A stretch of DNA of 64,000 bases. Origin: Hasllibacter sp. MH4015. Lineage in GTDB: Bacteria > Pseudomonadota > Alphaproteobacteria > Rhodobacterales > Rhodobacteraceae. Positions 1 through 64,000 of the stretch are shown piece after piece (position 1 is the stretch's first letter; each line of letters starts with the position of its first letter). The notes below the pieces were generated by a model, which saw only the letters and a list, made by a program, of their open reading frames with translations, searched no databases and had not been told where the DNA came from. Location: contig NZ_JAHTBK010000001.1 in the NCBI RefSeq assembly GCF_020177575.1, positions 2,167,875-2,231,874 on the forward strand, written 5' to 3'. A program made the translations under genes and the position numbers.

Positions 1-710
1 CCTTCAACTACCTGAACTACGATGGCGGCCAATTCTCCACGTCCCAGGGGCGCGGTGTGTTCATGGATCAGGCGTTGGAGATCCTGCCAAGCGACTATTG
101 GCGCTGGTGGCTGCTGTCCCATGCGCCCGAAACCTCTGATTCAGAGTTCACGTGGGAGGCGTTCCAGCAAGACGTCAACAAGGACCTCGCCGACGTGCTC
201 GGAAATTTCGTCAGCCGGATCACCAAATTCTGCCGCTCCAAATTCGGCGAGGCGGTGCCGGAGGCCGGTGAATACGGTGAACAGGAAACCGCCCTCATCG
301 CGGATCTGGAAAAGCGCCTTGCCGCCTACCAATCCCACATGGATGCCATCGACATCCGCAAGGCCGCGGCGGAGCTTCGGGCGATCTGGGTTGCGGGCAA
401 CGAATATCTACAAGCTGCGGCCCCCTGGACCGCGTTCAAGGAAGATCCCGACCGCGCCGCCGCGATCACCCGCTTCGCCCTGAACCTGATCCCGTTCTAT
501 GCGGGCCTGTCCGCCCCCTTCATCCCCGACGCGGCCCGCGCCATGGCCGATGCGATGGGAGTGGAGCTTGACTGGCCCACGGATGCGGAGACCGCGTTGA
601 ACCGCCTGCCCGGCGGCCACGCCTTCACCGTACCGGACGTCCTCTTCGCAAAGATCGCCGATGAGCAACGCGAGGACTGGGCCGAGCGGTTTTCGGGTTT
701 GCGCACATAG
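1..710 (+). CDS. metG: Methionyl-tRNA synthetase, C-terminal part (cut by window edge)
   Basis: Charges tRNA-Met with methionine in the cytoplasm. Only the last 235 residues are present; the frame enters at base 3 without a start, so the catalytic Rossmann domain lies outside the window. The visible part opens with [18 protein letters not shown], in which QFSTS is the KMSKS-equivalent ATP loop of the FSTS-type MetRS branch. It continues into the helical anticodon-binding domain ([13 protein letters not shown] onward) and ends without a C-terminal EMAP/tRNA-binding domain. The gene ends convergent to the FAD oxidase at 792. Identity is firm from the loop and the following helices. Confidence 0.93.
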
Positions 711-757
711 ATCGACCTAACCGGCGATCATTGTGCGCAAATCGCGTATATACTGGA

Positions 758-790
758 CCTATACCAACCCTATACCGATCCTATACGCCG
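758..790. repeat. Short 11-bp tandem repeat between convergent genes
   Basis: Three units of 11 bp that begin CCTATACC (the third degenerates to CCTATACG) fill the gap between the metG stop and the FAD oxidase stop. The spacing is exact, one helical turn per unit. No hairpin or T-run is evident, so it is not an obvious terminator. Function unknown. Confidence 0.6.
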
Positions 791-791
791 C

Positions 792-2183
792 TCAGCCGCG
801 CAAAACCGCGCCGGGATTGAGGATGTTGTTCGGGTCCAGGGCCGCCTTGATCGCCCGCATCGCCGCCAGCTTCCCCGGATCGCCATACCGCTCCAGATCG
901 TCCACTTTCAGCCGCCCGATCCCGTGCTCCGCCGAGACGGAGCCACCCATCTCCGCCACCAGATCATGCACCGCGCGCTTGACCGCTTCGCGCTGGTGCT
1001 CATGGTCCGCGCGGGTCTTTCCCGGCATCGGGAAGACGTTGTAATGTAGGTTCCCGTCGCCCAGATGCCCGAAGCAATTGATCCTGAATTGGTCAATATT
1101 TCCAAGCGCTTCCGGCGCGGCGTTGATGAAGTCGGGGATGCGCGCGACCGGGACCGATATATCGTGCGACGACACCGATCCGACGCGCCGGTTCGCCTCG
1201 GGGATGCTCTCGCGGATGTGCCAGAACTCCTGCCGCTGCCCCTCCGATTGCGCCACCACCCCGTCGCTCACCAACCCGGCCTCGAACGCCTCCGCAAACA
1301 GCGCCTCCAGCGCCGCCTCGGGTGAGCCATGGCTCAATCCCAGGTCGATCAGGCAGCAATAATCGGGAATGGTTTCAAACGGTTGCCGTATATCGGGCCC
1401 CACTTCGGCCAAGAAATCAAAGCCCATCCGCCCGATCAATTCAAACGCCGAAATCCCCTCCCCGATCCGCCTCTGCGCCAGCCGCAACAGCTCCAGCGCC
1501 GCCGCAGAGGAGCCCACCGCCATCAGCGCCGCCCCGGTCGCAGCAGGCTTCGGGAACAGCCGCAAAGACGCCGCCGTGATCACGCCCAACGTCCCCTCCG
1601 ATCCGATCAGAAGGTGGCGCAGATCATAGCCCGTGTTGTTTTTTCTCAGCGGCGACAAGGTGTTGACGATGGTGCCATCCGCCAGCACCGCCTCGACCCC
1701 CAACACCAGATCGCGCGCATTGCCATAGCGGATCACGTTCACGCCACCCGCATTCGTCGCCAGCAAACCTCCGATCCGGGCCGATCCTTGGGAGGCGAGC
1801 GTGAGCGGAAAGATCCACCCCTCCGCCTCCGCCCATCCGTGCACGTCCGACAGGATCGCGCCCGCCTCCACCGTCAATGTTCCCGCCTGCGCATCCATCG
1901 CACGCACGGCCCGCATCCGCTCCAGGCTCAACAAAATAGGGGGTGTGCCGCCTTGCTTGACCTGCCCGCCCACCAATCCCGTGCCGCCGCTATAGGGCAC
2001 GACGGGCACGCCGCGCTCATTGGCAATCCGTAGGATAGTGGCAACGTCCGGCGTCGAGGATGGGGCGAGAACCGCCACTGCCTGCCCCGTCCAGCGGCCC
2101 CGCGGCTCCTCCAGATAGCGCGCGTCAGCCTCCCGGAAAACGTCGTCGGGCAGGGCCGCGCGCAATGTGTTCAGGATGTCCAT
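792..2183 (-). CDS. FAD-linked oxidase, D-lactate / D-2-hydroxyglutarate dehydrogenase family
   Basis: Predicted cytoplasmic or membrane-peripheral flavoenzyme that oxidises a D-2-hydroxy acid, passing electrons to the quinone or ETF pool. The 463-residue length suits the family. The N-terminal FAD domain (about 30-210) carries the PYSGGTGLVGGQ motif and IGSEGTLGVIT. The C-terminal FAD-oxidase domain has the metal-site motifs HLGDGNLHYN and SAEHGIG and ends PNNILNPGAV. It is the last gene of the minus-strand run and follows the acetyltransferase by 31 bases. Which 2-hydroxy acid it uses cannot be read from the sequence; glycolate oxidase GlcD or D-2-hydroxyglutarate dehydrogenase are the alternatives. 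Confidence 0.85.
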   Translation of the reverse strand: MDILNTLRAALPDDVFREADARYLEEPRGRWTGQAVAVLAPSSTPDVATILRIANERGVPVVPYSGGTGLVGGQVKQGGTPPILLSLERMRAVRAMDAQAGTLTVEAGAILSDVHGWAEAEGWIFPLTLASQGSARIGGLLATNAGGVNVIRYGNARDLVLGVEAVLADGTIVNTLSPLRKNNTGYDLRHLLIGSEGTLGVITAASLRLFPKPAATGAALMAVGSSAAALELLRLAQRRIGEGISAFELIGRMGFDFLAEVGPDIRQPFETIPDYCCLIDLGLSHGSPEAALEALFAEAFEAGLVSDGVVAQSEGQRQEFWHIRESIPEANRRVGSVSSHDISVPVARIPDFINAAPEALGNIDQFRINCFGHLGDGNLHYNVFPMPGKTRADHEHQREAVKRAVHDLVAEMGGSVSAEHGIGRLKVDDLERYGDPGKLAAMRAIKAALDPNNILNPGAVLRG

Positions 2184-2214
2184 GCCCCAGACCTAGCGCG
2201 CCCAATCGCCGCCG

Positions 2215-2799
2215 TCACCCGGCATCGGTGCGCCCGCGCCGGTCGTGGCGCAGGTTGGCGAACAGCACGTGGTTCCGCCACCGCCCGTCGATTTGCAGAT
2301 AGCTTTGCGCGACGCCTTCGTATTTGAAGCCCGATTTCTCCAACACCCCGCGAGACGCCGCGTTTTCCGGCAGGCACGCCGCCTCCAACCGGCTGAGATC
2401 AAGCGCCTGGAACGCGTAGTGGCAGACCGCGCCAATCGCCTCCCGCATGTAGCCCTGGCGCACGAATGGCAGGCCGATCCAATACCCCAGCGTCGCCGAT
2501 TGCGCCGGACCGCGCCGGATGTTGTCGAGCGTGATGGCCCCCAGAAGCGCGTCATCGGCGCGGCGCGTGATGAACAAAGGCACGGCAGAGCCCTGGTTGA
2601 CCGAGCGTTGCGCCCAATAGACGCGGGCCGTGAAGCTTTTTCGGGTTAGGTGATCCTCGGCCCAGGCGGGCTCCCACGGGGTCAGGAAACTGCGCGATTG
2701 ATGGCGCAGGGCTGCCCAGGGCCGGAAGTCCGCGTGGCGTGGCAAGCGCAGGGTCAGGCGTTCTGTTTCCAGTCGAAGATTGCGTTTTCGCGCGATCAT
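2215..2799 (-). CDS. GNAT N-acetyltransferase, RimJ/RimL type
   Basis: A 194-residue acetyl-CoA-dependent acetyltransferase of the RimJ/RimL group, which acetylates protein N-termini such as those of ribosomal proteins. The usual order is visible: LETERLTLRLP at the N-terminus, the GYWIGLPFVRQGYMREAI acetyl-CoA loop in the middle, and the LPENAASRGVLEKSGF helix-strand near the end. The start ATG (2799) shares one base with the TGA of the upstream M16 peptidase (TGATG), which implies coupled translation. The family has many substrates, so assignment to ribosomal protein S5 specifically is a guess. Confidence 0.85.
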   Translation of the reverse strand: MIARKRNLRLETERLTLRLPRHADFRPWAALRHQSRSFLTPWEPAWAEDHLTRKSFTARVYWAQRSVNQGSAVPLFITRRADDALLGAITLDNIRRGPAQSATLGYWIGLPFVRQGYMREAIGAVCHYAFQALDLSRLEAACLPENAASRGVLEKSGFKYEGVAQSYLQIDGRWRNHVLFANLRHDRRGRTDAG

Positions 2800-4061
2800 C
2801 AGGCCGCCAGACGCTCCGTCACTCGGGAAAGGTCGGGGGCGGCCTCGACCGGCCCGTAAAGCGCCATGGCCGCACGACCCGCGCGGCCCAACGCGCCCGC
2901 ATGGTCCTTCAGCCCGGCCAGCGTCACCGCATCCACACGCGCCACGGTTTCCTCCAGCGGCGGCACGCGGTTCCAGATCGCCACCAGCCGCGCCAGACGT
3001 TCCGCGCGCGCCGACGGGCTTTCGAGCCCCATCAGCAAACCCGCCTTCATCTGCGCCCGCGCGCGGGCCAATTCAGCCTCCGTCATCGTCTCGGCCGAGC
3101 GGCGCAATTCATCGACTGTCAGGCCGACCAGTTCCGGCAGATCCTCAGCGGAGGTTCCGGCATAGATTGTCAGCAACCCGGTGTCGTCATAGCTGCCCAC
3201 TTGCGAATAGATCGTGTAGCACAGGCCACGCTTTTCGCGGATTTCCTGGAACAGGCGGGACGACATGCCGCCGCCAAGGGCTGTGGCAAAAATCTGCGCG
3301 GTATAGATATCGTCCGAGCGGTAGCCGGGCGCTTCAAGCGCGAGCGTGAAATGCGCCTGCTCCAGCCCTTTGACCACGCGATGTTCGCCACCGGCGAACT
3401 GGCCCGGCATTGGCACCGTGCCGGACACGGGCGTCAGGTGGCCGAACGTCGCCTCGGCCAGGCGCACAATCTCGGCGTGGTCCACGGCACCGGCAGCGGA
3501 CAGGATCAACTGTTCGGGGCCGTAATTCTCCCCCACGAAGCGGTCGAAATCGGCGCGGCCAAAGGCCTGCACCCGCTCTGCCGGGCCAAGGATCGTGCGG
3601 CCCAAGGGTTGCTCAGGATAGGCCACTTCTTGCAACCAGTCGAAGATGATGTCGTCGGGCGTATCGGCGGCCTGCCCGATTTCCTGAAGGATCACACCGC
3701 GCTCGATCTCGATCTCCTTGGGATCGAACACGGGGTTCAGGACAATGTCCCCGATCAGGTCGAGCGCAAGGGCCACATCCTGTTTCAACACCCGCGCGTA
3801 ATAAGCCGTCACTTCGCGCGACGTGTATGCGTTGATATAGCCGCCAACGTCTTCGATTTCCTCGGCGATCTGCAAGGCGCTGCGTCGCTTGGTGCCCTTG
3901 AACGCCATGTGTTCGAGGAAATGCGCGATGCCGTTCTGCTCCACCCGTTCGTGCCGCCCGCCCGCGCTGACCCAAAGGCCGAGCGCCGCGGATTCGAGCC
4001 CTGGCATATGTTCCGTCACGATGCGCAGGCCGTTCTTCAGGGTATGGATCTCAACACTCAC
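2799..4061 (-). CDS. M16 family zinc peptidase (processing-peptidase-like)
   Basis: A 420-residue insulinase/mitochondrial-processing-peptidase-type metalloprotease. The inverted zinc motif HFLEH lies at residues 47-51 and the third ligand glutamate follows in the EIERGVILQEI segment. The C-terminal M16 domain contains GGGMSSRLFQEIREKRGLCY, the R/Y substrate-binding motif. The GTG at 4061 overlaps the thrC stop (GTGA), and the protein then begins VSVEIHTLKNGLRIV as M16 proteins do, which decides the start over longer open frame. No signal peptide, so cytoplasmic. The thrC-M16 linkage is common in alphaproteobacteria; the substrate is not known from sequence. Confidence 0.92.
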   Translation of the reverse strand: MSVEIHTLKNGLRIVTEHMPGLESAALGLWVSAGGRHERVEQNGIAHFLEHMAFKGTKRRSALQIAEEIEDVGGYINAYTSREVTAYYARVLKQDVALALDLIGDIVLNPVFDPKEIEIERGVILQEIGQAADTPDDIIFDWLQEVAYPEQPLGRTILGPAERVQAFGRADFDRFVGENYGPEQLILSAAGAVDHAEIVRLAEATFGHLTPVSGTVPMPGQFAGGEHRVVKGLEQAHFTLALEAPGYRSDDIYTAQIFATALGGGMSSRLFQEIREKRGLCYTIYSQVGSYDDTGLLTIYAGTSAEDLPELVGLTVDELRRSAETMTEAELARARAQMKAGLLMGLESPSARAERLARLVAIWNRVPPLEETVARVDAVTLAGLKDHAGALGRAGRAAMALYGPVEAAPDLSRVTERLAA

Positions 4062-5446
4062 GCAAACACGCTCCCTTCGATGACGGCTTCCAGCGCCGCC
4101 AGATCGTTGTCGACGCGCTGCATCCGCTCCTCCCGCTCGAACAGGTCGGCCATGCGCGGGGGCAAGGCGGGCCGGATTCCGGTTGCCGCTTCGACCGCGT
4201 CGGGGAATTTCGCCGGATGCGCCGTGGCGAGCGTGACCAGGGGCGTCGTACCCAGATGATCCTGCGCCACATGTACGCCGACGGCGGAATGGGGGCACAG
4301 AAGCTCTCCCATCTCGGGCAAAGCGCGCTTGATCATGGCGGAGGTCTCGTCTTCCGACGCGCGGCCCGAGGTGAAGGTTTCGCGCAACGCCTCCATCGCG
4401 CCCTGGCTGATCTGGAACGATCCGGCCGTTTGCAACTCGTCCATCACCTGTGCCACGGCGCGCCCGTCGCGGCCATAGGCATCGAAAAGTGCGCGTTCGA
4501 AATTGGACGACACCTGGATATCCATCGACGGGCTGATCGAGGGCGTGACGCCTTCCTTCGTGTAGGCCGACGTGACCATGGCGCGGTGCAGGATGTCGTT
4601 TTGGTTGGTGGCGATCACCAGCTTCTCGATGGGCAGGCCCATTCGCTTGGCAATGTAGCCCGCGAAGATGTCGCCGAAATTGCCCGTGGGTACGCAAAAC
4701 GACACCGACCGGTGCGGCGCGCCCAAGGCGACAGCGGCGGAAAAGTAGTAAACCACCTGCGCCAGGACCCGCGCCCAGTTGATCGAATTCACACCGGCCA
4801 GCTTCACCCGGTCCCGGAATTCGAAATGGTTGAACATGTCCTTCAGCCGCGCCTGGCAATCATCGAAATCGCCGGTGATGGCGAGCGCGTGGGCATTGGC
4901 CTCGGTCACGGTGGTCATCTGGCGACGCTGCACGTCACTGACCCGGCCATGGGGGAACATGATGAACACGTCGACATTGTCGAGGCCGCGAAACGCCTCC
5001 ATCGCTGCCGATCCGGTGTCGCCCGACGTCGCACCCACGATAGTCACGCGGTCGCCGCGACGCGCAAGGGCGGCCTGGAACAGTTGCCCGATCAATTGCA
5101 TCGCGAAATCCTTGAACGCGAGCGTCGGCCCGTGGAACAGCTCCAGCAGGAAATGGTTCGATTGCAATTGCTTGAGCGGCGCGCGCGCGGCATGGCCGAA
5201 GCCCGCATAGGCCTTGGCGATCAGCTCCGCGAAGTCCGCATCGCTGAACGTATCGCCGATGAAGGGCCGCATCACGCGGAACGCGATCTCCTCGTAGCTG
5301 AGGCCCGCCATGGCGGCGATGTCACCGTGGCTCAGCGCGGGGATTTCGGCGGGCACGTACAGGCCCCCGTCCCGCGCCAGACCGGTCAACATCGCGTCTT
5401 CAAAGCTCAAATCCGGCGCGTTGCCGCGCGTCGAGACATACCGCAT
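4058..5446 (-). CDS. thrC: Threonine synthase
   Basis: Converts O-phospho-L-homoserine to L-threonine with PLP, the last step of threonine synthesis in the cytoplasm. The 462 residues match the long bacterial ThrC class. The N-terminus MRYVSTRG is typical, the PLP-binding lysine is K112 in PTLAFKDFAMQ, and the phosphate loop GATSGDTGSAA follows. It lies 10 bases after SURF1 and overlaps the M16 peptidase by 4 bases. It is transcribed with oxidase-assembly genes, a linkage without obvious metabolic reason. Confidence 0.97.
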   Translation of the reverse strand: MRYVSTRGNAPDLSFEDAMLTGLARDGGLYVPAEIPALSHGDIAAMAGLSYEEIAFRVMRPFIGDTFSDADFAELIAKAYAGFGHAARAPLKQLQSNHFLLELFHGPTLAFKDFAMQLIGQLFQAALARRGDRVTIVGATSGDTGSAAMEAFRGLDNVDVFIMFPHGRVSDVQRRQMTTVTEANAHALAITGDFDDCQARLKDMFNHFEFRDRVKLAGVNSINWARVLAQVVYYFSAAVALGAPHRSVSFCVPTGNFGDIFAGYIAKRMGLPIEKLVIATNQNDILHRAMVTSAYTKEGVTPSISPSMDIQVSSNFERALFDAYGRDGRAVAQVMDELQTAGSFQISQGAMEALRETFTSGRASEDETSAMIKRALPEMGELLCPHSAVGVHVAQDHLGTTPLVTLATAHPAKFPDAVEAATGIRPALPPRMADLFEREERMQRVDNDLAALEAVIEGSVFA

Positions 5447-5456
5447 TGGCTCTCCC

Positions 5457-6134
5457 TCAGGCCGTTCGTCGGGTGATACGCCAAGCCAGGAACGCTGTCA
5501 TCCCCAACCAGACGATCGCCAGCCCGAACCACTGTACCGCATAGCCCAGATGGTTGTTCGGGATCCCCTCGGACGTCACGGGCAAGGGCGTCACGGGGGC
5601 GTCCGAAACCGACATCTCGCGGGCCACGATGAAGACTGGCTCGGTGTCGAAATGGGCCGCCAACGTGTCCACGTCGCGGGCGAACCACATGTTGCGCGCG
5701 ATGTCGGGCGCGGGCGTGAACCCGTCCACCTCGTCGGGCCAATGGAGGTTGCCGATCACCGTCACCTCCCCCTCCGGCAGGGGCACGGTTTCGATGCTTT
5801 CGTGCAGGAACCCGCGATCCACCAGAACGCGCCGACCGCCCTCGGTCCCGAACGGAGAGATCAGGCGAAACCCCGGCCCCGATCCCTGGACGGAGACGAG
5901 TACACGCGCCGGGTCCTCCAGAAACTGCCCGGTCACGGTGACGGGCAGGTACCGGTCCGCCTCCCGGTCGGGGGCGGCGGGCAGGCCGACGGGGGTCGCG
6001 TCGATCCGCGCCTCGATCTCGGCCAGCACAGTTTCTTTCCAGGCGAGTCTTTGCAATTGCCATACGCCAAGCGACACCAGGATCGCCGCGCCGATGATGC
6101 CGAACAGACCAACCGTGATGATGCGACCGCCCAT
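5457..6134 (-). CDS. SURF1 family cytochrome c oxidase assembly protein
   Basis: Membrane protein that helps insert haem a into subunit I of the aa3 oxidase. A 225-residue protein with one membrane segment near residues 6-24 and a second near the C-terminus (WFGLAIVWLGMTAFLAW), with a periplasmic domain between them, the SURF1 layout. The GVWQLQRL motif after the first segment and NNHLGYAVQWFGLA before the second are family marks. The ATG at 6134 has a good ribosome site (GAAGGGG); a TTG at 6155 is possible but unnecessary. A 174-base gap without a recognisable gene separates it from coxC. Confidence 0.93.
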   Translation of the reverse strand: MGGRIITVGLFGIIGAAILVSLGVWQLQRLAWKETVLAEIEARIDATPVGLPAAPDREADRYLPVTVTGQFLEDPARVLVSVQGSGPGFRLISPFGTEGGRRVLVDRGFLHESIETVPLPEGEVTVIGNLHWPDEVDGFTPAPDIARNMWFARDVDTLAAHFDTEPVFIVAREMSVSDAPVTPLPVTSEGIPNNHLGYAVQWFGLAIVWLGMTAFLAWRITRRTA

Positions 6135-6308
6135 GGATCCCCTTCGAAGGATCAAGGGCCCACCTGTCCGGCGGGCCCCGTCATCTTGCCAAGACTTTCA
6201 AAACGTCCCACCGGCCCGGATGGGGCCACGCCCGGTCTCCGGGCGCGGGGGGCGGTGGAGGGTGGGAGGGCGAGTGCCGAAGCCTCCCCGCCAGCTCCCT
6301 ACAGGGCG

Positions 6309-7121
6309 TTACTGACCCCAGATATAGACCGCCACGAAGAGGAACAGCCACACGACGTCGACGAAGTGCCAGTACCACGCCGCCGCCTCGAACCCGATAT
6401 GCTTCTCGGCGGTGAAATGGCCCTGCCGCACGCGAAGGTAGCAGATGAACAGGAAGATCGTGCCGATCACCACGTGGAAGCCGTGGAAGCCCGTGGCCAT
6501 GAAGAAGGTGGAATAAAATTTGTCGCCGTCCGGGCCGCCGAATTGCCAATCGTGGTGGACGATCAATTCGTAATACTCGTAGGCTTGGAGAGCGGTGAAG
6601 GCGACGCCCAGGACAACCGCGCCCAGAAGCCCGTATTCCACGTCCTTGCGGTCGCCGTTATGGACCAGCGCGTGGTGCGCCCAGGTCACAAGGCAGCCCG
6701 ACAGAAGCAGGACCAGCGTGTTGATGAGCGGCAGGTGGAACGGGTCGACCTGATAGATTTCCGGCGGGATGTAGGTGGAGGCCTCGTAGCCATCCATCGG
6801 GAAAATGGCGTGTTTGAAAAACGCCCAGAACCACGCCACGAAGAACATCACCTCGGACATGATGAACATGATGAAGCCGTAGCGCAGACCGATGCGGACC
6901 ACCGGCGTGTGATCGCCGTCGCCGCTTTCATGGACCACATCCGCCCACCAGGCATACATCACGTAAAGGACCGCCACGAAGCCCGCCGCGAACAGCCACG
7001 GGCTGCCGGAATGCATCCAGTTCACCGCGCCGAACAGCATGGCGAAGGCCCCCGCCGCCGCGATCAGCGGCCAGATCGACGGCGGGAGGATGTGGTAGTC
7101 GTGGCGTTTTACGTGGGCCAT
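6309..7121 (-). CDS. ctaE: Cytochrome c oxidase subunit III
   Basis: Subunit III of the aa3-type cytochrome c oxidase, an inner-membrane protein of seven helices that stabilises the catalytic core. The 270 residues from ATG 7121 begin [18 protein letters not shown], as in bacterial subunit III; the longer frame to 7157 adds only a basic, non-conserved stretch. [21 protein letters not shown] and the terminal [13 protein letters not shown] helix carry the conserved acidic and histidine residues. It lies 52 bases after ctaG in the assembly operon. Subunit I is not in this window, as is usual for Rhodobacterales. Confidence 0.97.
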
Positions 7122-7173
7122 GGCAGGTCTCCGGTCATTGTCCTTGCGCCGCTGCACGCGCGGCGGATTGGTC

Positions 7174-7749
7174 TCAGTTCTCCGCGTCGAGCGCGGCGTA
7201 ATCTTCGGGCATGTCCATGACGTGGAACGTGTAGGACAGGGTAATGGCGGGCGTGTCGACGGTTTCGGGATCGTTCTGGATCTCGGGGTCGACGAAGAAG
7301 GTCACGGGCATCTCCACCCGCTCCCCGGGCATCAGGATCTGCTCCTCGAAGCAGAAACACGCGATCTTCACGAAATAGCCGCCGGTGTCGAAGGGGGCCA
7401 CGTTGAAACTCGCGGTTCCCGCGATGGGATAATCGGTCGGGTTATAGGCCTCGTAGAAAGCCAGCCCCGTCTCCCCGATGCGGATATCGACGTGGGGGAC
7501 CATGGGGCGGAACTCCCATGGCATGTCCGCGGCGGTGGAGGCGTCGAAGCGGATGCGGATCACATCGTCGAGGATCGTGTCGCTTTCCGCGTCCGCCGTC
7601 ACGGTCGCGCCGCCGAAGCCCGTCACCCGGCAGAACCAATCGTAGAACGGCACCGCGGCGGCGGTCATCGCGCCCATGAACACAACCACACCGCACAGCT
7701 TCAAAACGGTGCGCGCGTTGGTGTCCATGCCCTTCGGTCGTTCGCTCAT
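7174..7749 (-). CDS. ctaG: Cytochrome c oxidase assembly protein CtaG (Cox11 family)
   Basis: Copper chaperone that delivers CuB to oxidase subunit I, anchored in the inner membrane with its domain in the periplasm. The 191-residue protein has one N-terminal membrane helix (about 16-36) and the copper-binding CFCFEEQ motif with C131 and C133. The ATG overlaps the stop of the small CoxF gene by four bases (ATGA), so the two are translationally coupled. Length and motif are fully typical. Confidence 0.97.
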
Positions 7750-7952
7750 TCCGTGCTCTCCGTCACCGGCAGCATGGAGGCGCGGGGCTGGTGGTCATTG
7801 GCCTCCAGCAATCCGCCTTCGCGCACCTTCGCGATGGTCAGGCCGAACACCACGGCGCAGAACCCCAGCAGGCACAGGGCCGTGCCGACATTGCGCCCGA
7901 AGCGGCGCTTGTGGATCTCGTGAGTCTCCGCCAGGCTCTTGGTCTCCGCCAT
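7746..7952 (-). CDS. Small single-helix oxidase operon protein (CoxF-like)
   Basis: A 68-residue protein with a basic N-terminal stretch (HKRRFGRN), one membrane helix (about residues 22-42) and a short tail. It sits exactly where small CoxF-type proteins sit in alphaproteobacterial oxidase operons, between ctaB (one-base TGATG overlap) and ctaG (four-base overlap). The biochemical role of these small proteins is not settled; an assembly role is inferred from position and from the tight coupling on both sides. Confidence 0.8.
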   Translation of the reverse strand: MAETKSLAETHEIHKRRFGRNVGTALCLLGFCAVVFGLTIAKVREGGLLEANDHQPRASMLPVTESTE

Positions 7953-8887
7953 CAGATCAGCCTCCAGATCGCATCGACCAGAAGCGCGCCGAAATGCAGG
8001 AAGAGGTAGAGGAGTGAGAATTTGAAAACGCGCTTCTCCACCGCGTAGCCATCGGCCTCCGCCACATCCTCATTGCGCCGCCAGATGTCCCACGCGCCCT
8101 TGAGGAAGATCGCGTTGAGCACGATCGCCGCGGCCAGATAGACGGGGCCCGCCACCGGTGTCAGCGCAAGGCCGAGGGCCACCGGGACCAGCAAGATCGT
8201 GTAGATCAGGATCTGCTTCCGCGTCTCGGCGCGCCCGTGGGTGACGGTCAGCATCGGTACATCGGCCTTGTGATAATCGCCCTTCATGAAAAGCGCCAAC
8301 GCCCAGAAATGCGGCGGCGTCCACATGAAGATCAGCCCGAACATGAGGACCGACGCGAGGGAGACGTCGCCCGTCACCGCCGCCCATCCGATCATCGGAG
8401 GGAACGATCCCGCGGCCCCGCCAATCACGATATTCCACGGCGTCGCGCGTTTCAGCCATATCGTGTAGATCACCGCGTAAAAGAAGATGGTGAAGGCCAG
8501 AAGCCCGGCCGCGACCCAATTCGTCGCAAGCCCCAACATCACCACCGACAACGCGCTCAGCCACAGGCCAAGTGTCAACGCCTCCCCCGCCGGGACCTTG
8601 CCCGCGGGGACGGGCCGTTTGGCGGTGCGCTTCATGACCGCGTCAATATCCGCGTCGTACCACATATTCAGCGCGCCGGAGGCGCCGGCGCCGAGCGCGA
8701 TGAACAAGATCGCCGTGAACCCGATCATTGGGGACGTGCCGCCGGGCGCGACGAGAAGGCCCACCAAGGCAGTGAACACGACCAGCGACATCACCCGCGG
8801 CTTGAGCAGGGCAACGTAATCGCCGAACCCCGCCTCGGGCGTGCCGGTGCGGGCTTCGGTCACGGATTGTGCGGTGAAATCGCTCAT
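7952..8887 (-). CDS. ctaB: Protohaem IX farnesyltransferase (haem O synthase)
   Basis: Adds a farnesyl chain to protohaem to make haem O, the precursor of haem A for the oxidase. A UbiA-type polytopic membrane protein of 311 residues. The first aspartate-rich motif NMWYDADID is at residues 74-82 and is followed by [11 protein letters not shown]; the second, in [11 protein letters not shown], is in the expected place. It starts 9 bases after coxB and is fused by overlap to coxF. Function is firm from motif and neighbourhood. Confidence 0.97.
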
Positions 8888-8896
8888 CTCTGTCGC

Positions 8897-9802
8897 TTAC
8901 TCAGCCGCCGCCAGCTCGATATATTGCGGCGCGCGCGCCCCATCGAGGGACGCGAATGCCGCCGCTTCACCCGCCAGCCACGCCTCGTATTCCTCGGCCG
9001 TGACGGCGAAGACGGTAATCGGCATGTAGGCATGCGCCGCGCCGCACAGTTCGGAACATTGGCCGAAATAGATGCCTTCCTCGCCGGGGGCGACCGTGAA
9101 GTGCAGCTCTGCCAGACGTCCCGGCACGCCGTCCTGCTTCACGCCAAAGGCCGGGATGGTCCACGAATGGATCACGTCGGCGGCGGTGACTTGCACCACG
9201 ATGGTCTGGCCCGTCGGCACCACGACGGCGGTATCGGTGGCCAGCAGGTATTCATCGCGCGAATATCCGTAATCGGCCAGCTCGTCCTCATTCAGCATGT
9301 AGCTGGGATATTCGATCCCGTGCTCGGGGTATTCGTACGTCCAATACCATTGGAACCCGGTCGCTTTCACGACGACATCGGCCTCGGGGATCGTCTGCTG
9401 GCGGAACAGGACCGGAAGGGAGAACGCGCCGATCACCACGAGGATCAGAAGCGGCACGATGGTCCAGGCCACTTCGATCCGGGTGTTGTGGGTGAAGGTC
9501 GCAGGCTCCGGATTGGCCTTGGCATTGTGCTTGAGCGCCGACCAGATCAGCAAGCCCAGGACAAAGACCGTGATCGCGGCGGCGATCCAGTGCAGGAAGC
9601 TGTCGAGCGCGCGGATGTCGAGCGCACCGTCGGTCACGCCCGGCTGGAAGCCGATGCCACCGGGCTCCGGCGCGCCGATGATCTCCAGATCGCCCCGGAT
9701 TTCCGTGGTTTGCGCCGCCGCCATCGTGGGGGCCATCATCGCGGTTGCGAGGGTTGCGCCAATCGCGGCCCAAAGGCCGCTGAGCTTCTTGCGAAGTGCC
9801 AT
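8897..9802 (-). CDS. ctaC: Cytochrome c oxidase subunit II
   Basis: Subunit II carries the CuA centre that takes electrons from cytochrome c on the periplasmic side. ATG 9802 gives 301 residues with a signal peptide (LSGLWAAIGATLATAMMAPTMAAA), two membrane hairpin helices (about 70-90 and 113-133) and a cupredoxin domain. All CuA ligands are visible: H212, C249, E251, C253, H257 and M260 in GQCSELCGAAHAYMPI. The QWYWTYEYPE electron-entry tryptophan motif is at 151-160. It is the first gene of the long minus-strand run, so its promoter should lie in 9803-10146. Confidence 0.97.
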   Translation of the reverse strand: MALRKKLSGLWAAIGATLATAMMAPTMAAAQTTEIRGDLEIIGAPEPGGIGFQPGVTDGALDIRALDSFLHWIAAAITVFVLGLLIWSALKHNAKANPEPATFTHNTRIEVAWTIVPLLILVVIGAFSLPVLFRQQTIPEADVVVKATGFQWYWTYEYPEHGIEYPSYMLNEDELADYGYSRDEYLLATDTAVVVPTGQTIVVQVTAADVIHSWTIPAFGVKQDGVPGRLAELHFTVAPGEEGIYFGQCSELCGAAHAYMPITVFAVTAEEYEAWLAGEAAAFASLDGARAPQYIELAAAE

Positions 9803-10146
9803 ATGGTCTGTCCTGTTGTCTGTCCGGGTGTCCGACCCCGGGGCGATCCCCGCGGGCCCGTTCCAGCGTCTGTTCACGTTGCGCCAGACCATATAGCGGG
9901 CCGACGTTCAAGACAGTGCTCTAAATTGTCTCACCCAAGAGTGCCGCGCAGCGGTGCTCGTAGCTCTGCAAGAGTGCCGCGCAGCGGTGCTCGTAGCTCT
10001 GCAAGAGTGCCGCGCAGCGGTGCGCGCAGGTGTCTCTTTGCCCAAAGAACCGGTATCCATGAACCCTGCCTCCGCTCAATTCTCAACGGGGTGTCGCACC
10101 CACCCCAAATCGCCTTATGTATGACCCCGAGACAGGAGCAGACTTC
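9803..10146. other. Divergent intergenic region between ctaC and tldD
   Basis: This 344-base gap must hold the promoters of the oxidase operon (minus) and tldD (plus). Its main visible feature is the 33-bp tandem repeat at 9936-10023, closer to tldD. I see no clear sigma-70 pair. The tldD ribosome site (AGGAG, 8 bases before ATG 10147) is at its right end. Confidence 0.7.
9936..10023. repeat. 33-bp tandem repeat (two full units and a 22-bp part)
   Basis: Units at 9936-9968 and 9969-10001 are identical over 33 bases; the third, 10002-10023, matches the first 22 bases and then diverges. Each unit begins CAAGAGTGCCGCGCAG and contains two interleaved GCNCGTAGC/GTGC-like words. As 33 is a multiple of three and about three helical turns, it could be a translated repeat or a stack of protein sites. 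It lies in non-coding space, so spaced binding sites or replication slippage are the likelier readings. Confidence 0.85.
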
Positions 10147-11571
10147 ATGGCCGACACATCCCCCTTCCGCCCGTTCGACACCCATCTGGACGAAGCCGCC
10201 GCCCTGCGCATCCTGCGCGCGGCCACCGATGGGGCGGAAGACGGGGAATTGTTCCTTGAGCGCCGCCGGTCCGAGGTGCTGGTCTTCGACGATGGCCGCA
10301 TCAAGAACGCCTCCTACGACGCGGCGCAGGGATTCGGCCTGCGCGCCGTTAAGGGGGAGGTTGCGGGCTACGCCCATTCCACGGAGCTTTCCGAGGCCGC
10401 CCTGCTACGCGCAGCCGAAACCGCGCGGCTGGCCGTGGGGGACGGGGGCGGCACGCTCGCCGATGCGCCGCGCGGGACGAACGAAAAGCTCTACACCGAT
10501 GACGACCCCATGGCGGGCGCGGAATTCGGTGTGAAGCTGGAGACGCTGGCCGAGATCGACGCCTTCGCCCGCGCCCTTGATCCGCGCATCGTGCAGGTCA
10601 GCGCCTCGATGGCCGCGTCGCATCAGGAGGTCGAGATCCTGCGCCCCGAAGGCACGCGGGTTTCCGACATTCGCCCGATGGTGCGCCTGAACGTCTCCGT
10701 CATCGTGGAGGAGAATGGCCGCCGCGAAAGCGGATCGGCGGGCGGTGGCGGGCGCGTGGGCCTTCTGGGCCTGATGGAGCGCGGCCATTGGGAATCGGTC
10801 GCCAGGGAAGCCCTGCGCATCGCCGTGGTGAACCTGTCGGCAGAACCCGCGCCTGCGGGCGTGATGGACGTGGCCCTTGGCCCCGGCTGGCCCGGTATCT
10901 TGCTGCACGAGGCCGTCGGTCACGGGCTGGAGGGCGATTTCAACCGCAAGAAGCAAAGCGCCTTTGCCGGCCTGATGGGGCAACGGGTGGCGGCCAAGGG
11001 CGTGACCGTGCTGGACGATGGCACGATCCCCGACCGCCGCGGCTCCATCTCCGTCGATGATGAGGGCACGCCGTCCAGCGCCACCACCCTGATCGAGGAC
11101 GGCATCCTCGTGGGTTACATGCAAGACCGTCAGAGCGCCCGCCTGATGGGGGTGGAGCCCACGGGCAACGGCCGCCGCCAGGGCTTCGACCACGCGCCGA
11201 TGACGCGGATGACGAACACCTACATGCTGGGTGGCGAGGCCGACCCCGGCGATATCGTGGCGGATGTGAAGGACGGGATTTATGCCGTGGGTTTCGGCGG
11301 CGGGCAGGTCGACATCACCAACGGCAAGTTCGTCTTCTCCTGCACGGAAGCCTACCGGGTGAAGAACGGCGTTGTCGGTGCGCCGGTGAAGGGTGCGACC
11401 CTGATCGGCGACGGCGCGACGGCGATGACGCAGGTGCGCGCCATCGGCAATGACATGGCGCTTGATCCGGGCATGGGGAATTGCGGCAAGAACGGCCAAT
11501 GGGTGCCGGTGGGCGTGGGGCAACCGACGCTGCTGATCGGCGGGCTGACGGTGGGCGGCTCCGCGGCTTGA
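10147..11571 (+). CDS. tldD: Metalloprotease TldD
   Basis: TldD works with TldE/PmbA as a cytoplasmic zinc protease that trims peptides (microcin B17, CcdA in E. coli). ATG 10147 gives 474 residues and has an AGGAG ribosome site 8 bases upstream; the ATG at 10117 lacks one. The zinc motif HEAVGH is at residues 254-259, with the usual GWPGILLHEAVGHGLEGDF context. The C-terminal GGLTVGGSAA end is typical of TldD. No tldE is visible in the window. Confidence 0.95.
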   Translation: MADTSPFRPFDTHLDEAAALRILRAATDGAEDGELFLERRRSEVLVFDDGRIKNASYDAAQGFGLRAVKGEVAGYAHSTELSEAALLRAAETARLAVGDGGGTLADAPRGTNEKLYTDDDPMAGAEFGVKLETLAEIDAFARALDPRIVQVSASMAASHQEVEILRPEGTRVSDIRPMVRLNVSVIVEENGRRESGSAGGGGRVGLLGLMERGHWESVAREALRIAVVNLSAEPAPAGVMDVALGPGWPGILLHEAVGHGLEGDFNRKKQSAFAGLMGQRVAAKGVTVLDDGTIPDRRGSISVDDEGTPSSATTLIEDGILVGYMQDRQSARLMGVEPTGNGRRQGFDHAPMTRMTNTYMLGGEADPGDIVADVKDGIYAVGFGGGQVDITNGKFVFSCTEAYRVKNGVVGAPVKGATLIGDGATAMTQVRAIGNDMALDPGMGNCGKNGQWVPVGVGQPTLLIGGLTVGGSAA

Positions 11572-11678
11572 GCACGATGGATGGCACTGCGGTTGACTGC
11601 CTTGGGGGGAACGGATGGCCCGAGACCGGGCGTTTGCCAGTAACCTTCCGTTAACCAATTGCCGCCAAGCCTGTGGCC

Positions 11679-12878
11679 ATGTGGACCGCACCCGATTCCC
11701 CGTCGCATTTCGCGGCTGATCCCTTCTTCTACGAGGCGCCGGTCTCCTATATCCCGCCGCCTGCGAGCGGAGAGGACGAGCGTCTGATGCGCCTGCGCCT
11801 GATCCGGTCGCGGCGGGTGGGGCCTGCGACGTATCTGCGACTTCTGTCCGAACACGGCTCCGCTGCCGCCGCGTTGCGGGCATTGCCGGAGGTTGCGAAG
11901 GCCGCGGGCGTGAAGGGGTATGAGCCCTGCCCCGAACCCGTGGTTCTGGCCGAATTGCGCGCCGCCGCCCGGGTGGGGGCACGGATGATCTGCCTCGGTG
12001 ATCCCGATTACCCCGCGATGCTGGCCGACACGTCCGACGCGCCGCCGATCCTGTGGTCGATGGGCCGGGCGAGCCTGCTGTCGAAACCCTGTGTGGCGAT
12101 TGTCGGCACGCGCAACGCCTCCGGCCTCGGCGCGCGAATGGCGCGGAAGCTGGCCGCCGACCTGGGGGAGGCCGGGTTCACCATCGTCTCGGGCCTTGCG
12201 CGCGGGATCGACGCGCTGGCCCATAAGGCGAGCCTGCCCGCCGGCACCATCGCGGTCCTCGCCGGTGGTGTCGATGTGGTCTATCCGGCGGAGAATGCGG
12301 CCCTTGCGGCGGAGATTGCGGAGACCGGGCTGCGCCTCTCCGAACAGCCGCTTGGCCTGCAACCGCAGGCCCGCCACTTCCCGCGCCGCAACCGCATCGT
12401 CTCGGGCCTCGCCCAGGGCGTGGTGGTGGTGGAGGCGGCGGCGCGCTCCGGCTCGCTCATCACAGCGCGGCTTGCGGGGGAACAGGGGCGGGAGGTGATG
12501 GCCGTGCCGGGCCACCCGATGGACAGCCGCGCGTCGGGGGCCAATATCTTGCTGCGCGACGGGGCCACGCTGATCCGCTCCGCCGACGATGTGTTGGAGG
12601 CATTGGGCCTGCCTGCCCCGGTTCGCGACACGGCCCCCGCCCGCGCGCCTGACCCGACCCGCGCATCCGAGGCGGCGCACACCGCACCGCCCCCGCCCGA
12701 CGCGCCGTTGGAGGGCCGCATTCTCGCCGCGCTTGGGCCGACGCCGCTGGCCGAGGATCAGCTGACCCGCGACATGCGCGCCCCGGCCCGCGACATGGCG
12801 CAGGCCCTTGCGGTGCTGGAAATGTCCGGTCGCATCACCCGCTCCGCCGGCGGCATGGTGCAGCTGGCGGGCGACTGA
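11679..12878 (+). CDS. dprA: DNA-processing protein DprA
   Basis: DprA binds incoming single-stranded DNA and loads RecA during natural transformation. From ATG 11679 the protein is 399 residues; a GTG two codons upstream is equally possible, and neither has a strong ribosome site. The order is an N-terminal SAM-like helical region (about 30-80), the Rossmann-like DprA domain with VGTRNASGLGARMA, GLARGIDALAHKA and the SGSLITARLAGEQGREV segment, a proline-rich linker, and a C-terminal winged-helix domain (about 340-399). It precedes topA, a frequent pairing in bacteria. Confidence 0.95.
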   Translation: MWTAPDSPSHFAADPFFYEAPVSYIPPPASGEDERLMRLRLIRSRRVGPATYLRLLSEHGSAAAALRALPEVAKAAGVKGYEPCPEPVVLAELRAAARVGARMICLGDPDYPAMLADTSDAPPILWSMGRASLLSKPCVAIVGTRNASGLGARMARKLAADLGEAGFTIVSGLARGIDALAHKASLPAGTIAVLAGGVDVVYPAENAALAAEIAETGLRLSEQPLGLQPQARHFPRRNRIVSGLAQGVVVVEAAARSGSLITARLAGEQGREVMAVPGHPMDSRASGANILLRDGATLIRSADDVLEALGLPAPVRDTAPARAPDPTRASEAAHTAPPPPDAPLEGRILAALGPTPLAEDQLTRDMRAPARDMAQALAVLEMSGRITRSAGGMVQLAGD

Positions 12879-13022
12879 CGCGCAAGACGTCCGTTGATTT
12901 CGGCCATCCCTGGGCGGCGGCTTGGCCACGCGGGGACCAATCGCACGGCCCGCATTGACATCCCCACCCAAGGCCCCACATGTTCCGCCGCCAGTCCAAT
13001 CCCGTGAAAAGGTGATCCATCC

Positions 13023-15731
13023 ATGCCCGTTGTTGTTGTCGAATCCCCGGCCAAGGCCAAGACAATCAACAAGTATCTGGGCAGTGATTACACCGTTCTC
13101 GCCTCCTTCGGACATGTGCGGGACCTGCCGCCCAAGGACGGCTCCGTCGACCCCGAAGAGGGGTTCGCGATGAAGTGGGAAATCGCGGCGGATTCCAAGA
13201 AGCATGTGAAAGCCATCGTCGATGCGCTGAAGGATGACCCGTCCCTGATCCTCGCCACCGACCCCGACAGGGAGGGGGAGGCGATCAGCTGGCACCTGCA
13301 AGAGGCGCTGACGTCTCGCAAGGCGATCAAGAAGGACACGCCCGTCAGCCGCGTGACGTTCAACGCGATCACCAAGGACGCCGTGACCAAGGCCATGGCG
13401 GAGCCGCGCCAGGTCGACATGGAACTGGTGGAAGCCTACCTCGCCCGCCGCGCGCTGGACTATTTGGTGGGCTTCAACCTGTCGCCGGTCCTGTGGCGGA
13501 AACTGCCCGGTGCCAAATCGGCGGGGCGCGTGCAATCGGTCTGCCTGCGCCTGATCGTGGAACGCGAGATGGAGATCGAGGCGTTCCGCCCCCGCGAATA
13601 CTGGTCGGTCCGCGCCATCCTCGACACGCCCCGCGGCCAGTCGATCGAGGCGCGCCTCGTCACGCTCGGCGGCAAGAAGCTCGACCGCTACGACCTGCCC
13701 AACGCCGCGGAAGCGGGGCTGGCGGTGCAGGCCGTCTCCTCCCGCGCGCTCAGCGTCACGAATGTGGAGGCCAAACCCGCCAACCGCAATCCCGCCCCGC
13801 CCTTCATGACCTCCACCCTCCAGCAGGAGGCGAGCCGCAAATTCGGCATGGGTGCGCGGCAATGCATGTCCACCGCGCAGCGCCTTTACGAGGCCGGGCA
13901 CATCACCTATATGCGGACCGATGGCATCGACATGGCGCCCGAAGCGGTGACCCAAGCCCGCGACGCGATCAAGGACCGCTACGGCGACGCCTATGTCCCC
14001 GGCAAGCCACGCATCTACAAGAACAAGGCAAAGAACGCGCAGGAGGCCCATGAATGCGTGCGCCCCACCGACATGTCCAAGGCCGCCGATGACCTGAAAC
14101 TGTCCGAGGATGACCAGCGCAAGCTCTATGACCTGATCTGGAAGCGCACCATTGCGTCCCAGATGGAAGCCGCGCGAATGGAGCGGACGACGGTGACGAT
14201 CGGGTCCGCCGACGACCAGGTGGAATTGCGCGCAACCGGTCAGGTCGTGCTCTTCGACGGGTTCCTGAAGGTCTACGAGGAAGGGCGCGATGACGTCCAG
14301 GCCGACGAAGAGGATGGCAAGCGCCTGCCGCAGGTCAGCCAGGGCGACGCGCTGAAACCCGCGACCCAGGCGCTTGGCGCGGATTACGCGAAACTCGCGG
14401 GCGACGATCTTGTAGAAGATGACGCGGGCGAATTGCGCCGCTCCAAGGCCGCGATCCTGTCGGCCAATGGCGCGGTTCTGGGCCAACAGCACCACACCGC
14501 CCCCCCGCCGCGCTATACCGAGGCGACGCTCGTGAAGCGGATGGAGGAACTCGGCATCGGGCGCCCCTCCACCTATGCCTCGATCATGGATACGATCCAG
14601 AACCGCGGCTACGTGATCAAGGACAAGGGCCGCCTGATCCCGGAGGACAAGGGGCGGCTCGTGACCGTCTTTCTGTCCAACTATTTCCGCAAATACGTGG
14701 GCTATGACTTCACCGCCGACCTGGAAAACCAGCTTGATGAGGTGAGTGCGGGCGATCGCCATTACAAGGACGTGCTGGATCGGTTCTGGAAGGATTTCCA
14801 CGCCGCGATCGAGGAAACGGCCGAGCTGCGGATCACCGAGGTGCTCGAAAAGATCAACGAGGTGCTGGAGCCGCACCTGTTCCCCGCCAAGGAGGACGGA
14901 TCCGACCCGCGCCTCTGCCCCAATTGCGGCAAGGGGCGTCTGTCGATGCGCACGGCGCGGGCGGGCGGCGCGTTTATCGGCTGCTCCAACTACCCCGAAT
15001 GCCGCTACACCCGTGCCTTCGGCCCGCCACAGGAAGGCGCGGATCAGACGGGCGACATCCTCGGGCCAGACGGAAAGATGCTCGGCGTCGATCCCGACAC
15101 GTCCGAGAAGGTGACGCTGCGTACGGGTCGTTTCGGGCCGTACGTTCAACTGGGCGACGTGACCGAGGAGAACAAGAAGCCGCCGCGCGCGTCGCTTCCC
15201 AAGGGGTGGGAAGTTGACGATATCGACCTCGAAAAGGCGCTGACGCTGTTGTCCCTGCCGCGCAAGGTCGGCGATCACCCGGAAGATGGCGAACCGGTGG
15301 AGGCCGGGATCGGGCGCTATGGGCCTTACGTGAAGCACGGTCGCATCTACGCCAACCTGCCGGAGGTGGAGGAAGTGTTCACCGTCGGCATGAACCGCGC
15401 GGTCGAATTGATCGCCCAAAAGGCCGCCGGGCGCGGCGGACGCGGGCAGGCGGCCGCCCCGCTCAAGGAATTGGGCGAACACCCCGAGGAGGGCGGCCCG
15501 GTGCAGGTCATGAAAGGCCGCTACGGGCCGTACGTGAAATGGGCAAAGATCAACGCGACACTGCCCAAGGATGTCGATCCCGAAGCCGTGACGATGGAAA
15601 AGGCCGTTGAGGTGTTGAACGAGAAGATCGCCAAGGGCGGCAAGGGCACCGGCAAGCGTAAGGCGGCGGCGAAAAAGCCCGCGGCCAAGAAGAAGGCACC
15701 CGCGAAAAAAGCGGCGAAATCCGCCGAATAG
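13023..15731 (+). CDS. topA: DNA topoisomerase I
   Basis: Type IA topoisomerase that relaxes negative supercoils. The 902 residues hold the Toprim domain (VVVVESPAKAKTINKYLG at the start, DPDREGEA at about 80), the active-site tyrosine Y296 in TYMRTDG, and one CX2C zinc ribbon (CPNCGKG, with GCSNYPEC) near 632. Three GR(F/Y)GPYV repeats follow, as in the actinobacterial and alphaproteobacterial C-terminal class, and a lysine/alanine tail (KKPAAKKKAPAKKAAK) that should bind DNA. It begins 144 bases after dprA. Confidence 0.97.
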   Translation: MPVVVVESPAKAKTINKYLGSDYTVLASFGHVRDLPPKDGSVDPEEGFAMKWEIAADSKKHVKAIVDALKDDPSLILATDPDREGEAISWHLQEALTSRKAIKKDTPVSRVTFNAITKDAVTKAMAEPRQVDMELVEAYLARRALDYLVGFNLSPVLWRKLPGAKSAGRVQSVCLRLIVEREMEIEAFRPREYWSVRAILDTPRGQSIEARLVTLGGKKLDRYDLPNAAEAGLAVQAVSSRALSVTNVEAKPANRNPAPPFMTSTLQQEASRKFGMGARQCMSTAQRLYEAGHITYMRTDGIDMAPEAVTQARDAIKDRYGDAYVPGKPRIYKNKAKNAQEAHECVRPTDMSKAADDLKLSEDDQRKLYDLIWKRTIASQMEAARMERTTVTIGSADDQVELRATGQVVLFDGFLKVYEEGRDDVQADEEDGKRLPQVSQGDALKPATQALGADYAKLAGDDLVEDDAGELRRSKAAILSANGAVLGQQHHTAPPPRYTEATLVKRMEELGIGRPSTYASIMDTIQNRGYVIKDKGRLIPEDKGRLVTVFLSNYFRKYVGYDFTADLENQLDEVSAGDRHYKDVLDRFWKDFHAAIEETAELRITEVLEKINEVLEPHLFPAKEDGSDPRLCPNCGKGRLSMRTARAGGAFIGCSNYPECRYTRAFGPPQEGADQTGDILGPDGKMLGVDPDTSEKVTLRTGRFGPYVQLGDVTEENKKPPRASLPKGWEVDDIDLEKALTLLSLPRKVGDHPEDGEPVEAGIGRYGPYVKHGRIYANLPEVEEVFTVGMNRAVELIAQKAAGRGGRGQAAAPLKELGEHPEEGGPVQVMKGRYGPYVKWAKINATLPKDVDPEAVTMEKAVEVLNEKIAKGGKGTGKRKAAAKKPAAKKKAPAKKAAKSAE

Positions 15732-15800
15732 ACGTGCCCGATGGCGATGCGGGGCGGGCAAGGCCTTGATCTTGCGGCCCCCGCGCCCGAAATCGGTTCC

Positions 15801-16394
15801 ATGGCTGATTCAACGCCCCTTGCTCCGAACGCCGAAGCACTCGATTTCCTGCTGACCCGCCGGTCACGCCCGCCACGCATGATGGGCCGGCGCGCGCCCG
15901 ACCCCGACACGCTGCGCATCCTGCTGACCGCCGCTGTCCGCGTCCCGGACCATGGCAAGCTGGAGCCATGGCGCTTCCTGCTGCTCGATGCGCCCGCCTG
16001 CCAACGCCTTGCGGCACTGACCCGCACGCGTGGTGCCGCCCTGGGGATCGAGGCAAAGCGGATCGAAAAGGATGCCTCGGGCTTCGCGGATGCGCCGCTC
16101 ATCGCCGCCGTCATCTCCAGCCCCAAATCCGAAAGCCTCGTGCCCGAGCGGGAGCAATATGCATCCGCCGCCGCGGTATGCCTGTCGCTGCTCAATGCCA
16201 GCCTCGCCGCCGGATGGGGGGCCGTGTGGCTGACCGGTTGGCGCGCCACGGATCGTCCGTTTCTGACGCAGGGGCTTGGCCTTTTCCCCCATGAAAGTGT
16301 CGCGGGCTACGTCCACATAGCGGATGAGGCGCGCGTTCCCCCCGACCGCCCTCGCCCCGATGTCGATGCGCTAACCACCTGGATCAAGACATGA
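15801..16394 (+). CDS. Nitroreductase family protein (YdjA-like)
   Basis: FMN-dependent NAD(P)H oxidoreductase of the short, YdjA-like branch, 197 residues from ATG 15801. The phosphate-binding RRSRPPRMM at the N-terminus and PDHGKLEPWRFLLLD are family features; GWGAVWLTGWRA is the flavin-contact helix. An upstream ATG at 15741 would add 20 unconserved residues, so the shorter start is preferred, though no strong ribosome site is seen for either. Its stop overlaps the next gene by four bases (ATGA). The physiological substrate is unknown. Confidence 0.85.
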   Translation: MADSTPLAPNAEALDFLLTRRSRPPRMMGRRAPDPDTLRILLTAAVRVPDHGKLEPWRFLLLDAPACQRLAALTRTRGAALGIEAKRIEKDASGFADAPLIAAVISSPKSESLVPEREQYASAAAVCLSLLNASLAAGWGAVWLTGWRATDRPFLTQGLGLFPHESVAGYVHIADEARVPPDRPRPDVDALTTWIKT

Positions 16395-17104
16395 TTTTCA
16401 CCGCGTTCCTGAAGGCCCTGGGCCAATTGACCGACAGCCGCTTCCTCGGTGTCCTGGGCCTTGGACTGGTGCTGACCATCGGCCTTTTGGTGGGATTCTA
16501 CGCGCTTTTCGCTGGTGTCGTGGGTTGGTTCGTGCCCGACACCTTCACCCTGCCCTGGATCGGAGAGGTGAACTGGATCGATAACGCCCTGACCATCGCG
16601 GGCATTCCGCTGATGCTGGTCTTGTCGATTTTCCTGATGGTCCCGGTCTCCGCCGCGTTCATGGGCATCTTCCTGGACCGCGTGTCGGAGGCGGTGGAGG
16701 ATCAGCATTATCCCGGCCTGCCGCCCGCGCGCGGGCTGACCATCGGCGAAGCCCTTGTGGACGTTGCGAAATTTCTCGGCATCCTGACCGTCGTCAACAT
16801 CCTTGCGCTGCTGTTTTACCTGATCTCCGGGCCCTTCGCGCCACTGGTCTTTTGGGTAGTGAATGGCATCCTGCTCGGTCGCGAATACGGGCAGATGGTG
16901 GCGCTGCGCCGCAACGACGCGCGCGGCGCGGCGGAGTTTCGCAAGCGCAACCGCCCGACGCTCTTTGCCGCGGGCGTGTTGATGGCCGTGCCGTTGACGA
17001 TCCCTGTGGTGAACATCCTCGTCCCGATCCTGGGCGCCGCGACGTTCACCCATCTCTACCACATGCTCAATCGCGCGGGGGCGCGCCCATCCCGAACCGC
17101 GTGA
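16391..17104 (+). CDS. EI24 domain membrane protein
   Basis: A 237-residue inner-membrane protein with about four to five hydrophobic segments (around 20-45, 66-95, 133-165 and 198-220), matching the EI24/CysZ-like domain. CysZ proteins import sulfate, but many alphaproteobacterial EI24 members have no proven role, so transport is an inference only. It is coupled to the nitroreductase by an ATGA overlap. Its 3' end overlaps the convergent DUF1467 gene by 38 bases. Confidence 0.8.
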   Translation: MIFTAFLKALGQLTDSRFLGVLGLGLVLTIGLLVGFYALFAGVVGWFVPDTFTLPWIGEVNWIDNALTIAGIPLMLVLSIFLMVPVSAAFMGIFLDRVSEAVEDQHYPGLPPARGLTIGEALVDVAKFLGILTVVNILALLFYLISGPFAPLVFWVVNGILLGREYGQMVALRRNDARGAAEFRKRNRPTLFAAGVLMAVPLTIPVVNILVPILGAATFTHLYHMLNRAGARPSRTA

Positions 17105-17354
17105 ACAGGTCGATATCGTCCAGCGTGATCAGATCGAAGATGATGATCGACGCGATCACGACCCAGATGAAGGCGGCCACGATGCTGGTCCAGACGACGC
17201 GCCGCTTCAACTGCGCATCTGCGGGCGCGGAGCCGTGGGTGCCGGCCACCCGTTCGCCCGCTTCGTCCTGGCTCGTCACCCCCACCTGCAACGCAATCAG
17301 AAGCGTCATGAACCAGATGATCGCGTAGAGCACGATGCCGGTGACGATCCCCAT
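17067..17354 (-). CDS. DUF1467 family membrane protein
   Basis: A 95-residue protein with two membrane helices (about 5-25 and 53-77) joined by a polar loop. This is the DUF1467 family found next to mce in alphaproteobacteria. The start shares one base with the mce stop (TGATG). No function is established for the family; the constant pairing with methylmalonyl-CoA epimerase is noted but does not define a role for a membrane protein. Confidence 0.88.
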   Translation of the reverse strand: MGIVTGIVLYAIIWFMTLLIALQVGVTSQDEAGERVAGTHGSAPADAQLKRRVVWTSIVAAFIWVVIASIIIFDLITLDDIDLFTRFGMGAPPRD

Positions 17355-17758
17355 CAGACCTGCTCCAGCTCCACCAGCGTGCCGGTGAAATCCTTGGGAT
17401 GGAGGAAGAGGACCGGTTTGCCATGGGCGCCGATCTTGGGCTCCCCATTGCCCAAGACACGGGCCCCTTCGGCTTGCAACTTGTCTCGCGCCGCTAGGAT
17501 ATCCTCGACCTCATAGCAAAGATGATGGATGCCGCCGGACGGATTTTTTTCCAGAAACCCACCTATGGGGGAGTTATCCCCAAGCGGATAGAGAAGCTCG
17601 ATCTTGGTGTTCGGCAGCTCGATGAAGACCACCGTCACACCGTGATCCGGCTCGTCCTGGGGGGCACCGACCTTGGCCCCGAGCGTGTCGCGGTATTGCG
17701 CGGCGGCAGCGTCGAGGTCGGGAACGGCGATGGCGACGTGGTTCAGGCGTCCGATCAT
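17354..17758 (-). CDS. mce: Methylmalonyl-CoA epimerase
   Basis: Interconverts (2R)- and (2S)-methylmalonyl-CoA in propionyl-CoA degradation. The 134-residue protein is a vicinal-oxygen-chelate fold dimer with both half-motifs visible: NHVAIAVPDLD at the start and IHHLCYEVED in the second half. Probable metal ligands are H7, H79 and E130. The gene is divergent from the response regulator and tightly coupled to DUF1467. Confidence 0.94.
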   Translation of the reverse strand: MIGRLNHVAIAVPDLDAAAAQYRDTLGAKVGAPQDEPDHGVTVVFIELPNTKIELLYPLGDNSPIGGFLEKNPSGGIHHLCYEVEDILAARDKLQAEGARVLGNGEPKIGAHGKPVLFLHPKDFTGTLVELEQV

Positions 17759-17963
17759 GGGGGCTCTCCCATTGGGGTTGCGTCAGGCTTGGTCCGCATA
17801 TGGCCCGGGGCCGGCGCGACGGCAAGATCGTCCGGTGTCGCATGGCGAAAGCGGTCGCGTTTACCGCTCGTAAACCTTGCGCATGCGACATCTGGACAGC
17901 GTCCGGGGGAATCGGTTCCGCCGACACATGCCGGGCAGCCACAGGACATTTGGGGGATTTGAC

Positions 17964-18668
17964 ATGGACGACCGCAAAGAATTCGACCTTCACCCGCAAC
18001 CGACGGCGGAACGGCCCCTGCTGGGGCTCACCATCCTCGTGGTGGAGGACAGCCGCTATGCGTCCGAAGCGATCCGGTTGATGTCCATGCGGTCGGGTGC
18101 GCGGTTGCGACGGGCCGATTGCCTTGCTTCCGCCGAACGGCACCTCAACGTCTATTCGCCGACCGTCGCCATCGTGGACCTCGGCCTGCCGGACGGCTCC
18201 GGCCTCGATCTGATCCGCAAGATGGCCGATGCCTCGCCGCGCGTGCAGGTCATCCTCGGCACATCCGGCGCGGAGCGGGAGGAGGCGGAAAGACAGGTCA
18301 TCGCCGCGGGTGCGGATGGCTTCATCCCCAAGCCCGTGTCCAGCATTGCCGCCTATCAGGCCGCGATCCTTGCGCATCTGCCGCTGGACCGGCACCCCAA
18401 GGGCCCGCGGGAGGTTGCGGTGACCGCCATCGACCCCGACCCCCTCGCCCTGCGGGAGGATCTGAGCCACGCAATGGACCTCTTGGCGCTCGACACGCCG
18501 CCTGTCAGCTACCTCAAGCCATTCCTGATCGGCGTGGCGCGCGGGATCGACGATGACGATTTGGAAAAGCAGGCCCACGCCATGCCCGAAACGCTGCCCG
18601 CACCCGACCGCGCGGCGCTTCGCGCGTTCCTTTCGGGCCGCATCCAGGCGGTGCCGGGGGTGATCTGA
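17964..18668 (+). CDS. Response regulator with CheY-like receiver domain
   Basis: A 234-residue protein: an N-terminal tail, a receiver domain (about 22-145) and a C-terminal segment (145-234) that matches no output domain I recognise. The receiver residues are complete: acidic pair E28/D29, phospho-acceptor D72, threonine T100 and lysine K123. ATG 17964 follows a GGGGGA ribosome site by 6 bases; longer in-frame starts lack one. No kinase is adjacent. The output may be protein-protein interaction. It is separated from mce by a 205-base divergent gap. Confidence 0.85.
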   Translation: MDDRKEFDLHPQPTAERPLLGLTILVVEDSRYASEAIRLMSMRSGARLRRADCLASAERHLNVYSPTVAIVDLGLPDGSGLDLIRKMADASPRVQVILGTSGAEREEAERQVIAAGADGFIPKPVSSIAAYQAAILAHLPLDRHPKGPREVAVTAIDPDPLALREDLSHAMDLLALDTPPVSYLKPFLIGVARGIDDDDLEKQAHAMPETLPAPDRAALRAFLSGRIQAVPGVI

Positions 18669-18693
18669 AGCAACCCGCCCCTGCCCTTGGCGC

Positions 18694-20466
18694 TCACTCC
18701 TGCGGAATGACCCGCAGCCCAAGCTCCATCAACTGATCCGAGGTGGGATCGGACGGCGCGTTCATCATCAGATCCTCGGCCCGCTGGTTCATCGGGAACA
18801 GGATCACCTCGCGGATATTGGCCGTGTCGGCCAGCAGCATCACGATCCGGTCGATCCCCGCCGCACATCCACCGTGGGGCGGCGCGCCGTATTGGAACGC
18901 GTTGACCATCCCGCCGAACCGCTTGCGCACCTCGTCCGCGCCGTACCCCGCCAGCTCGAACGCTTTGAACATGATATCCGGGCGGTGGTTCCGGATCGCG
19001 CCCGACACAAGCTCATACCCGTTACAAGCCAGGTCATACTGGTAGCCCAGAACCGACAACGGATCACCGTCCAGCGCGTCGATCCCGCCCTGCGGCATCG
19101 AAAACGGGTTGTGGGAGAAGTCGATCTTCCCGTCCTCGTCGGCCTCGTACATCGGAAAATCGACGATCCAGGCAAAGGCGAAGCGGTTCTGCTCGGTCAG
19201 GCCAAGCTCATCCCCGATCACCACGCGCGCCCGGCCCGCGACGGCCTCGAACTCGGCGGGTTTGCCTGCCAGGAAGAAGGCCGCATCGCCCACGCCCAAA
19301 CCAAGCTGCTCGCGGATCGCCTCCGTCCGTTCGGGCCCGATATTCTTGGCCAGCGGGCCTGCGGCCTCCATCCCCTCGCCTTGATCGCGCCAGAAGATGT
19401 ACCCCATGCCCGGCAGCCCCTGTTCCTGGGCAAACTTGTTCATCCGGTCGCAGAACTTCCGCGACCCGCCGCCGGGGGCGGGAATGGCGCGGACCTGGGT
19501 GCCGTCCTGCTCCAGCAGGTTTGCGAAGATCGCAAAGCCGGAACCCGCGAAATGCTCGCTGACGATCTGCATCTTGATCGGGTTGCGCAGGTCGGGCTTG
19601 TCGGTGCCGTACCACAAAGCCGCGTCGGCATAGGAGATTTGCGGCCAGTTCTGGTCGACAGAGGCGCCGTCCCCGAACTCCTCGAACACGCCGCGCAGGA
19701 CGGGCTCCACCGTGTCGAACACGTCTTGCTGCTCGACAAAGGACATCTCCATATCCAGCTGGTAGAAATCGGTGGGCGAGCGGTCGGCGCGCGGGTCTTC
19801 ATCCCGGAAACACGGCGCGATCTGGAAATACTTGTCGAAACCCGACACCATCAGCAGCTGTTTGAATTGCTGCGGGGCCTGGGGCAGCGCGTAGAACTTG
19901 CCCGGATGCAGGCGCGACGGCACCAGGAAATCGCGCGCGCCTTCGGGGCTGGACGCGGTGATGATCGGGGTCTGGAACTCGCGGAAATCAATGTCCCACA
20001 TGCGTTTGCGGATCGAGGCCACGACGTCCGAGCGCAGAACCATGTTGCGCTGCATCACGTCGCGGCGCAGGTCGAGGTAGCGATAGCGCAACCGCGTCTC
20101 TTCGGGGTATTCCTGATCGCCGAAAACCTGCAAGGGCAGCTCCGCCGCCGCGCCAAGCACCTCCATGTCGCGGATGAACACCTCGATCTCGCCGGTCGGC
20201 AGCTTGGGGTTCACCAGCTCCGGATCGCGGGCCTTCACCGTGCCGTCGATGCGGATGCAATATTCGGCGCGCAGCTTCTCCACCTGGGAGAAAACCGGGC
20301 TGTCGGGGTCGCAAAGCACCTGCGTGATCCCGAAATGGTCGCGCAGGTCGATGAAGATCACACCCCCGTGGTCGCGGCGGCGATGCACCCAGCCGGACAG
20401 GCGGATCGTGTCACCGACATGGGTCGCATTCAGGTCGGCGCAGGTGTGGCTGCGATAGGCGTGCAT
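18694..20466 (-). CDS. aspS: Aspartyl-tRNA synthetase
   Basis: Class II synthetase for tRNA-Asp; in alphaproteobacteria it is often non-discriminating and also makes Asp-tRNA-Asn. ATG 20466 gives 590 residues, beginning [19 protein letters not shown]. The N-terminal anticodon-binding OB domain has [19 protein letters not shown], the catalytic core has motif 2 ([19 protein letters not shown]), an inserted GAD-type domain (about 290-420) is present, and motif 3 GIDRIVMLL is near the end. A longer open frame to 20553 is not conserved. Confidence 0.97.
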
Positions 20467-20574
20467 GGAGGTTCTCCGGGTATCAGGTTGCGCCCGGATA
20501 GACCGTCCGGGGCGGGTGAAGTCAAGACCACGCGGCGCGGGCCGGACGGGCATCTGGGCAGCGGGCGTAGAGGG

Positions 20575-21378
20575 TCAGAGCGTGCAGGCCAGCGCGCGGG
20601 CCACGGAGTCCGCGCTGAAGGGTCCAAGCGCGCGGGCGGTCAGTGTGCCGCCCTCCAGCCGCACCGCCATCACGCTTCGCCAATCCCGGTCGGCCACGAT
20701 CATCTCCGGCCCCGCGCTACAGCTGCGGATGCCGCCGGTGATGAACGGCTCCCCGATGCGGTGATTGGTCAGGCCTTCCAGTGCGGCGATCTCCGTCAGG
20801 GTGTCGTCCTGGAACCGCCAGACCCGCAGGGTGCGCGCCAGGTGCGGACGGTCGATATAGGCGATCTCCACATGGCCGTCCCCGTCCAGATCCGCCGCCC
20901 CGATGGGCGCGAGCCAGCGATTGCGCCGCCCGATATGGGGGGTCGTGGCGACGGCCTCCAACCCGATCCCGTCCAGCGCGCGGCGGTAAATCGCCAACTG
21001 CGCGCCGAAATCCTCGTGGCTTTGCACGGCAATGATCTCCGGCACGCCGTCCCCGTCCAGATCGGCCAGGCGCGGGGCCGTATCCTCGAATACCAGATGC
21101 GGCGGAAGGGTCAGGGATTGGTCGCCGCACGACGACAGGGCGATGTCGGAATAGACATGCAGGCGCGTGCCTTCAATCGCATCACCAAGAACCCCGTGGG
21201 CGTAGCGCGTGGTGGGGATGTCATACCAGGCCAGAACGCCGTCGGGGCCGGGCCACGGGGCCGACACGCTTTCCGGCATCGCGGTGGCGGCATGGGGCGG
21301 AAGGGTGCAGGCGAGCGCCACGCCCGACCCGGTCAGCCACAGGCACAAGGCCATACACGCGCCGCGGGCGGACCGCAT
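20575..21378 (-). CDS. Secreted FG-GAP/VCBS-like repeat protein
   Basis: A 267-residue exported protein with signal peptide (MRSARGACMALCLWLTGSGVALA, cut before CTLPPHA). Two Asp/Gly-rich calcium-type motifs, LADLDGDGVPEIIAV and AADLDGDGHVEIAYI, are typical of FG-GAP/VCBS beta-propeller repeats. Cysteines near both ends of the mature protein (CTLPPH and CTL at the C-terminus) could form a disulfide. ATG 21378 is preferred; GTG codons slightly upstream are possible. The gene starts 34 bases after the ferredoxin stop. No enzymatic motif is visible; a surface or periplasmic binding role is only inferred. Confidence 0.75.
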   Translation of the reverse strand: MRSARGACMALCLWLTGSGVALACTLPPHAATAMPESVSAPWPGPDGVLAWYDIPTTRYAHGVLGDAIEGTRLHVYSDIALSSCGDQSLTLPPHLVFEDTAPRLADLDGDGVPEIIAVQSHEDFGAQLAIYRRALDGIGLEAVATTPHIGRRNRWLAPIGAADLDGDGHVEIAYIDRPHLARTLRVWRFQDDTLTEIAALEGLTNHRIGEPFITGGIRSCSAGPEMIVADRDWRSVMAVRLEGGTLTARALGPFSADSVARALACTL

Positions 21379-21412
21379 CCATCCACGCACCGGACGACGC
21401 GGCGCCACCGGC

Positions 21413-21751
<339 letters not shown>

Positions 21752-21829
21752 TCAAAGTCTTTACGGTTGGTAATACGCCCGGCCCCGTGTTTCCAGCGCG
21801 AAAGCACCGGCTTGTGTCGGCGGGGTTTT

Positions 21830-21844
21830 GTTCTATCTTTGTTC
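21830..21844 (+). promoter_or_regulatory. SOS (LexA) box, GTTC-N7-GTTC
   Basis: GTTC at 21830-21833, seven bases (TATCTTT), GTTC at 21841-21844: an exact match to the direct-repeat LexA operator known from alphaproteobacteria. It ends two bases before the ATG of the DnaE2-like OB gene and lies 94 bases upstream of the divergent ferredoxin. A match of eight fixed bases could occur by chance once or twice in 64 kb, but its position against a DnaE2-derived gene, a standard SOS target, makes it credible. Confidence 0.65.
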
Positions 21845-21846
21845 GC

Positions 21847-22227
21847 ATGGAGCCCGACATCCGCCCCCCCGATTGGCCAAGGCCGCCCGATTGCCTGCCC
21901 CACCACATGCTGCACCTGCCCCATGAGGGCGCGCGGATCTGCGTGGCGGGGCTGGTGCTGGTGCGTCAAAGGCCCGGAACCGCCAAGGGCGTGATCTTCA
22001 TCACGCTGGAGGACGAATTCGGCGTCTGCAACGTGGTGGTTTGGCAAAAGCTCTACCAGAAATACCGCCGCGCGGTGATTTCGGGGCGGCTTCTTCGCGT
22101 GACCGGCCGCATCCAGAGGGAGGCGGGCGTTGTCCATGTCGTGGCGGAACATGTGGAGGATATCTCCCCCATGCTCGACGAACTGGTCCGCCTCCACGAA
22201 GGGGCCAAGGCCGGGGATCAGCCATAG
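21847..22227 (+). CDS. Stand-alone OB-fold protein resembling the C-terminus of DnaE2
   Basis: A 126-residue protein whose residues about 28-105 read like the terminal OB-fold region of the error-prone polymerase DnaE2 (ImuC): [20 protein letters not shown], then [14 protein letters not shown] and [12 protein letters not shown]. All polymerase domains are missing and no DnaE2 remnant is visible in the 110 bases upstream. It either is the relic of a lost imuA-imuB-dnaE2 cassette or an independent single-strand-binding protein. The start at 21847 directly follows the SOS box, with no ribosome site, suggesting a leaderless message; ATG 21787 would place the box inside the gene. There is no frame damage, so the gene looks maintained. 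Confidence 0.75.
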
Positions 22228-22362
22228 GGCGACGTAGCCGGGCGCGGATTTGGCCACCCGCCCCATGGGCAGGTCCCGGCCCACGCTCGCCATCCCACTT
22301 CCCCCATAGCGCCAAATCCGCTACACTCCCGTCAATAACAAACGGCAGGACAGAGCAGTCCC

Positions 22363-22938
22363 ATGCGCAACATCCTTCTACTGGCCGCCCTTGGCGGTCT
22401 CTCGGCGTGCCAGGCGACCGCGCCGGGTGGCGACAGCTTCACCTCCGTCATTGATCCGGTCACGACCTCGGGCGCGTCCGGTGTGCAGGTCACGCGCGGC
22501 TTCGGCCCGCCCGACGCCGACCCGGCCAGCTGCTACGGGCGGGAGGTCGACCCCGCGGTGATCGAGACCGTGACCGAGCAGATCCTGGTGGAACCCGAAC
22601 AGCTGGACCGCAACGGCAATATCCGCCGCCCCGCCGTGTTCGTGACGGCGACCGAGCAGCGGATCGTGGAGGATCGCACCGAGACCTGGTTCGAGACGCC
22701 CTGCGCGATGGAGGGCAACGCCGACTACATCGCCACCCTGCAACGGGCGCTGGCCGCGCGGGGGCATTACACCGGCCCCGTCACCGGCCGCATGGACCGC
22801 GCCACCGTGCAGGCCGTACGCGCCTATCAACAGCCCCAAGGCCTCGACAGCGGGGTGCTCAGCCTCGCCGCCGCGCGCCAATTGGGGTTATCGGTTTGGG
22901 ATCCGGAGCTTGCCGCCGGCACGTCCACGGACGGCTGA
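22363..22938 (+). CDS. Peptidoglycan-binding lipoprotein
   Basis: A 191-residue exported lipoprotein: a short signal peptide ends in the lipobox LSAC with C16 as lipidation site. The middle holds a conserved region with two cysteines (CYGREVDP and ETPCAME) and the C-terminal part (about 118-178) is a peptidoglycan_binding_1 domain (TLQRALAARGHYTGPVTGRMD, then TVQAVRAYQQPQGL). Residue +2 after the lipid cysteine is glutamine, consistent with outer-membrane sorting. It probably tethers envelope layers. Followed by a strong terminator at 22964. Confidence 0.88.
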   Translation: MRNILLLAALGGLSACQATAPGGDSFTSVIDPVTTSGASGVQVTRGFGPPDADPASCYGREVDPAVIETVTEQILVEPEQLDRNGNIRRPAVFVTATEQRIVEDRTETWFETPCAMEGNADYIATLQRALAARGHYTGPVTGRMDRATVQAVRAYQQPQGLDSGVLSLAAARQLGLSVWDPELAAGTSTDG

Positions 22939-22963
22939 CGCGCACCCCGATCCCAAAACGAAA

Positions 22964-23001
22964 AGGCCCCGGCACGCAGGGCGCGCGCCGGGGCCTGTCT
23001 T
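22964..23001. terminator. Bidirectional rho-independent terminator
   Basis: A 10-bp perfect stem, AGGCCCCGGC (22964-22973) with GCCGGGGCCT (22987-22996), separates the convergent lipoprotein and degP genes. The plus side is followed by GTCTTT; on the minus side the stem is followed by TTTTCGTTTT, so it should stop degP transcripts best. Confidence 0.85.
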
Positions 23002-23019
23002 TGCCGGACGAATGGGGCG

Positions 23020-24594
23020 TTACTCGGCGGGGACCAATTCGCCCTCCGTCTCTTCCTCCTCGATGGTCAGCGCCATGAAGCGCGGCGTGCCATCGCGGCG
23101 GATCAGGATCAGGATGCTTTTCTGGCCCGCCGCATCGGCGGCGTCGATCCGGGCCTGGAAGTCGGCCACGGTCGCGACCGGCTGCTGCGTGACCTCGGTG
23201 ATGATGTCACCCACCTGAAGCCCCATCTCGGCGGCGTCGGAGGCAGGGTCGATCGCTTCGATCACAAGCCCGCCCGCGATGTTGCCGGCGTTCAGCTCCT
23301 CGCGGCGATCGTCGGTCAGCGGGCTCATCGTGATGCCGAGGATTTCGCTCGACGTGGTGCCATCGGGCGCGCCTTCGACCTCGGGTGTTGCGGCGGATTC
23401 CGCTGTCTCCCGGCGACCGAGGGTCACGCGCAGGGTCTCGGTCTCTCCATCGCGGAAGACCAGCACGCGGACCGTTTCCCCCACCGTACTGTCACCCACG
23501 ATGCGGACCAGTTCGCGGGTATCGGCGATGTCCTGCCCGTCGAAGGACAGGATCACGTCGCCCACCACGATGCCACCTTCTGAGGCCGGGCCGGTGGGCA
23601 CGTCGGTCACCATCGCGCCGCGCGCATCCTCAAGGCTCAACGCCTCGGCCATCTCGGCGGTGACGTCCTGGATACGGACGCCGAGCCAACCGCGCCGCGT
23701 CTCCCCGAATTCGCGCAATTGCTCGACCACGTTGATGACCACGTCCGAAGACATGGCGAAGCCGATCCCGATGGAGCCGCCGGTGGGCGACAGGATCGCG
23801 GTGTTCACGCCGATCACATCCCCGTCGAGGTTGAAAAGCGGCCCACCCGAATTGCCCTGGTTGATGGCGGCATCGGTCTGGATGAAGTCGTCATAGGCCC
23901 CGGAAAGCGAGCGCCCGAAGGCCGAGATCACGCCGACCGAAACGGAAAAGCCCTGGCCGAGCGGGTTGCCCATGACCATGACCCAATCGCCGACCCGATG
24001 CTCGGACGCGACGCCGAAGCTGACGAACGGCAACGGCTCATCGCTGTCGACCTTGAGAAGCGCGATGTCCGTGTTGGGGTCGGTGCCGATCAGTTCGGCC
24101 ACCAGCTCCACGCCGTTGCGAAACTCGATCATGATCTCGTCCGCGCCTTCGATGACGTGGTTGTTGGTCACGATATAGCCGTCCTCGGAAATCACGAAAC
24201 CCGATCCCAACGCCTGGCTGCGCCGGGGCGAAGGGCCGCCATCGGGGGCCTGGCGATCCAGGAAATCGTTGAAGAAATCCTCAAGCGGGGAGCCTTCGGG
24301 CACGATCGGGTCCGGGCCACCGCCGCGTCCCGCCACGACCGAGGATGTGGTGATGTTGACGACCGCGTCGCCCACCTGATCCACGAGATCCGCGAAACCG
24401 GGCAATTGCGCCGATTGGGCGCGCGCGGGCAATGCCGCGAAGGCGATGGCAAGGGCCGTCAGAAGCGCCATGATCGCAGCCAGCACCGTGCGGGCATCCA
24501 TGCCGCGAGCGTCGCGCGCCACGGCCGCCTTTGCGCCTGTGCGCTGCCGTTCGGACTGGTGGGGGGGAAGATTGTGTCTCGTCTCTATCGTCAC
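23020..24594 (-). CDS. degP: Do/DegP-type periplasmic serine protease
   Basis: Periplasmic trypsin-like protease and chaperone with two PDZ domains that removes misfolded envelope proteins. The catalytic His lies in TNNHVIEG, Asp in NTDIALLKV, and Ser249 in GNSGGPLFN. PDZ1 follows GWLGVRIQDV and PDZ2 is C-terminal (MGLQVGDIITEV). GTG 24594 is preferred because a perfect AGGAGG lies 9 bases upstream; it gives 524 residues with a 32-residue N-region before the hydrophobic signal core. ATG 24501 has no ribosome site. A heat-shock-like promoter lies further upstream, and hflKC follow the same strand, forming an envelope quality-control group. Confidence 0.93.
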   Translation of the reverse strand: MTIETRHNLPPHQSERQRTGAKAAVARDARGMDARTVLAAIMALLTALAIAFAALPARAQSAQLPGFADLVDQVGDAVVNITTSSVVAGRGGGPDPIVPEGSPLEDFFNDFLDRQAPDGGPSPRRSQALGSGFVISEDGYIVTNNHVIEGADEIMIEFRNGVELVAELIGTDPNTDIALLKVDSDEPLPFVSFGVASEHRVGDWVMVMGNPLGQGFSVSVGVISAFGRSLSGAYDDFIQTDAAINQGNSGGPLFNLDGDVIGVNTAILSPTGGSIGIGFAMSSDVVINVVEQLREFGETRRGWLGVRIQDVTAEMAEALSLEDARGAMVTDVPTGPASEGGIVVGDVILSFDGQDIADTRELVRIVGDSTVGETVRVLVFRDGETETLRVTLGRRETAESAATPEVEGAPDGTTSSEILGITMSPLTDDRREELNAGNIAGGLVIEAIDPASDAAEMGLQVGDIITEVTQQPVATVADFQARIDAADAAGQKSILILIRRDGTPRFMALTIEEEETEGELVPAE

Positions 24595-24731
24595 TTCGGG
24601 TCGCCTCCTCAAAATACCGTCGGACGATCTGTTCGCCCCTTGGGACCGTGCAGCACGCCTGCGATCGTGGTCCGGGGGCGCTTGCATCGCGCCCCTCTCC
24701 GGGACACGCGCAAAGATCGCCCGTTGAAATA

Positions 24732-24759
24732 TATTTGGGGCATAACGCAGGTAATCAAG
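24732..24759 (-). promoter_or_regulatory. RpoH-type (heat-shock) promoter candidate for degP
   Basis: On the minus strand CTTGATT (24759-24753), a 12-base spacer and CCCCAAATA (24740-24732) match the sigma-32 pattern CTTGAA / CCCCATnTA with one or two differences. Transcription would start near 24725, about 130 bases before the GTG of degP. DegP is a typical heat-shock or envelope-stress gene, which supports the reading. Confidence 0.5.
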
Positions 24760-24875
24760 TTCGGGAAACCCAACCTTTCGCGCCTGACCCGTCACATGGG
24801 CGTGAAAGCCGCGCCCGGTTTGTTACAAGGGTGGCATGGGGGCGGGTCTTGCGCAAAGGCTAATCTCGCCTCGCG

Positions 24876-25067
24876 TTAAAGGCTGATCGCCCAAGATGTC
24901 AGAACCGCGCCAAGGACGAGGGCCGACAATCCGATCATCCGCCGCGTCTCGGGCGGGATCGTGGCCATGGCGCGCAGAAGGTCCTCCAGACGCGAAGGGG
25001 CCAGTGCGAACACCAGCCCCTCGATGACGAGGACCATACCGAGCCCCATCAATATCGCTTGCCACAT
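24876..25067 (-). CDS. DUF2065 family small membrane protein
   Basis: A 63-residue protein with two predicted membrane helices (about 2-19 and 42-60) around a short polar loop (LEDLLRAMATIPPETRR). It matches the DUF2065 family, which regularly follows hflC in proteobacteria. ATG 25067 lies 7 bases after the hflC stop. Function is unproven; a role as accessory to the HflKC-FtsH complex is only suggested by the gene order. Confidence 0.85.
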   Translation of the reverse strand: MWQAILMGLGMVLVIEGLVFALAPSRLEDLLRAMATIPPETRRMIGLSALVLGAVLTSWAISL

Positions 25068-25074
25068 CGGCGGT

Positions 25075-25974
25075 TTACTCCGCCGGCGGGGGAGACAGTG
25101 AATTGCCGCCGCCAAGCGCGGAGCCGTCGAAATACTCGAAGAACTCGCTATCGGGCGAAATCACGAAGGTGGAGTTCTGGCGCAGCGCCCGTTCATAGGC
25201 CGCCAGCGAGCGGGTGAAATCGTAGAATTCCGCGTCCTGCCCGAAGGCCTCCGCGAAGATCCGTGTCCGTTCTGCATCCGCTTCACCGCGCGTGATCTCC
25301 GCCTCGCGGCTGGCGTCGGAGACGAGCTCCACCACCGTCCGGTCGGCTTGCGCCCGGATACGCTGTGCCGCCTCTTCACCGCGCGCGATCTCGTCGGCGG
25401 CTTCCCGCTCCCGCTCCGCGCGCATCCGCGCGAACGTGGCGTCGAGGTTCTGGGCCGGCAGGTTCGTCTGGATCAGACGCACGTCGAGCACGGTGATCCC
25501 CAGCGACGCGGCGCGCGCCCGGGCCTGGATCGTGGCCTGCTGCATCAGCGCCGCCCGTTCATCGGACAGAATTGTGTTGGACGTCACGCCATCGGCACCC
25601 AGCACGGCCCGGATACGGTCGTTCAGGATACCTTCCAGCAGGTCGTCCGCGGCGCGGATGCCGCCCGGAACGGCGGTCCGGAATTGCTCGACATCCACAA
25701 TGCGATACCGCGCGAAAGCGTCGACCACGAGGCGGCGGTCATCGGACGGCGTTACCTCGGTGGGCGACGTGTCGAGCGACAGGATGCGGTCCTCGTAATA
25801 TTCGACGTTCTGCCACGGCGCCTTGAAGTTGAGTCCGGGGTCGTTGATCACGTTCACGATCTGGCCGAATTGCAGGACCAGCGCGCGCTGGCGTTCATCC
25901 ACCACGAAGATGGAGCGCGACCCCAGCAGCAGCACGATCACGAGGATCGGAATCAGGAAAAAGGATCGCTTCAT
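25075..25974 (-). CDS. hflC: Protease modulator HflC
   Basis: SPFH/prohibitin-family inner-membrane protein that forms a ring with HflK around the FtsH protease and limits its activity. The 299 residues start with a single helix (about 5-21) followed by the SPFH domain (VDERQRALVLQFGQIV) and a long charged coiled-coil stretch (RMRAEREREAADEIARGEEAAQRI). The ATG lies one base after the hflK stop. Length and order are normal. Confidence 0.95.
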   Translation of the reverse strand: MKRSFFLIPILVIVLLLGSRSIFVVDERQRALVLQFGQIVNVINDPGLNFKAPWQNVEYYEDRILSLDTSPTEVTPSDDRRLVVDAFARYRIVDVEQFRTAVPGGIRAADDLLEGILNDRIRAVLGADGVTSNTILSDERAALMQQATIQARARAASLGITVLDVRLIQTNLPAQNLDATFARMRAEREREAADEIARGEEAAQRIRAQADRTVVELVSDASREAEITRGEADAERTRIFAEAFGQDAEFYDFTRSLAAYERALRQNSTFVISPDSEFFEYFDGSALGGGNSLSPPPAE

Positions 25975-25975
25975 A

Positions 25976-27160
25976 TCAGTTCGAGCTCCCGGTGGTGGTG
26001 CCATTGCCCTGTTGCGGGCGGCGCAGTTCGTTCAGCGGCAGGTACGGCACAACGCCCTGCCCGCCCCCGGTGTCACCGTCGATGATGACAAGGTCGGTCT
26101 CTCCCAGAACACGCTCCAGCGTCTCCAGGTAGAGGCGACGGCGCGTCACCTCGGGCGCCGCCTCGTATTCCTCAAGGACGGCAAGGAAGCGGCTGGCTTC
26201 ACCCAGTGCCTCGTTGACGACGCGGGCGCGATAGCCTTCCGCCTCTTCGAGGATCTGCGCGGCCTCACCCCGCGCCCCGGCGGTGACGCGGTTCGAATAG
26301 GCGTCCGCGGTACGTTCCAGGCGGTCACGCTCCTGCTCGGCGGCCTGCACCTCGCGGAAGGCGTCGATCACCTCGGCCGGCGGGTCGGCGCGGTCGAGGT
26401 TGACGCGGATGATGTTGATGCCGCTGGCGTAGATGTCGAGCGTCTGCTGGATCAACGCCTCCGCCTGTTCACCGATAAGCTGACGGTCGCGGTTGAGGAT
26501 CGGGGCCAGTTCGGACTGGGCGATGATCTCTCGCATGGCCGATTCCGCCACGGCGCGGATCGTCGCCTCGGGATCGCGCAGGTTGAAGAGGTATTCGGCG
26601 GGATTGGCGATGTTCCAGACCACGTCGAAGTCGATATCGACGATATTCTCGTCCGTGGTCAGCATCAGACCCATATCAGACGTGCCCGACCGGTTGTCGC
26701 CGATGGAGATCGTCCGCTCGCCCTCGGTGTCGATGACCTCGGCCTGGTAGAGCGGCCAGGGCGCCAGTTGCGGGCCCGGCGCGGTGATGTTGTTCTCGAC
26801 GCCGAGGAACAGGACGACGCCCTGCTGGCCCGGCTGCACGGTGTAGAACGACGCCCAGAGCCACGCGACGATCGCGATCACGATGCCGCCGATCCACAGG
26901 GTGCGCGGGCTGACGGGATCGCCGCCGCCCTGGTTGCCGCCGCCGGTCCCGCCACCGCGACCGCCCATCAGGACGCGCAGCTGCTCCTGGCCCTTGCGGA
27001 CGATGTCGTCGATCTCGGGGATGTTCTGGCCGCCGCCCTGGTTGCCGCCACCGGGCCGCCGAGGCCCGTTGCCGCCATCATTGCCATTGCCGTTGCTGCC
27101 CGAACCGCCGCGGTTTCCACCGCCGCCGCCACCCCAGGGTCCGCCACTGTTACCCGCCAT
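25976..27160 (-). CDS. hflK: FtsH protease activity modulator HflK
   Basis: Partner of HflC in the periplasmic cage around FtsH. ATG 27160, preceded by AGAGGTGAG, gives 394 residues. The N-terminus is a glycine/asparagine/proline-rich disordered stretch (about 2-80), followed by one membrane helix (about 98-116), the SPFH domain (VQPGQQGVVLFLG) and a coiled-coil region. The gene is 104 bases from gor; a CCCCATATA element lies between the two and may mark its own promoter. Confidence 0.95.
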   Translation of the reverse strand: MAGNSGGPWGGGGGGNRGGSGSNGNGNDGGNGPRRPGGGNQGGGQNIPEIDDIVRKGQEQLRVLMGGRGGGTGGGNQGGGDPVSPRTLWIGGIVIAIVAWLWASFYTVQPGQQGVVLFLGVENNITAPGPQLAPWPLYQAEVIDTEGERTISIGDNRSGTSDMGLMLTTDENIVDIDFDVVWNIANPAEYLFNLRDPEATIRAVAESAMREIIAQSELAPILNRDRQLIGEQAEALIQQTLDIYASGINIIRVNLDRADPPAEVIDAFREVQAAEQERDRLERTADAYSNRVTAGARGEAAQILEEAEGYRARVVNEALGEASRFLAVLEEYEAAPEVTRRRLYLETLERVLGETDLVIIDGDTGGGQGVVPYLPLNELRRPQQGNGTTTGSSN

Positions 27161-27201
27161 GTGCTGTCTCACCTCTAACGAATGATCGTCTGTTGTAGCC
27201 C

Positions 27202-27210
27202 TATATGGGG
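27202..27210 (-). promoter_or_regulatory. CCCCATATA element upstream of hflK
   Basis: On the minus strand CCCCATATAGGG sits about 45 bases before hflK. CCCCATATA equals the sigma-32 -10 consensus, but the matching -35 (GTGCAAA, 12 bases upstream) is poor. The same word occurs in the purA-secG gap (35366-35376). It may be a -10 element or a palindromic operator. Confidence 0.3.
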
Positions 27211-27264
27211 CGAAAAAATCGGTTTGCACCTGTATCCGCGCGCTTTTGGCCCGAAAAACGCCGA

Positions 27265-28728
27265 TCAGGCGGTACGGATCGGGTCGCGCATCGTCACGAT
27301 CTCTTCCGACATCGTGGGATGGACTGCAACCGTACGGTCGAAATCCTCCTTCGTGGCACCCATTTTCACCGCGATCCCCGCCAACTGGATCATCTCTCCG
27401 GCATTGGGCGCGACGATGTGACAGCCCAGGATCTTGCGGTTGGCCTTGGACACGACAAGCTTCATCAGCACGCGCCCCGGCTTACCGGCAAATGCGGTCT
27501 GCATCGGGCGGAAGGACGTGCAATAGACCTCGATCTCCTCTTGCTCGCGCGCGTCTTCCTCGGTCATGCCGATCGTGCCGTATTCGGGCTGGGTGAAGAT
27601 CGCCGACGGGATCAGGTCATGGTCGACGGGGGTCGGGTTGCCCTTGAAGACGGTCTCCACGAAGGCCATGCCCTCGCGGATCGCAACCGGTGTCAGGTTC
27701 ACGCGGTTGGTGACGTCACCGATGGCATAGACCGACGGCACGGCGGTCTGGCTGTACGCGTCCACCACGACCTCCCCCCGGCGCCCGATCTCCACCCCGA
27801 TCTCCTCCAGCCCCATATCGGTCGTATTGGGCGACCGCCCGGTGGCGAACAGGACATAGTCGAACACGCCCTCGCGCCCGTTGGTGGACTTGACCCAGAT
27901 CGGCCCCTCGCCCGCACCTTTCACATCGGTGTTGAGCGCCTGCATCTGCTTCACATCCGCCCCCATCGCCGCGTCGCTCTGGGTGGGCACGGCATCTTCG
28001 GGGTTCTGCGCATCGGCGGGCTTCATCTCCACGATATTGGTGCCGGTATGCAATTCGATCCCCTGCTCGCGCATCATCTCCGCGATCAGTCCGCGCGCCT
28101 CGTCGTCGAAACCGCGCAGGATCTGCGCCCCGCGGTAGAATTGCGTCACCTTCACGCCAAGGCCCGCCATGATGCAGGCGAACTCACACGCGATATATCC
28201 GCCCCCCACGATCAACAGGCTGCGCGGCAATTCCGGCAAGTTGAAGATGTCGTCGGACACGATGCCCAGATGGGCGTTCGGCATGTCGGGTTTCACCGGA
28301 TGCCCGCCCGTGGCCACCAGGATATGCTTGGCGGATTTCGTCACGCCGTTGGCGAACTGAACGTTGTGGGCATCCTTGAGGACCGCCCGGCTGTCGAAAA
28401 CTTCCACCCCCGATCCGTCCAGGAGGTTGCGATAGACCTGCTCCAGCCGGTCCAACTCGGTGTTGAGGTGGTCGCGGAACACGTCCCAGTGGAATTCTCC
28501 GTCCTTGACGTCCCACCCATAGGCGCGCGCGTCCGAAAACCCTTCGCGGTAGCTCGACGCGAAGACCATCAGCTTCTTGGGCACGCAGCCCCGGATCACG
28601 CAGGTCCCGCCCATCCGGTTATACTCGGCCAGGGCCACCTTCGCCCCCGTCGCCGCCGCGACCCTCGCGGCCCGTACACCGCCCGAGCCGCCCCCGATCA
28701 CGAAGAGGTCATAGTCGAATTCGGACAT
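27265..28728 (-). CDS. gor: Glutathione-disulfide reductase
   Basis: FAD/NADPH-dependent enzyme that keeps glutathione reduced. ATG 28728 gives 487 residues, about 25-35 more than usual. The FAD motif is VIGGGSGGVRAARVA, the redox cysteines C43 and C48 lie in GGTCVIRGCVPKK, the NADPH loop is VVGGGYIACEFA-like (IVGGGYIACEFACIM), and the C-terminal catalytic His-Glu pair is in HPTMSEE. The extra length is an Ala/Asp/Gln-rich insertion of about 30 residues (start at KPADAQNPEDAVP) after the NADPH domain beta strands. The gene is preceded by a 520-base gap containing a dispersed repeat. Confidence 0.93.
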   Translation of the reverse strand: MSEFDYDLFVIGGGSGGVRAARVAAATGAKVALAEYNRMGGTCVIRGCVPKKLMVFASSYREGFSDARAYGWDVKDGEFHWDVFRDHLNTELDRLEQVYRNLLDGSGVEVFDSRAVLKDAHNVQFANGVTKSAKHILVATGGHPVKPDMPNAHLGIVSDDIFNLPELPRSLLIVGGGYIACEFACIMAGLGVKVTQFYRGAQILRGFDDEARGLIAEMMREQGIELHTGTNIVEMKPADAQNPEDAVPTQSDAAMGADVKQMQALNTDVKGAGEGPIWVKSTNGREGVFDYVLFATGRSPNTTDMGLEEIGVEIGRRGEVVVDAYSQTAVPSVYAIGDVTNRVNLTPVAIREGMAFVETVFKGNPTPVDHDLIPSAIFTQPEYGTIGMTEEDAREQEEIEVYCTSFRPMQTAFAGKPGRVLMKLVVSKANRKILGCHIVAPNAGEMIQLAGIAVKMGATKEDFDRTVAVHPTMSEEIVTMRDPIRTA

Positions 28729-29249
28729 GGGCGCGGCTCCGCTGCAAGAAAACTCGCCCGACGGTATTCCACAGCGTCGCCCCAAGGACCAGAGGCAGGC
28801 GACGGGCCCGCGAAACAGACCCACCGCGCGCAGTATGGCGGATTTGCGCAACACCCCCTCTAGCCGCGCTATACGGGTGCCCGGTGATCACCGACCCAAG
28901 GCTGTTGGTTGCGATCCGAAGGCCCCCAGACCACCCCTTCATCGGGTGCAGGGTGTTCGGCTCCGGACCTTGCGCATCCTGTCCGCCCCTCCGGCTTTCA
29001 ACCGGGCGGGATCCGTGACCGCATCGAAGCGGCGCCGCTTCCTCTTGGCTCTTGCCCACACGGGGCCCGTGCCAGACCGAGAGATCCGCCCCTGCCCCGC
29101 CCGACCCCAAGGCCCGACGGCGCATTCGGCTGCGCGCGCCGAGCACGCGCCCGCCCCTCTTTGCTTCGAAAATACCTCGGGGGAGTCCGCAAGGACGGGG
29201 GCAGCGCCCCCAATTGGGGTGGGAGGGCGGGCCCTCCCACCCTCAAACT
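28729..29249. other. 521-base gap between gor and rpiA
   Basis: No credible gene is seen. The left part (28729-29100) is GC-rich sequence without clear structure; it must contain the gor promoter on the minus strand if gor is not transcribed from rpiA. The right part holds the hairpin repeat at 29156-29241 next to the rpiA stop. Confidence 0.65.
29156..29241. repeat. Dispersed hairpin repeat, copy 1
   Basis: Begins CCTCTTTGCTTC (29156-29167), continues AAATACCTCGGGGGAGTC and a GGGGGCAGCGCCCCC palindrome (to 29211), and ends in a perfect 10-bp stem GGTGGGAGGG / CCCTCCCACC (29218-29227, 29232-29241) nine bases after the rpiA stop. The first 56 bases closely match the copy at 45873-45932. Likely acts as a transcript 3' end. 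Confidence 0.8.
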
Positions 29250-30038
29250 TTAATCCTGCACGTCAACGAAAAGGTTGTCGGTATCGACCACATCGACCCG
29301 CTCATGCTCGATCGTGCCGTTGTTGATATCACGCACTTCAACGGTGCCGTCGGCATTGCCGATCACAAGGATGTCGCAGATATCGAGGAACAGGCCGTTC
29401 TCCACCACGCCGGGGATCTGGTTCAGCACTAGGCTCAACTGCGCCGGTTGCGCCACGCGGCGCAGATGCAGGTCGAGGATGTAATTGCCTTCGTCGGTGC
29501 GGAACGGCTCCGTGCCGCTCAGGCGCAGACTGGCCGAGCGTCCCAGCACATCGACATTCGACAGCATCTCCTCGATCAGCGCCTTGGTGGTCTGCCAGCC
29601 GAAGGGAATGATCTCCACCGGCAGGGGAAACGCACCCAGCGTGTCGACCTGCTTGGACAGATCGGCGATCACCACCATCTGGTCGCTCGCCGTGGCCACC
29701 ACCTTTTCGTGCAACAGCGCGCCGCCGCCGCCCTTTATCAGGTTCAGGTTGGGGTCGTATTCATCCGCCCCGTCGATGGTCAGGTCCAGCCAGCGCACCT
29801 CGTCCAGCGTCTTGACGTTCACCCCCACCTCGCGCGCCAGGTCTGCGGTGCGGCTCGACGTGGCAACGCCGGTAATCATCATGCCCTCTTCGCGCACCAG
29901 CTCCCCCAGGCAACGCACCATCCACGCCGCCGTGGACCCGGTGCCGAGGCCGACGCGCATGCCGTCCTCCACAAATTCCACGGCGCGCCGCGCGGCCACG
30001 TATTTCGCTTTGTCGATGGGGGACAGGTCGGCCGTCAT
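29250..30038 (-). CDS. rpiA: Ribose-5-phosphate isomerase A
   Basis: Interconverts ribose 5-phosphate and ribulose 5-phosphate in the pentose phosphate pathway. The 262 residues show the phosphate-binding GLGTGSTA near residue 30, the catalytic DGADEYDP and the KGGGGALLHEKVVA segment with its catalytic lysine and glutamate. It is 51 bases after thiN and ends at the hairpin repeat. Confidence 0.97.
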   Translation of the reverse strand: MTADLSPIDKAKYVAARRAVEFVEDGMRVGLGTGSTAAWMVRCLGELVREEGMMITGVATSSRTADLAREVGVNVKTLDEVRWLDLTIDGADEYDPNLNLIKGGGGALLHEKVVATASDQMVVIADLSKQVDTLGAFPLPVEIIPFGWQTTKALIEEMLSNVDVLGRSASLRLSGTEPFRTDEGNYILDLHLRRVAQPAQLSLVLNQIPGVVENGLFLDICDILVIGNADGTVEVRDINNGTIEHERVDVVDTDNLFVDVQD

Positions 30039-30089
30039 GGGGCAGCACTCGATCTCTTGGGCAACTTTGCGCCGGACCTTATCGAAGCC

Positions 30090-30836
30090 TCACCCCCGGG
30101 GCGAGTGCAAATCTGCCGCCGACAGCGCCGCCATCGCCGGATCCAGCGCCTCGCGCGGCAAGATCAGCAGCACCCCCGGCCCATCCGCGCAAAGGTGCGC
30201 CTGGTCCTGCGCCATCTCGTTGGAGGTCCCGATCTTGCGCGCCGGGTGCAGGTCGAGCGCGTCGAACTCCCACCGCAGCCCGGTGATGGAGACGCGCACG
30301 CCGTCCATCGGGAACAGCGACACGCGGGTCCCCGGCGGCAGGTGAAGGTCGATCGCGCGCGGCAGGTGCAGCACGACATCTTCCTCGCCCACCACGATCA
30401 CGCGCCGGTCGGGGCGCGCGATCAGCGAATGGAACACCGCCAGTTCATGGTCCAGCCGCGCCCCCGTGACCCCCACTGCCAGCACCATGGGCGCGTCCAC
30501 GGACCGCAGCGCCTTGTCGAAATCCGTGCTATCTTGCTCCGCGATATGGACCAGATGCGCGTCGGGAATCGCGGCGCGCGCGGCGTCCGGGAGCGAATCC
30601 ATATCGCCGATCACGGCCTCGGGAATCGCTCCAAGGTCGAGGATGGCCGCCGCCCCGCCATCGACGGCCACGACTTTTTCGCACCGTGCCCGGGCAAATG
30701 CGAAGGTATCGCCTGGCAAGGGGCCGCCGCCCACCAGCAACAGGGGGGCGTTGAATTTCAACGGCAATTCCGGCGCGCCCGTTCGGCCCGTCAAGGTCTT
30801 GCCATCTTCTGGGTCAAAGATCACGGAATGGTCCAA
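30090..30836 (-). CDS. thiN: Thiamine pyrophosphokinase
   Basis: Makes thiamine diphosphate from thiamine and ATP. A 248-residue protein with the N-terminal catalytic domain ([39 protein letters not shown]), which holds the acidic Mg/ATP and thiamine residues, and the C-terminal thiamine-binding beta domain ([19 protein letters not shown]). A non-conserved 28-residue N-terminal extension is present before the core. It is divergent from the acidic 903-residue protein and no TPP riboswitch is seen upstream. Confidence 0.93.
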
Positions 30837-30863
30837 TTCGTGTCGCTTTTGAATGGAAACAGT

Positions 30864-30891
30864 TTGTTACACCTTTCACGAGGAATATAAA
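30864..30891 (+). promoter_or_regulatory. Sigma-70 promoter candidate for the acidic protein gene
   Basis: TTGTTA (30864-30869), 16-base spacer, TATAAA (30886-30891). The region is clearly AT-richer than its surroundings. A short inverted repeat TCCGGT/ACCGGA (30893-30909) follows immediately and could be an operator or 5' hairpin; the ATG is 37 bases beyond the -10. Confidence 0.6.
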
Positions 30892-30928
30892 TTCCGGTGT
30901 CCAACCGGACGAGCAGAGTGGCAGAGCA

Positions 30929-33640
30929 ATGAGTGACGAGAACAAGATCCTGACAGTGTCCTACGGGACGTTTTCCTGCACCCTTGAGGGCTTCGACCGC
31001 CCGTTCGAGGCGATGAAGGCCGTGGCGGAATATTTCCGCGATCTCGCGGCGGAAGATCGTTACTTCGGGGCCGAACCGCCCACGCCGGACGCAGAAACGC
31101 TCCACCGCATCACGGAGGCTGCGATCCAGCGCCGCGTCGAATCGCGCCGTGTGGACAATGGCCTCATCATGCGCCCCGAAGGCGCCCCCGCCGAAGACAC
31201 GCCCGCTTTTGAAGGTGCTTCCGAACTGGTTGTGCGCGAAGACCGCGACGCCATCGAAGACGCCGTCGAAAGCGTGACCCCCGAAGCCGACGCCGAACCT
31301 GCCCTCGCCGCCGACGAAGAATTGGTGGCGGAGGAGGCCGCATCCGAAGACGCAGACGCGGCAGAAACTGCCGAAGACCCCGCCGACGATATCGCCGACG
31401 CCCAAGCCGAAGCCGATGCCGATGCCGATGCCGAGGCGGAGGATGAAGCGGATAGTGCCGAGGACGAGGCAGAGGATGAAGCGACGGAAGAGGACAGCGC
31501 CGACACGATTGCGTCCGTTGCCGCCCTGATGTCCGACGCCGACGCGCCGGAGGCCGAGGTTGAAGACGAGGCCGCCCCCGCCGGGGACGACTCGGTCGTG
31601 GCCGGGTTCGAGACCGCCGAGGTGGAAGCCGCCGACGAGGCCGAGGCCGAAGCCAACGTTACAGAAGCCGACGACACGGACGCTGACGTTGCGGAGGTCG
31701 AGGAAGACGAGATCGAAGACACCCAGGGCGATGCCGGGGCCGACACCCTGATCGCCGTCGCCGCCGCAATGGCCGCCGGGACCATCGCTGCCGAAGCCCT
31801 TGATGAGGATGAGGCGCTCGATGCGGAGGCCGAGGAAGACATCGCCATCGCCGCCGATCCCGAAAACGCCGTGATCGACCCGCTGGGTGACGATTCCCTC
31901 TCCGCCGGTCTCGACGCCGACGATGCGGCCGATGACAGCGACGCCTTCGATCTGGCGGAGGAGGAGATCGACTCCATCTTCGCCGGTGACGCCGAAGACG
32001 ACACGGCCTTTGACGGCGCATCCGTTGCCGCCCGTCTGGCCCGCATCCGCCAGGCCGCCGTCGAGGAGGATGGCGACAGCGCCGCCCCGACCGTGCAGCC
32101 CGACGATGAACTGATCTCCGCCGGCGGCGAAGGGGCCGCGCCCGAGCCGGTGATCGAAGCCGACGATGACAGCGCCGTGGCCGCCCTTGCCGCCGCCTTC
32201 GCCACCGGCGCGTCCACCATGGCCGCCGCGTCCGAGGCGCTCGACCAGGTGGAGACGGATGCCGGGGAAGAGCGCGCCGTGGAAGAGGAGGCCAGCGACG
32301 ACACGCTTGCCGCCATCGCCGCCCTGCGCAGCGACGAAGACACCGCCGAGATCCACGACGCGGACGACGCCGAAGCCGCCGATGCGGAGGAGGTTGTCGA
32401 GACGGAAGCCGCGGATGCGGATGCCGCAGATGCCGACGCCGACGCGTCCGACGCCGACGCGCCCGACGCCGATACGCCCGAGGCGGAAACCCGCGCGCAC
32501 TTCGCGCCGTCCGACGACGGCGACAGTGAAGACCGCCTGTTCGAGGCCACCGAAGGTCGCCTCGCCACCGTGGAAACCACCCGCCGTCGCGCGAATATCG
32601 AACATCTCAAGGCTGCCGTCGCCGCCCGCGCGGCAGAGACGCAATTCGCCGCCGACGGGGCAAGCGCCGCCGATCTGGGGGCCAATGCCGACACCGCCGC
32701 CGAATACCGCGAAGACCTGGCCCGCGTGATGCGCCCGCGCCGGGTGCGCGTGGACGTCTCGCGCCGTGGCACCGCCGAAGCGCGCCCCGCGCCGCTGGTG
32801 CTGGTGTCCGAACAGCGTGTCGATGATGCGCCCGACGCCGCCCCGGCCGAAGCCGCCTCCATCATGCCCCGCCGCGTGTCCCGTGAGGATGCGGAGGTCG
32901 ATGCACCGGCCCGTCCGGTCCCAACCATCGTGCCCGAAGCGGCCCAGGCCGGGGACCCGATCATCGCGGAGGCGGACACGCCGCTGGTGCTCGACACGCC
33001 GGTCGCCGAAGCCGAGACCGCCTTTGATGAGGGTGCCTTCGCTGACACGCGCCCCGCTCCGCGCAAGATGGCAAGCTCGCTCGCCAATCTCGCGCAGCGC
33101 GCCGGTCAGATCGCCGTGGGCCTCGGCCGTCCCGCCCCGAAGGAACGTGCGGATGAGGTGGCGGAGGCCGATCACGATCCGGTCGACGAGGCTCCGGTCC
33201 TCGACCCCTCCGCACCCGCCGCACCTGAGGAGGCTCGGGCGCCCCAGGACGCCGATCACGACGATGATCCGATCGCCGCGCTGGAGGAACAGCTGGCCCG
33301 CGAGTTGGAAGAAGTCCGCGAGAACCCGGTTCAGCCCCAGGCCGCCCCGGCCCAAAGCGAGGGCGCGGAAGAGGTCGACCACTTCGCCCAATTCGCCGAA
33401 GTCCTCGCCGCGTCGGAAGCCACGGAAATCGTGGAAGTCGTGGAGATGGGCGCGGAATACCTGACCAAGGAGGCCGGTCTGGAAACGTTCAAGCGCATGC
33501 AGCTTCTGCGCCTTGTCCGGATCGCCACCGATGGCAGCATCTCCCGGCCCGAGGCGATTGCCGCCGTGGACAGCCTGACCGAGGATGGCGTACTTGAGCC
33601 GGTGGAGGATAATGTCTACCGCCTGGGTCGCGGCATCTGA
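30929..33640 (+). CDS. Large acidic, mostly disordered protein of unknown function
   Basis: A 903-residue protein with two conserved-looking ends and a long acidic centre. Residues about 5-80 form a folded N-terminal domain ([39 protein letters not shown]). Residues about 90-720 are dominated by Ala, Asp and Glu with many short repeats of the type DADA/EAED, and should be disordered. The C-terminal 75 residues ([40 protein letters not shown]) look like a helical or winged-helix domain. No signal peptide or membrane segment, so cytoplasmic. The gene stands alone with its own promoter and terminator. I do not know its function; sometimes such ends are mis-annotated as chemotaxis or lipoproteins. 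Confidence 0.8.
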
Positions 33641-33664
33641 TCCGACAGGACATCACGATAGACG

Positions 33665-33696
33665 AAGGGCGCCCGTTGCGGCGCCCTTTTCGTTTT
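33665..33696 (+). terminator. Rho-independent terminator
   Basis: Perfect 9-bp stem AAGGGCGCC / GGCGCCCTT (33665-33673, 33680-33688), 6-base loop, then TTCGTTTT. It follows the acidic protein gene by 24 bases. Confidence 0.9.
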
Positions 33697-33710
33697 CCGG
33701 GCCTCGCCCG

Positions 33711-33938
33711 CTACTCGTCCGGTGCCGCGTCCGGGTCGGCCTGACCCACCCCCAGGAAGACCGATTTCAGTGGCAGGGCCCAGATGATGGAAAACGCGAG
33801 GCAGATCACGATCTGCAACCAGACCGGCCAGCCCTCGATCAGCGACAGGATGAACCAGACCGCCGCGATATAGGCGGGCAGACCGACCAGAAGGATGAAC
33901 AGCGACCAGCGCCGCCGGGCTTTGTAGCTAAGGGCCAT
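33711..33938 (-). CDS. DUF2842 family membrane protein
   Basis: A 75-residue protein with a basic N-terminus (SYKARRRW), two membrane helices (about 12-32 and 38-60) and an acidic C-terminal tail. This is the DUF2842 family of alphaproteobacteria, of unknown function. It begins 12 bases after the purA stop and is probably co-transcribed with it. Confidence 0.85.
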   Translation of the reverse strand: MALSYKARRRWSLFILLVGLPAYIAAVWFILSLIEGWPVWLQIVICLAFSIIWALPLKSVFLGVGQADPDAAPDE

Positions 33939-33950
33939 GTCCCCTCCGGA

Positions 33951-35246
33951 TCAATCGGCGAACGGGTCGGTCACAAGGATCGTGTCATCGCGTTCGGGCG
34001 AGGTGGAGAGTAGTGCGACCGGGCATTGGATCAACTCCTCGATCCGGCGCACATATTTGATCGCCTCCCCCGGCAGATCGGCCCAGGACCGGGCGCGGGC
34101 GGTCGATTGGCTCCAGCCCGGCATCTCCTCGTAGATCGGGGTGCAACGCGCTTGGGCGTCGGTTGCGGTGGGCAGATAATCAAGCCGCGTGCCGTCCAGG
34201 TCATAGCCTACGCAGATCTTCAGCGTCTCGAACCCGTCCAGCACGTCGATCTTGGTCAGCGCAATCCCCTTGACGCCACTGGTCACGCAGGTCTGGCGCA
34301 CCAGCACCGCATCGAACCAGCCGCAGCGCCGCTTGCGCCCGGTCGTGGTGCCGAATTCGTGGCCCTGTTCGCCCAGGCGCTGGCCATCGGCATCGTGCAA
34401 CTCGGTGGGAAATGGCCCCTCGCCCACGCGGGTCGTGTAGGCTTTGACCAACCCCAGCACGTAGTCGATGGCGCCCGGCCCAAGGCCCACCCCCGTCGCC
34501 GCCTGCCCGGCGATGACATTGGAGGAGGTGACGAAGGGATAAGTGCCGAAATCAATGTCCAGAAGCGCGCCCTGCGCCCCTTCGAACAGGATGCGTTTGC
34601 CCGCACGGCGCTTCTCGTTCAACACCTTCCAGACCGGGGCGGCATAGGGCAGGATCTTGGGCGCAACCTCCCGCAATCGGGCGATCAGGGCGGCGCGGTC
34701 CACCGGGTCGAGGCCGAGGCCACGGCGCAGCGCATCGTGGTGGGCGAGCGCCCGGTCTACCCGCGCCTCCAGCGTTGTCGCGTCGGCAAGATCCGCGACG
34801 CGCACCACGCGGCGGCCGACCTTGTCCTCGTAGGCCGGGCCGATGCCGCGGCCCGTCGTGCCGATCTTGGCGCCGGGGTTCGCGGCCTCCTCCCGGGCGC
34901 GGTCCAGCTCTCCGTGGATGGGCAGGATCAGCGGCGTGTTCTCGGCGATCATCAGGGTGTCGGGGCCGATCTCAACGCCCTGGGCGCGGATCGTCTCGAT
35001 CTCGTCCACCAGGTGCCAAGGATCAAGCACGACGCCGTTGCCGATCACCGACAGTTTGCCCCCGCGCACCACGCCCGAGGGCAGCGCGTGCAGCTTGAAG
35101 ACCTCGCCGTCGATCACAAGCGTATGGCCCGCGTTGTGCCCGCCCTGGAACCGCGCGATCACGTCGGCCCGTTCACTCAGCCAGTCGACAATCTTGCCCT
35201 TGCCTTCATCGCCCCACTGGGCGCCGACAACCACGACATTAGCCAT
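33951..35246 (-). CDS. purA: Adenylosuccinate synthetase
   Basis: First committed step from IMP to AMP, GTP-dependent. The 431 residues begin with the P-loop [16 protein letters not shown]; the catalytic HNAGHTL histidine segment, the IMP-contact [13 protein letters not shown] and the GTP specificity TKIDVLDG are in order. The start ATG has a ribosome site (AAGGAG) upstream. It is divergent from secG across a 284-base gap. Confidence 0.98.
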
Positions 35247-35530
35247 GTGATCTCCTTCAAACGGGTGTGGCGAAGCCGAGGGCGGCTATACCGGGCCGGG
35301 CAACGAGGGGGAACCGATATTTGTGTCGCGTCCCGACGCTACGGGTACGATTAGCCAAATTCACACCTATATGGGGTCGGATTGCATGGAACGACTTCAT
35401 GTGAAACCATTCATTCCGCACGCTAAACGGGAATCACTGCTTTGAACATTCGGGTCGCTCTTGCGGCGGCCTGTCGCATCTCATAAGGAGACGCAAATCA
35501 GAGCACTGGTCGCTGAAAAAGGCCCCGCCA

Positions 35531-35908
35531 ATGGAAAATGTCATCCTCGTCGTCCACCTGATCCTCGCCGTCTGTCTGATCGGCGTGGTTTTGCTGCAAC
35601 GCTCCGAAGGGGGCGGTCTGGGCATGGGTGGCGGCGGCGGCGGTGGCGTGATGACCGGACGCCAGGCCGCGACGGCCCTGGGCAAGCTGACCTGGGCCTT
35701 CGCGATCGCGTTTCTGATCACCTCGATCACCCTGACGATCATCGCGACGCAGAACTCCGCCGGATCATCCCTGCTGGACGAATTGGGCGGCCTGCCCCCC
35801 GCCGAGGGGGAGACGGGCGGCGAGGGCGGAACCGCATTGCCGCCGATCGACCAGATGCTGCCGCCGATCCAGGGCGACGCACCGGCCCTGCCCCCGATCG
35901 AAGAATAA
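35531..35908 (+). CDS. secG: Preprotein translocase subunit SecG
   Basis: Small partner of SecYE that helps protein export. The 125 residues have two membrane helices (about 2-22 and 54-75) connected by a cytoplasmic loop with a long glycine stretch (GGGLGMGGGGGGGVMTGRQA), typical of alphaproteobacterial SecG. The C-terminal tail is rich in Pro, Glu and Gly and probably disordered. It precedes pyrG with a 192-base gap containing a palindrome. Confidence 0.93.
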   Translation: MENVILVVHLILAVCLIGVVLLQRSEGGGLGMGGGGGGGVMTGRQAATALGKLTWAFAIAFLITSITLTIIATQNSAGSSLLDELGGLPPAEGETGGEGGTALPPIDQMLPPIQGDAPALPPIEE

Positions 35909-35928
35909 GATCAGCGCGCTATCGGTTT

Positions 35929-35951
35929 GCGCCACCCCATATGGGGGGCGC
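35929..35951. terminator. Hairpin after secG, weak terminator or operator
   Basis: GCGCCACCCC / ATAT / GGGGGGCGC, nearly perfect arms, lies 21 bases after the secG stop. No T-run follows, so it could equally be a protein site related to the CCCCATATAGG words at 27202 and 35366. Confidence 0.35.
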
Positions 35952-36100
35952 AGGCCAGCCATCCACATGATATTGCCACGACACCGCAAAGTCCGCTTGT
36001 GCCGGGCGGGCGAATCCGGGTATCCTCAAATCCCGTGATAACAGGAATGATGGGCGGCGGTTGAGACGCGCCAGCACCATCTGCGCGGGGGACAGCAGTC

Positions 36101-37744
36101 ATGGCCAGGTTCATTTTCATCACCGGGGGTGTGGTTTCGTCCCTTGGCAAGGGGCTGGCCTCCGCCGCGCTCGGCGCATTGCTGCAATCGCGCGGCTTCA
36201 CGGTCCGCCTGCGCAAGCTCGACCCCTACCTGAACGTCGATCCCGGCACGATGTCACCCTTTGAGCATGGGGAGGTGTTCGTGACCGACGATGGGGCGGA
36301 AACGGACCTCGACCTCGGCCATTACGAACGCTTTACGGGCGTGCCCGCGCGCAAGACCGATTCCATCTCCTCCGGCCGGATCTACACCAACGTGCTGGAG
36401 AAGGAGCGGCGCGGCGATTACCTGGGCAAGACGATCCAGGTGATCCCCCACGTCACCAATGAAATCAAGGACTTCATCTCCATCGGGGAAGACGAGGTGG
36501 ATTTCATGCTGTGCGAAATTGGCGGCACGGTCGGCGATATCGAGGGTCTGCCATTCTTCGAGGCGATCCGCCAGTTCAGCCAGGACAAGGCGCGCGGGCA
36601 ATGCATTTTCATGCACCTGACGCTGCTGCCCTACATAAAGGCGAGCGGCGAGTTGAAAACCAAGCCGACCCAGCACTCCGTCAAGGAACTCCGCTCCATC
36701 GGCCTCGCGCCGGACATTCTCGTCTGCCGCTCCGAAGGGCCGATCCCGGAGAAGGAGCGGGAGAAGCTGGCGCTGTTTTGCAACGTGCGCCCGGACGCCG
36801 TCATCGCGGCCCAGGACCTCAAGTCGATCTACACCGCGCCCCTGGCGTACCACCGCGAGGGGCTGGACCAGGCGGTACTGGACGCGTTTCAGATCAGCCC
36901 CGCCCCCAAGCCCGACCTGAGCATCTGGGAAGACGTGGCCGACCGCATCAACAATCCCGAGGGGGAGGTGAAGGTCGCTATCGTCGGCAAATACACGCAG
37001 CTGGAAGACGCCTATAAATCCATCGCGGAGGCGTTGACCCATGGCGGCATGGCGAACCGCGTGAAGGTCTCCGTCGAATGGGTCGATGCGGAGATTTTCG
37101 AGCGCGAGGACGTGGCCCCGCACCTCGAAGGTTTCCACGCGATCCTTGTGCCCGGCGGCTTTGGTGAGCGCGGGACGGAGGGCAAGATCAAGGCCGCCGA
37201 ATTCGCGCGGACCCGTGGTGTGCCCTATCTAGGGATCTGTCTGGGGATGCAGATGGCGGTGATCGAGGCGGCCCGGAACCTTGCCGATCTGGGTGATGCA
37301 GGATCCGAGGAATTCGACCACGAGGCCGGGAAAAAGCGTTTCACACCAGTGGTTTACCACCTCAAGGAATGGGTGCAGGGCAATCACAAGGTCGAACGCA
37401 AGGTGACCGACGACAAGGGCGGCACGATGCGCCTGGGTGCCTATGACGCGGTGCTGGCGGAGGGCTCTCAGGTCGCGCAGGCCTATGGCGGCACGGCCAT
37501 CGAGGAGCGGCATCGCCACCGCTACGAGGTCGATATCAAATATCGCGAGGCGCTGGAGGCGCAGGGCCTGATCTTCTCGGGCATGTCCCCCGATGGCCGT
37601 CTGCCGGAGATCGTGGAGGTCAAGGACCATCCGTGGTTCATCGGCGTGCAATTCCACCCGGAGCTGAAGTCGAAACCCTTCGCGCCGCACCCGCTGTTCC
37701 GGGATTTCATACGCGCCGCGAAGGAAAATTCCCGCCTGGTCTGA
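36101..37744 (+). CDS. pyrG: CTP synthase
   Basis: Amidates UTP to CTP with glutamine. The N-terminal synthase half (to about 270) begins [16 protein letters not shown], the ATP-binding loop, and has [15 protein letters not shown]. The C-terminal class I glutamine amidotransferase has the nucleophile cysteine in YLGICLGMQ and the HPE pair in VQFHPELKS. At 547 residues it is of normal length. Confidence 0.98.
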
Positions 37745-37765
37745 TCGCGCCCGAAGCGACCGCGC

Positions 37766-38188
37766 CTAGAACCCGCAGCCGGTGGCGGCCAACCGGTCCA
37801 GCGCGGCGGCGGAGCCCGCAAGTGGAATACTGTCCAGCGCCCCGCGCCGGTAAAGGCCGATATCCAGCACCGATCCCGCCCGAAGTTGCGCGATGAAATC
37901 CTGCGCGCGCGCGATCGTATCCATGTCCAGAAGGCAGGTCGCGCCGGTGCATTGGCCGAAATAGAGGTCCTCTGGATTGTCGTCGATGCGCAGCACGAAA
38001 ATCTCCTCCGCCGCGCCCGGATCGTGGCCCGCGATGACGAAGCCCGGCAGGCCGCCATTGCCGCATTCCACGACCAGCGAAACCCGGGCGCCCGGCCCTT
38101 GTGCCTGCCCTTGCGTGGTGAAGGTCCAATCAGCCCAGGCGGGGCCGGAAAACGCGAGCAATATCAGCGTGGTGAGAAGTCGATACAT
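37766..38188 (-). CDS. Small secreted protein of unknown function
   Basis: A 140-residue protein with a clear signal peptide (MYRLLTTLILLAFSGPAWA). The mature part has cysteines in VECGNG, GQCTGATC and a terminal GCGF, so one or two disulfides are likely in the periplasm. The layout resembles invasion-associated locus B type proteins of alphaproteobacteria, but the match is not strong enough to name. It is convergent with pyrG and divergent from the outer-membrane protein gene. Confidence 0.7.
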   Translation of the reverse strand: MYRLLTTLILLAFSGPAWADWTFTTQGQAQGPGARVSLVVECGNGGLPGFVIAGHDPGAAEEIFVLRIDDNPEDLYFGQCTGATCLLDMDTIARAQDFIAQLRAGSVLDIGLYRRGALDSIPLAGSAAALDRLAATGCGF

Positions 38189-38357
38189 GGCAATCTCCGA
38201 TCAAAATCCTGTGAAACGAATGGTGGCATTAACCGGATCGTGACGTATTTGACGCAATCTGGTCAAACGGAAGTCTCTGCCACCTTCCAACGCTCGGCGC
38301 GACGGGGTATACGGGAATCAACGCGGGGCTTTTCCGCGATGTTCGAAGGATAACGCC

Positions 38358-38951
38358 ATGCGCCTTGCCATCTCCTCTCTCGCAATCGCCGCCGCGCTCG
38401 CCACCACCGGCGCGCAGGCTCAGGATGCCGGTCAATGGTCGGGCTTCTACGCTGGTTTCGCCACGAACATCATCTCGCCGGAATTCGACAACACCGCCGC
38501 CGCCCTGCCCTTGCAGGAAGGCACCGGCTTTGGCGTGTATGGCGGCTACAACTACGCGCTTGGCGACAATTTCGTGGTCGGGGCGGAGGTCGGGTTTTCC
38601 GGCCCCGTCAGTTTCCAGACCTCGCTCGGCAATCCTGATTTCGAATTCGATAACGTGATCAATGCGCGGGTGCGCGGCGGCTACGCGATCGGCAGCGCGC
38701 TGGTCTATGGCTCGCTCGGCTACCAGACGGTGAATTACGGCACGACCGCCGGATATTCGTCTGCCGATGGCTCCGCCTCGGGCCTGGTTTACGGGATCGG
38801 GGTCGAGATGCTGCTGACGGACACGGTTTCGGTGCGGCTCGATTACACGTCGACCCATATGAACCCCGACGACACTTCCACGCTCAGCTCCGGCGCCGGA
38901 TCGCAGATCGACGCGAACGCGGTCGGCCTGGGTGTTGCGCTTCACTTCTGA
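38358..38951 (+). CDS. Outer-membrane beta-barrel protein (OmpW/Omp25-like porin family)
   Basis: A 197-residue protein with signal peptide (MRLAISSLAIAAALATTGAQA) and an eight-stranded barrel pattern of alternating aromatic/Gly strands (WSGFYAGF, GFGVYGGYNYAL, ARVRGGYAIGSALVYGSLGYQ, SVRLDYTS). It ends in phenylalanine (GVALHF), the signal for outer-membrane insertion. The ribosome site AAGGA precedes the ATG. A strong terminator follows at 38976. Substrate or role unknown. Confidence 0.85.
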   Translation: MRLAISSLAIAAALATTGAQAQDAGQWSGFYAGFATNIISPEFDNTAAALPLQEGTGFGVYGGYNYALGDNFVVGAEVGFSGPVSFQTSLGNPDFEFDNVINARVRGGYAIGSALVYGSLGYQTVNYGTTAGYSSADGSASGLVYGIGVEMLLTDTVSVRLDYTSTHMNPDDTSTLSSGAGSQIDANAVGLGVALHF

Positions 38952-38975
38952 TCCGACCGGGATCACCGGATAACG

Positions 38976-39004
38976 AACGGCGCCTTAACAGGGCGCCGTT
39001 TTTC
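38976..39004 (+). terminator. Rho-independent terminator
   Basis: Perfect 9-bp stem AACGGCGCC / GGCGCCGTT (38976-38984, 38992-39000), 7-base loop, followed by TTTC. It closes the outer-membrane protein gene and faces the end of the convergent aminotransferase gene. Confidence 0.9.
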
Positions 39005-39024
39005 GTTGCGGGGCGTGCTGCCGG

Positions 39025-40224
39025 TCAGGCCGCGTTCAGCGCCAGAACCTCGTCGCGGATGATCTCGGCGATGAGCGCGGCATCATCGGTCGAGAAGGTC
39101 AGCGGCAACCGCATGTCCAGAAGGCCCGCGAGGATGTGATCCGTTTTCGGTAAGCTCTGGGCGGGCGCGTATCGCCAGCTGTCATAGCGGGAGGTAAAGC
39201 CCACAGGCTCCGCCGCGCCGAACCATTTCAATTCCACCCCTCGCGCGGCGCAGCCCTTCACGACGCCCGTAACCTCTTCTGCCGTGGCGCGGGGCAACCG
39301 CAGCTGGATGGAGGAGCCGACGATGTCTTCCTGCGGCGGGCGCTCGATCACCTGAAGGCCGGGCGTGTTGCGCAGACCCTCCTCCACCGTCCGGTAGAGC
39401 GCGTTCCACCGCGCGATCTGCGCGGGCAGGTCGGCAAGCTGCGGACGCAGGATAGCGGCGCGCAGATTGTCCAGCCGGCCCGACACGTTCGGCGTGACGT
39501 ACTTGACCTTTTCGAACGTTTCCAAAGGGGGTGAGGCGGTGTGACGCCCAAATAACATGTAAGAACCCGACAGCATGACGGCTTTTGCCATCAGCTCCGC
39601 ATCGTCGGAGACAAGCAAGCCGCCCTCCCCCGAATTAAGGTGTTTGTAGGTCTGGGTGGAGTAGCAGCCGACGATCCCGTGCCGCCCGGACGGCACGCCG
39701 TTCCAAGCGCCACCCATGGTGTGCGCGCAATCCTCGATCACCGCGACGCCGCCGGCATCGCAGATCTCCATCAGGCGGTCCATGTCGCACAGATGCCCGC
39801 GCATGTGGCTGAGCAGCAGCGTCTTCGACCCGGTCGCCGCAATCTTCGCTGCCAGATCGTCGAGGTCGATGGTCAGGCTTTCGGTCACTTCGACAAAGAC
39901 CGGCTCCGCGTTTACCGCGGCGATGGCCCCCGGCACCGGCGCGAGCGTGAAGCCGTTGGTCAATACGCGGTCGCCCGGCCCCACGCCCAGGGCCCGCAAG
40001 GCCGAGCCCATCGCGTAGCCGCCCGAAGCCACGGCGAGGCAATATTTCGCCCCGGTGAAGGCCGCGAATTCCTGTTCCAGCGCCGCGACCTCTCCATCCT
40101 CGCCGGGGGCGGTGTTGTAGCGGTGCAACCGGCCAGAGCGCATGACGGCGATCGCCGCGTCGATCGCCGCCTCCGGGATCGGCTCTTGCTGGGTGAAATT
40201 GCCGGTGAAGATACGCTTGTCCAT
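39025..40224 (-). CDS. DegT/DnrJ/EryC1/StrS family aminotransferase
   Basis: PLP enzyme of the sugar-aminotransferase family, 399 residues. The PLP aldimine lysine is K194 in STQTYKHLNSGEGG and the pyridine-contact aspartate is D165 in VIEDCAHTMGG. GRLHRYN near residue 31 replaces the usual G-x-x-x-x-G entry motif. No nucleotide-sugar dehydratase, glycosyltransferase or polysaccharide gene is next to it, so its substrate is open; some members of the family work on other keto compounds. A single-gene unit convergent with the porin gene. Confidence 0.85.
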   Translation of the reverse strand: MDKRIFTGNFTQQEPIPEAAIDAAIAVMRSGRLHRYNTAPGEDGEVAALEQEFAAFTGAKYCLAVASGGYAMGSALRALGVGPGDRVLTNGFTLAPVPGAIAAVNAEPVFVEVTESLTIDLDDLAAKIAATGSKTLLLSHMRGHLCDMDRLMEICDAGGVAVIEDCAHTMGGAWNGVPSGRHGIVGCYSTQTYKHLNSGEGGLLVSDDAELMAKAVMLSGSYMLFGRHTASPPLETFEKVKYVTPNVSGRLDNLRAAILRPQLADLPAQIARWNALYRTVEEGLRNTPGLQVIERPPQEDIVGSSIQLRLPRATAEEVTGVVKGCAARGVELKWFGAAEPVGFTSRYDSWRYAPAQSLPKTDHILAGLLDMRLPLTFSTDDAALIAEIIRDEVLALNAA

Positions 40225-40280
40225 GGCGCGAAGATCGTGCGGGCGGGAGGGATCGTCAATGGGGCGGTTCGACCGGGCGC

Positions 40281-40946
40281 TCAGGGCAACAGGCGGTCCA
40301 GCACCGCGTCCAGCTCATCGTAGTGATCCAACAGCGCCTCGGGCTCAAGCTCCGCCACGGCCCGCCCGTTGGGTCCGAACGTGACAAGCACGCACGGAAC
40401 GCCCAGGGCGGCGGCGGTTTTGCGATCCGTGATCGTGTCGCCGATCAGCACGGCGCGATCCGACGCGCCGCCCAGACGCGCGATCGTCTCGGCCAGGGGT
40501 GCGGGGTCGGGTTTGCGGGTCGGCAAGGTATCGGCCCCGATGAGCACGGGAAAGCGGTCGGTCAGGCCCAGGCGGGCGATCAGGGTGACGGCCAGACCTT
40601 CGGGTTTGTTGGTGCAAATGCCTGTGGCGTGGCCCTGCGCGCGCAGCCGGTCGATTGCGGCCAACGTGCCGGGGTAGAGCGTGGTATGGGTGTCGATTTC
40701 CGCTCCGTAGGCGTCCAGAAGCGGTTGATAGCCCGTATCGGCCAGCCCTTCCGCATCGGCGATCCCAAGACGCTCCGCCGCCAAGCGCAGCATCGCGCGC
40801 CCGCCCGCAAACGCGGTGGCGTCGTCCGAGCCCATCACCAGTTGCGGCGCATGGCCCAGTTGCACGAGCGCGGCATTGGCCGCCGCGATCAGATCACCCG
40901 CCGTGTCCGCCAAGGTCCCGTCGAGGTCGAAGACAATCGTGCGCAA
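40281..40946 (-). CDS. gph: Phosphoglycolate phosphatase
   Basis: HAD-superfamily hydrolase that removes 2-phosphoglycolate. Starting at TTG 40946 the protein begins MRTIVFDLDGTLADT, exactly the family N-terminus, with nucleophile D7 and acid D9; AAAGGA lies 6 bases upstream of this TTG. An ATG at 40976 adds ten residues but lacks a ribosome site. Motif II threonine is in ICTNKPEG and motif III/IV residues in RKPDPAPL and LIGDTITD. 221 residues. It is divergent from glmU. Confidence 0.9.
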   Translation of the reverse strand: MRTIVFDLDGTLADTAGDLIAAANAALVQLGHAPQLVMGSDDATAFAGGRAMLRLAAERLGIADAEGLADTGYQPLLDAYGAEIDTHTTLYPGTLAAIDRLRAQGHATGICTNKPEGLAVTLIARLGLTDRFPVLIGADTLPTRKPDPAPLAETIARLGGASDRAVLIGDTITDRKTAAALGVPCVLVTFGPNGRAVAELEPEALLDHYDELDAVLDRLLP

Positions 40947-41072
40947 ATGGTGTCCTTTCGGCAGTAAATCGCCCATAGCGTTACAACATGTCGGGCAAAG
41001 TGACCGGCGCGGGGGTTTGCCCGTGCCGTTTTGCTTGGTTAATAGGCGGCAAACGTGAAGGAAAGACGTTTC

Positions 41073-42440
41073 ATGCAGGCACCTAAAGATCGTCCCCTTG
41101 CGCTGATCGTGCTGGCCGCCGGGGCGGGGACGCGAATGAATTCCGATCTGCCCAAGCCGCTGCATCTGCTGGGGCAAGCGCCGCTTCTGGCCCATACGCT
41201 CGCCGCCGGGGCCGCGCTGGAGCCTGCGCGCGTCATCGTCGTGACCGGCCATGGCGCGGATGCGGTGGAGGCCGCGTTGGACGGGCTGATGCCCGAGGCG
41301 GTCGCAATCAGGCAGGACCCGCAGGAGGGTACGGGCCACGCGGTGTTGCAGGCCGCCGATGCGCTGGACGGGTTCGACGGCGACGCGATGGTGCTTTACG
41401 CGGATTCTCCGTTCTTCCGGCCCGAGACGCTGGCGCAGATGCGCGCCGCGCGCGGCCAGCATGACGTGATTATGCTCGGGTTTGAACCGGAAGATCCGGG
41501 CCGCTACGGCCGGTTGGTGATGGAGGGCGATGCGCTGAAGCGGATCGTGGAGTTCAAGGACGCGACGGCGACGGAACGTGCGATCGGCCTGTGCAATTCC
41601 GGCGTGCTCTGCGCCGATGCCGGAACGCTGATGGGCCTTCTGCGCAAGGTCACGAACGACAATGCGGCGGGCGAATATTACCTGACCGACGTGCCGGAAC
41701 TGGCCAATGCCGACGGGCTGAGCGCCAGCGTCGTGATCTGTGACGAGGCGGAGACGCTTGGCATCAACTCACGCGCCGAACTGGCCGCGGCGGAGCGGCG
41801 GTTCCAGGATATCCGCCGGGGCGAGATGATGGAGGCGGGCGTCACCATGCAGGCGCCCGAGACGGTGCATTTCACCCTCGACACCCATATCGGGCGCGAC
41901 GCGGTGGTGGAGCCCTACGTGGTCTTCGGCCCGGACGTCACGGTGGAATCCGGCGCGCAGATCCGCGCGTTCAGCCATCTGGAAGGCTGCCACGTGGGTG
42001 CGGGCGCGATGGTCGGGCCCTATGCGCGCATCCGGCCCGGAACGGAATTGGGCAACGATGCCAAGATCGGCAATTTCGTGGAGGTCAAGGCGGCGGAGAT
42101 CGGCGAAGGCGCGAAGGTGAACCACCTGTCCTATGTGGGCGATGCATCGGTGGGCGAACGGGCCAATCTGGGCGCGGGCACCGTGACCTGCAACTACGAC
42201 GGCGTCATGAAACACCGCACGGAGATCGGGGCGGAGGCATTCATCGGCTCGGACACGATGCTGGTGGCCCCGGTCAAGATCGGCGCACAGGCGATGACGG
42301 CCAGCGGATCCGTGGTGACGGAGGACGTGCCGGACGGCGCACTGGCGCTTGGCCGGGCGAAACAGGTGAACAAGCCGGGGCTGGCGGTAAAGCTGCGCGC
42401 CCGGCTCAAGGCGATAAAAGCAGGCAAGACAAAGGGATAG
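41073..42440 (+). CDS. glmU: Bifunctional UDP-N-acetylglucosamine pyrophosphorylase / glucosamine-1-phosphate acetyltransferase
   Basis: Makes UDP-GlcNAc for peptidoglycan and lipopolysaccharide. ATG 41073 with GAAGGA upstream gives 455 residues. The N-terminal uridylyltransferase has VLAAGAGTRMNSDLPKPLH and YADSPFF; the C-terminal left-handed beta-helix acetyltransferase shows hexapeptide repeats from about 245 (HIGRDAVVEPYVVFG onward) with GAGTVTCNYDG. It is followed after four bases by glmS, so the two amino-sugar enzymes form one operon. Confidence 0.97.
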   Translation: MQAPKDRPLALIVLAAGAGTRMNSDLPKPLHLLGQAPLLAHTLAAGAALEPARVIVVTGHGADAVEAALDGLMPEAVAIRQDPQEGTGHAVLQAADALDGFDGDAMVLYADSPFFRPETLAQMRAARGQHDVIMLGFEPEDPGRYGRLVMEGDALKRIVEFKDATATERAIGLCNSGVLCADAGTLMGLLRKVTNDNAAGEYYLTDVPELANADGLSASVVICDEAETLGINSRAELAAAERRFQDIRRGEMMEAGVTMQAPETVHFTLDTHIGRDAVVEPYVVFGPDVTVESGAQIRAFSHLEGCHVGAGAMVGPYARIRPGTELGNDAKIGNFVEVKAAEIGEGAKVNHLSYVGDASVGERANLGAGTVTCNYDGVMKHRTEIGAEAFIGSDTMLVAPVKIGAQAMTASGSVVTEDVPDGALALGRAKQVNKPGLAVKLRARLKAIKAGKTKG

Positions 42441-42444
42441 GCCC

Positions 42445-44253
42445 ATGTGCGGGATTGTTGGGGTTCTGGGCAGGCACGAGGTTGCGCCCATCCTTGTCGA
42501 GGCGCTCAAACGCCTGGAATATCGCGGCTATGACAGTGCCGGGATCGCCACGGTGCAGGATGGCGTGCTGGATCGCAAGCGCGCGGTCGGTAAGCTGGTG
42601 AACCTGTCCGACGCGCTGGTCCATGATCCGCTGGCGGGCAAATCCGGCATCGGCCACACGCGGTGGGCGACCCATGGCGGGCCGACCGTCACCAATGCGC
42701 ATCCCCATCAAGCGGGGCGCGTGGCCGTGGTCCATAACGGGATCATCGAGAATTATCGGGAGCTTCGGGCGCGGCTGGATCACCGGACCTTCGTGACGGA
42801 AACCGATACCGAGACCGTCGCGCAGCTTTGCGAAGATTACCTGGATCAAGGCATGACGCCGCGCGACGCCGCGACGGAAACGCTAAAACACCTCGACGGG
42901 GCCTATGCCCTGGCCTTCCTGTTCGAGGGCGAGGATGACCTGATCGTGGCGGCGCGCAAGGGCTCCCCCCTGGCGATCGGCCACGGTGAGGGGGAGATGT
43001 TCGTGGGCTCCGACGCGATCGCGCTGGGGCCGATGACGAACCTCATCACCTATCTGGAAGAGGGCGATTACGCCTTCGTCACGCGGGATGGCGTGGAGAT
43101 CCGCGATGCCGAGGGACGGTTGGCCAACCGCGAGACACGGACTATCCCCGCCCAATCCACGCAGCTCGACAAGGGCGGCCACAAGCACTTCATGGCCAAG
43201 GAGATCTTCGAGCAGCCCGTGGTCCTGTCGGATTGCCTGGGCCACTACGCCACCGCAGACGGCGTGAGCATCCCGGGGGAGGTTGATTTCGCGCAGGTCG
43301 ACCGCGTCAGCCTCGTGGCCTGCGGCACGGCCTTCTACGCCGCCTCGGTCGCGAAATACTGGTTCGAACAACTCGCCCGGCTGCCCTGCGACGTCGATAT
43401 CGCGTCCGAGTTCCGCTACCGCGAACCGCCCGTGTCCGACAAGAGTGTGGCGCTTTTCGTCAGCCAATCCGGGGAGACGGCCGACACCCTTGCCGCTCTG
43501 CGCTACGTGCAGGAAAAGGCCGCGAAAATCCTGGCCGTGGTGAATGTCCCCGAAAGCTCCATCGCGCGGGAAAGCGACCTGATCCTGCCGATCCAGGCGG
43601 GCGTGGAGGTGGGCGTCGCCTCCACCAAGGCGTTCATGAACCAGCTTGGTGTTCTTGCGAACCTCGCCATCCTCGCCGCGCGCCAACGCGGCACCATCGA
43701 CGCCGCGCGGGAGGCGGAGTTGTTGACCGCCCTGCGCGCCATGCCGGGGCTGATCAACCAGGCGCTGGCGCTCGAAGATCAGGTGGTCAAACACACCGCC
43801 AAGCTGTCGGAGGCGCATTCCGTCCTGTTCCTGGGCCGTGGCCCGATGTTCCCGCTTGCCATGGAGGGGGCGCTGAAGCTCAAGGAAATCAGCTATATCC
43901 ACGCCGAAGGATACGCGAGTGGAGAGCTCAAGCACGGCCCCATCGCGCTGATCGACAAGAGCGTGCCGGTGATCGTGCTGGCCCCCAAGGACGCCCTGTT
44001 CGACAAGACCGTGTCCAACATGCAGGAGGTCATGGCGCGCGACGGGCGGGTCTGGCTTGTCACCGATGCCGATGGCGCGGCGGAGGCGGGCGATGGTACA
44101 TGGGCCACGCTGATCCTGCCCAAGGTGGACCCGATCCTGGCCCCGATGCTCTATGCCGTGCCCGCGCAATTGATCGCCTATCACACGGCGCTTCACAAAG
44201 GGACGGATGTGGATCAGCCCCGCAACCTCGCCAAATCGGTGACGGTGGAATGA
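42445..44253 (+). CDS. glmS: Glutamine-fructose-6-phosphate transaminase (isomerizing)
   Basis: Makes glucosamine 6-phosphate from fructose 6-phosphate and glutamine. The 602 residues begin MCGIVGVLG, so Cys becomes the N-terminal nucleophile after Met removal. The glutaminase domain fills about 2-235 (HTRWATHGG, HNGIIENY); two SIS sugar-isomerase domains follow (CGTAFYAAS, SQSGETADT). It overlaps the next gene by four bases (ATGA). No glmS ribozyme is present, as expected outside Firmicutes. Confidence 0.98.
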   Translation: MCGIVGVLGRHEVAPILVEALKRLEYRGYDSAGIATVQDGVLDRKRAVGKLVNLSDALVHDPLAGKSGIGHTRWATHGGPTVTNAHPHQAGRVAVVHNGIIENYRELRARLDHRTFVTETDTETVAQLCEDYLDQGMTPRDAATETLKHLDGAYALAFLFEGEDDLIVAARKGSPLAIGHGEGEMFVGSDAIALGPMTNLITYLEEGDYAFVTRDGVEIRDAEGRLANRETRTIPAQSTQLDKGGHKHFMAKEIFEQPVVLSDCLGHYATADGVSIPGEVDFAQVDRVSLVACGTAFYAASVAKYWFEQLARLPCDVDIASEFRYREPPVSDKSVALFVSQSGETADTLAALRYVQEKAAKILAVVNVPESSIARESDLILPIQAGVEVGVASTKAFMNQLGVLANLAILAARQRGTIDAAREAELLTALRAMPGLINQALALEDQVVKHTAKLSEAHSVLFLGRGPMFPLAMEGALKLKEISYIHAEGYASGELKHGPIALIDKSVPVIVLAPKDALFDKTVSNMQEVMARDGRVWLVTDADGAAEAGDGTWATLILPKVDPILAPMLYAVPAQLIAYHTALHKGTDVDQPRNLAKSVTVE

Positions 44254-44843
44254 GCCTTGGTCCCGCGGCTCTGACCCTGACAGGCAATCATGTGCGCCTT
44301 GTGCCCCTGCACATGGATCACCGCGATGCGCTGGCCCAGGCGTCGGAGGCGGGGCAATTGCACCGGCTCTGGTACACCACTGTTCCATCGGCAGGCGGGA
44401 TGGCGGCGGAGATCACCCGCAGGCTCGCCTTGCGCGATGCGGGTGCGATGATCCCGTTCACACAAGTGGATGCCAGCGGCACGCCGGTGGGCATGACGAC
44501 CTACATGAATATCGACCACGACCTGCCGCGGGTGGAGATCGGGTCCACCTGGATCGGCCCGACGGCGCAGCGCGGGCCGCTCAATACCGAGGCCAAGCGC
44601 CTGCTTCTGGGCCACGCCTTCGAGGTTTGGGACTGCGAGGCCGTTGAGTTCCGCACCCACCGGCTGAACCTGCAATCGCGGCGCGCGATCGAGCGGCTTG
44701 GTGCGCAGCTGGACGGGATCTTGCGGGCCCATATGCGCATGGCCGACGGATCGCTGCGCGACACTGCGTGCTATTCCGTGATCCGCAGCGAATGGCCGAC
44801 CGTGCGCGCGCATTTGGATTGGCTGATCGAGAAGCCGAGATGA
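44250..44843 (+). CDS. GNAT N-acetyltransferase
   Basis: A 197-residue RimJ-type acetyltransferase. ATG 44250 overlaps the glmS stop. Family features are the N-terminal LTLTGNHVRLVPL, the middle IGSTWIGPTAQRGPLNTEAKRLLLGHAFE acetyl-CoA region and RTHRLNLQSRRAIERLGAQLDGILR near the end. Because the gene is coupled to glmU-glmS, an amino-sugar or peptidoglycan-related target is imaginable, but the sequence looks like the general protein N-terminal group. Also overlaps the next gene (ATGA). Confidence 0.85.
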   Translation: MSLGPAALTLTGNHVRLVPLHMDHRDALAQASEAGQLHRLWYTTVPSAGGMAAEITRRLALRDAGAMIPFTQVDASGTPVGMTTYMNIDHDLPRVEIGSTWIGPTAQRGPLNTEAKRLLLGHAFEVWDCEAVEFRTHRLNLQSRRAIERLGAQLDGILRAHMRMADGSLRDTACYSVIRSEWPTVRAHLDWLIEKPR

Positions 44844-45544
44844 AAGTGGATGAGGCGCTGGAAGCCTTGCGCGAAGGTGCCGATCCGGCCCGCGCGGCGG
44901 AAATGGCGGCCTACCACAAGATCCACCGCCCCTATCTGGGCCTGTCCAACGCCGTGACCGGCGAATTGGCGACCGCTTGGCGGAAGGCGGCGGCGGATCA
45001 GGCGGCCCTGGTCGACCTGGCGCGCGGCCTTTGGGAGAGCGACATTTTCGAGGCGCGGATCGCCGCGGGCAAACTGTTCGTGCAGGCCCGGATGCGCCCC
45101 GATGATCGTCTGGCCTGGGACTGGATCGCATCCGTCGTGCCCGAGTTCGACTCCTGGGCCATTGCCGATGCCGTGGCGCAGGGCGGCCAGAAGCGCGTGG
45201 TGCAGGATCCGGCCCGGCTCGATGTGCTGGAACACTGGGCCGGATCGGACCATTTCTGGACCCGGCGCGCGGCCTTCGTGTTTGCCCTGCCGTTTTGCAA
45301 GGCGCGCCATCCGGGGGAGGTCGAGCAAGCGGCCCGCCTGCGCGTGATGGGATGGGCGGAGGATCTGGCTGGGAACCATGAATGGTTCATCCAGAAAGCC
45401 ATCGCCTGGTGGCTGCGCGACCTGTCGAAGCGGGACGCGGTGACGGTCGCGGGTTGGCTGGAGCGGCACGGCGCACGCCTGAAACCCTTTGCGCGCAAGG
45501 AAGCGGCGCGGCATCTGCCGCAAGATGCATCCCCGGAGGCGTGA
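44840..45544 (+). CDS. DNA alkylation repair protein, AlkD-like HEAT-repeat family
   Basis: A 234-residue all-helical protein related to the AlkC/AlkD DNA glycosylases, which remove alkylated bases using a HEAT-like repeat solenoid. Typical segments are LARGLWESDIFEARIAAGKL, HWAGSDHFWTRRAAFVFALPF and NHEWFIQKAIAWWLRDLSKRD, with tryptophans and the aspartate used in this fold. It is coupled to the acetyltransferase by ATGA overlap, so it rides the glmU operon. Whether it is catalytically active cannot be told here. Confidence 0.88.
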   Translation: MKVDEALEALREGADPARAAEMAAYHKIHRPYLGLSNAVTGELATAWRKAAADQAALVDLARGLWESDIFEARIAAGKLFVQARMRPDDRLAWDWIASVVPEFDSWAIADAVAQGGQKRVVQDPARLDVLEHWAGSDHFWTRRAAFVFALPFCKARHPGEVEQAARLRVMGWAEDLAGNHEWFIQKAIAWWLRDLSKRDAVTVAGWLERHGARLKPFARKEAARHLPQDASPEA

Positions 45545-45700
45545 ATCCACGCTCTCCCGTGCTGGACCAACTGCCAAGGCAGTCGGCCTGCGCTTTGGGC
45601 GTGGCGCGCCGGGCGGGGCAAGCCCCGCGTCGGCGCGGATGGTGCCTTTGGCGGGTGTCGGGGGGAATCGCCGGATGTCGGGCAGGTTGCCCGTTCTGGA

Positions 45701-45735
45701 GCCTCCGGCGGAGGTATTTTTGGAAGCAAAGAAGG
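45701..45735 (+). repeat. Dispersed hairpin repeat, inverted half copy
   Basis: GCCTCCGGCGGAGGTATTTTTGG followed by AAGCAAAGAAGG. CCTCCG/CGGAGG forms a tight stem and TATTTTT follows, so it looks like a functional terminator for the plus-strand operon. Its tail is the reverse complement of the CCTTCTTTGCTTC start of the other copies. Confidence 0.75.
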
Positions 45736-45872
45736 CGAGAGGTCACCCTCCGATCCCGGACCGATGAGCCCGGAGACCGGAGGATGCGCCGTCTTCGCTT
45801 GCGGTCATCGGCTCCTCAGCCTGTACCGCGTAGGCAGGTTGCAGCCCGGTTGGTTAAGATCGCGTAAACGGC

Positions 45873-45932
45873 CCTCTTTGCTTCCGAAATACCTCGGGGG
45901 AGTCGCCCCTGGGCGACGGGGGCAGAGCCCCC
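45873..45932. repeat. Dispersed hairpin repeat, copy 2
   Basis: Starts CCTCTTTGCTTC, continues AAATACCTCGGGGGAGTC, contains a perfect GTCGCCC/GGGCGAC stem (45902-45917), and ends GACGGGGGCAGAGCCCCC. It matches copy 1 at 29156-29211 apart from the internal stem. It lies 38 bases beyond the dehydratase stop. Confidence 0.8.
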
Positions 45933-45969
45933 CGTTCTTCGCCAGGACTCGTCTCCTCGCGGCCCGCTG

Positions 45970-46941
45970 TCACGCCCAGGGAACACCGCCCAGAAGCACG
46001 GTGGAGAGCCATTCCTTGTCGATATTGCCCCCACAGAGGATCACGGCGACCTTCTTGCCCACCATCGCCGCGCGCTCCTGCATCAGGCCCGCCAGGGGCG
46101 CGGCGCCTGCGCCTTCGGCGAGGTTGTGGGTGGCGTGGTAATAGGTGCGGATCGCCTCGGCCACTTCGGCGTCGGAGACGGCGATGATCCGCTCCACGCC
46201 CTTGGAGTAGATATCATAGGCTGCCTGCACCGGGACGCGCACGGCCATGCCGTCGGCGAAGGTCTTGGCGCTGTCGGTTTCCACGAGGTGCCCAGCCTCA
46301 ACCGACAGTTTCGCGGTTTGCGCGGCGTCGCTGACGACGCCCACGATCTTCGTCTTCAGCCCCAGCGCGTCGCGGGCGAGGATCGTGCCGCAGATGCCGG
46401 AGCCGCAGCCGATGGGGACATAGACCGTGTCGAGGTCGGGGACGTTGGAAAACAGCTCCCACGCATAGGTCGCGACGCCGCGCACCAGTTCCTCGTGGAA
46501 GGGAGGCACGATCATCAGGCCCTCTTCTTCGGCGACGCGGAAGGCTTCGGTGCGGGCCTCGTCGAAATCCTCCCCGAATTCGATCAGCTCCGCCCCGAAG
46601 GCGCGCATGGCGGCGTTCTTTTCCACCGAATTGCCGCGGGGGACGTAGACCTTGGCGGTCAGCCCGGCGGCACGGGCGGCGCGGGCCTGGCCCTGCCCGT
46701 GGTTGCCGCGCGTGGCGGTGCAGATGCCCGTCACGTCGGGATGGGTGCGCTTGAGCCAGTCGATGAAGGTGATCGCGCCGCGCAGCTTGAAGGCACCGGT
46801 GGGGGTGTGGTTCTCGTGCTTGACCCAGACCTCGCATCCCGTTTTCTCGGCCAGCAGCGGCCAGGCATATTGCGGCGTCGGTTGCATCTGGGTGTAGACG
46901 ATGCCGGCGGCGGCGCGAAGGTCGGCATGGGTGAAGTGCAT
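45970..46941 (-). CDS. PLP-dependent threonine/serine dehydratase family enzyme
   Basis: Fold-type II PLP enzyme of 323 residues. The aldimine lysine is K52 in TPTGAFKLRGA and the phosphate loop is GCGSGICG in the second half; there is no C-terminal ACT domain, so it is a short, catabolic type rather than IlvA. Members of this group include threonine dehydratases, hydroxyaspartate dehydratases and the ectoine-degradation protein EutB; the exact substrate is open. A palindrome and a CtrA-like box lie upstream. ATG 46941 matches the family start better than longer frames. Confidence 0.8.
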   Translation of the reverse strand: MHFTHADLRAAAGIVYTQMQPTPQYAWPLLAEKTGCEVWVKHENHTPTGAFKLRGAITFIDWLKRTHPDVTGICTATRGNHGQGQARAARAAGLTAKVYVPRGNSVEKNAAMRAFGAELIEFGEDFDEARTEAFRVAEEEGLMIVPPFHEELVRGVATYAWELFSNVPDLDTVYVPIGCGSGICGTILARDALGLKTKIVGVVSDAAQTAKLSVEAGHLVETDSAKTFADGMAVRVPVQAAYDIYSKGVERIIAVSDAEVAEAIRTYYHATHNLAEGAGAAPLAGLMQERAAMVGKKVAVILCGGNIDKEWLSTVLLGGVPWA

Positions 46942-47003
46942 CTGGGCCTCTGACGATTTGGTCCTGTCAGGGTATGGGGGGCCGGAGGGGCGCGCAAGGC
47001 GCG

Positions 47004-47021
47004 GGTTGCACGCTTGCAACC
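47004..47021. promoter_or_regulatory. Perfect palindrome, operator candidate for the dehydratase
   Basis: GGTTGCA-CGCT-TGCAACC, 7-bp arms with a 4-base centre, centred about 70 bases upstream of the dehydratase start. The form TTGCA-N4-TGCAA is a usual dimeric-repressor operator shape, but the regulator is not in the window. Confidence 0.6.
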
Positions 47022-47062
47022 GTGGGTCAAATTATTGATTTGTATCTTTTTTATGAATCATG

Positions 47063-47077
47063 TTAACGCATTTTTAA
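47063..47077. promoter_or_regulatory. CtrA-type box TTAA-N7-TTAA
   Basis: TTAA (47063-47066), seven bases, TTAA (47074-47077), inside an AT-rich island (about 47030-47080). A CcrM methylation site GAATC lies at 47055-47059. It is 122 bases upstream of the dehydratase gene and behind the MFS stop. Confidence 0.4.
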
Positions 47078-47186
47078 TGACTTGGGCGGGGGCGATAGCC
47101 CGGTCTCAGGGCGCATCTAAGGTTGCCGCGAGAGGCGGCAGCGCGCGCGGTTTGGTTGTTACCGCTTCACGCCCGACCGTCAGGGC

Positions 47187-48473
47187 TCAGGCGCTTGGGC
47201 CAAGCCGTCTGGTCAGCAACAGCGACAGGATCGCTGCGATCACAAGGAACGCCGCGCCGACGCTCCATGCGATGGGCGTGGAGTAGACCTCAGCGATTGC
47301 GCCGGTCATGACCATCCCCAAGGCGCCGCCCAATTGCTGTATCAACGATCGCAGAGAGAGCATTGTCGAGCGCTGATGGTCGCCCACATAGCGGTGAAGA
47401 ATGCTGCTGGCCGGCGTTTCGCTGACGCCAAGGATCACGGCATAGAGGATGAATATCACCGCAAAGCCGAAGATAGTGCCCTGCAAGGCCAGTGCGATCT
47501 GGACGATTGCGAGACAGGCGAAGGTCGCGGCCAGCGTTACGGCGTGCCGCCGTTTGAACACCCGGCTGATCTGCGGCGACAGGAACGCGCCGAACGCGAT
47601 CGAAAAGAAATAGGTCGCCATCAAAGCGCCGATGAACGTGTTCGCGAAATCCTCGTCCAACATCGGCTTGGCGTGGGTCGGCCAGATCACCTCCACCGGG
47701 TTGGATGCCATGAGGAAGAACGTCAATGCGGCCAGCAGCATCGACAAAGCGGGATGCCTGACGGCCAGGCGGCCTGCGTCCTTGATCACCGATGGCACGG
47801 TGGCGAAGCCGTTTTTGAGCGCCGTCATCGTCAACGGGCGCGGCGTCTCGGCAATGGCCCCCAATGTAAACGCCAACACGCCCAACATCACACCGGCGCT
47901 TGCCATGTAAGACACGTCATAAATGCTGAACCCGCGGCATTCCGCGACGCCGCCCAGGATGTCGGGCAAGATACCACCCACCACGGCGCCGGTGGCGAGG
48001 CCGACGGCATTGGCCCATTGCGCTTTGGCCAGCGCGGGCTGGACATCCACATCGGGCGCGGTCGCCTTGAAGGTTTCGACGAACCACGCATCAAGCGTGC
48101 CGGACCTGAGCGCGCGTCCGAACCCGATGAAGGCAAAGGACAGCGCCAGCACGTAGAAATCGCTGCTTGATAGGAAGAGCACGAGCGACATCAGGCTGGC
48201 GACGATTGCCGCCAGGAAGACCGGCTTGCGGCCGATACTGTCTGCAAGGCCCCCGAACGGAAGCTCCATCGCCATTGTCGTGAGGGAGTAGATCCCGAAG
48301 AGAAGCGAGATCTGGAAGAGGTCCATGCCACGGTCGGTCAGGGCCAGGGCCACCACGGCAACGGTCAGTCCCATCGCGAAACGGTCAAGAAACTGATGGA
48401 CCTGAAACACGCGGATATGCCGCCGCGCCGTGTCGCTGAGGGATGCGAAGGAGAATTCGGTTTCGGCGGCCAT
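47187..48473 (-). CDS. MFS transporter
   Basis: A 428-residue major facilitator with 12 predicted helices and a central cytoplasmic loop near 195-220. The signature between helices 2 and 3 is PFGGLADSIGRKPV, the usual G-x-x-x-D-R/K-x-G-R-K form. It resembles the drug/metabolite efflux group; the substrate is unknown. ATG 48473 is chosen over GTG 48506; neither has a strong ribosome site. Base composition is slightly less GC-extreme than its neighbours. It lies upstream of the dehydratase on the same strand, 245 bases apart. Confidence 0.85.
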   Translation of the reverse strand: MAAETEFSFASLSDTARRHIRVFQVHQFLDRFAMGLTVAVVALALTDRGMDLFQISLLFGIYSLTTMAMELPFGGLADSIGRKPVFLAAIVASLMSLVLFLSSSDFYVLALSFAFIGFGRALRSGTLDAWFVETFKATAPDVDVQPALAKAQWANAVGLATGAVVGGILPDILGGVAECRGFSIYDVSYMASAGVMLGVLAFTLGAIAETPRPLTMTALKNGFATVPSVIKDAGRLAVRHPALSMLLAALTFFLMASNPVEVIWPTHAKPMLDEDFANTFIGALMATYFFSIAFGAFLSPQISRVFKRRHAVTLAATFACLAIVQIALALQGTIFGFAVIFILYAVILGVSETPASSILHRYVGDHQRSTMLSLRSLIQQLGGALGMVMTGAIAEVYSTPIAWSVGAAFLVIAAILSLLLTRRLGPSA

Positions 48474-48633
48474 TTTTGCAACATCGCCGGTAAGGTCGAC
48501 ATGCACAATTCAATACGTGACCTGAGCCCGATGCAGCGTATCGCCGTGGATCGTCGGGTGAGCGGCACGATTGCCCGGATCGTCGATGGCGTCCGCTGCA
48601 AAGTTACGGCGCGTGGTCAGTGCGTTCTGGCCA

Positions 48634-49644
48634 TTACCGCCCCGCCATCCAGTCCGTGAAGATCGCAAGGGCCGGTTTCGGCTGCCCGTCCGTGTCGTAA
48701 AGGCCCGAATGCGCGTGATAGCTGCCGGGATCGTCGGTCAGCTTGAAGTAATAGGCGCGCGCGACGGGGAGGGTGGCGATGGTGTCGAGGTAAACGGCCA
48801 GGCGCGCGGCGTGGTAGTCCGGGTCCGAGGGTTCGTTGCGCGGCCAGGGTCCGCCGAATTCCGTGACCCAGACGGGGCGGTCGGTATGGGCCTGCATCCA
48901 AGCGACCGCGCCGGGCCAGAGGCCGGGGGCGTCGTAGAGGTGGATGTCGGCCACGTCGTAATCGGCGATGGACAAAGCGGCGGAAACGGCGGCCTGGGCG
49001 GCCTCGTTGAACATCATGCCGCGATTGCAGAGCCATTGGCGGACATCCTCATCCCGCAGGCCGGGAATGCCATGGTCATCGCCTTCAAAGCACAACGCGT
49101 GGGAAAGGCCCGCGCGCCCCGTCACGCCCCCCAGAACGAGGGTGAGGTCGGGCCGCTCGGCCCGGATCACGGCGGCGGCGCGGGCGTGCAGCGCGAGGAA
49201 ATCCCGCGTGCTTCCCGGGAAACGGTTGTCCCATTCATTGCCGATCTGGATCGCGTCGAGGTCGTCGCCGACGGCTTGAAGAAGGGTGGTGAGGTAGGCC
49301 TCGAACGGGGCATCGTCGCGGATGATGCAGGCGTGATCGTTGCGCAACCCGCAGGCGGCATCGGGCGCGTCGAGTTCGACGGTCAGCAGGATGCGGAGGC
49401 CCGCGGCGCGCAGGTCGGCGGTACGTTCAGCGAGGGGGGCGAAGTCTTGCGGCCCGGGATCGAGGGGGCGACGGGACCAGGCCTCCGCAATGCGGATGTG
49501 CTGGATGCCGAGATCCACTAGGGCGGCTGAGGTGAAGGCGCGATGGGCGGCGGTGGAGACGGGCGGAAAGGCGATGCCGATGGCGGGATCGGCGCGAAGC
49601 GGTGTGGCGAGAAGCAGAAGAAGCGGCAGAAGGGTAAGGCGCAT
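48634..49644 (-). CDS. Secreted clan GH-A-like glycoside hydrolase
   Basis: A 336-residue exported TIM-barrel protein with signal peptide (MRLTLLPLLLLLATPLRA). It carries the clan GH-A marks: acid/base glutamate E137 in IQIGNEWDN and a probable nucleophile E262 in VWVTEFGGPWP. Substrate specificity cannot be assigned; related groups act on galactans, mannans or glucans. Cysteines in AACGLRNDHAC, ALCFEG and WLCNRG suggest disulfides. It stands alone and lies divergently from lysC across a 150-base gap. Confidence 0.75.
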   Translation of the reverse strand: MRLTLLPLLLLLATPLRADPAIGIAFPPVSTAAHRAFTSAALVDLGIQHIRIAEAWSRRPLDPGPQDFAPLAERTADLRAAGLRILLTVELDAPDAACGLRNDHACIIRDDAPFEAYLTTLLQAVGDDLDAIQIGNEWDNRFPGSTRDFLALHARAAAVIRAERPDLTLVLGGVTGRAGLSHALCFEGDDHGIPGLRDEDVRQWLCNRGMMFNEAAQAAVSAALSIADYDVADIHLYDAPGLWPGAVAWMQAHTDRPVWVTEFGGPWPRNEPSDPDYHAARLAVYLDTIATLPVARAYYFKLTDDPGSYHAHSGLYDTDGQPKPALAIFTDWMAGR

Positions 49645-49794
49645 GGCAGGTCCGGCGATGGTGACTGGCCCCCACCTTAGGGGCGGCGGCGGGACAAGTC
49701 CCGCGTACTGAACGCAGGGGCCGATGGGTGCGCCCCCTTGCCACCCCGCGCCCTGCCCCGTAAGACGCGCCGACGCTAAACGGAACCCTGATCC

Positions 49795-51033
49795 ATGCCT
49801 CTTCTGGTGATGAAATTCGGCGGCACCTCCGTCGCCACGCTTGACCGTATTCGCCGCGCCGCCAAGCGCGTGGGCCGCGAGGTCGCCAATGGCTATGACG
49901 TGATCGTCATCGTGTCGGCCATGAGCGGAGAGACCAACAAGCTGGTGGGGTTCGTGGAAGAGACGGGCCAATTCTATGACGCACGCGAATACGACGCGGT
50001 CGTGTCGTCGGGCGAGAACGTGACGGCGGGCCTTATGGCGCTGACCTTGCAGGAGATGGACGTGCCTGCGCGGTCCTGGCAGGGCTGGCAGGTGCCGCTT
50101 GTCACGACCGACGCCCATGCCTCTGCCCGGATCGAGGAGATCCGGACCGAGAATATCAACGGGAAATTCGCCGAAGGCATGAAGGTGGCCGTCGTCGCGG
50201 GGTTCCAGGGGATCTCGCCCGAGGGGCGTATCACCACGTTGGGGCGCGGCGGCTCGGACACGACCGCGGTGGCCTTCGCGGCCGCCTTCGGGGCGGAGCG
50301 GTGCGATATCTACACGGATGTGGACGGCGTCTATACCACCGACCCGCGGATCACGACGAAGGCCCGCAAGCTCGACCGGATCTCGTTCGAGGAGATGCTG
50401 GAGCTGGCCTCGCTTGGCGCGAAGGTGTTGCAGACCCGGTCCGTGGAACTGGCCATGCGCTACAAGGTGCGCCTGCGGGTGCTGTCATCGTTCGAGGAGC
50501 CGTCGGATGACGCCGGCACCCTCGTCTGTTCGGAGGAAGAGATCATGGAATCCAACGTCGTGGCCGGTGTGGCCTATTCCCGCGACGAGGCGAAGATGAC
50601 CCTGCAATCGGTGGAGGATCGCCCCGGCATTGCCGCCGCGATCTTCGGGCCGCTGGCGGAAGCGGGCGTGAATGTCGACATGATCGTGCAGAACATCTCG
50701 GACGGGGGGATGACGGATATGACGTTCTCCTGCCCGGTGGGAGAAGTGGCGCGGGCCGAAAAGGCGATGGCCGATGCCAAGGCGGCGGGCGATATCGGGT
50801 TTGCCGGGCTGGTGGCGGATACGGATGTGGCGAAGGTGTCGATCGTGGGGATCGGGATGCGGAGCCACGCCGGCGTCGCCGCCCAGATGTTCCAGACGCT
50901 GCGCGACGAGGGCGTGAACATAAAGGTCATCACCACGTCGGAGATCAAGGTGAGCGTGCTGATCGACCGGAAATACATGGAGCTGGCCGTGCAGGCGCTT
51001 CACGACGCGTTTGGGCTGGAAAAAGCGGCCTGA
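49795..51033 (+). CDS. lysC: Aspartate kinase
   Basis: Phosphorylates aspartate, the entry to lysine, threonine, methionine and diaminopimelate synthesis. The 412 residues start LLVMKFGGTSVA, the ATP-binding kinase motif; GRGGSDTTAVAFAAAF and DVDGVYTTDPR are in place. Two C-terminal ACT domains (about 265-410) provide feedback control, with the effector-site stretches VEDRPGIAAAIFGPLAEAGVNVDMI and TSEIKVSVLIDRKYMELAVQALHDAF. Links functionally to thrC in the same window. Confidence 0.97.
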   Translation: MPLLVMKFGGTSVATLDRIRRAAKRVGREVANGYDVIVIVSAMSGETNKLVGFVEETGQFYDAREYDAVVSSGENVTAGLMALTLQEMDVPARSWQGWQVPLVTTDAHASARIEEIRTENINGKFAEGMKVAVVAGFQGISPEGRITTLGRGGSDTTAVAFAAAFGAERCDIYTDVDGVYTTDPRITTKARKLDRISFEEMLELASLGAKVLQTRSVELAMRYKVRLRVLSSFEEPSDDAGTLVCSEEEIMESNVVAGVAYSRDEAKMTLQSVEDRPGIAAAIFGPLAEAGVNVDMIVQNISDGGMTDMTFSCPVGEVARAEKAMADAKAAGDIGFAGLVADTDVAKVSIVGIGMRSHAGVAAQMFQTLRDEGVNIKVITTSEIKVSVLIDRKYMELAVQALHDAFGLEKAA

Positions 51034-51045
51034 GCCGGTCGGTCC

Positions 51046-51270
51046 GTGACTGACTTGGCAACCCTATCCGAAAAGATGCGCCAAATTGTCGAGTTGGATG
51101 GGTCCGAGGCGGAGCAAGACATGTTGATCGCCGAAATCACCGCCAACGCGCCGGACCCGGAATGAATGGATCACGTGTTCCACTCCCACGCGATCAACGG
51201 CATCGACGACACGCTCGATTATCGGGCGGTCAGCGCACATATCCTGGCCGACAGGGCGATCCGTCTTTAA
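51046..51270 (+). pseudogene. Small reading frame interrupted by in-frame TGA
   Basis: From GTG 51046 a frame encodes 38 further residues (TDLATLSEKMRQIVEL, ending NAPDPE), meets TGA at 51163-51165 and continues in the same frame with MDHVFHSHAINGIDDTLDYR and 14 more residues to TAA at 51268. The two halves read as one 74-residue acidic protein, so the TGA is either a point mutation (from TGG or CGA) or the two parts are translated separately through the adjacent ATG at 51166. The end touches the stop of the convergent membrane protein gene. No family recognised. Confidence 0.5.
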
Positions 51271-51866
51271 CGCTCGGGTCCGCTGCGCCGGGGAGCGCGC
51301 AGGCTCGAGACGGCCCAGGCCGTGACCAGCGCGGCAAGGACGCACAGCGCGATCTTGCTGACAGGCTCCATCGTGCCCTCGATCAGCAGGGCATGGGCGA
51401 TCGTGCCTGAAACAATGACCAATGCCAGCGTTCCATGGGCGAGCCGCCAGACCCGCAGACGCAGCTTGCGACGTCCCATGGCCACAAGCGCCGTAGCGAA
51501 AACCGCCCACATCGCGATCACCCCCCAGACGGAGAATGGCGTGGGCGACGTGAAGGTCAGCGCATCAACCACATCGGGCGGAGACGTGATCCAAAGCCCC
51601 GCCACATGCACCACGACAGCCGTGACCAGCGCCGTGCCGGTCCACCGATGCGCGCGACGTGACATCGGGCGTGAAAGTCCCGGCATCGCCGCCATTCCCA
51701 ACAGGGGCTGCACCGCCAGAAGTGCGAGGCCCACGATCCCCGCGAAGCCCGCGATAATGTAGATGGGCTGACGGTATTGCAGGTAGGAGCTTTGGGTCGC
51801 AAGGATCAGCGCCGCGCCGATGGCCGCCGCCAGCGCGCCCCAGAGGATCAGCCCGCGAAACGGCAT
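51267..51866 (-). CDS. Ferric-reductase-like transmembrane domain protein
   Basis: A 199-residue membrane protein with six predicted helices and histidines on successive helices (AHRWTGTALVTAVVVHVAGLW and WRLAHGTLALVIVSGTIAHALL), the pattern of b-haem binding in the ferric-reductase/MsrQ/YedZ group. It lacks FAD and NAD domains, so it would pass electrons across the membrane to or from a partner. ATG 51866 shares one base with the TGA of the upstream Tat-exported protein (TGATG), implying they work together. Confidence 0.75.
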   Translation of the reverse strand: MPFRGLILWGALAAAIGAALILATQSSYLQYRQPIYIIAGFAGIVGLALLAVQPLLGMAAMPGLSRPMSRRAHRWTGTALVTAVVVHVAGLWITSPPDVVDALTFTSPTPFSVWGVIAMWAVFATALVAMGRRKLRLRVWRLAHGTLALVIVSGTIAHALLIEGTMEPVSKIALCVLAALVTAWAVSSLRAPRRSGPER

Positions 51867-52354
51867 CAAGCCGGTTGCAGGACGAAATCCGCCGTGAGGC
51901 TGGTCTGGCTGGGGCTGTCCATGAGCGGACGCAGAAAAACGGTCTGAAACTCCGCGCTGTCATACGCGAGATGGGCGTGGGCCTGGCCGAATGCGGGGAC
52001 GATCTGCGGCATCTCCAACCGGAAGACACCATCCGCATCGGTAAGCGTGGCGCCGTGGCTTTCGGGGTCCCGCTCGTGCCCCTCGGTCGTGTGGGCCCAG
52101 ATCTGGATGCGTTGCCCGGCCAGCGGCATCCCGTCGCCCGCCCGGCGCACGGTGCCGGACATCATGAACCCGCCGCCACCGATCCGGTCGACGATGGGCG
52201 CGCCCGGGAGGTAATTGTTCGCGCCGCCCCGCATGGTGGTCGTCGGTGCGAGGCCTTGCGCGCGGGCAGGCACGCTCAACCCCAGCGAGAGCGTCGCGCC
52301 AAGCGCGCCGGAAGTGGCAATGAAACGACGTCTGCTGGCTGTCTTGTGGGTCAT
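51866..52354 (-). CDS. Tat-exported intradiol-dioxygenase-fold protein
   Basis: A 162-residue protein with a twin-arginine signal (SRRRFIATSGALGATLSLG). The mature part resembles a shortened intradiol ring-cleavage dioxygenase: NNYLPGAPIVD at the start, then IQIWAHTTEGHERDPESHGATLTDADGVFRLE and an HxH pair H126/H128 in AFGQAHAHLAY, equivalent to the iron-ligand histidines of RPAHIHF-type proteins, with tyrosines Y48 and Y131 nearby. Fold class is a fair inference; activity is unknown and the protein is shorter than catechol dioxygenases. Coupled to the ferric-reductase-like gene and divergent from the cysteine-protein/SCO operon. Confidence 0.7.
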   Translation of the reverse strand: MTHKTASRRRFIATSGALGATLSLGLSVPARAQGLAPTTTMRGGANNYLPGAPIVDRIGGGGFMMSGTVRRAGDGMPLAGQRIQIWAHTTEGHERDPESHGATLTDADGVFRLEMPQIVPAFGQAHAHLAYDSAEFQTVFLRPLMDSPSQTSLTADFVLQPA

Positions 52355-52528
52355 CGGCGCTCCCATCGGGTGAATAAACGAACGGGGTGATGCCAAAAGA
52401 GATAGCCAGTCCCGGCTCCGGGGCAAGGCGGTCCGGGCGTAAATGGCCCTGCCGCGCAAAATCGTGATCCCACATCCCTTCCCTTCCCTGCTAGGCTTTG
52501 ACCCAGGGACAATTCGGAGGGCATTTTC

Positions 52529-52972
52529 ATGCGGAATGCAGTGGCGGCAGCATTGGTCTGTGTCGCGGGGCCGGCCTTGGCCGATGGGGAGGATATCACC
52601 ATCCGGGGCGAGGTCATTGACACCTGGTGCTATTTCTCGGGCGTGATGGGTGGACCGGACGCGGTGACGGGGACGGCGCATCATACATGTGCGATCTGGT
52701 GCAGCGCGGGCGGTATCCCCGTGGGGCTGCTGGCCGAGGACGGGACGGTTTACATGATCCTCGCCCTCGGGGGGAGCGACCAGAGCGCGGGCGGGGCGGC
52801 GCAGCTGGAGCTCGCATCCCACGACATTACGGTGTCGGGGCAGGTTTTCGCGCGGGACGGGTTGAACTACCTCGTCGTGGCCGACGTGGTCGAGGATCAC
52901 GGCATCACCAATATCAACCACACGGATTTCGGCGTCGTTCCCGGCTTCGCGATCCCGAACCCGGAGGGCTGA
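52529..52972 (+). CDS. Periplasmic cysteine-rich protein A (paralogue of next gene)
   Basis: A 147-residue exported protein with signal peptide (MRNAVAAALVCVAGPALA). Its core GEVIDTWCYFSGVMGG ... HHTCAIWC ... GGIPVGLL places C34, H51, H52, C54 and C58 in a compact C / HxxC / xxxC pattern suited to metal or thiol chemistry on a small beta fold; the rest (ITVSGQVFARDGLNYLVV) looks OB-like. A good ribosome site (GGAGG) precedes the ATG. It opens a five-gene operon; four bases separate it from the next gene. I know no assigned function for this type of protein. Confidence 0.75.
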   Translation: MRNAVAAALVCVAGPALADGEDITIRGEVIDTWCYFSGVMGGPDAVTGTAHHTCAIWCSAGGIPVGLLAEDGTVYMILALGGSDQSAGGAAQLELASHDITVSGQVFARDGLNYLVVADVVEDHGITNINHTDFGVVPGFAIPNPEG

Positions 52973-52976
52973 GGCG

Positions 52977-53543
52977 ATGTGGAAATACCTGATCCCCCTG
53001 GTCGTGCTGGCCAGCCCCGTCGCCGCCCAGGATGGCCCGTTTTCCGAAGGCTCCGAAGCGCGGTCATGGAACCTTGCCTGGGAAGAACCGGCCCGGTTCG
53101 AGGCGACGGTCGTGGATATGCTCTGCGAAGTGGCGGGTGATTGCGCGAGTGAATGCCGGACCGGTCGGCAACTGGGCCTGCTGCGCGCCGCGGACGGCGT
53201 GCTGACCTATCCCAACAAGAACAACCAGGGCATCTTCACCGGCGCGGCGGTGGATCTTGCCCCGTTTTGCGGGCTGGAGGTCGAGGTCGACGGGCTGATG
53301 ATCGAGGATGAATACGTCGGCGCGACGAACGTCTACCTCGTCCAGATGATCCGGGAAGTGGGCGCAGAGGAATGGGTCACGGCCAATGGCTGGACCACTG
53401 CCTGGGCCGAGGAATTCCCCGAAGCCGCCGCACAGGAGGGGCGCTGGTATCGCAACGACCCGCGTGTTCTGGCCCTGATCGAGGCGGACGGATACCTTGG
53501 CACCGGGGAGACCTGGGAAGAGGCGTGGGAGATCACCCGTTGA
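52977..53543 (+). CDS. Periplasmic cysteine-rich protein B
   Basis: A 188-residue exported protein (signal MWKYLIPLVVLASPVAA). Its core ATVVDMLCEVAGDCASECRTGRQLGLL aligns with the upstream gene's VIDTWC...CAIWC...GIPVGLL, so the two are diverged tandem paralogues. Cysteines C50, C56, C60 and C98 are present; the histidine pair of protein A is lost. The extra C-terminal part (about 120-188) is rich in Trp and Glu. Its TGA overlaps the TTG start of the SCO gene, so expression is coupled. Confidence 0.72.
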   Translation: MWKYLIPLVVLASPVAAQDGPFSEGSEARSWNLAWEEPARFEATVVDMLCEVAGDCASECRTGRQLGLLRAADGVLTYPNKNNQGIFTGAAVDLAPFCGLEVEVDGLMIEDEYVGATNVYLVQMIREVGAEEWVTANGWTTAWAEEFPEAAAQEGRWYRNDPRVLALIEADGYLGTGETWEEAWEITR

Positions 53544-54085
53544 TCCGGACCCTCCCCCTGATGCTAGTGCTGGCGATGCCCGCCGCGGCGCAGGACCTGA
53601 CCGACGATCTGGGCGGCGCGTTCACCCTGATCGACAATCACGGTGAGGTGCGGACGCAGGTCGATCCCGAGGGGCGGCATCAATTGCTCTTCTTCGGCTA
53701 CGCGAATTGCCAGGAAATCTGCTCTGCCGTGTTTCCGACCATGGCGTCGGTCGTGGACATCGTGGGCGCCGACGTCTTGCGCCCGGTGATGGTCACGGTG
53801 GACCCCGAGCGCGATACGGTCGACACGATGTCGGACGCGCTGCACGCCCATCACCCGGCCTTTGTCGGTCTGACGGGCAGCGCGGAGGATTTGCAGGTCG
53901 CCTATGACGCCTATTCCGTGGAGTTCGAGGAGCTGTTCGTGGATCCGTTCCATGGCACCGTCTTCTCCCACGGCTCGTTCATCTACCTTCTGGACGGCGA
54001 GGGAGAGGTGCTGACCCTCCTGCCCCCGGTCCTCGGCCCCGAGATGATGGCGCAGATCATCGGCGGCTACCTGGAGGCGGGCTGA
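53540..54085 (+). CDS. SCO1/SenC family protein
   Basis: Thioredoxin-fold copper chaperone or thiol reductase. TTG 53540, overlapping the previous stop by four bases and preceded by GGGAG, gives 181 residues with a cleavable signal (MIRTLPLMLVLAMPAAA) rather than the membrane anchor usual in Sco1, so it should be free in the periplasm. The CxxxC motif is C57-QEI-C61 and the copper-ligand histidine is H144 in VFSHGSFIYLLD. SCO proteins serve CuA assembly or other copper transfers; here the partners would be the two cysteine proteins upstream. Confidence 0.88.
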   Translation: MIRTLPLMLVLAMPAAAQDLTDDLGGAFTLIDNHGEVRTQVDPEGRHQLLFFGYANCQEICSAVFPTMASVVDIVGADVLRPVMVTVDPERDTVDTMSDALHAHHPAFVGLTGSAEDLQVAYDAYSVEFEELFVDPFHGTVFSHGSFIYLLDGEGEVLTLLPPVLGPEMMAQIIGGYLEAG

Positions 54086-54088
54086 CCC

Positions 54089-54547
54089 ATGGACCGCAGG
54101 CGGTTTTTCATCGGCGCAGGCGCGCTTGCGCTCGTGGGCGGGGCGTTCGCCGCGACGGAGGGGCGCAACCTGTTCTACGCGGCGCTGTCCGAAGGGGTGG
54201 ACGAACAAATCTCCGTGGCCGAGGCGCATCGCCTGGCGGAGGCAGGTGAAATCCTTCTCATCGACATTCGCAGGCCCGACGAATGGGATGCCACGGGCAC
54301 TCCCGCATCGGGGCACCGGCTTGACATGTGGCGGGAGGATTTCGCGGAGGCGCTGCTGGATTTGACCGGCGGGGCGCAGGACGCGCGCGTGGCGCTGATC
54401 TGCGCGCGCGGTGTGCGTTCCTCGCGGTTGACCAACCGGCTGAGCGAGGCCGGGTTCACCAACATCATCGACGTGCCGGAAGGGATGCTTGGCTCGGGCG
54501 CGGGTCCGGGCTGGATCAGGGAAGGGTTGCCACTTGACCGAAGTTGA
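54089..54547 (+). CDS. Exported rhodanese-like protein
   Basis: A 152-residue protein with a Tat-like or membrane-anchoring N-terminus (MDRRRFFIGAGALALVGGAFA) and one rhodanese domain (about 38-148). The active-site loop starts at C105 in ICARGVRS, so a persulfide-forming enzyme is likely. DIRRPDEWDATGT is the usual CH2A-type motif. It is three bases after the SCO gene and overlaps the esterase by 14 bases. Periplasmic sulfur handling or thiol protection beside a copper protein is plausible. Confidence 0.85.
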   Translation: MDRRRFFIGAGALALVGGAFAATEGRNLFYAALSEGVDEQISVAEAHRLAEAGEILLIDIRRPDEWDATGTPASGHRLDMWREDFAEALLDLTGGAQDARVALICARGVRSSRLTNRLSEAGFTNIIDVPEGMLGSGAGPGWIREGLPLDRS

Positions 54548-55412
54548 GACCGGCGCGGGGCGCGCGTTCGCGACACGAGGTGCGCGCGCGTTGAAAGGGA
54601 TCAGCGCGCTTGCGGCTTGGGCTGCGCTTGGCGGGCCGGCCCTGGCCGATTGCGATGCGGTTGCGGGCGCCTGCGCGGTGCCGATGGGCGACTATCACAT
54701 CGCCCTGCCCGAGGGCGAAGGCCCCCACCCCGCCGTGATGATGCTGCACGGGGCCGGCGGGCGCGGGGAGGGCATGGTGAACATGCTGGCCGAGGCGATG
54801 AACGCGCGCGGTTACGCGGTGATCGGGCCGCAGGGCCTGCGCCGCGAGGGCTCGCAATTCGGCTCCACCTGGTCGTTCCATCCCGAGTTCGATCCAATCC
54901 GGGATGAGACGGCGTTCTTTGAGGAGGTGCTGAGCCACGCGGCGGAGGTTCACGGGATCGACCGCGATGCGGTGATGATCGGCGGGTTCTCCATCGGTGG
55001 GTCCATGACCTCCTACCTCGCCTGCGCCGCGCCGGACATCGCGCGGGCCTATGCGCCGGTGGCGGGGGCATTCTGGCGTCCGCACCCGGCGCTTGATGCC
55101 TGCGCGGGGCCAGTCGATGTGCTCCACGTCCACGGCTGGAGCGATGGGACCGTGCCGATCGAGGGCCGCGTGTTCCGCGACGGCGCGGTGCGGCAGGGTG
55201 ATGTCTTCGCGTCGATGGAGATCTGGCGGGAAACCAATGGCTGCAACCGCTCCGCCCCCGATGAGATCACGAACGAGGGCACTTACTGGCACCGGATCTG
55301 GTCGTCATGTGATGCGGGATCGCTGCAATTCGCGCTGTTCCCCGGGGGTCACGCGGTGCCGAGGGGATGGGCGGACCTGGCGCTGGACTGGTTTGAGGGG
55401 TTGGACGAGTAG
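54534..55412 (+). CDS. Exported esterase, PHB depolymerase/feruloyl esterase-like (LpqC family)
   Basis: An alpha/beta hydrolase of 292 residues. The oxyanion region is VMMLHGAGGRGEG, the nucleophile serine is in GFSIGGS, the acid in HGWSDGTVPI and the histidine in FPGGHAVPRGW. A secretory N-terminus (ISALAAWAALGGPALA, cut before DCDA) follows 18 polar residues. TTG 54534 has GGGAAGGG 7 bases upstream and is preferred. It ends the operon. The substrate may be an ester or a short polymer; nothing in the sequence decides. Confidence 0.78.
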   Translation: MTEVETGAGRAFATRGARALKGISALAAWAALGGPALADCDAVAGACAVPMGDYHIALPEGEGPHPAVMMLHGAGGRGEGMVNMLAEAMNARGYAVIGPQGLRREGSQFGSTWSFHPEFDPIRDETAFFEEVLSHAAEVHGIDRDAVMIGGFSIGGSMTSYLACAAPDIARAYAPVAGAFWRPHPALDACAGPVDVLHVHGWSDGTVPIEGRVFRDGAVRQGDVFASMEIWRETNGCNRSAPDEITNEGTYWHRIWSSCDAGSLQFALFPGGHAVPRGWADLALDWFEGLDE

Positions 55413-55453
55413 CCGCGCTTTCGGCGGGGCTGATGCGGTTGACCTCGTTCGTC

Positions 55454-57337
55454 CTACTCCGCCGCTTCCGGCAAATTGCCGAGCGTCTCTCGCAGTTCCG
55501 CGCGGTGGGCCTTGGCGGCGCGGATTATGGCGGGGGCCGCGTAAACCTCCGGCGTACCGAGCGCCCGCGCAGTGGCGGCAAAGCGGGTCAGGCGCAGGCC
55601 GGACAGCGCGGAAAGCGGCACGGCAAGCGCCAGCGACGCGGCAATGGGCAACAGCCACAGCGACACGATCCCGCCGGCCATGCCCGCGATCAGGCCGATG
55701 CCTGCAAGGCTCTCCAGCCAGTGGAATTTCACCAGCGCCCAGAGCGAGTAGGAGCCGCCCGCGCGCGCCTGCGGTTTCCAATCGACCGTCCATCCCAGAA
55801 CCGTGCGCGCCACGGCCTTGGTCTGCTGCACCATCAGGATCGGGGCGTAGAGGATCGACAGGAACATCTCCGTCACGAAGGAGGCGATGAAGCGCACCGG
55901 CCCACCCAGATCGGCCACACGCAGGCCCATCGACCCGATGGCCGCCGCACCAAGCGCCTTCGGGGCCAGCAGCATGCCGTACATGAAGACCAGAAGCGCC
56001 GTGGAATGCACCGCGTTCATCTCGGGCCATTGCACCTGTGGGTTGAGGCCGGAGAAATAGCGGATCACGTTTTGCTCCGCGCCCGTGCCGATCAGCGCCC
56101 ACGCGGTCAGGAGCGCGAACCAGGCAGGGCTGAGCAGGTAGGACATCGCGCCGTGGAACATGTGGAAGCGGCTGACGCCGTGAAAGCCCTTGGCGGCGAG
56201 CAGTTTGAGGTGTTGCAGATTGCCCTGGCACCACCGCTGATCGCGCACGACGTAGTCGATGAGGGTGGCCGGAACCTCCTCGTAGCTGCCCTTGATGCGG
56301 GGGGAAAAGCGCACGCCCCAACCGGCGCGGCGCAGCAGCCCGGCCTCCACGAAATCGTGGGAGAGGATCAGCGCGCCCGGACCCGTGCCGCGCCCGAGGA
56401 ACGGGCGGATCTTGGGCAGGCCCGCGCAGGACGCGAAGGCGGCGGTGCGCATTATCGCGTTGTGGCCCCAGTAATTGCCTTCCCGGTCCGACCACGTGGC
56501 CAAACCTTCGGCCAGGACCGCGCCGTAGATGGCGGAAGCGAATTGCTGCACACGGGCAAAGACCGTCTCGGCCCCGAAGAGCTGCGGGAAGGACTGGATC
56601 AGACCGGCGGAGGGATCGGCAGAGAGCTCGTCGCTAAGCGCGACGATGGCATCGCCCGACATCAGGCTGTCGGCATCGAGCACCAGCATCGCGTCATAGG
56701 CCCCGCCCCAATGTTCGACCCATTGGGCAAGATTGCCCACCTTGCGGTCGGTATTCATGTCGCGGCGGCGGTAATGGATGCGGATCGTGTCAGGCAGGCG
56801 CGCGCGCAGTGTGGCGAAGGCGCGCATTTCCTGTTCGGCCAGCGCGGGGTCGCGCGTGTCGGACAGGATGAACAGCGTGTATCGGTGGTGGGTCGGATGG
56901 GCGTCCAGCGCCTCCAGCATCGCGCAGGCATTGCCGAAGACGTCCCACGGCACCTCGTTATAGCAGGGCACCAGAAGGGCGACATCCATCGCCGGACCCG
57001 GGGCCGCGTCACGCGGCGGGGCGGTCAGCAGGCGGCGGATCAGCCCCACGGTCACGGTGGAGACCGACAGGGAGATCCAGAAGAAGGTCAGCGCGATCAG
57101 GGTGATGAGCGCGATCTCGAACCCCGTCAGCCCGCCCATGGCGAACCAATCGGTAAAGGCCGCAACAAGGGCAAGCGTCGTGGCAAAGGCGGGCAGGAAC
57201 GTGGCCAGACGCCACAGAAGCGCGCGCGGCTTGCCGAGGCCGGGTGCGGTCCGGTCGAGATACGGCGCGCGCAGGTCCTGGATCGGGCGCGGCATCGGCG
57301 CCTCGGGCGGCATGTAGGGTTCCATGCGCGCGGTCAC
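55454..57337 (-). CDS. opgH: Glucans biosynthesis glucosyltransferase H
   Basis: Inner-membrane family 2 glycosyltransferase that builds the beta-glucan backbone of osmoregulated periplasmic glucans. GTG 57337 overlaps the opgG stop (GTGA); it gives 627 residues, without the long N-terminal cytoplasmic extension of the enterobacterial protein. Catalytic motifs are LVPCYNE, the DAD of LVLDADSLMSGD, and RDQRWCQGNLQ (the QxxRW signature). About six to eight membrane helices flank the catalytic domain. An alternative ATG lies at 57325. Confidence 0.93.
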   Translation of the reverse strand: MTARMEPYMPPEAPMPRPIQDLRAPYLDRTAPGLGKPRALLWRLATFLPAFATTLALVAAFTDWFAMGGLTGFEIALITLIALTFFWISLSVSTVTVGLIRRLLTAPPRDAAPGPAMDVALLVPCYNEVPWDVFGNACAMLEALDAHPTHHRYTLFILSDTRDPALAEQEMRAFATLRARLPDTIRIHYRRRDMNTDRKVGNLAQWVEHWGGAYDAMLVLDADSLMSGDAIVALSDELSADPSAGLIQSFPQLFGAETVFARVQQFASAIYGAVLAEGLATWSDREGNYWGHNAIMRTAAFASCAGLPKIRPFLGRGTGPGALILSHDFVEAGLLRRAGWGVRFSPRIKGSYEEVPATLIDYVVRDQRWCQGNLQHLKLLAAKGFHGVSRFHMFHGAMSYLLSPAWFALLTAWALIGTGAEQNVIRYFSGLNPQVQWPEMNAVHSTALLVFMYGMLLAPKALGAAAIGSMGLRVADLGGPVRFIASFVTEMFLSILYAPILMVQQTKAVARTVLGWTVDWKPQARAGGSYSLWALVKFHWLESLAGIGLIAGMAGGIVSLWLLPIAASLALAVPLSALSGLRLTRFAATARALGTPEVYAAPAIIRAAKAHRAELRETLGNLPEAAE

Positions 57338-58848
57338 GCGGACCACCTGTAAAGCCAGACCTCGGACACTGGTTCCTCTTCCCGCAAGATTTGCGCCCGA
57401 AGCTCCATCGACGGATGCTCCCCCGGCTCTACACCAAACGTCAGCCGCAGGCCGCCGGTTCCGGGATTTCGTTCCAGGACGCCGTCCGTGACCTCCCCGC
57501 GATTGGTGCGGATCAGGTGGGTGTAGGTGTCGGGATCGTCGGACAGCAGCGGATGATCGGCGAAGTCGATGGCGATAAGCGTGGTCGAGCGGTTCCAGTT
57601 GCCGCCGATGGCCGTGTTCAGAACCGGGGCCACGTCGCGGGGCCGCGTCGGTTCGTGGCTCCATTCCATGTCATAGGTGAAGCGGTGCGGACTGCCCGCC
57701 TGCAAACCGCCCCGGGGGCGCCAGTACGCGACGATGTTGTCGTAAATCTCAAGCTCCGACGGGATTTCGACCAGTTGGACGGAGCCTTCGCCCCAGCCTT
57801 CGCCGGGCATGATCCAGAGCGCCGGGCGATCCTCGTAATGGGCCTCGAAATCCTCGAAATCGCCCAAGGTCCGCGCGCGTTGCATCAGGCCGAATCCAAG
57901 GGGATCGGTGTCCACGAAGGACGACACTTCAAGGCTGGCGGGGTTCTTCAGCGGGCGGAACAGCAACTCCCCCGCGCCATTGTGGATCAGGAGGCCGTCG
58001 CTGTCGTGGACGGCGGGGCGGAAATCATCGTGGCCCGCGCGGTTCGTCTGATCGTAGAGGAACATGGAGGTCAGCGGCGCAAGGCCCACATCGGGCATGT
58101 CCACGCGGGGGTAAAGCGTCGCGGTCACGGCCATGCGGGTGCGATCACCGGGCGTGATGCGGAACGTGTAGGCCCCGGTACAGCTTTCGCCGTCCAGAAG
58201 CGCGTGCAGGACCTGCGTGGCATCGCCCGGTTCGGGCGTTTCAAGCCAGAAGCGGGTGAATTCGGGAAACTCCTCGCCCTGCGCCGAGGCGGTGCCGATC
58301 GCGAGGCCGCGCGCGGACAGGCCGTAATTCATGCCCGTCCCGATGGCGCGAAAATAGCTCGCGCCCTGGAACACGGCGAATTCGGTGAAGATGTCGGCGC
58401 GTTCCAGCGCGGCGCGCAGGCGCAGGCCCGAATAGCCCATGGTTTCGTCCACCGGCAGGTCGGGGAATTGATCGGTGCGGTCGAAGAGCGACATATCGAA
58501 GGCAAGCGTCTGCGCCACCCCCCCGTCCACCACGTTCACCTCGACCGGGCGGGGGAAGTAGAGGCCGGGATGGAAGAAATCGACCTTGAAGGGCCGATCT
58601 TCGTCCATCCACAGGCCGCGCTGGGGGTTGAACCACATCCAGCGGTATTCGTCGTAGGTAAGGTTCTGCCATCCCTGCGGGACGTCCGGCAGGGGCTGGA
58701 ACGGCGATTGGGCCAGGCGCTCCGCTTCCGCCTCCAGCCAGGCGCGGTCAAACGGATGGGCGGTGCCATCGCGGAACATCGGCAGGGCCATGGCGGGGCT
58801 GGCGGCCAGGGCGGCAAGCATCGCCATCGTGTCACGGCGGGAGATCAT
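57334..58848 (-). CDS. opgG: Glucans biosynthesis protein G
   Basis: Periplasmic beta-sandwich protein needed for branching or release of periplasmic glucans. The 504 residues start at ATG 58848, which overlaps the opgC stop by four bases, with a short Tat-like signal (MISRRDTMAMLAALAASPAMA). Family segments are PFDRAWLEAEAERLA, FFHPGLYFPRPVEV, TGMNYGLSARGLAIG and SHEPTRPRDVAPV near the end. The gene order opgC-opgG-opgH is unlike the opgGIHC order reported for Rhodobacter sphaeroides. Confidence 0.93.
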   Translation of the reverse strand: MISRRDTMAMLAALAASPAMALPMFRDGTAHPFDRAWLEAEAERLAQSPFQPLPDVPQGWQNLTYDEYRWMWFNPQRGLWMDEDRPFKVDFFHPGLYFPRPVEVNVVDGGVAQTLAFDMSLFDRTDQFPDLPVDETMGYSGLRLRAALERADIFTEFAVFQGASYFRAIGTGMNYGLSARGLAIGTASAQGEEFPEFTRFWLETPEPGDATQVLHALLDGESCTGAYTFRITPGDRTRMAVTATLYPRVDMPDVGLAPLTSMFLYDQTNRAGHDDFRPAVHDSDGLLIHNGAGELLFRPLKNPASLEVSSFVDTDPLGFGLMQRARTLGDFEDFEAHYEDRPALWIMPGEGWGEGSVQLVEIPSELEIYDNIVAYWRPRGGLQAGSPHRFTYDMEWSHEPTRPRDVAPVLNTAIGGNWNRSTTLIAIDFADHPLLSDDPDTYTHLIRTNRGEVTDGVLERNPGTGGLRLTFGVEPGEHPSMELRAQILREEEPVSEVWLYRWSA

Positions 58849-60140
58849 GGGCGCTTCACCCGCCAGGGCTGGCCTTTGACCCACCCGACGAAATAGGCGA
58901 CCGCCAGAAGCAGGGCAACGCCCACGAGGTTCACGAACACGGTGTGCCAGGCGGCCTCCCGCCCCCATTGGTCGAGCCAGAAGCCGTTGAGCCGCGCCAG
59001 CATCATGGAAAAGACGAAGACCGCGAGGCTTTGCTGGCCGATCTTCATCAACTGACGCACGATGAAGTCCCAGGCCTGGGGCAGCAGCCGGGCGCTGCGC
59101 GCCATCAGATATTTGCCGCCCTCCCCCACCATCACCCAGGCCAGATAGGCCAGCGACAGGAACTGGAGGTAACGGAACAGGCCGAAATCGGACTTGGTGA
59201 TCCAGATGCGGTTGGCCACACGCCAGTCGATCACCGGGTTGCCATCGGCCACGAGGCCGAACCATTCGCGATTGAACGCCCGCACGCCGATATTGCTGAG
59301 CGGGATATTGGCCAGAACGATCAGCGCTGCCAGTGCGATCAGCCACCATTTGACCGGCGGTTTCGGTATCCAGCCCGCCATCAGCGCGAAGCCGGTGAAG
59401 AACACCAATTGCCATCCGAAGGGATTGAAGAACCATTCCCGGTCCGACCACGGCTCTGCCGGGAAGCCAAGGTGCAGGTCCGGCACGCCGAGCGCGTCAA
59501 GGATGCGGCGCTGCGCGAAAAGCCAGACGGTCAGCATCACGGCGGCACACAGCCACGGGTTGATCCGGTAGAGCAGGATCACGAAGGGCATCATCGCGAG
59601 GATGACCAGATACATCGGCAGGATGTCGAAGTAGTTCGGCACATAGGTCAGCGTCAGCAGCCCGAGGAATTGGTCAGTGGTGGAGCTGACGAGTTCGCCG
59701 TCGCGGGTCACGCCCTCGAAAAACGGGATCAGGTTCAGCTGGCCCACGTAATTCCGCTCGAACGGGCCAAGCGCGTTCAGCGCGACCATTGCGGCGGCGA
59801 TGGCGAAGAACATGCCGATATGGGCCCAGTAGACCTGCCAGCAGCGATAGGCCACGCGCGCGGTGCCAAGGGTCCAGCCCGCCCGGTCGAACGTGCGCCC
59901 GAAGGCGATGGCGCTGGCCATGCCGGAGCAGAACACGAACATCTCCGTCGCGTCGGAAAAGCCCCAGCGCGCGGGGATCCACGAGGTGAAGAAATTGCCG
60001 GGCGTATGGGCGAAGAGGATGATGATCATCGCGATGCCCCGGAAGAAATCCAGCCGCGGGTCGCGCGTGGTTGCGGGCGCTGCGGCGCGGGCGGCGGCGG
60101 CGGGCTGGGTCGTGCTGAATTCCGGGGTCGTGCTCACCAT
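58845..60140 (-). CDS. opgC: OpgC protein, glucan succinylation
   Basis: Ten-helix membrane protein of the OpgC/acyltransferase family that adds succinyl groups to the periplasmic glucans. ATG 60140 gives 431 residues; the N-terminal 25 residues are polar and Ala-rich, then RDPRLDFFRGIAMIIILFAHTPGNFFTSWIP opens the membrane domain. The conserved FVFCSGMASAIAFGRTFDR and the histidine in LFAHTPG are present. It begins 17 bases after the TPR gene, so all four genes are one unit. Confidence 0.9.
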   Translation of the reverse strand: MVSTTPEFSTTQPAAAARAAAPATTRDPRLDFFRGIAMIIILFAHTPGNFFTSWIPARWGFSDATEMFVFCSGMASAIAFGRTFDRAGWTLGTARVAYRCWQVYWAHIGMFFAIAAAMVALNALGPFERNYVGQLNLIPFFEGVTRDGELVSSTTDQFLGLLTLTYVPNYFDILPMYLVILAMMPFVILLYRINPWLCAAVMLTVWLFAQRRILDALGVPDLHLGFPAEPWSDREWFFNPFGWQLVFFTGFALMAGWIPKPPVKWWLIALAALIVLANIPLSNIGVRAFNREWFGLVADGNPVIDWRVANRIWITKSDFGLFRYLQFLSLAYLAWVMVGEGGKYLMARSARLLPQAWDFIVRQLMKIGQQSLAVFVFSMMLARLNGFWLDQWGREAAWHTVFVNLVGVALLLAVAYFVGWVKGQPWRVKRP

Positions 60141-60157
60141 GTCGGGCGTCGTTTCCG

Positions 60158-61522
60158 TTATTCCGCGGGCACGCGCAAGGGGGCGGCGCAATCGGCGATC
60201 ATGGCCCGGCGGGTCCGGGCGAATTGGTCGTCGCGCCCGGCGCGGCGCGCGGTGCGGTCATTGAGGATCGCGAGCGTGTCGGTCAGACGTCCGGCGCGCA
60301 GGCCCGCGTCGATGGTCAGACGCTCGAACACATCGCGCTGCGCGTGGGAGCCGCCGGCCAGCTGCATGTGCCGGCGCGCCTTGCTCAGCCCCGCAAAGGC
60401 GGCTCGGTATTCGCCTTCGCCGAACGCCTCCAAGGCACGGGCGGCGGCCGCGCCGGGGGAGGCCATGCGCATGTCCATCTCCGACGCGCCACGCGCGCCA
60501 TCGGCCGCGATACGCGCCACGAGGGTCGCCGCCGCAACCTCCCGCCGCCCGCCGATCAGCGCCAGCAGGTAGTGCAGGTCCGCGAAGATCAGGGAGCCGT
60601 CATCGGTGCGCGCGGCGGAGGTCTCCGCCAATTCGTCCCAGCGATGGCCCACGTCGATCCCGTCCAGCTCCAGCCGCATCAGAAGCGATGTGGCGTTGGA
60701 GATGTCGCGGTAATCGTCGGTCTGATCGGCGCGGATCAGCGTGTCGTAGAGGTGCAGGACCGTCTCCGTCTCTCCGATGTCGAGATGCATCAGCGCCTTG
60801 TGCCACCACACGTGGTAACGGAAATTGTTGCAGTGGGACCAGGCGGCCTCCTTGCCGTTGAGCCAGCGCAGGCCCTTCTGCGGCTCGCCGATCATGTCGT
60901 AGACATGGGCCACGGCATGCAGGCCCCAGGCGTCGTCGGGCGAGAGGGCGAGCGCGGCGGACCCCGCGGCGGCCGCAAGGCCGTATTCCCCCGTCTCCTC
61001 CAGCGCGAAGGCGTGGCAGCCCATCAGGTAGCCACGGGCCGGGTGATCGTCGCCATAGGCGGGCAGCACCTGCTCGACGGCGCGGCGCATCCCCTGGGCA
61101 TCCCCAAGCACGAAGCGGAGCGCGTGGCCGATCTTCATCGCCAGCGCATCGTCGGGCGCGGCAAGCTGAACCTGATCGAGGCTCGCCACGGCCTTGGACG
61201 GGGCTCCGTCGAGCCAGAGATGGAGCGCGTCGATGAACGCGGCCTCGCGCGCGCTGACGGGAATGCGGACAGCGGCGGTGCGGGCGTGATCCGCAGCCTC
61301 CCGCGCGGTGGGCACCAATTCGCGGCGGCCCAGGAGCAGCAAGAACATCCCCTTCACCGCATGGGCGAGGGCAAAGTCAGGGTCCGCCGCAAGGGTCGCC
61401 GCCAGATGGTCCGGAGTTGCGGCGCCGTGGGCCATGAAGGCCATCTGCGTCGCGTTCCAAGCCTCCAACCCTGCCACGCTGCCGATGGTGGTGGGTTGGC
61501 CGAAGCAGTCGATCTGCGCCAT
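60158..61522 (-). CDS. TTC38-like tetratricopeptide repeat protein
   Basis: A 454-residue soluble protein built of helical repeats, of the type known as TTC38 in eukaryotes and frequent in alphaproteobacteria. Repeat-like segments include DFALAHAVKGMFLLLLGR, DAWGLHAVAHVYDMIGEPQKGLRWL, CNNFRYHVWWHKALMHLDIGE and the conserved histidine-rich HVWWHKALMH. No catalytic motif is recognised. ATG 61522 (MAQIDCFGQPTT) is chosen; ATG 61552 is possible. It heads the opgCGH genes; whether it works with the glucans or is only carried along is not known. Confidence 0.8.
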   Translation of the reverse strand: MAQIDCFGQPTTIGSVAGLEAWNATQMAFMAHGAATPDHLAATLAADPDFALAHAVKGMFLLLLGRRELVPTAREAADHARTAAVRIPVSAREAAFIDALHLWLDGAPSKAVASLDQVQLAAPDDALAMKIGHALRFVLGDAQGMRRAVEQVLPAYGDDHPARGYLMGCHAFALEETGEYGLAAAAGSAALALSPDDAWGLHAVAHVYDMIGEPQKGLRWLNGKEAAWSHCNNFRYHVWWHKALMHLDIGETETVLHLYDTLIRADQTDDYRDISNATSLLMRLELDGIDVGHRWDELAETSAARTDDGSLIFADLHYLLALIGGRREVAAATLVARIAADGARGASEMDMRMASPGAAAARALEAFGEGEYRAAFAGLSKARRHMQLAGGSHAQRDVFERLTIDAGLRAGRLTDTLAILNDRTARRAGRDDQFARTRRAMIADCAAPLRVPAE

Positions 61523-61689
61523 GCCGTGTCCAATTCCTAAGTGTCCCTGCATCCACGCCTAGACCATGGCCCGGGCCACGCGAAGGGGTGTTGCGGCCAG
61601 TTGACGGACATGTGAGCCGCCGACAGGCCCGCGTGAACGAAAACCCGCCGAAACCGCCCCGATTGGGCAAGAACCCGCTGTTATTGCAG

Positions 61690-61704
61690 GTGAAACCGTT
61701 TCAC
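61690..61704. promoter_or_regulatory. LacI-type operator palindrome before the TPR-opg unit
   Basis: GTGAAAC-C-GTTTCAC, a perfect 15-base palindrome with a single central base. The core TGAAACCGTTTCA is the classical LacI/CcpA-like operator form. It lies 168 bases upstream of the TPR gene start and 27 bases past the CoA-transferase stop, in the only gap where a promoter for the TPR-opgC-opgG-opgH unit could be. Confidence 0.55.
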
Positions 61705-61730
61705 GCCCGCCCGGTTTTGCGGCGCAGCGC

Positions 61731-62933
61731 CTAGGCTTCGGGCGTGGCGCGTTTGCCCGCGAGCCAGTCGAGGACCGCCTGCGTATCCTCCCCCAGATGG
61801 GGCGGGGCGTGGCGATAGGTGACGGGCGTGGCAGAGAATTTCAGCGGATTGCCGATCAATTCCACGCCGCCGCGATCAATGCCGTCCTTGGCCATGTCGA
61901 TCCGCATCTCGCGCGCGGCCACCTGGTCGGAGGCGAAGGCCTGCTCCACGCTGTGAACCGGGCCGACGGGGACCTTGCGCGCCTCCAGCCCCGCCACGAT
62001 GTCGGCCTGGCCATGGGTGCGCATCAGATCCTCGAGGATCGGGATCAGCGTGTCGCGGTTGACGACGCGGGCGGAATTGGTGGCGAAACGCGCGTCATCG
62101 GCAAGGTCCGGCCGCCCGAGGAAATCGCAAAACCGCGTGTATTGCAGGTCGTTGCCCACGGCGACGAGGACATGGCCATCGGCGCATTCGAAGGTCTGGT
62201 AGGGCACGATGGTCGCGTGCTGTTGCCCCCGGCGCGGGCGCGGCTTGCCGGTGGTCAGATGCGCCACCCCTTCGTTGATCATCCACGCCACCGATGCATC
62301 GACGAGCGAGAGGTCGATATGCTGCCCCTGGCCCGTCCGGGTGCGATGATGGAGCGCCGCGAGGATACCGGTCGCGGCATACATACCGGTCATAACGTCC
62401 GCGATGCCGACGGCCACCTTGGCCGGGGGGCCATCGGCCTCCCCCGTCAGGGACATGATGCCGGAATATCCCTGCGCCATCAGGTCATAGCCCGGCTTTT
62501 CGCGGTTCGGCCCGGTCTGCCCGAAGCCTGAGATCGAGCAATAGATCAGGTGCGGGTGGCGCGCGCCCATGGTAGCGTGATCCAGCCCGTATTTGTCCAA
62601 TCCGCCGGGCTTGAAATTCTCGATGCAGATGTCGGCACGGGCGGCGATGTCGTGGATCACCTGTTGGCCCTCAGTCGTGGCGATGTCCACGGCGACCGAC
62701 AGCTTGTTGCGGTTGGTGCACATGAAATAGGACGACAGATCGGTGCGTTCGCCATCCGTGCCGGTGGCGAAGGGCGGGCCCCAGCCGCGGGTGTCGTCGC
62801 CCCGTCCGGGATGTTCGACCTTGATCACGGTGGCGCCCAGGTCGCCGAGCGCCTGGGTGCAGGTCGGCCCGGCGAGGATGCGGCTGAGGTCGAGGACGAT
62901 TATCCCGTCAAGCGGTCCCTTAGATCCGTCCAT
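61731..62933 (-). CDS. CaiB/BaiF (family III) CoA-transferase
   Basis: A 400-residue formyl-CoA-transferase-type enzyme that moves CoA between carboxylic acids by a covalent aspartyl intermediate. The catalytic aspartate is probably D150 in GYDLMAQGYSG; AGPTCTQALGDLGATVIKVEHP, ENFKPGGLDKYGLD and SISGFGQTGP are family motifs. The gene overlaps the upstream thiamine-diphosphate enzyme by 14 bases, so the two act together, but the acid pair is not defined; oxalate/formate is one possibility only. Confidence 0.9.
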   Translation of the reverse strand: MDGSKGPLDGIIVLDLSRILAGPTCTQALGDLGATVIKVEHPGRGDDTRGWGPPFATGTDGERTDLSSYFMCTNRNKLSVAVDIATTEGQQVIHDIAARADICIENFKPGGLDKYGLDHATMGARHPHLIYCSISGFGQTGPNREKPGYDLMAQGYSGIMSLTGEADGPPAKVAVGIADVMTGMYAATGILAALHHRTRTGQGQHIDLSLVDASVAWMINEGVAHLTTGKPRPRRGQQHATIVPYQTFECADGHVLVAVGNDLQYTRFCDFLGRPDLADDARFATNSARVVNRDTLIPILEDLMRTHGQADIVAGLEARKVPVGPVHSVEQAFASDQVAAREMRIDMAKDGIDRGGVELIGNPLKFSATPVTYRHAPPHLGEDTQAVLDWLAGKRATPEA

Positions 62934-64000
62934 CGTATCCTCCTCGGTCGATATGGGCGTCGATCACGGTGAACGTGTCGGCAATCAGTGCGGCGTCGAT
63001 CGCCACGCGCAGCTCCGCCCGGTTGGTGACGGTCACGCCGACCCCGCCCATGGCGCGGCCCATGGCGGCGATGTCGTGGCGGATCGGGAAATCGACGCCG
63101 GCATTCGTCAATTGCCGCTCACGCTGTTTCTTCTCGATCAGGGACAGGGAGGCGTCGTTGAGCACGATGATGATCGGTTTCAGCCCCATCTCCGCCGCCG
63201 TGGTCAGATCGCCCGGCATCATCAGGAAGCCGCCATCACCCAGGAACGCGACGGCGGGGCGGTCGGGATCGGCCAGCGCGAGGCCCATGGCCATCGGAAT
63301 GGCGCAACCCATGGTGCAGAGGCCGGTGGATTGGATGATCGTGCGCGGGGTGTGGGTGGTCCACATCTGGGACAGCAGGATGCGGTGGGCCCCGGAATCG
63401 ACGCTGATCGCGGTCGCCTCAGGCAGGGCCGCGCGCGCCTCGGCAATCACGCCGGCCGGTCCCCATTCGGCATCATGGGGGAAGGCTCGCGTCAGGGCGG
63501 CATTGGTGGCGGCGGGTTCGCCCCCGGGCCAGCGCGGGGCGGCCGGTTCGGCCTCCATCAGGGCGCCGAGCGTCGCGCCGATGGAACAGGTGAAGCTGAG
63601 GGTCGCCTGGTGCATGTAGTGGCGGTTCTCGACGGCCTGCAGATCGACGACATGTTGCGCGGATGGGTCCCAAGGCTCCCGCCAGCCGGGGCGCATCTCG
63701 ATCGGGTCGTAGCCCGCAAGAAGGATCAGGTCGGCCTGTTGGACAAGCGGCAGGAGGTGCCGGTCGGCGAGCGGGGACAGGCCCGCGCCGCCCATCGCGA
63801 GCGGATCGGTTTCGGGCAGCACGCCCTTGGCCTTGTAGGTGGTGATGACGGGAATTTCGAAGTGTTCCGCGAAGGCGGCAAGGGCGGCGGGGCCGTTTGG
63901 TTCTGCGAGCACGTCCAGCCCGGCAAGGATCAACGGGCGTTCCGCAGTGCCGATCCAGTCGCGCAGGAGCTTGGCCTTGTCGCCCCCCGGCACGGTCACG
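62920..64000 (-). CDS. Thiamine-diphosphate-dependent enzyme, acetolactate-synthase-like (partial, leaves window)
   Basis: Only the C-terminal 359 residues are inside. The central domain (FAEHFEIPVITTYKAKGVLPETDPL) and the ThDP-binding domain with GDGGFLMMPGDL...LNDASLSLIEKKQ, the GDG-Nx motif, are clear. The family covers acetolactate synthase, oxalyl-CoA decarboxylase, benzoylformate decarboxylase and sulfoacetaldehyde acetyltransferase; the missing N-terminus would be needed to decide. Coupling to a CaiB transferase recalls oxc-frc but the sequence is not obviously an oxalyl-CoA decarboxylase. Confidence 0.85.
   Translation of the reverse strand, partial: VTVPGGDKAKLLRDWIGTAERPLILAGLDVLAEPNGPAALAAFAEHFEIPVITTYKAKGVLPETDPLAMGGAGLSPLADRHLLPLVQQADLILLAGYDPIEMRPGWREPWDPSAQHVVDLQAVENRHYMHQATLSFTCSIGATLGALMEAEPAAPRWPGGEPAATNAALTRAFPHDAEWGPAGVIAEARAALPEATAISVDSGAHRILLSQMWTTHTPRTIIQSTGLCTMGCAIPMAMGLALADPDRPAVAFLGDGGFLMMPGDLTTAAEMGLKPIIIVLNDASLSLIEKKQRERQLTNAGVDFPIRHDIAAMGRAMGGVGVTVTNRAELRVAIDAALIADTFTVIDAHIDRGGYDGRI

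Follow-up and report, generated by a model that had tools for sequence, protein, structure and literature searches.

The gene of 126 codons in the window (the whole stretch of 64 kb that was analysed) raises the question why a single domain of an error-prone DNA polymerase is encoded on its own, directly behind a LexA-type (SOS) box. A preliminary description had reported an exact GTTC-N7-GTTC box two nucleotides before the ATG, a product restricted to the C-terminal OB domain of a DnaE2 and an intact frame. These three observations were confirmed (Table 1). The box GTTCTATCTTTGTTC is the sole exact GTTCN7GTTC of the window, and no internal stop codon was found in the gene. A longer frame starting with GTG at 21787 (146 aa) was rejected, because the start codon just 3' of the box is kept in most homologues.

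Table 1 Features of the OB gene locus (positions in the window)
Feature	Position	Strand	Basis or remark
Gene which we take to be 2Fe-2S ferredoxin-like, divergent neighbour of the OB gene	21413..21736	-	homologue in 160/164 OB loci
-35-like element TTGTGT	21812..21817	+	conserved TTG/TGG; putative -35 role
LexA-type (SOS) box GTTCTATCTTTGTTC	21830..21844	+	exact match; conserved before homologues
-10-like TATCTT inside the box	21834..21839	+	conserved TATnTT; putative promoter role
DnaE2-type OB domain gene with new N-terminal WPRPP segment (first base of ATG to last base of stop codon)	21847..22227	+	family models, OB-fold prediction, 84 loci
Presumably peptidoglycan-binding-like gene, next 3' of the OB gene	22363..22938	+	in 89/164 OB loci

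Residues 21-113 of the product were aligned to positions 947-1039 of the 1047 positions of the NCBIfam model NF004225 (error-prone DNA polymerase) with an E value of 9.4e-32 and 110 bits; the cut-off of 939 bits, which applies to the whole protein, was not reached. Judged by this match, the protein is a fragment of a DnaE2 comprising the OB region only, and not a whole DnaE2. The Pfam OB-fold model PF01336 matched above its cut-off of 27 (46.7 bits, E 3.2e-12). An AlphaFold2 model (69 sequences) with a mean pLDDT of 91 and a pTM of 0.81 showed an OB fold, and a Foldseek search with it gave OB-fold matches from E 5.4e-06, with OB proteins such as AspRS, Stn1 and RPA at the top. When the sequence profile was compared with the PDB, the best match was the OB domain of DNA polymerase III alpha (5fku chain A, residues 984-1074; see also 2hpi), which was weak (E 0.02). 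That domain is located within the polymerase chain, whereas the OB domain described here is separate. The gene aspS is located near the OB gene (window 18694-20553, minus strand), and the OB domain of AspRS has weak similarity to the DnaE2 model (E 1e-4). The closeness of the two genes is probably accidental, because aspS was found in 5/164 OB loci, a count limited by flanks of 1.5-3 kb.

Stand-alone OB domains (84) were compared with those of full-length DnaE2 (46). More than 85% conservation in both sets was observed for G35, R40, Q41, P43, G44, A46, G48, F51, E55, D56, E57, N62, W66, R74, R81, G87, H97, D105 and L110. Conservation in the stand-alone proteins only was observed for W10, R12, P13, P14, P25, P26 and A29. 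The stand-alone OB protein has a new N-terminal WPRPP segment, which was not observed in full-length DnaE2.

The proposal that the OB domain had remained without the polymerase could not be upheld, and the other possibility mentioned in the preliminary description, a DnaE2 elsewhere, was found to apply. In this genome, a DnaE2 of 995 aa is encoded at C1:3428047-3430905; it reached 1213.7 bits with NF004225, above the cut-off, and covered model positions 4-938 of 1047. Exactly the OB domain is missing from this chain; its C-terminal tail is unrelated and has no OB similarity. This dnaE2 has its own near-box, GAACAAAACGTGAAT, an imperfect site matching 7/8 bases.

To learn how widely the split is distributed, 198 Rhodobacteraceae genomes, each of a different genus, were surveyed. 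A DnaE2 ending near model position 940 was detected in 88/198 genomes (83 near-complete, 5 from contig pieces), only full-length DnaE2 in another 88/198 (5 in pieces) and neither type in 22/198. The stand-alone OB gene was present in 82/88 genomes with OB-less DnaE2, in 0/88 with full-length DnaE2 only and in 2/22 with neither. The latter two are G061, in which DnaE2 is a piece at a contig edge, and G051 (L054, L177, L380; 7 contigs), in which a boxed OB gene and a match to ImuB were found, whereas no DnaE2 reached the cut-off. Genome G009 seemed at first to have an OB-less DnaE2 but was counted as full-length only, because its contig C2 starts with the OB region and ends with the polymerase, as an opened circle would. 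Both forms occur in G035, the split form on a 3.79-Mb contig (L113, L143) and the full-length gene on one with 126,304 bases (L239). No OB gene was found, even by profile search, in six genomes with OB-less DnaE2 (G044, G064, G098, G142, G162 and G180). These are drafts of 100 to 490 contigs, and since four of them are 95-99% complete, the OB gene may be dispensable.

The closest relatives among named genomes are labelled Roseicyclus (82-85% identity), and further named matches were obtained from Ruegeria, Roseovarius, Marivita, Shimia, Rhodobacter sp. SW2 and others. A survey of 385 genomes of the class was also made. Among the matches listed outside Rhodobacteraceae, most were in reading frames comparable to whole polymerases, with about 1000 or more residues, and about ten were in shorter frames, several of them close to a contig start; in the one short-frame case that was inspected (G496) the cassette is in pieces. 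The OB region of DnaE2 matched 811 plasmid records. Among the 20 listed, most are annotated as error-prone DNA polymerase, an annotation also carried by the match on a plasmid of Dinoroseobacter shibae DFL 12. One phage record gave a weak match.

A neutral relic, i.e. a fragment and a box surviving by chance before their loss, would agree with the fact that gene fission often comes before decay and with the six genomes in which the OB gene was not found. We regard this explanation as very improbable. It is contradicted by the selection test, as dN was 0.09-0.20 and dS 0.45-1.56 in eight pairs, which indicates purifying selection on the OB gene. Moreover, the frames were intact in all 84 loci read and the box is conserved. 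Decay of the OB frame in relatives, named in the preliminary description as an objection, was thus not observed.

The co-occurrence of the OB gene with OB-less DnaE2 was examined on a DnaE1 tree of 21 genomes. Genomes without DnaE2 (G167, G195, G157) were nested among the OB-less ones, and so were two with full-length DnaE2 (G091, G022); G167 stands beside the genome studied here with a support of 100/100. The OB gene is absent from all five. The contrast test was carried out on 19 rows, two of undetermined type being left out, and gave four supported independent contrasts, with the OB gene in the same direction in 3.6 on average and in the opposite direction in 0 (sign test, p 0.125). This result is only suggestive of an association of the OB gene with OB-less DnaE2 beyond shared ancestry, G195 and G157 being drafts and G051 a counter-example. 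It is possible that a single ancestral event explains most of the co-occurrence. The tree of the flanking genes was not used as a test; its support was weak and two traits were equal by construction.

These data also bear on the possibility that the freed OB domain took an SOS job of its own, as a small ssDNA-binding protein or as a partner of ImuB or RecA, independent of the DnaE2 without OB domain. Such a role would account for G051, where the OB gene and an ImuB match are retained without DnaE2, for the six genomes with OB-less DnaE2 in which the gene was not found and for the conserved segment gained by the stand-alone protein. However, an independent role would not lead one to expect that the gene is absent from every genome with full-length DnaE2 only, that it follows OB-less DnaE2 in the few supported contrasts, or that the residues conserved in full-length OB domains are retained. 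Thus, we consider an independent role rather unlikely, and a function together with the OB-less polymerase is preferred here.

Concerning the origin of the split, 43 of the 44 OB-less sequences formed one group in a DnaE2 tree of 94 rows (support 0.87), and the remaining one, of G194 (L164), was grouped with full-length sequences (support 0.80). When all 18 OB-less rows in a set of 45 were constrained to one group, the cost was 1.4 log-likelihood units (p-AU 0.47). A single origin of OB-less DnaE2 is therefore compatible with the tree test, which neither rejects nor proves it. The locus of G194 (L164 3627-8370) looks like an intermediate, a snapshot of the fission of dnaE2. There, dnaE2 (3627-6857) is followed by a reversed gene (6929-7771) and then by an OB gene on the dnaE2 strand. 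This OB gene encodes 185 aa, has its ATG 5 nt 3' of an exact box and retains the DnaE2 C-terminus LFPSRDFH. A long N-terminal extension was found in the OB gene of G083 (L371), with the box 5 nt before the extended ATG. By eye, a stretch of this extension (AAHF...) resembles the DnaE2 tail of G194. Five of the 44 OB-less DnaE2 (L100, L174, L176, L181, L186) have HPRNxRHF-like residues at their end, possibly left over from the HPRDxxxxxPSRDFH terminus of full-length DnaE2, again judged by eye.

The present site of the OB gene was compared in 164 OB loci, i.e. a first set of 84 and a set of 80 from named genomes, partly of the same organisms. The ferredoxin homologue is directly divergent in 154 of these loci and missing at L164, L168 (G083), L254 and L295. 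Ferredoxin loci of 17 genomes without OB-less DnaE2 contained no OB gene in the stretch read to the right, and no box within up to 700 nt of it (in one case 420), and in 11/17 a homologue of the gene at 22363..22938 directly follows the ferredoxin gene. At the ferredoxin locus the OB gene is absent in G194 and G083 and present with its box in G035. It follows from these empty sites that the OB gene is an insertion next to the ferredoxin gene; in the simplest scenario, the insertion came later than the split. The genome comparison thus documents both the fission of dnaE2 and the relocation of the detached piece.

The box itself requires a cautious evaluation, as the pattern alone occurs at chance level: one exact copy in the window compared with 1.63 expected, and 93 copies in the genome compared with 80 of the reversed pattern. 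Its placement before the OB gene is beyond chance. A forward exact box was detected within 200 nt 5' of the protein match in 80/84 homologous loci in other genera and in 76/80 loci of the second set from named genomes; the sets overlap, with 64/80 named-set loci being new by sequence. Random 200-nt stretches of the same loci gave 2/1557 and 2/1551, and the reversed pattern 0 and 0. The search of relatives for box and short gene, suggested in the preliminary description, hence gave a positive result; homologues that lack the box, which it had raised as a counter-argument, are the exception.

These 200-nt counts were made without choosing start codons. When the first start codon 3' of the box was taken as start, 66/80 boxes ended 1-3 nt before it, and the box was present within 80 nt of 3/562 other ATG starts of these loci; short gaps and 80-nt counts obtained with this rule lean on the box. 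The blind rule 'first ATG of the frame' gave a box within 80 nt in 52/84 and 42/80 loci, with a gap of 1-3 nt in 42 and 38. These counts are lower because many frames stay open 5' of the box. Among the misses in the set of 84, G147 and G056 are without exact box and G014 has a 7/8 site. G083 (L168) was also scored as a miss, having a longer OB frame with an exact box 5 nt before an ATG further upstream (counted by hand). For the named set, L258 was positive in the count based on start codons and not in the start-free count, and L265, L295 and L309 were negative in both; L295 (Albimonas) is probably a full-length DnaE2, because the match is located in a frame of more than 600 aa. G178:C29 (terminal part of a full-length DnaE2, located close to the end of a contig) and L177 (repeat of L054) were left out.

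An artefact, either a chance box or a dnaE2 end severed by an assembly or sequencing error, might be supposed from the near-chance frequency of the pattern in the genome. This explanation is refuted by the placement and conservation of the box, by the same arrangement in many independent assemblies and by the location of the polymerase gene 1.24 Mb away on the same 3.68-Mb contig, and we assign it next to no probability. An adjacent dnaE2 split by sequencing error, which the preliminary description had considered, is likewise not present.

Alignment of 80 promoters showed a conserved TTG or TGG at 18 to 16 nt 5' of the box and a conserved TATnTT inside it. From these elements, transcription is predicted to begin at or close to the A of the ATG. 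The OB mRNA is probably leaderless, because the two bases between box and ATG leave no room for a ribosome-binding site. Other exact copies of the pattern in the genome are located near genes matching lexA, recA, DNA polymerase IV, pdeM and two radical-SAM families, as judged from the first 130 residues of each product. Given these neighbours, GTTCN7GTTC makes sense as a LexA box in this organism. A box in the promoter that is conserved in relatives, the sequence criterion of a LexA regulon, was thus found for the OB gene, and LexA would be expected to bind there and DNA damage to induce the gene. The layout of the OB gene is shared by a radical-SAM DNA modification/repair gene, with an ATG 2 nt 3' of an exact box (C1:1246774-1246788). 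Another box (C1:382664-382678) overlaps with the start of a gene resembling pdeM (ligase-associated endonuclease).

Candidates for all parts of the ImuA-ImuB-DnaE2 mutasome are present in the genome and dispersed: imuA at about 2.163 Mb, the OB gene at 2.190 Mb, dnaE2 at 3.428 Mb and imuB at 3.485 Mb of one contig. Among the ORFs in the 13 kb read around dnaE2, imuA and imuB were not recognised. For the imuB match (C1:3484870-3486384), an exact box overlaps with the first of the possible starts. An exact box near imuB was also found in 4/4 other genomes with OB-less DnaE2 that were checked, located 28, 31 and 130 nt 5' of the first possible start or within an over-long frame. The imuA candidate (209 aa) begins near C1:2162786, with an exact box 16 nt 5' of this start, and exact boxes were found near 3/3 imuA candidates checked (for the two others just upstream of extrapolated starts). 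The candidate of 209 aa matched NF033429 below the cut-off, like every match in Rhodobacteraceae; because this model also matches RecA, its 196/198 positive genomes cannot be taken as the number with ImuA. The flanks (a few kb) of 43 OB-less dnaE2 genes from other genomes contained the OB gene in one case, imuB in three and imuA in none.

For OB-less dnaE2 genes, a site of at least 7/8 bases was detected within 80 nt in 40/44 loci (13 exact), compared with 79/858 for control ATG starts of the loci, among which the starts of dnaE2 are counted as well. Full-length dnaE2 genes with enough upstream sequence had a site in 1/42; several of their starts are uncertain, and the genes follow imuB.

In our opinion it is probable that DnaE2 was split and that its OB domain acts in trans as a separately LexA-controlled part of the mutasome. 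In an ancestor within Rhodobacteraceae the 3' end of dnaE2, encoding the OB domain, was separated from the polymerase gene, and the detached piece later moved to the site beside the ferredoxin gene. DnaE2 now stops short of the OB domain, which is encoded as a separate small protein. DNA damage would switch on imuA, imuB, dnaE2 and the OB gene together; joint induction is to be expected because each of them has a LexA-type box or near-box. The OB protein would most likely join the ImuA-ImuB-DnaE2 complex, by assembly with DnaE2 or ImuB, and through binding of ssDNA supply the single-strand contact lost by the polymerase. The conserved WPRPP segment may be the docking part. Points against this reading are the small size of the stand-alone OB protein, the imperfect site of dnaE2 in this genome, the case of G051 and the six genomes with OB-less DnaE2 in which the OB gene was not found. 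For the more specific picture of a dispersed four-part SOS mutasome, in which ImuA, ImuB and OB-less DnaE2 are joined by a probably leaderless OB subunit that docks via its N-terminal segment and gates mutagenic synthesis, arguments for and against are about balanced. If it is true, the supply of a 126-residue protein would gate mutagenic synthesis, and a domain of a C-family polymerase would have become a regulatory subunit.

Compared with the LexA-controlled ImuA-ImuB-DnaE2 (ImuC) mutasome, the system described here has candidates for all three proteins, LexA-type boxes and a DnaE2 above the family cut-off. In contrast to the cassette, the genes stand at separate sites and a fourth gene bears the OB domain. 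Several DnaE2 without OB domain were reported by Timinskas et al. (PMC3919608), and the cassette was described there as contiguous or split; that the OB domain is encoded elsewhere, as found here, is not stated in the part of that article available. Stand-alone ImuB-C proteins are known from variant mutasomes (PMC6511836, PMC12926913, as far as available). There too a mutasome domain forms a protein of its own, but according to the available parts the separate piece is the C-terminal region of ImuB and not the OB domain of DnaE2. Searches of the open-access PMC literature gave no example of a DnaE2 split from an OB domain that is retained in trans, and the DnaE2 OB domain in trans is not mentioned in the available parts of PMC3919608, PMC6511836, PMC12926913, PMC10421592, PMC9426580 and PMC6473078. 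As far as sequence comparison can tell, the parts are known and the arrangement is new: a split DnaE2 with its OB domain as a separately boxed gene in many genera, likely functioning in trans.

For annotation this means that searches for dnaE2 or for a contiguous cassette miss the fourth part. As long as polymerase and OB domain form one chain, the role of this domain in a translesion DnaE2 is difficult to examine. Genome G035 contains both forms of DnaE2, which might be compared in one strain. Through the natural split, a large and mostly marine group of bacteria has the OB domain as a gene of its own, which can be deleted and is under separate control.
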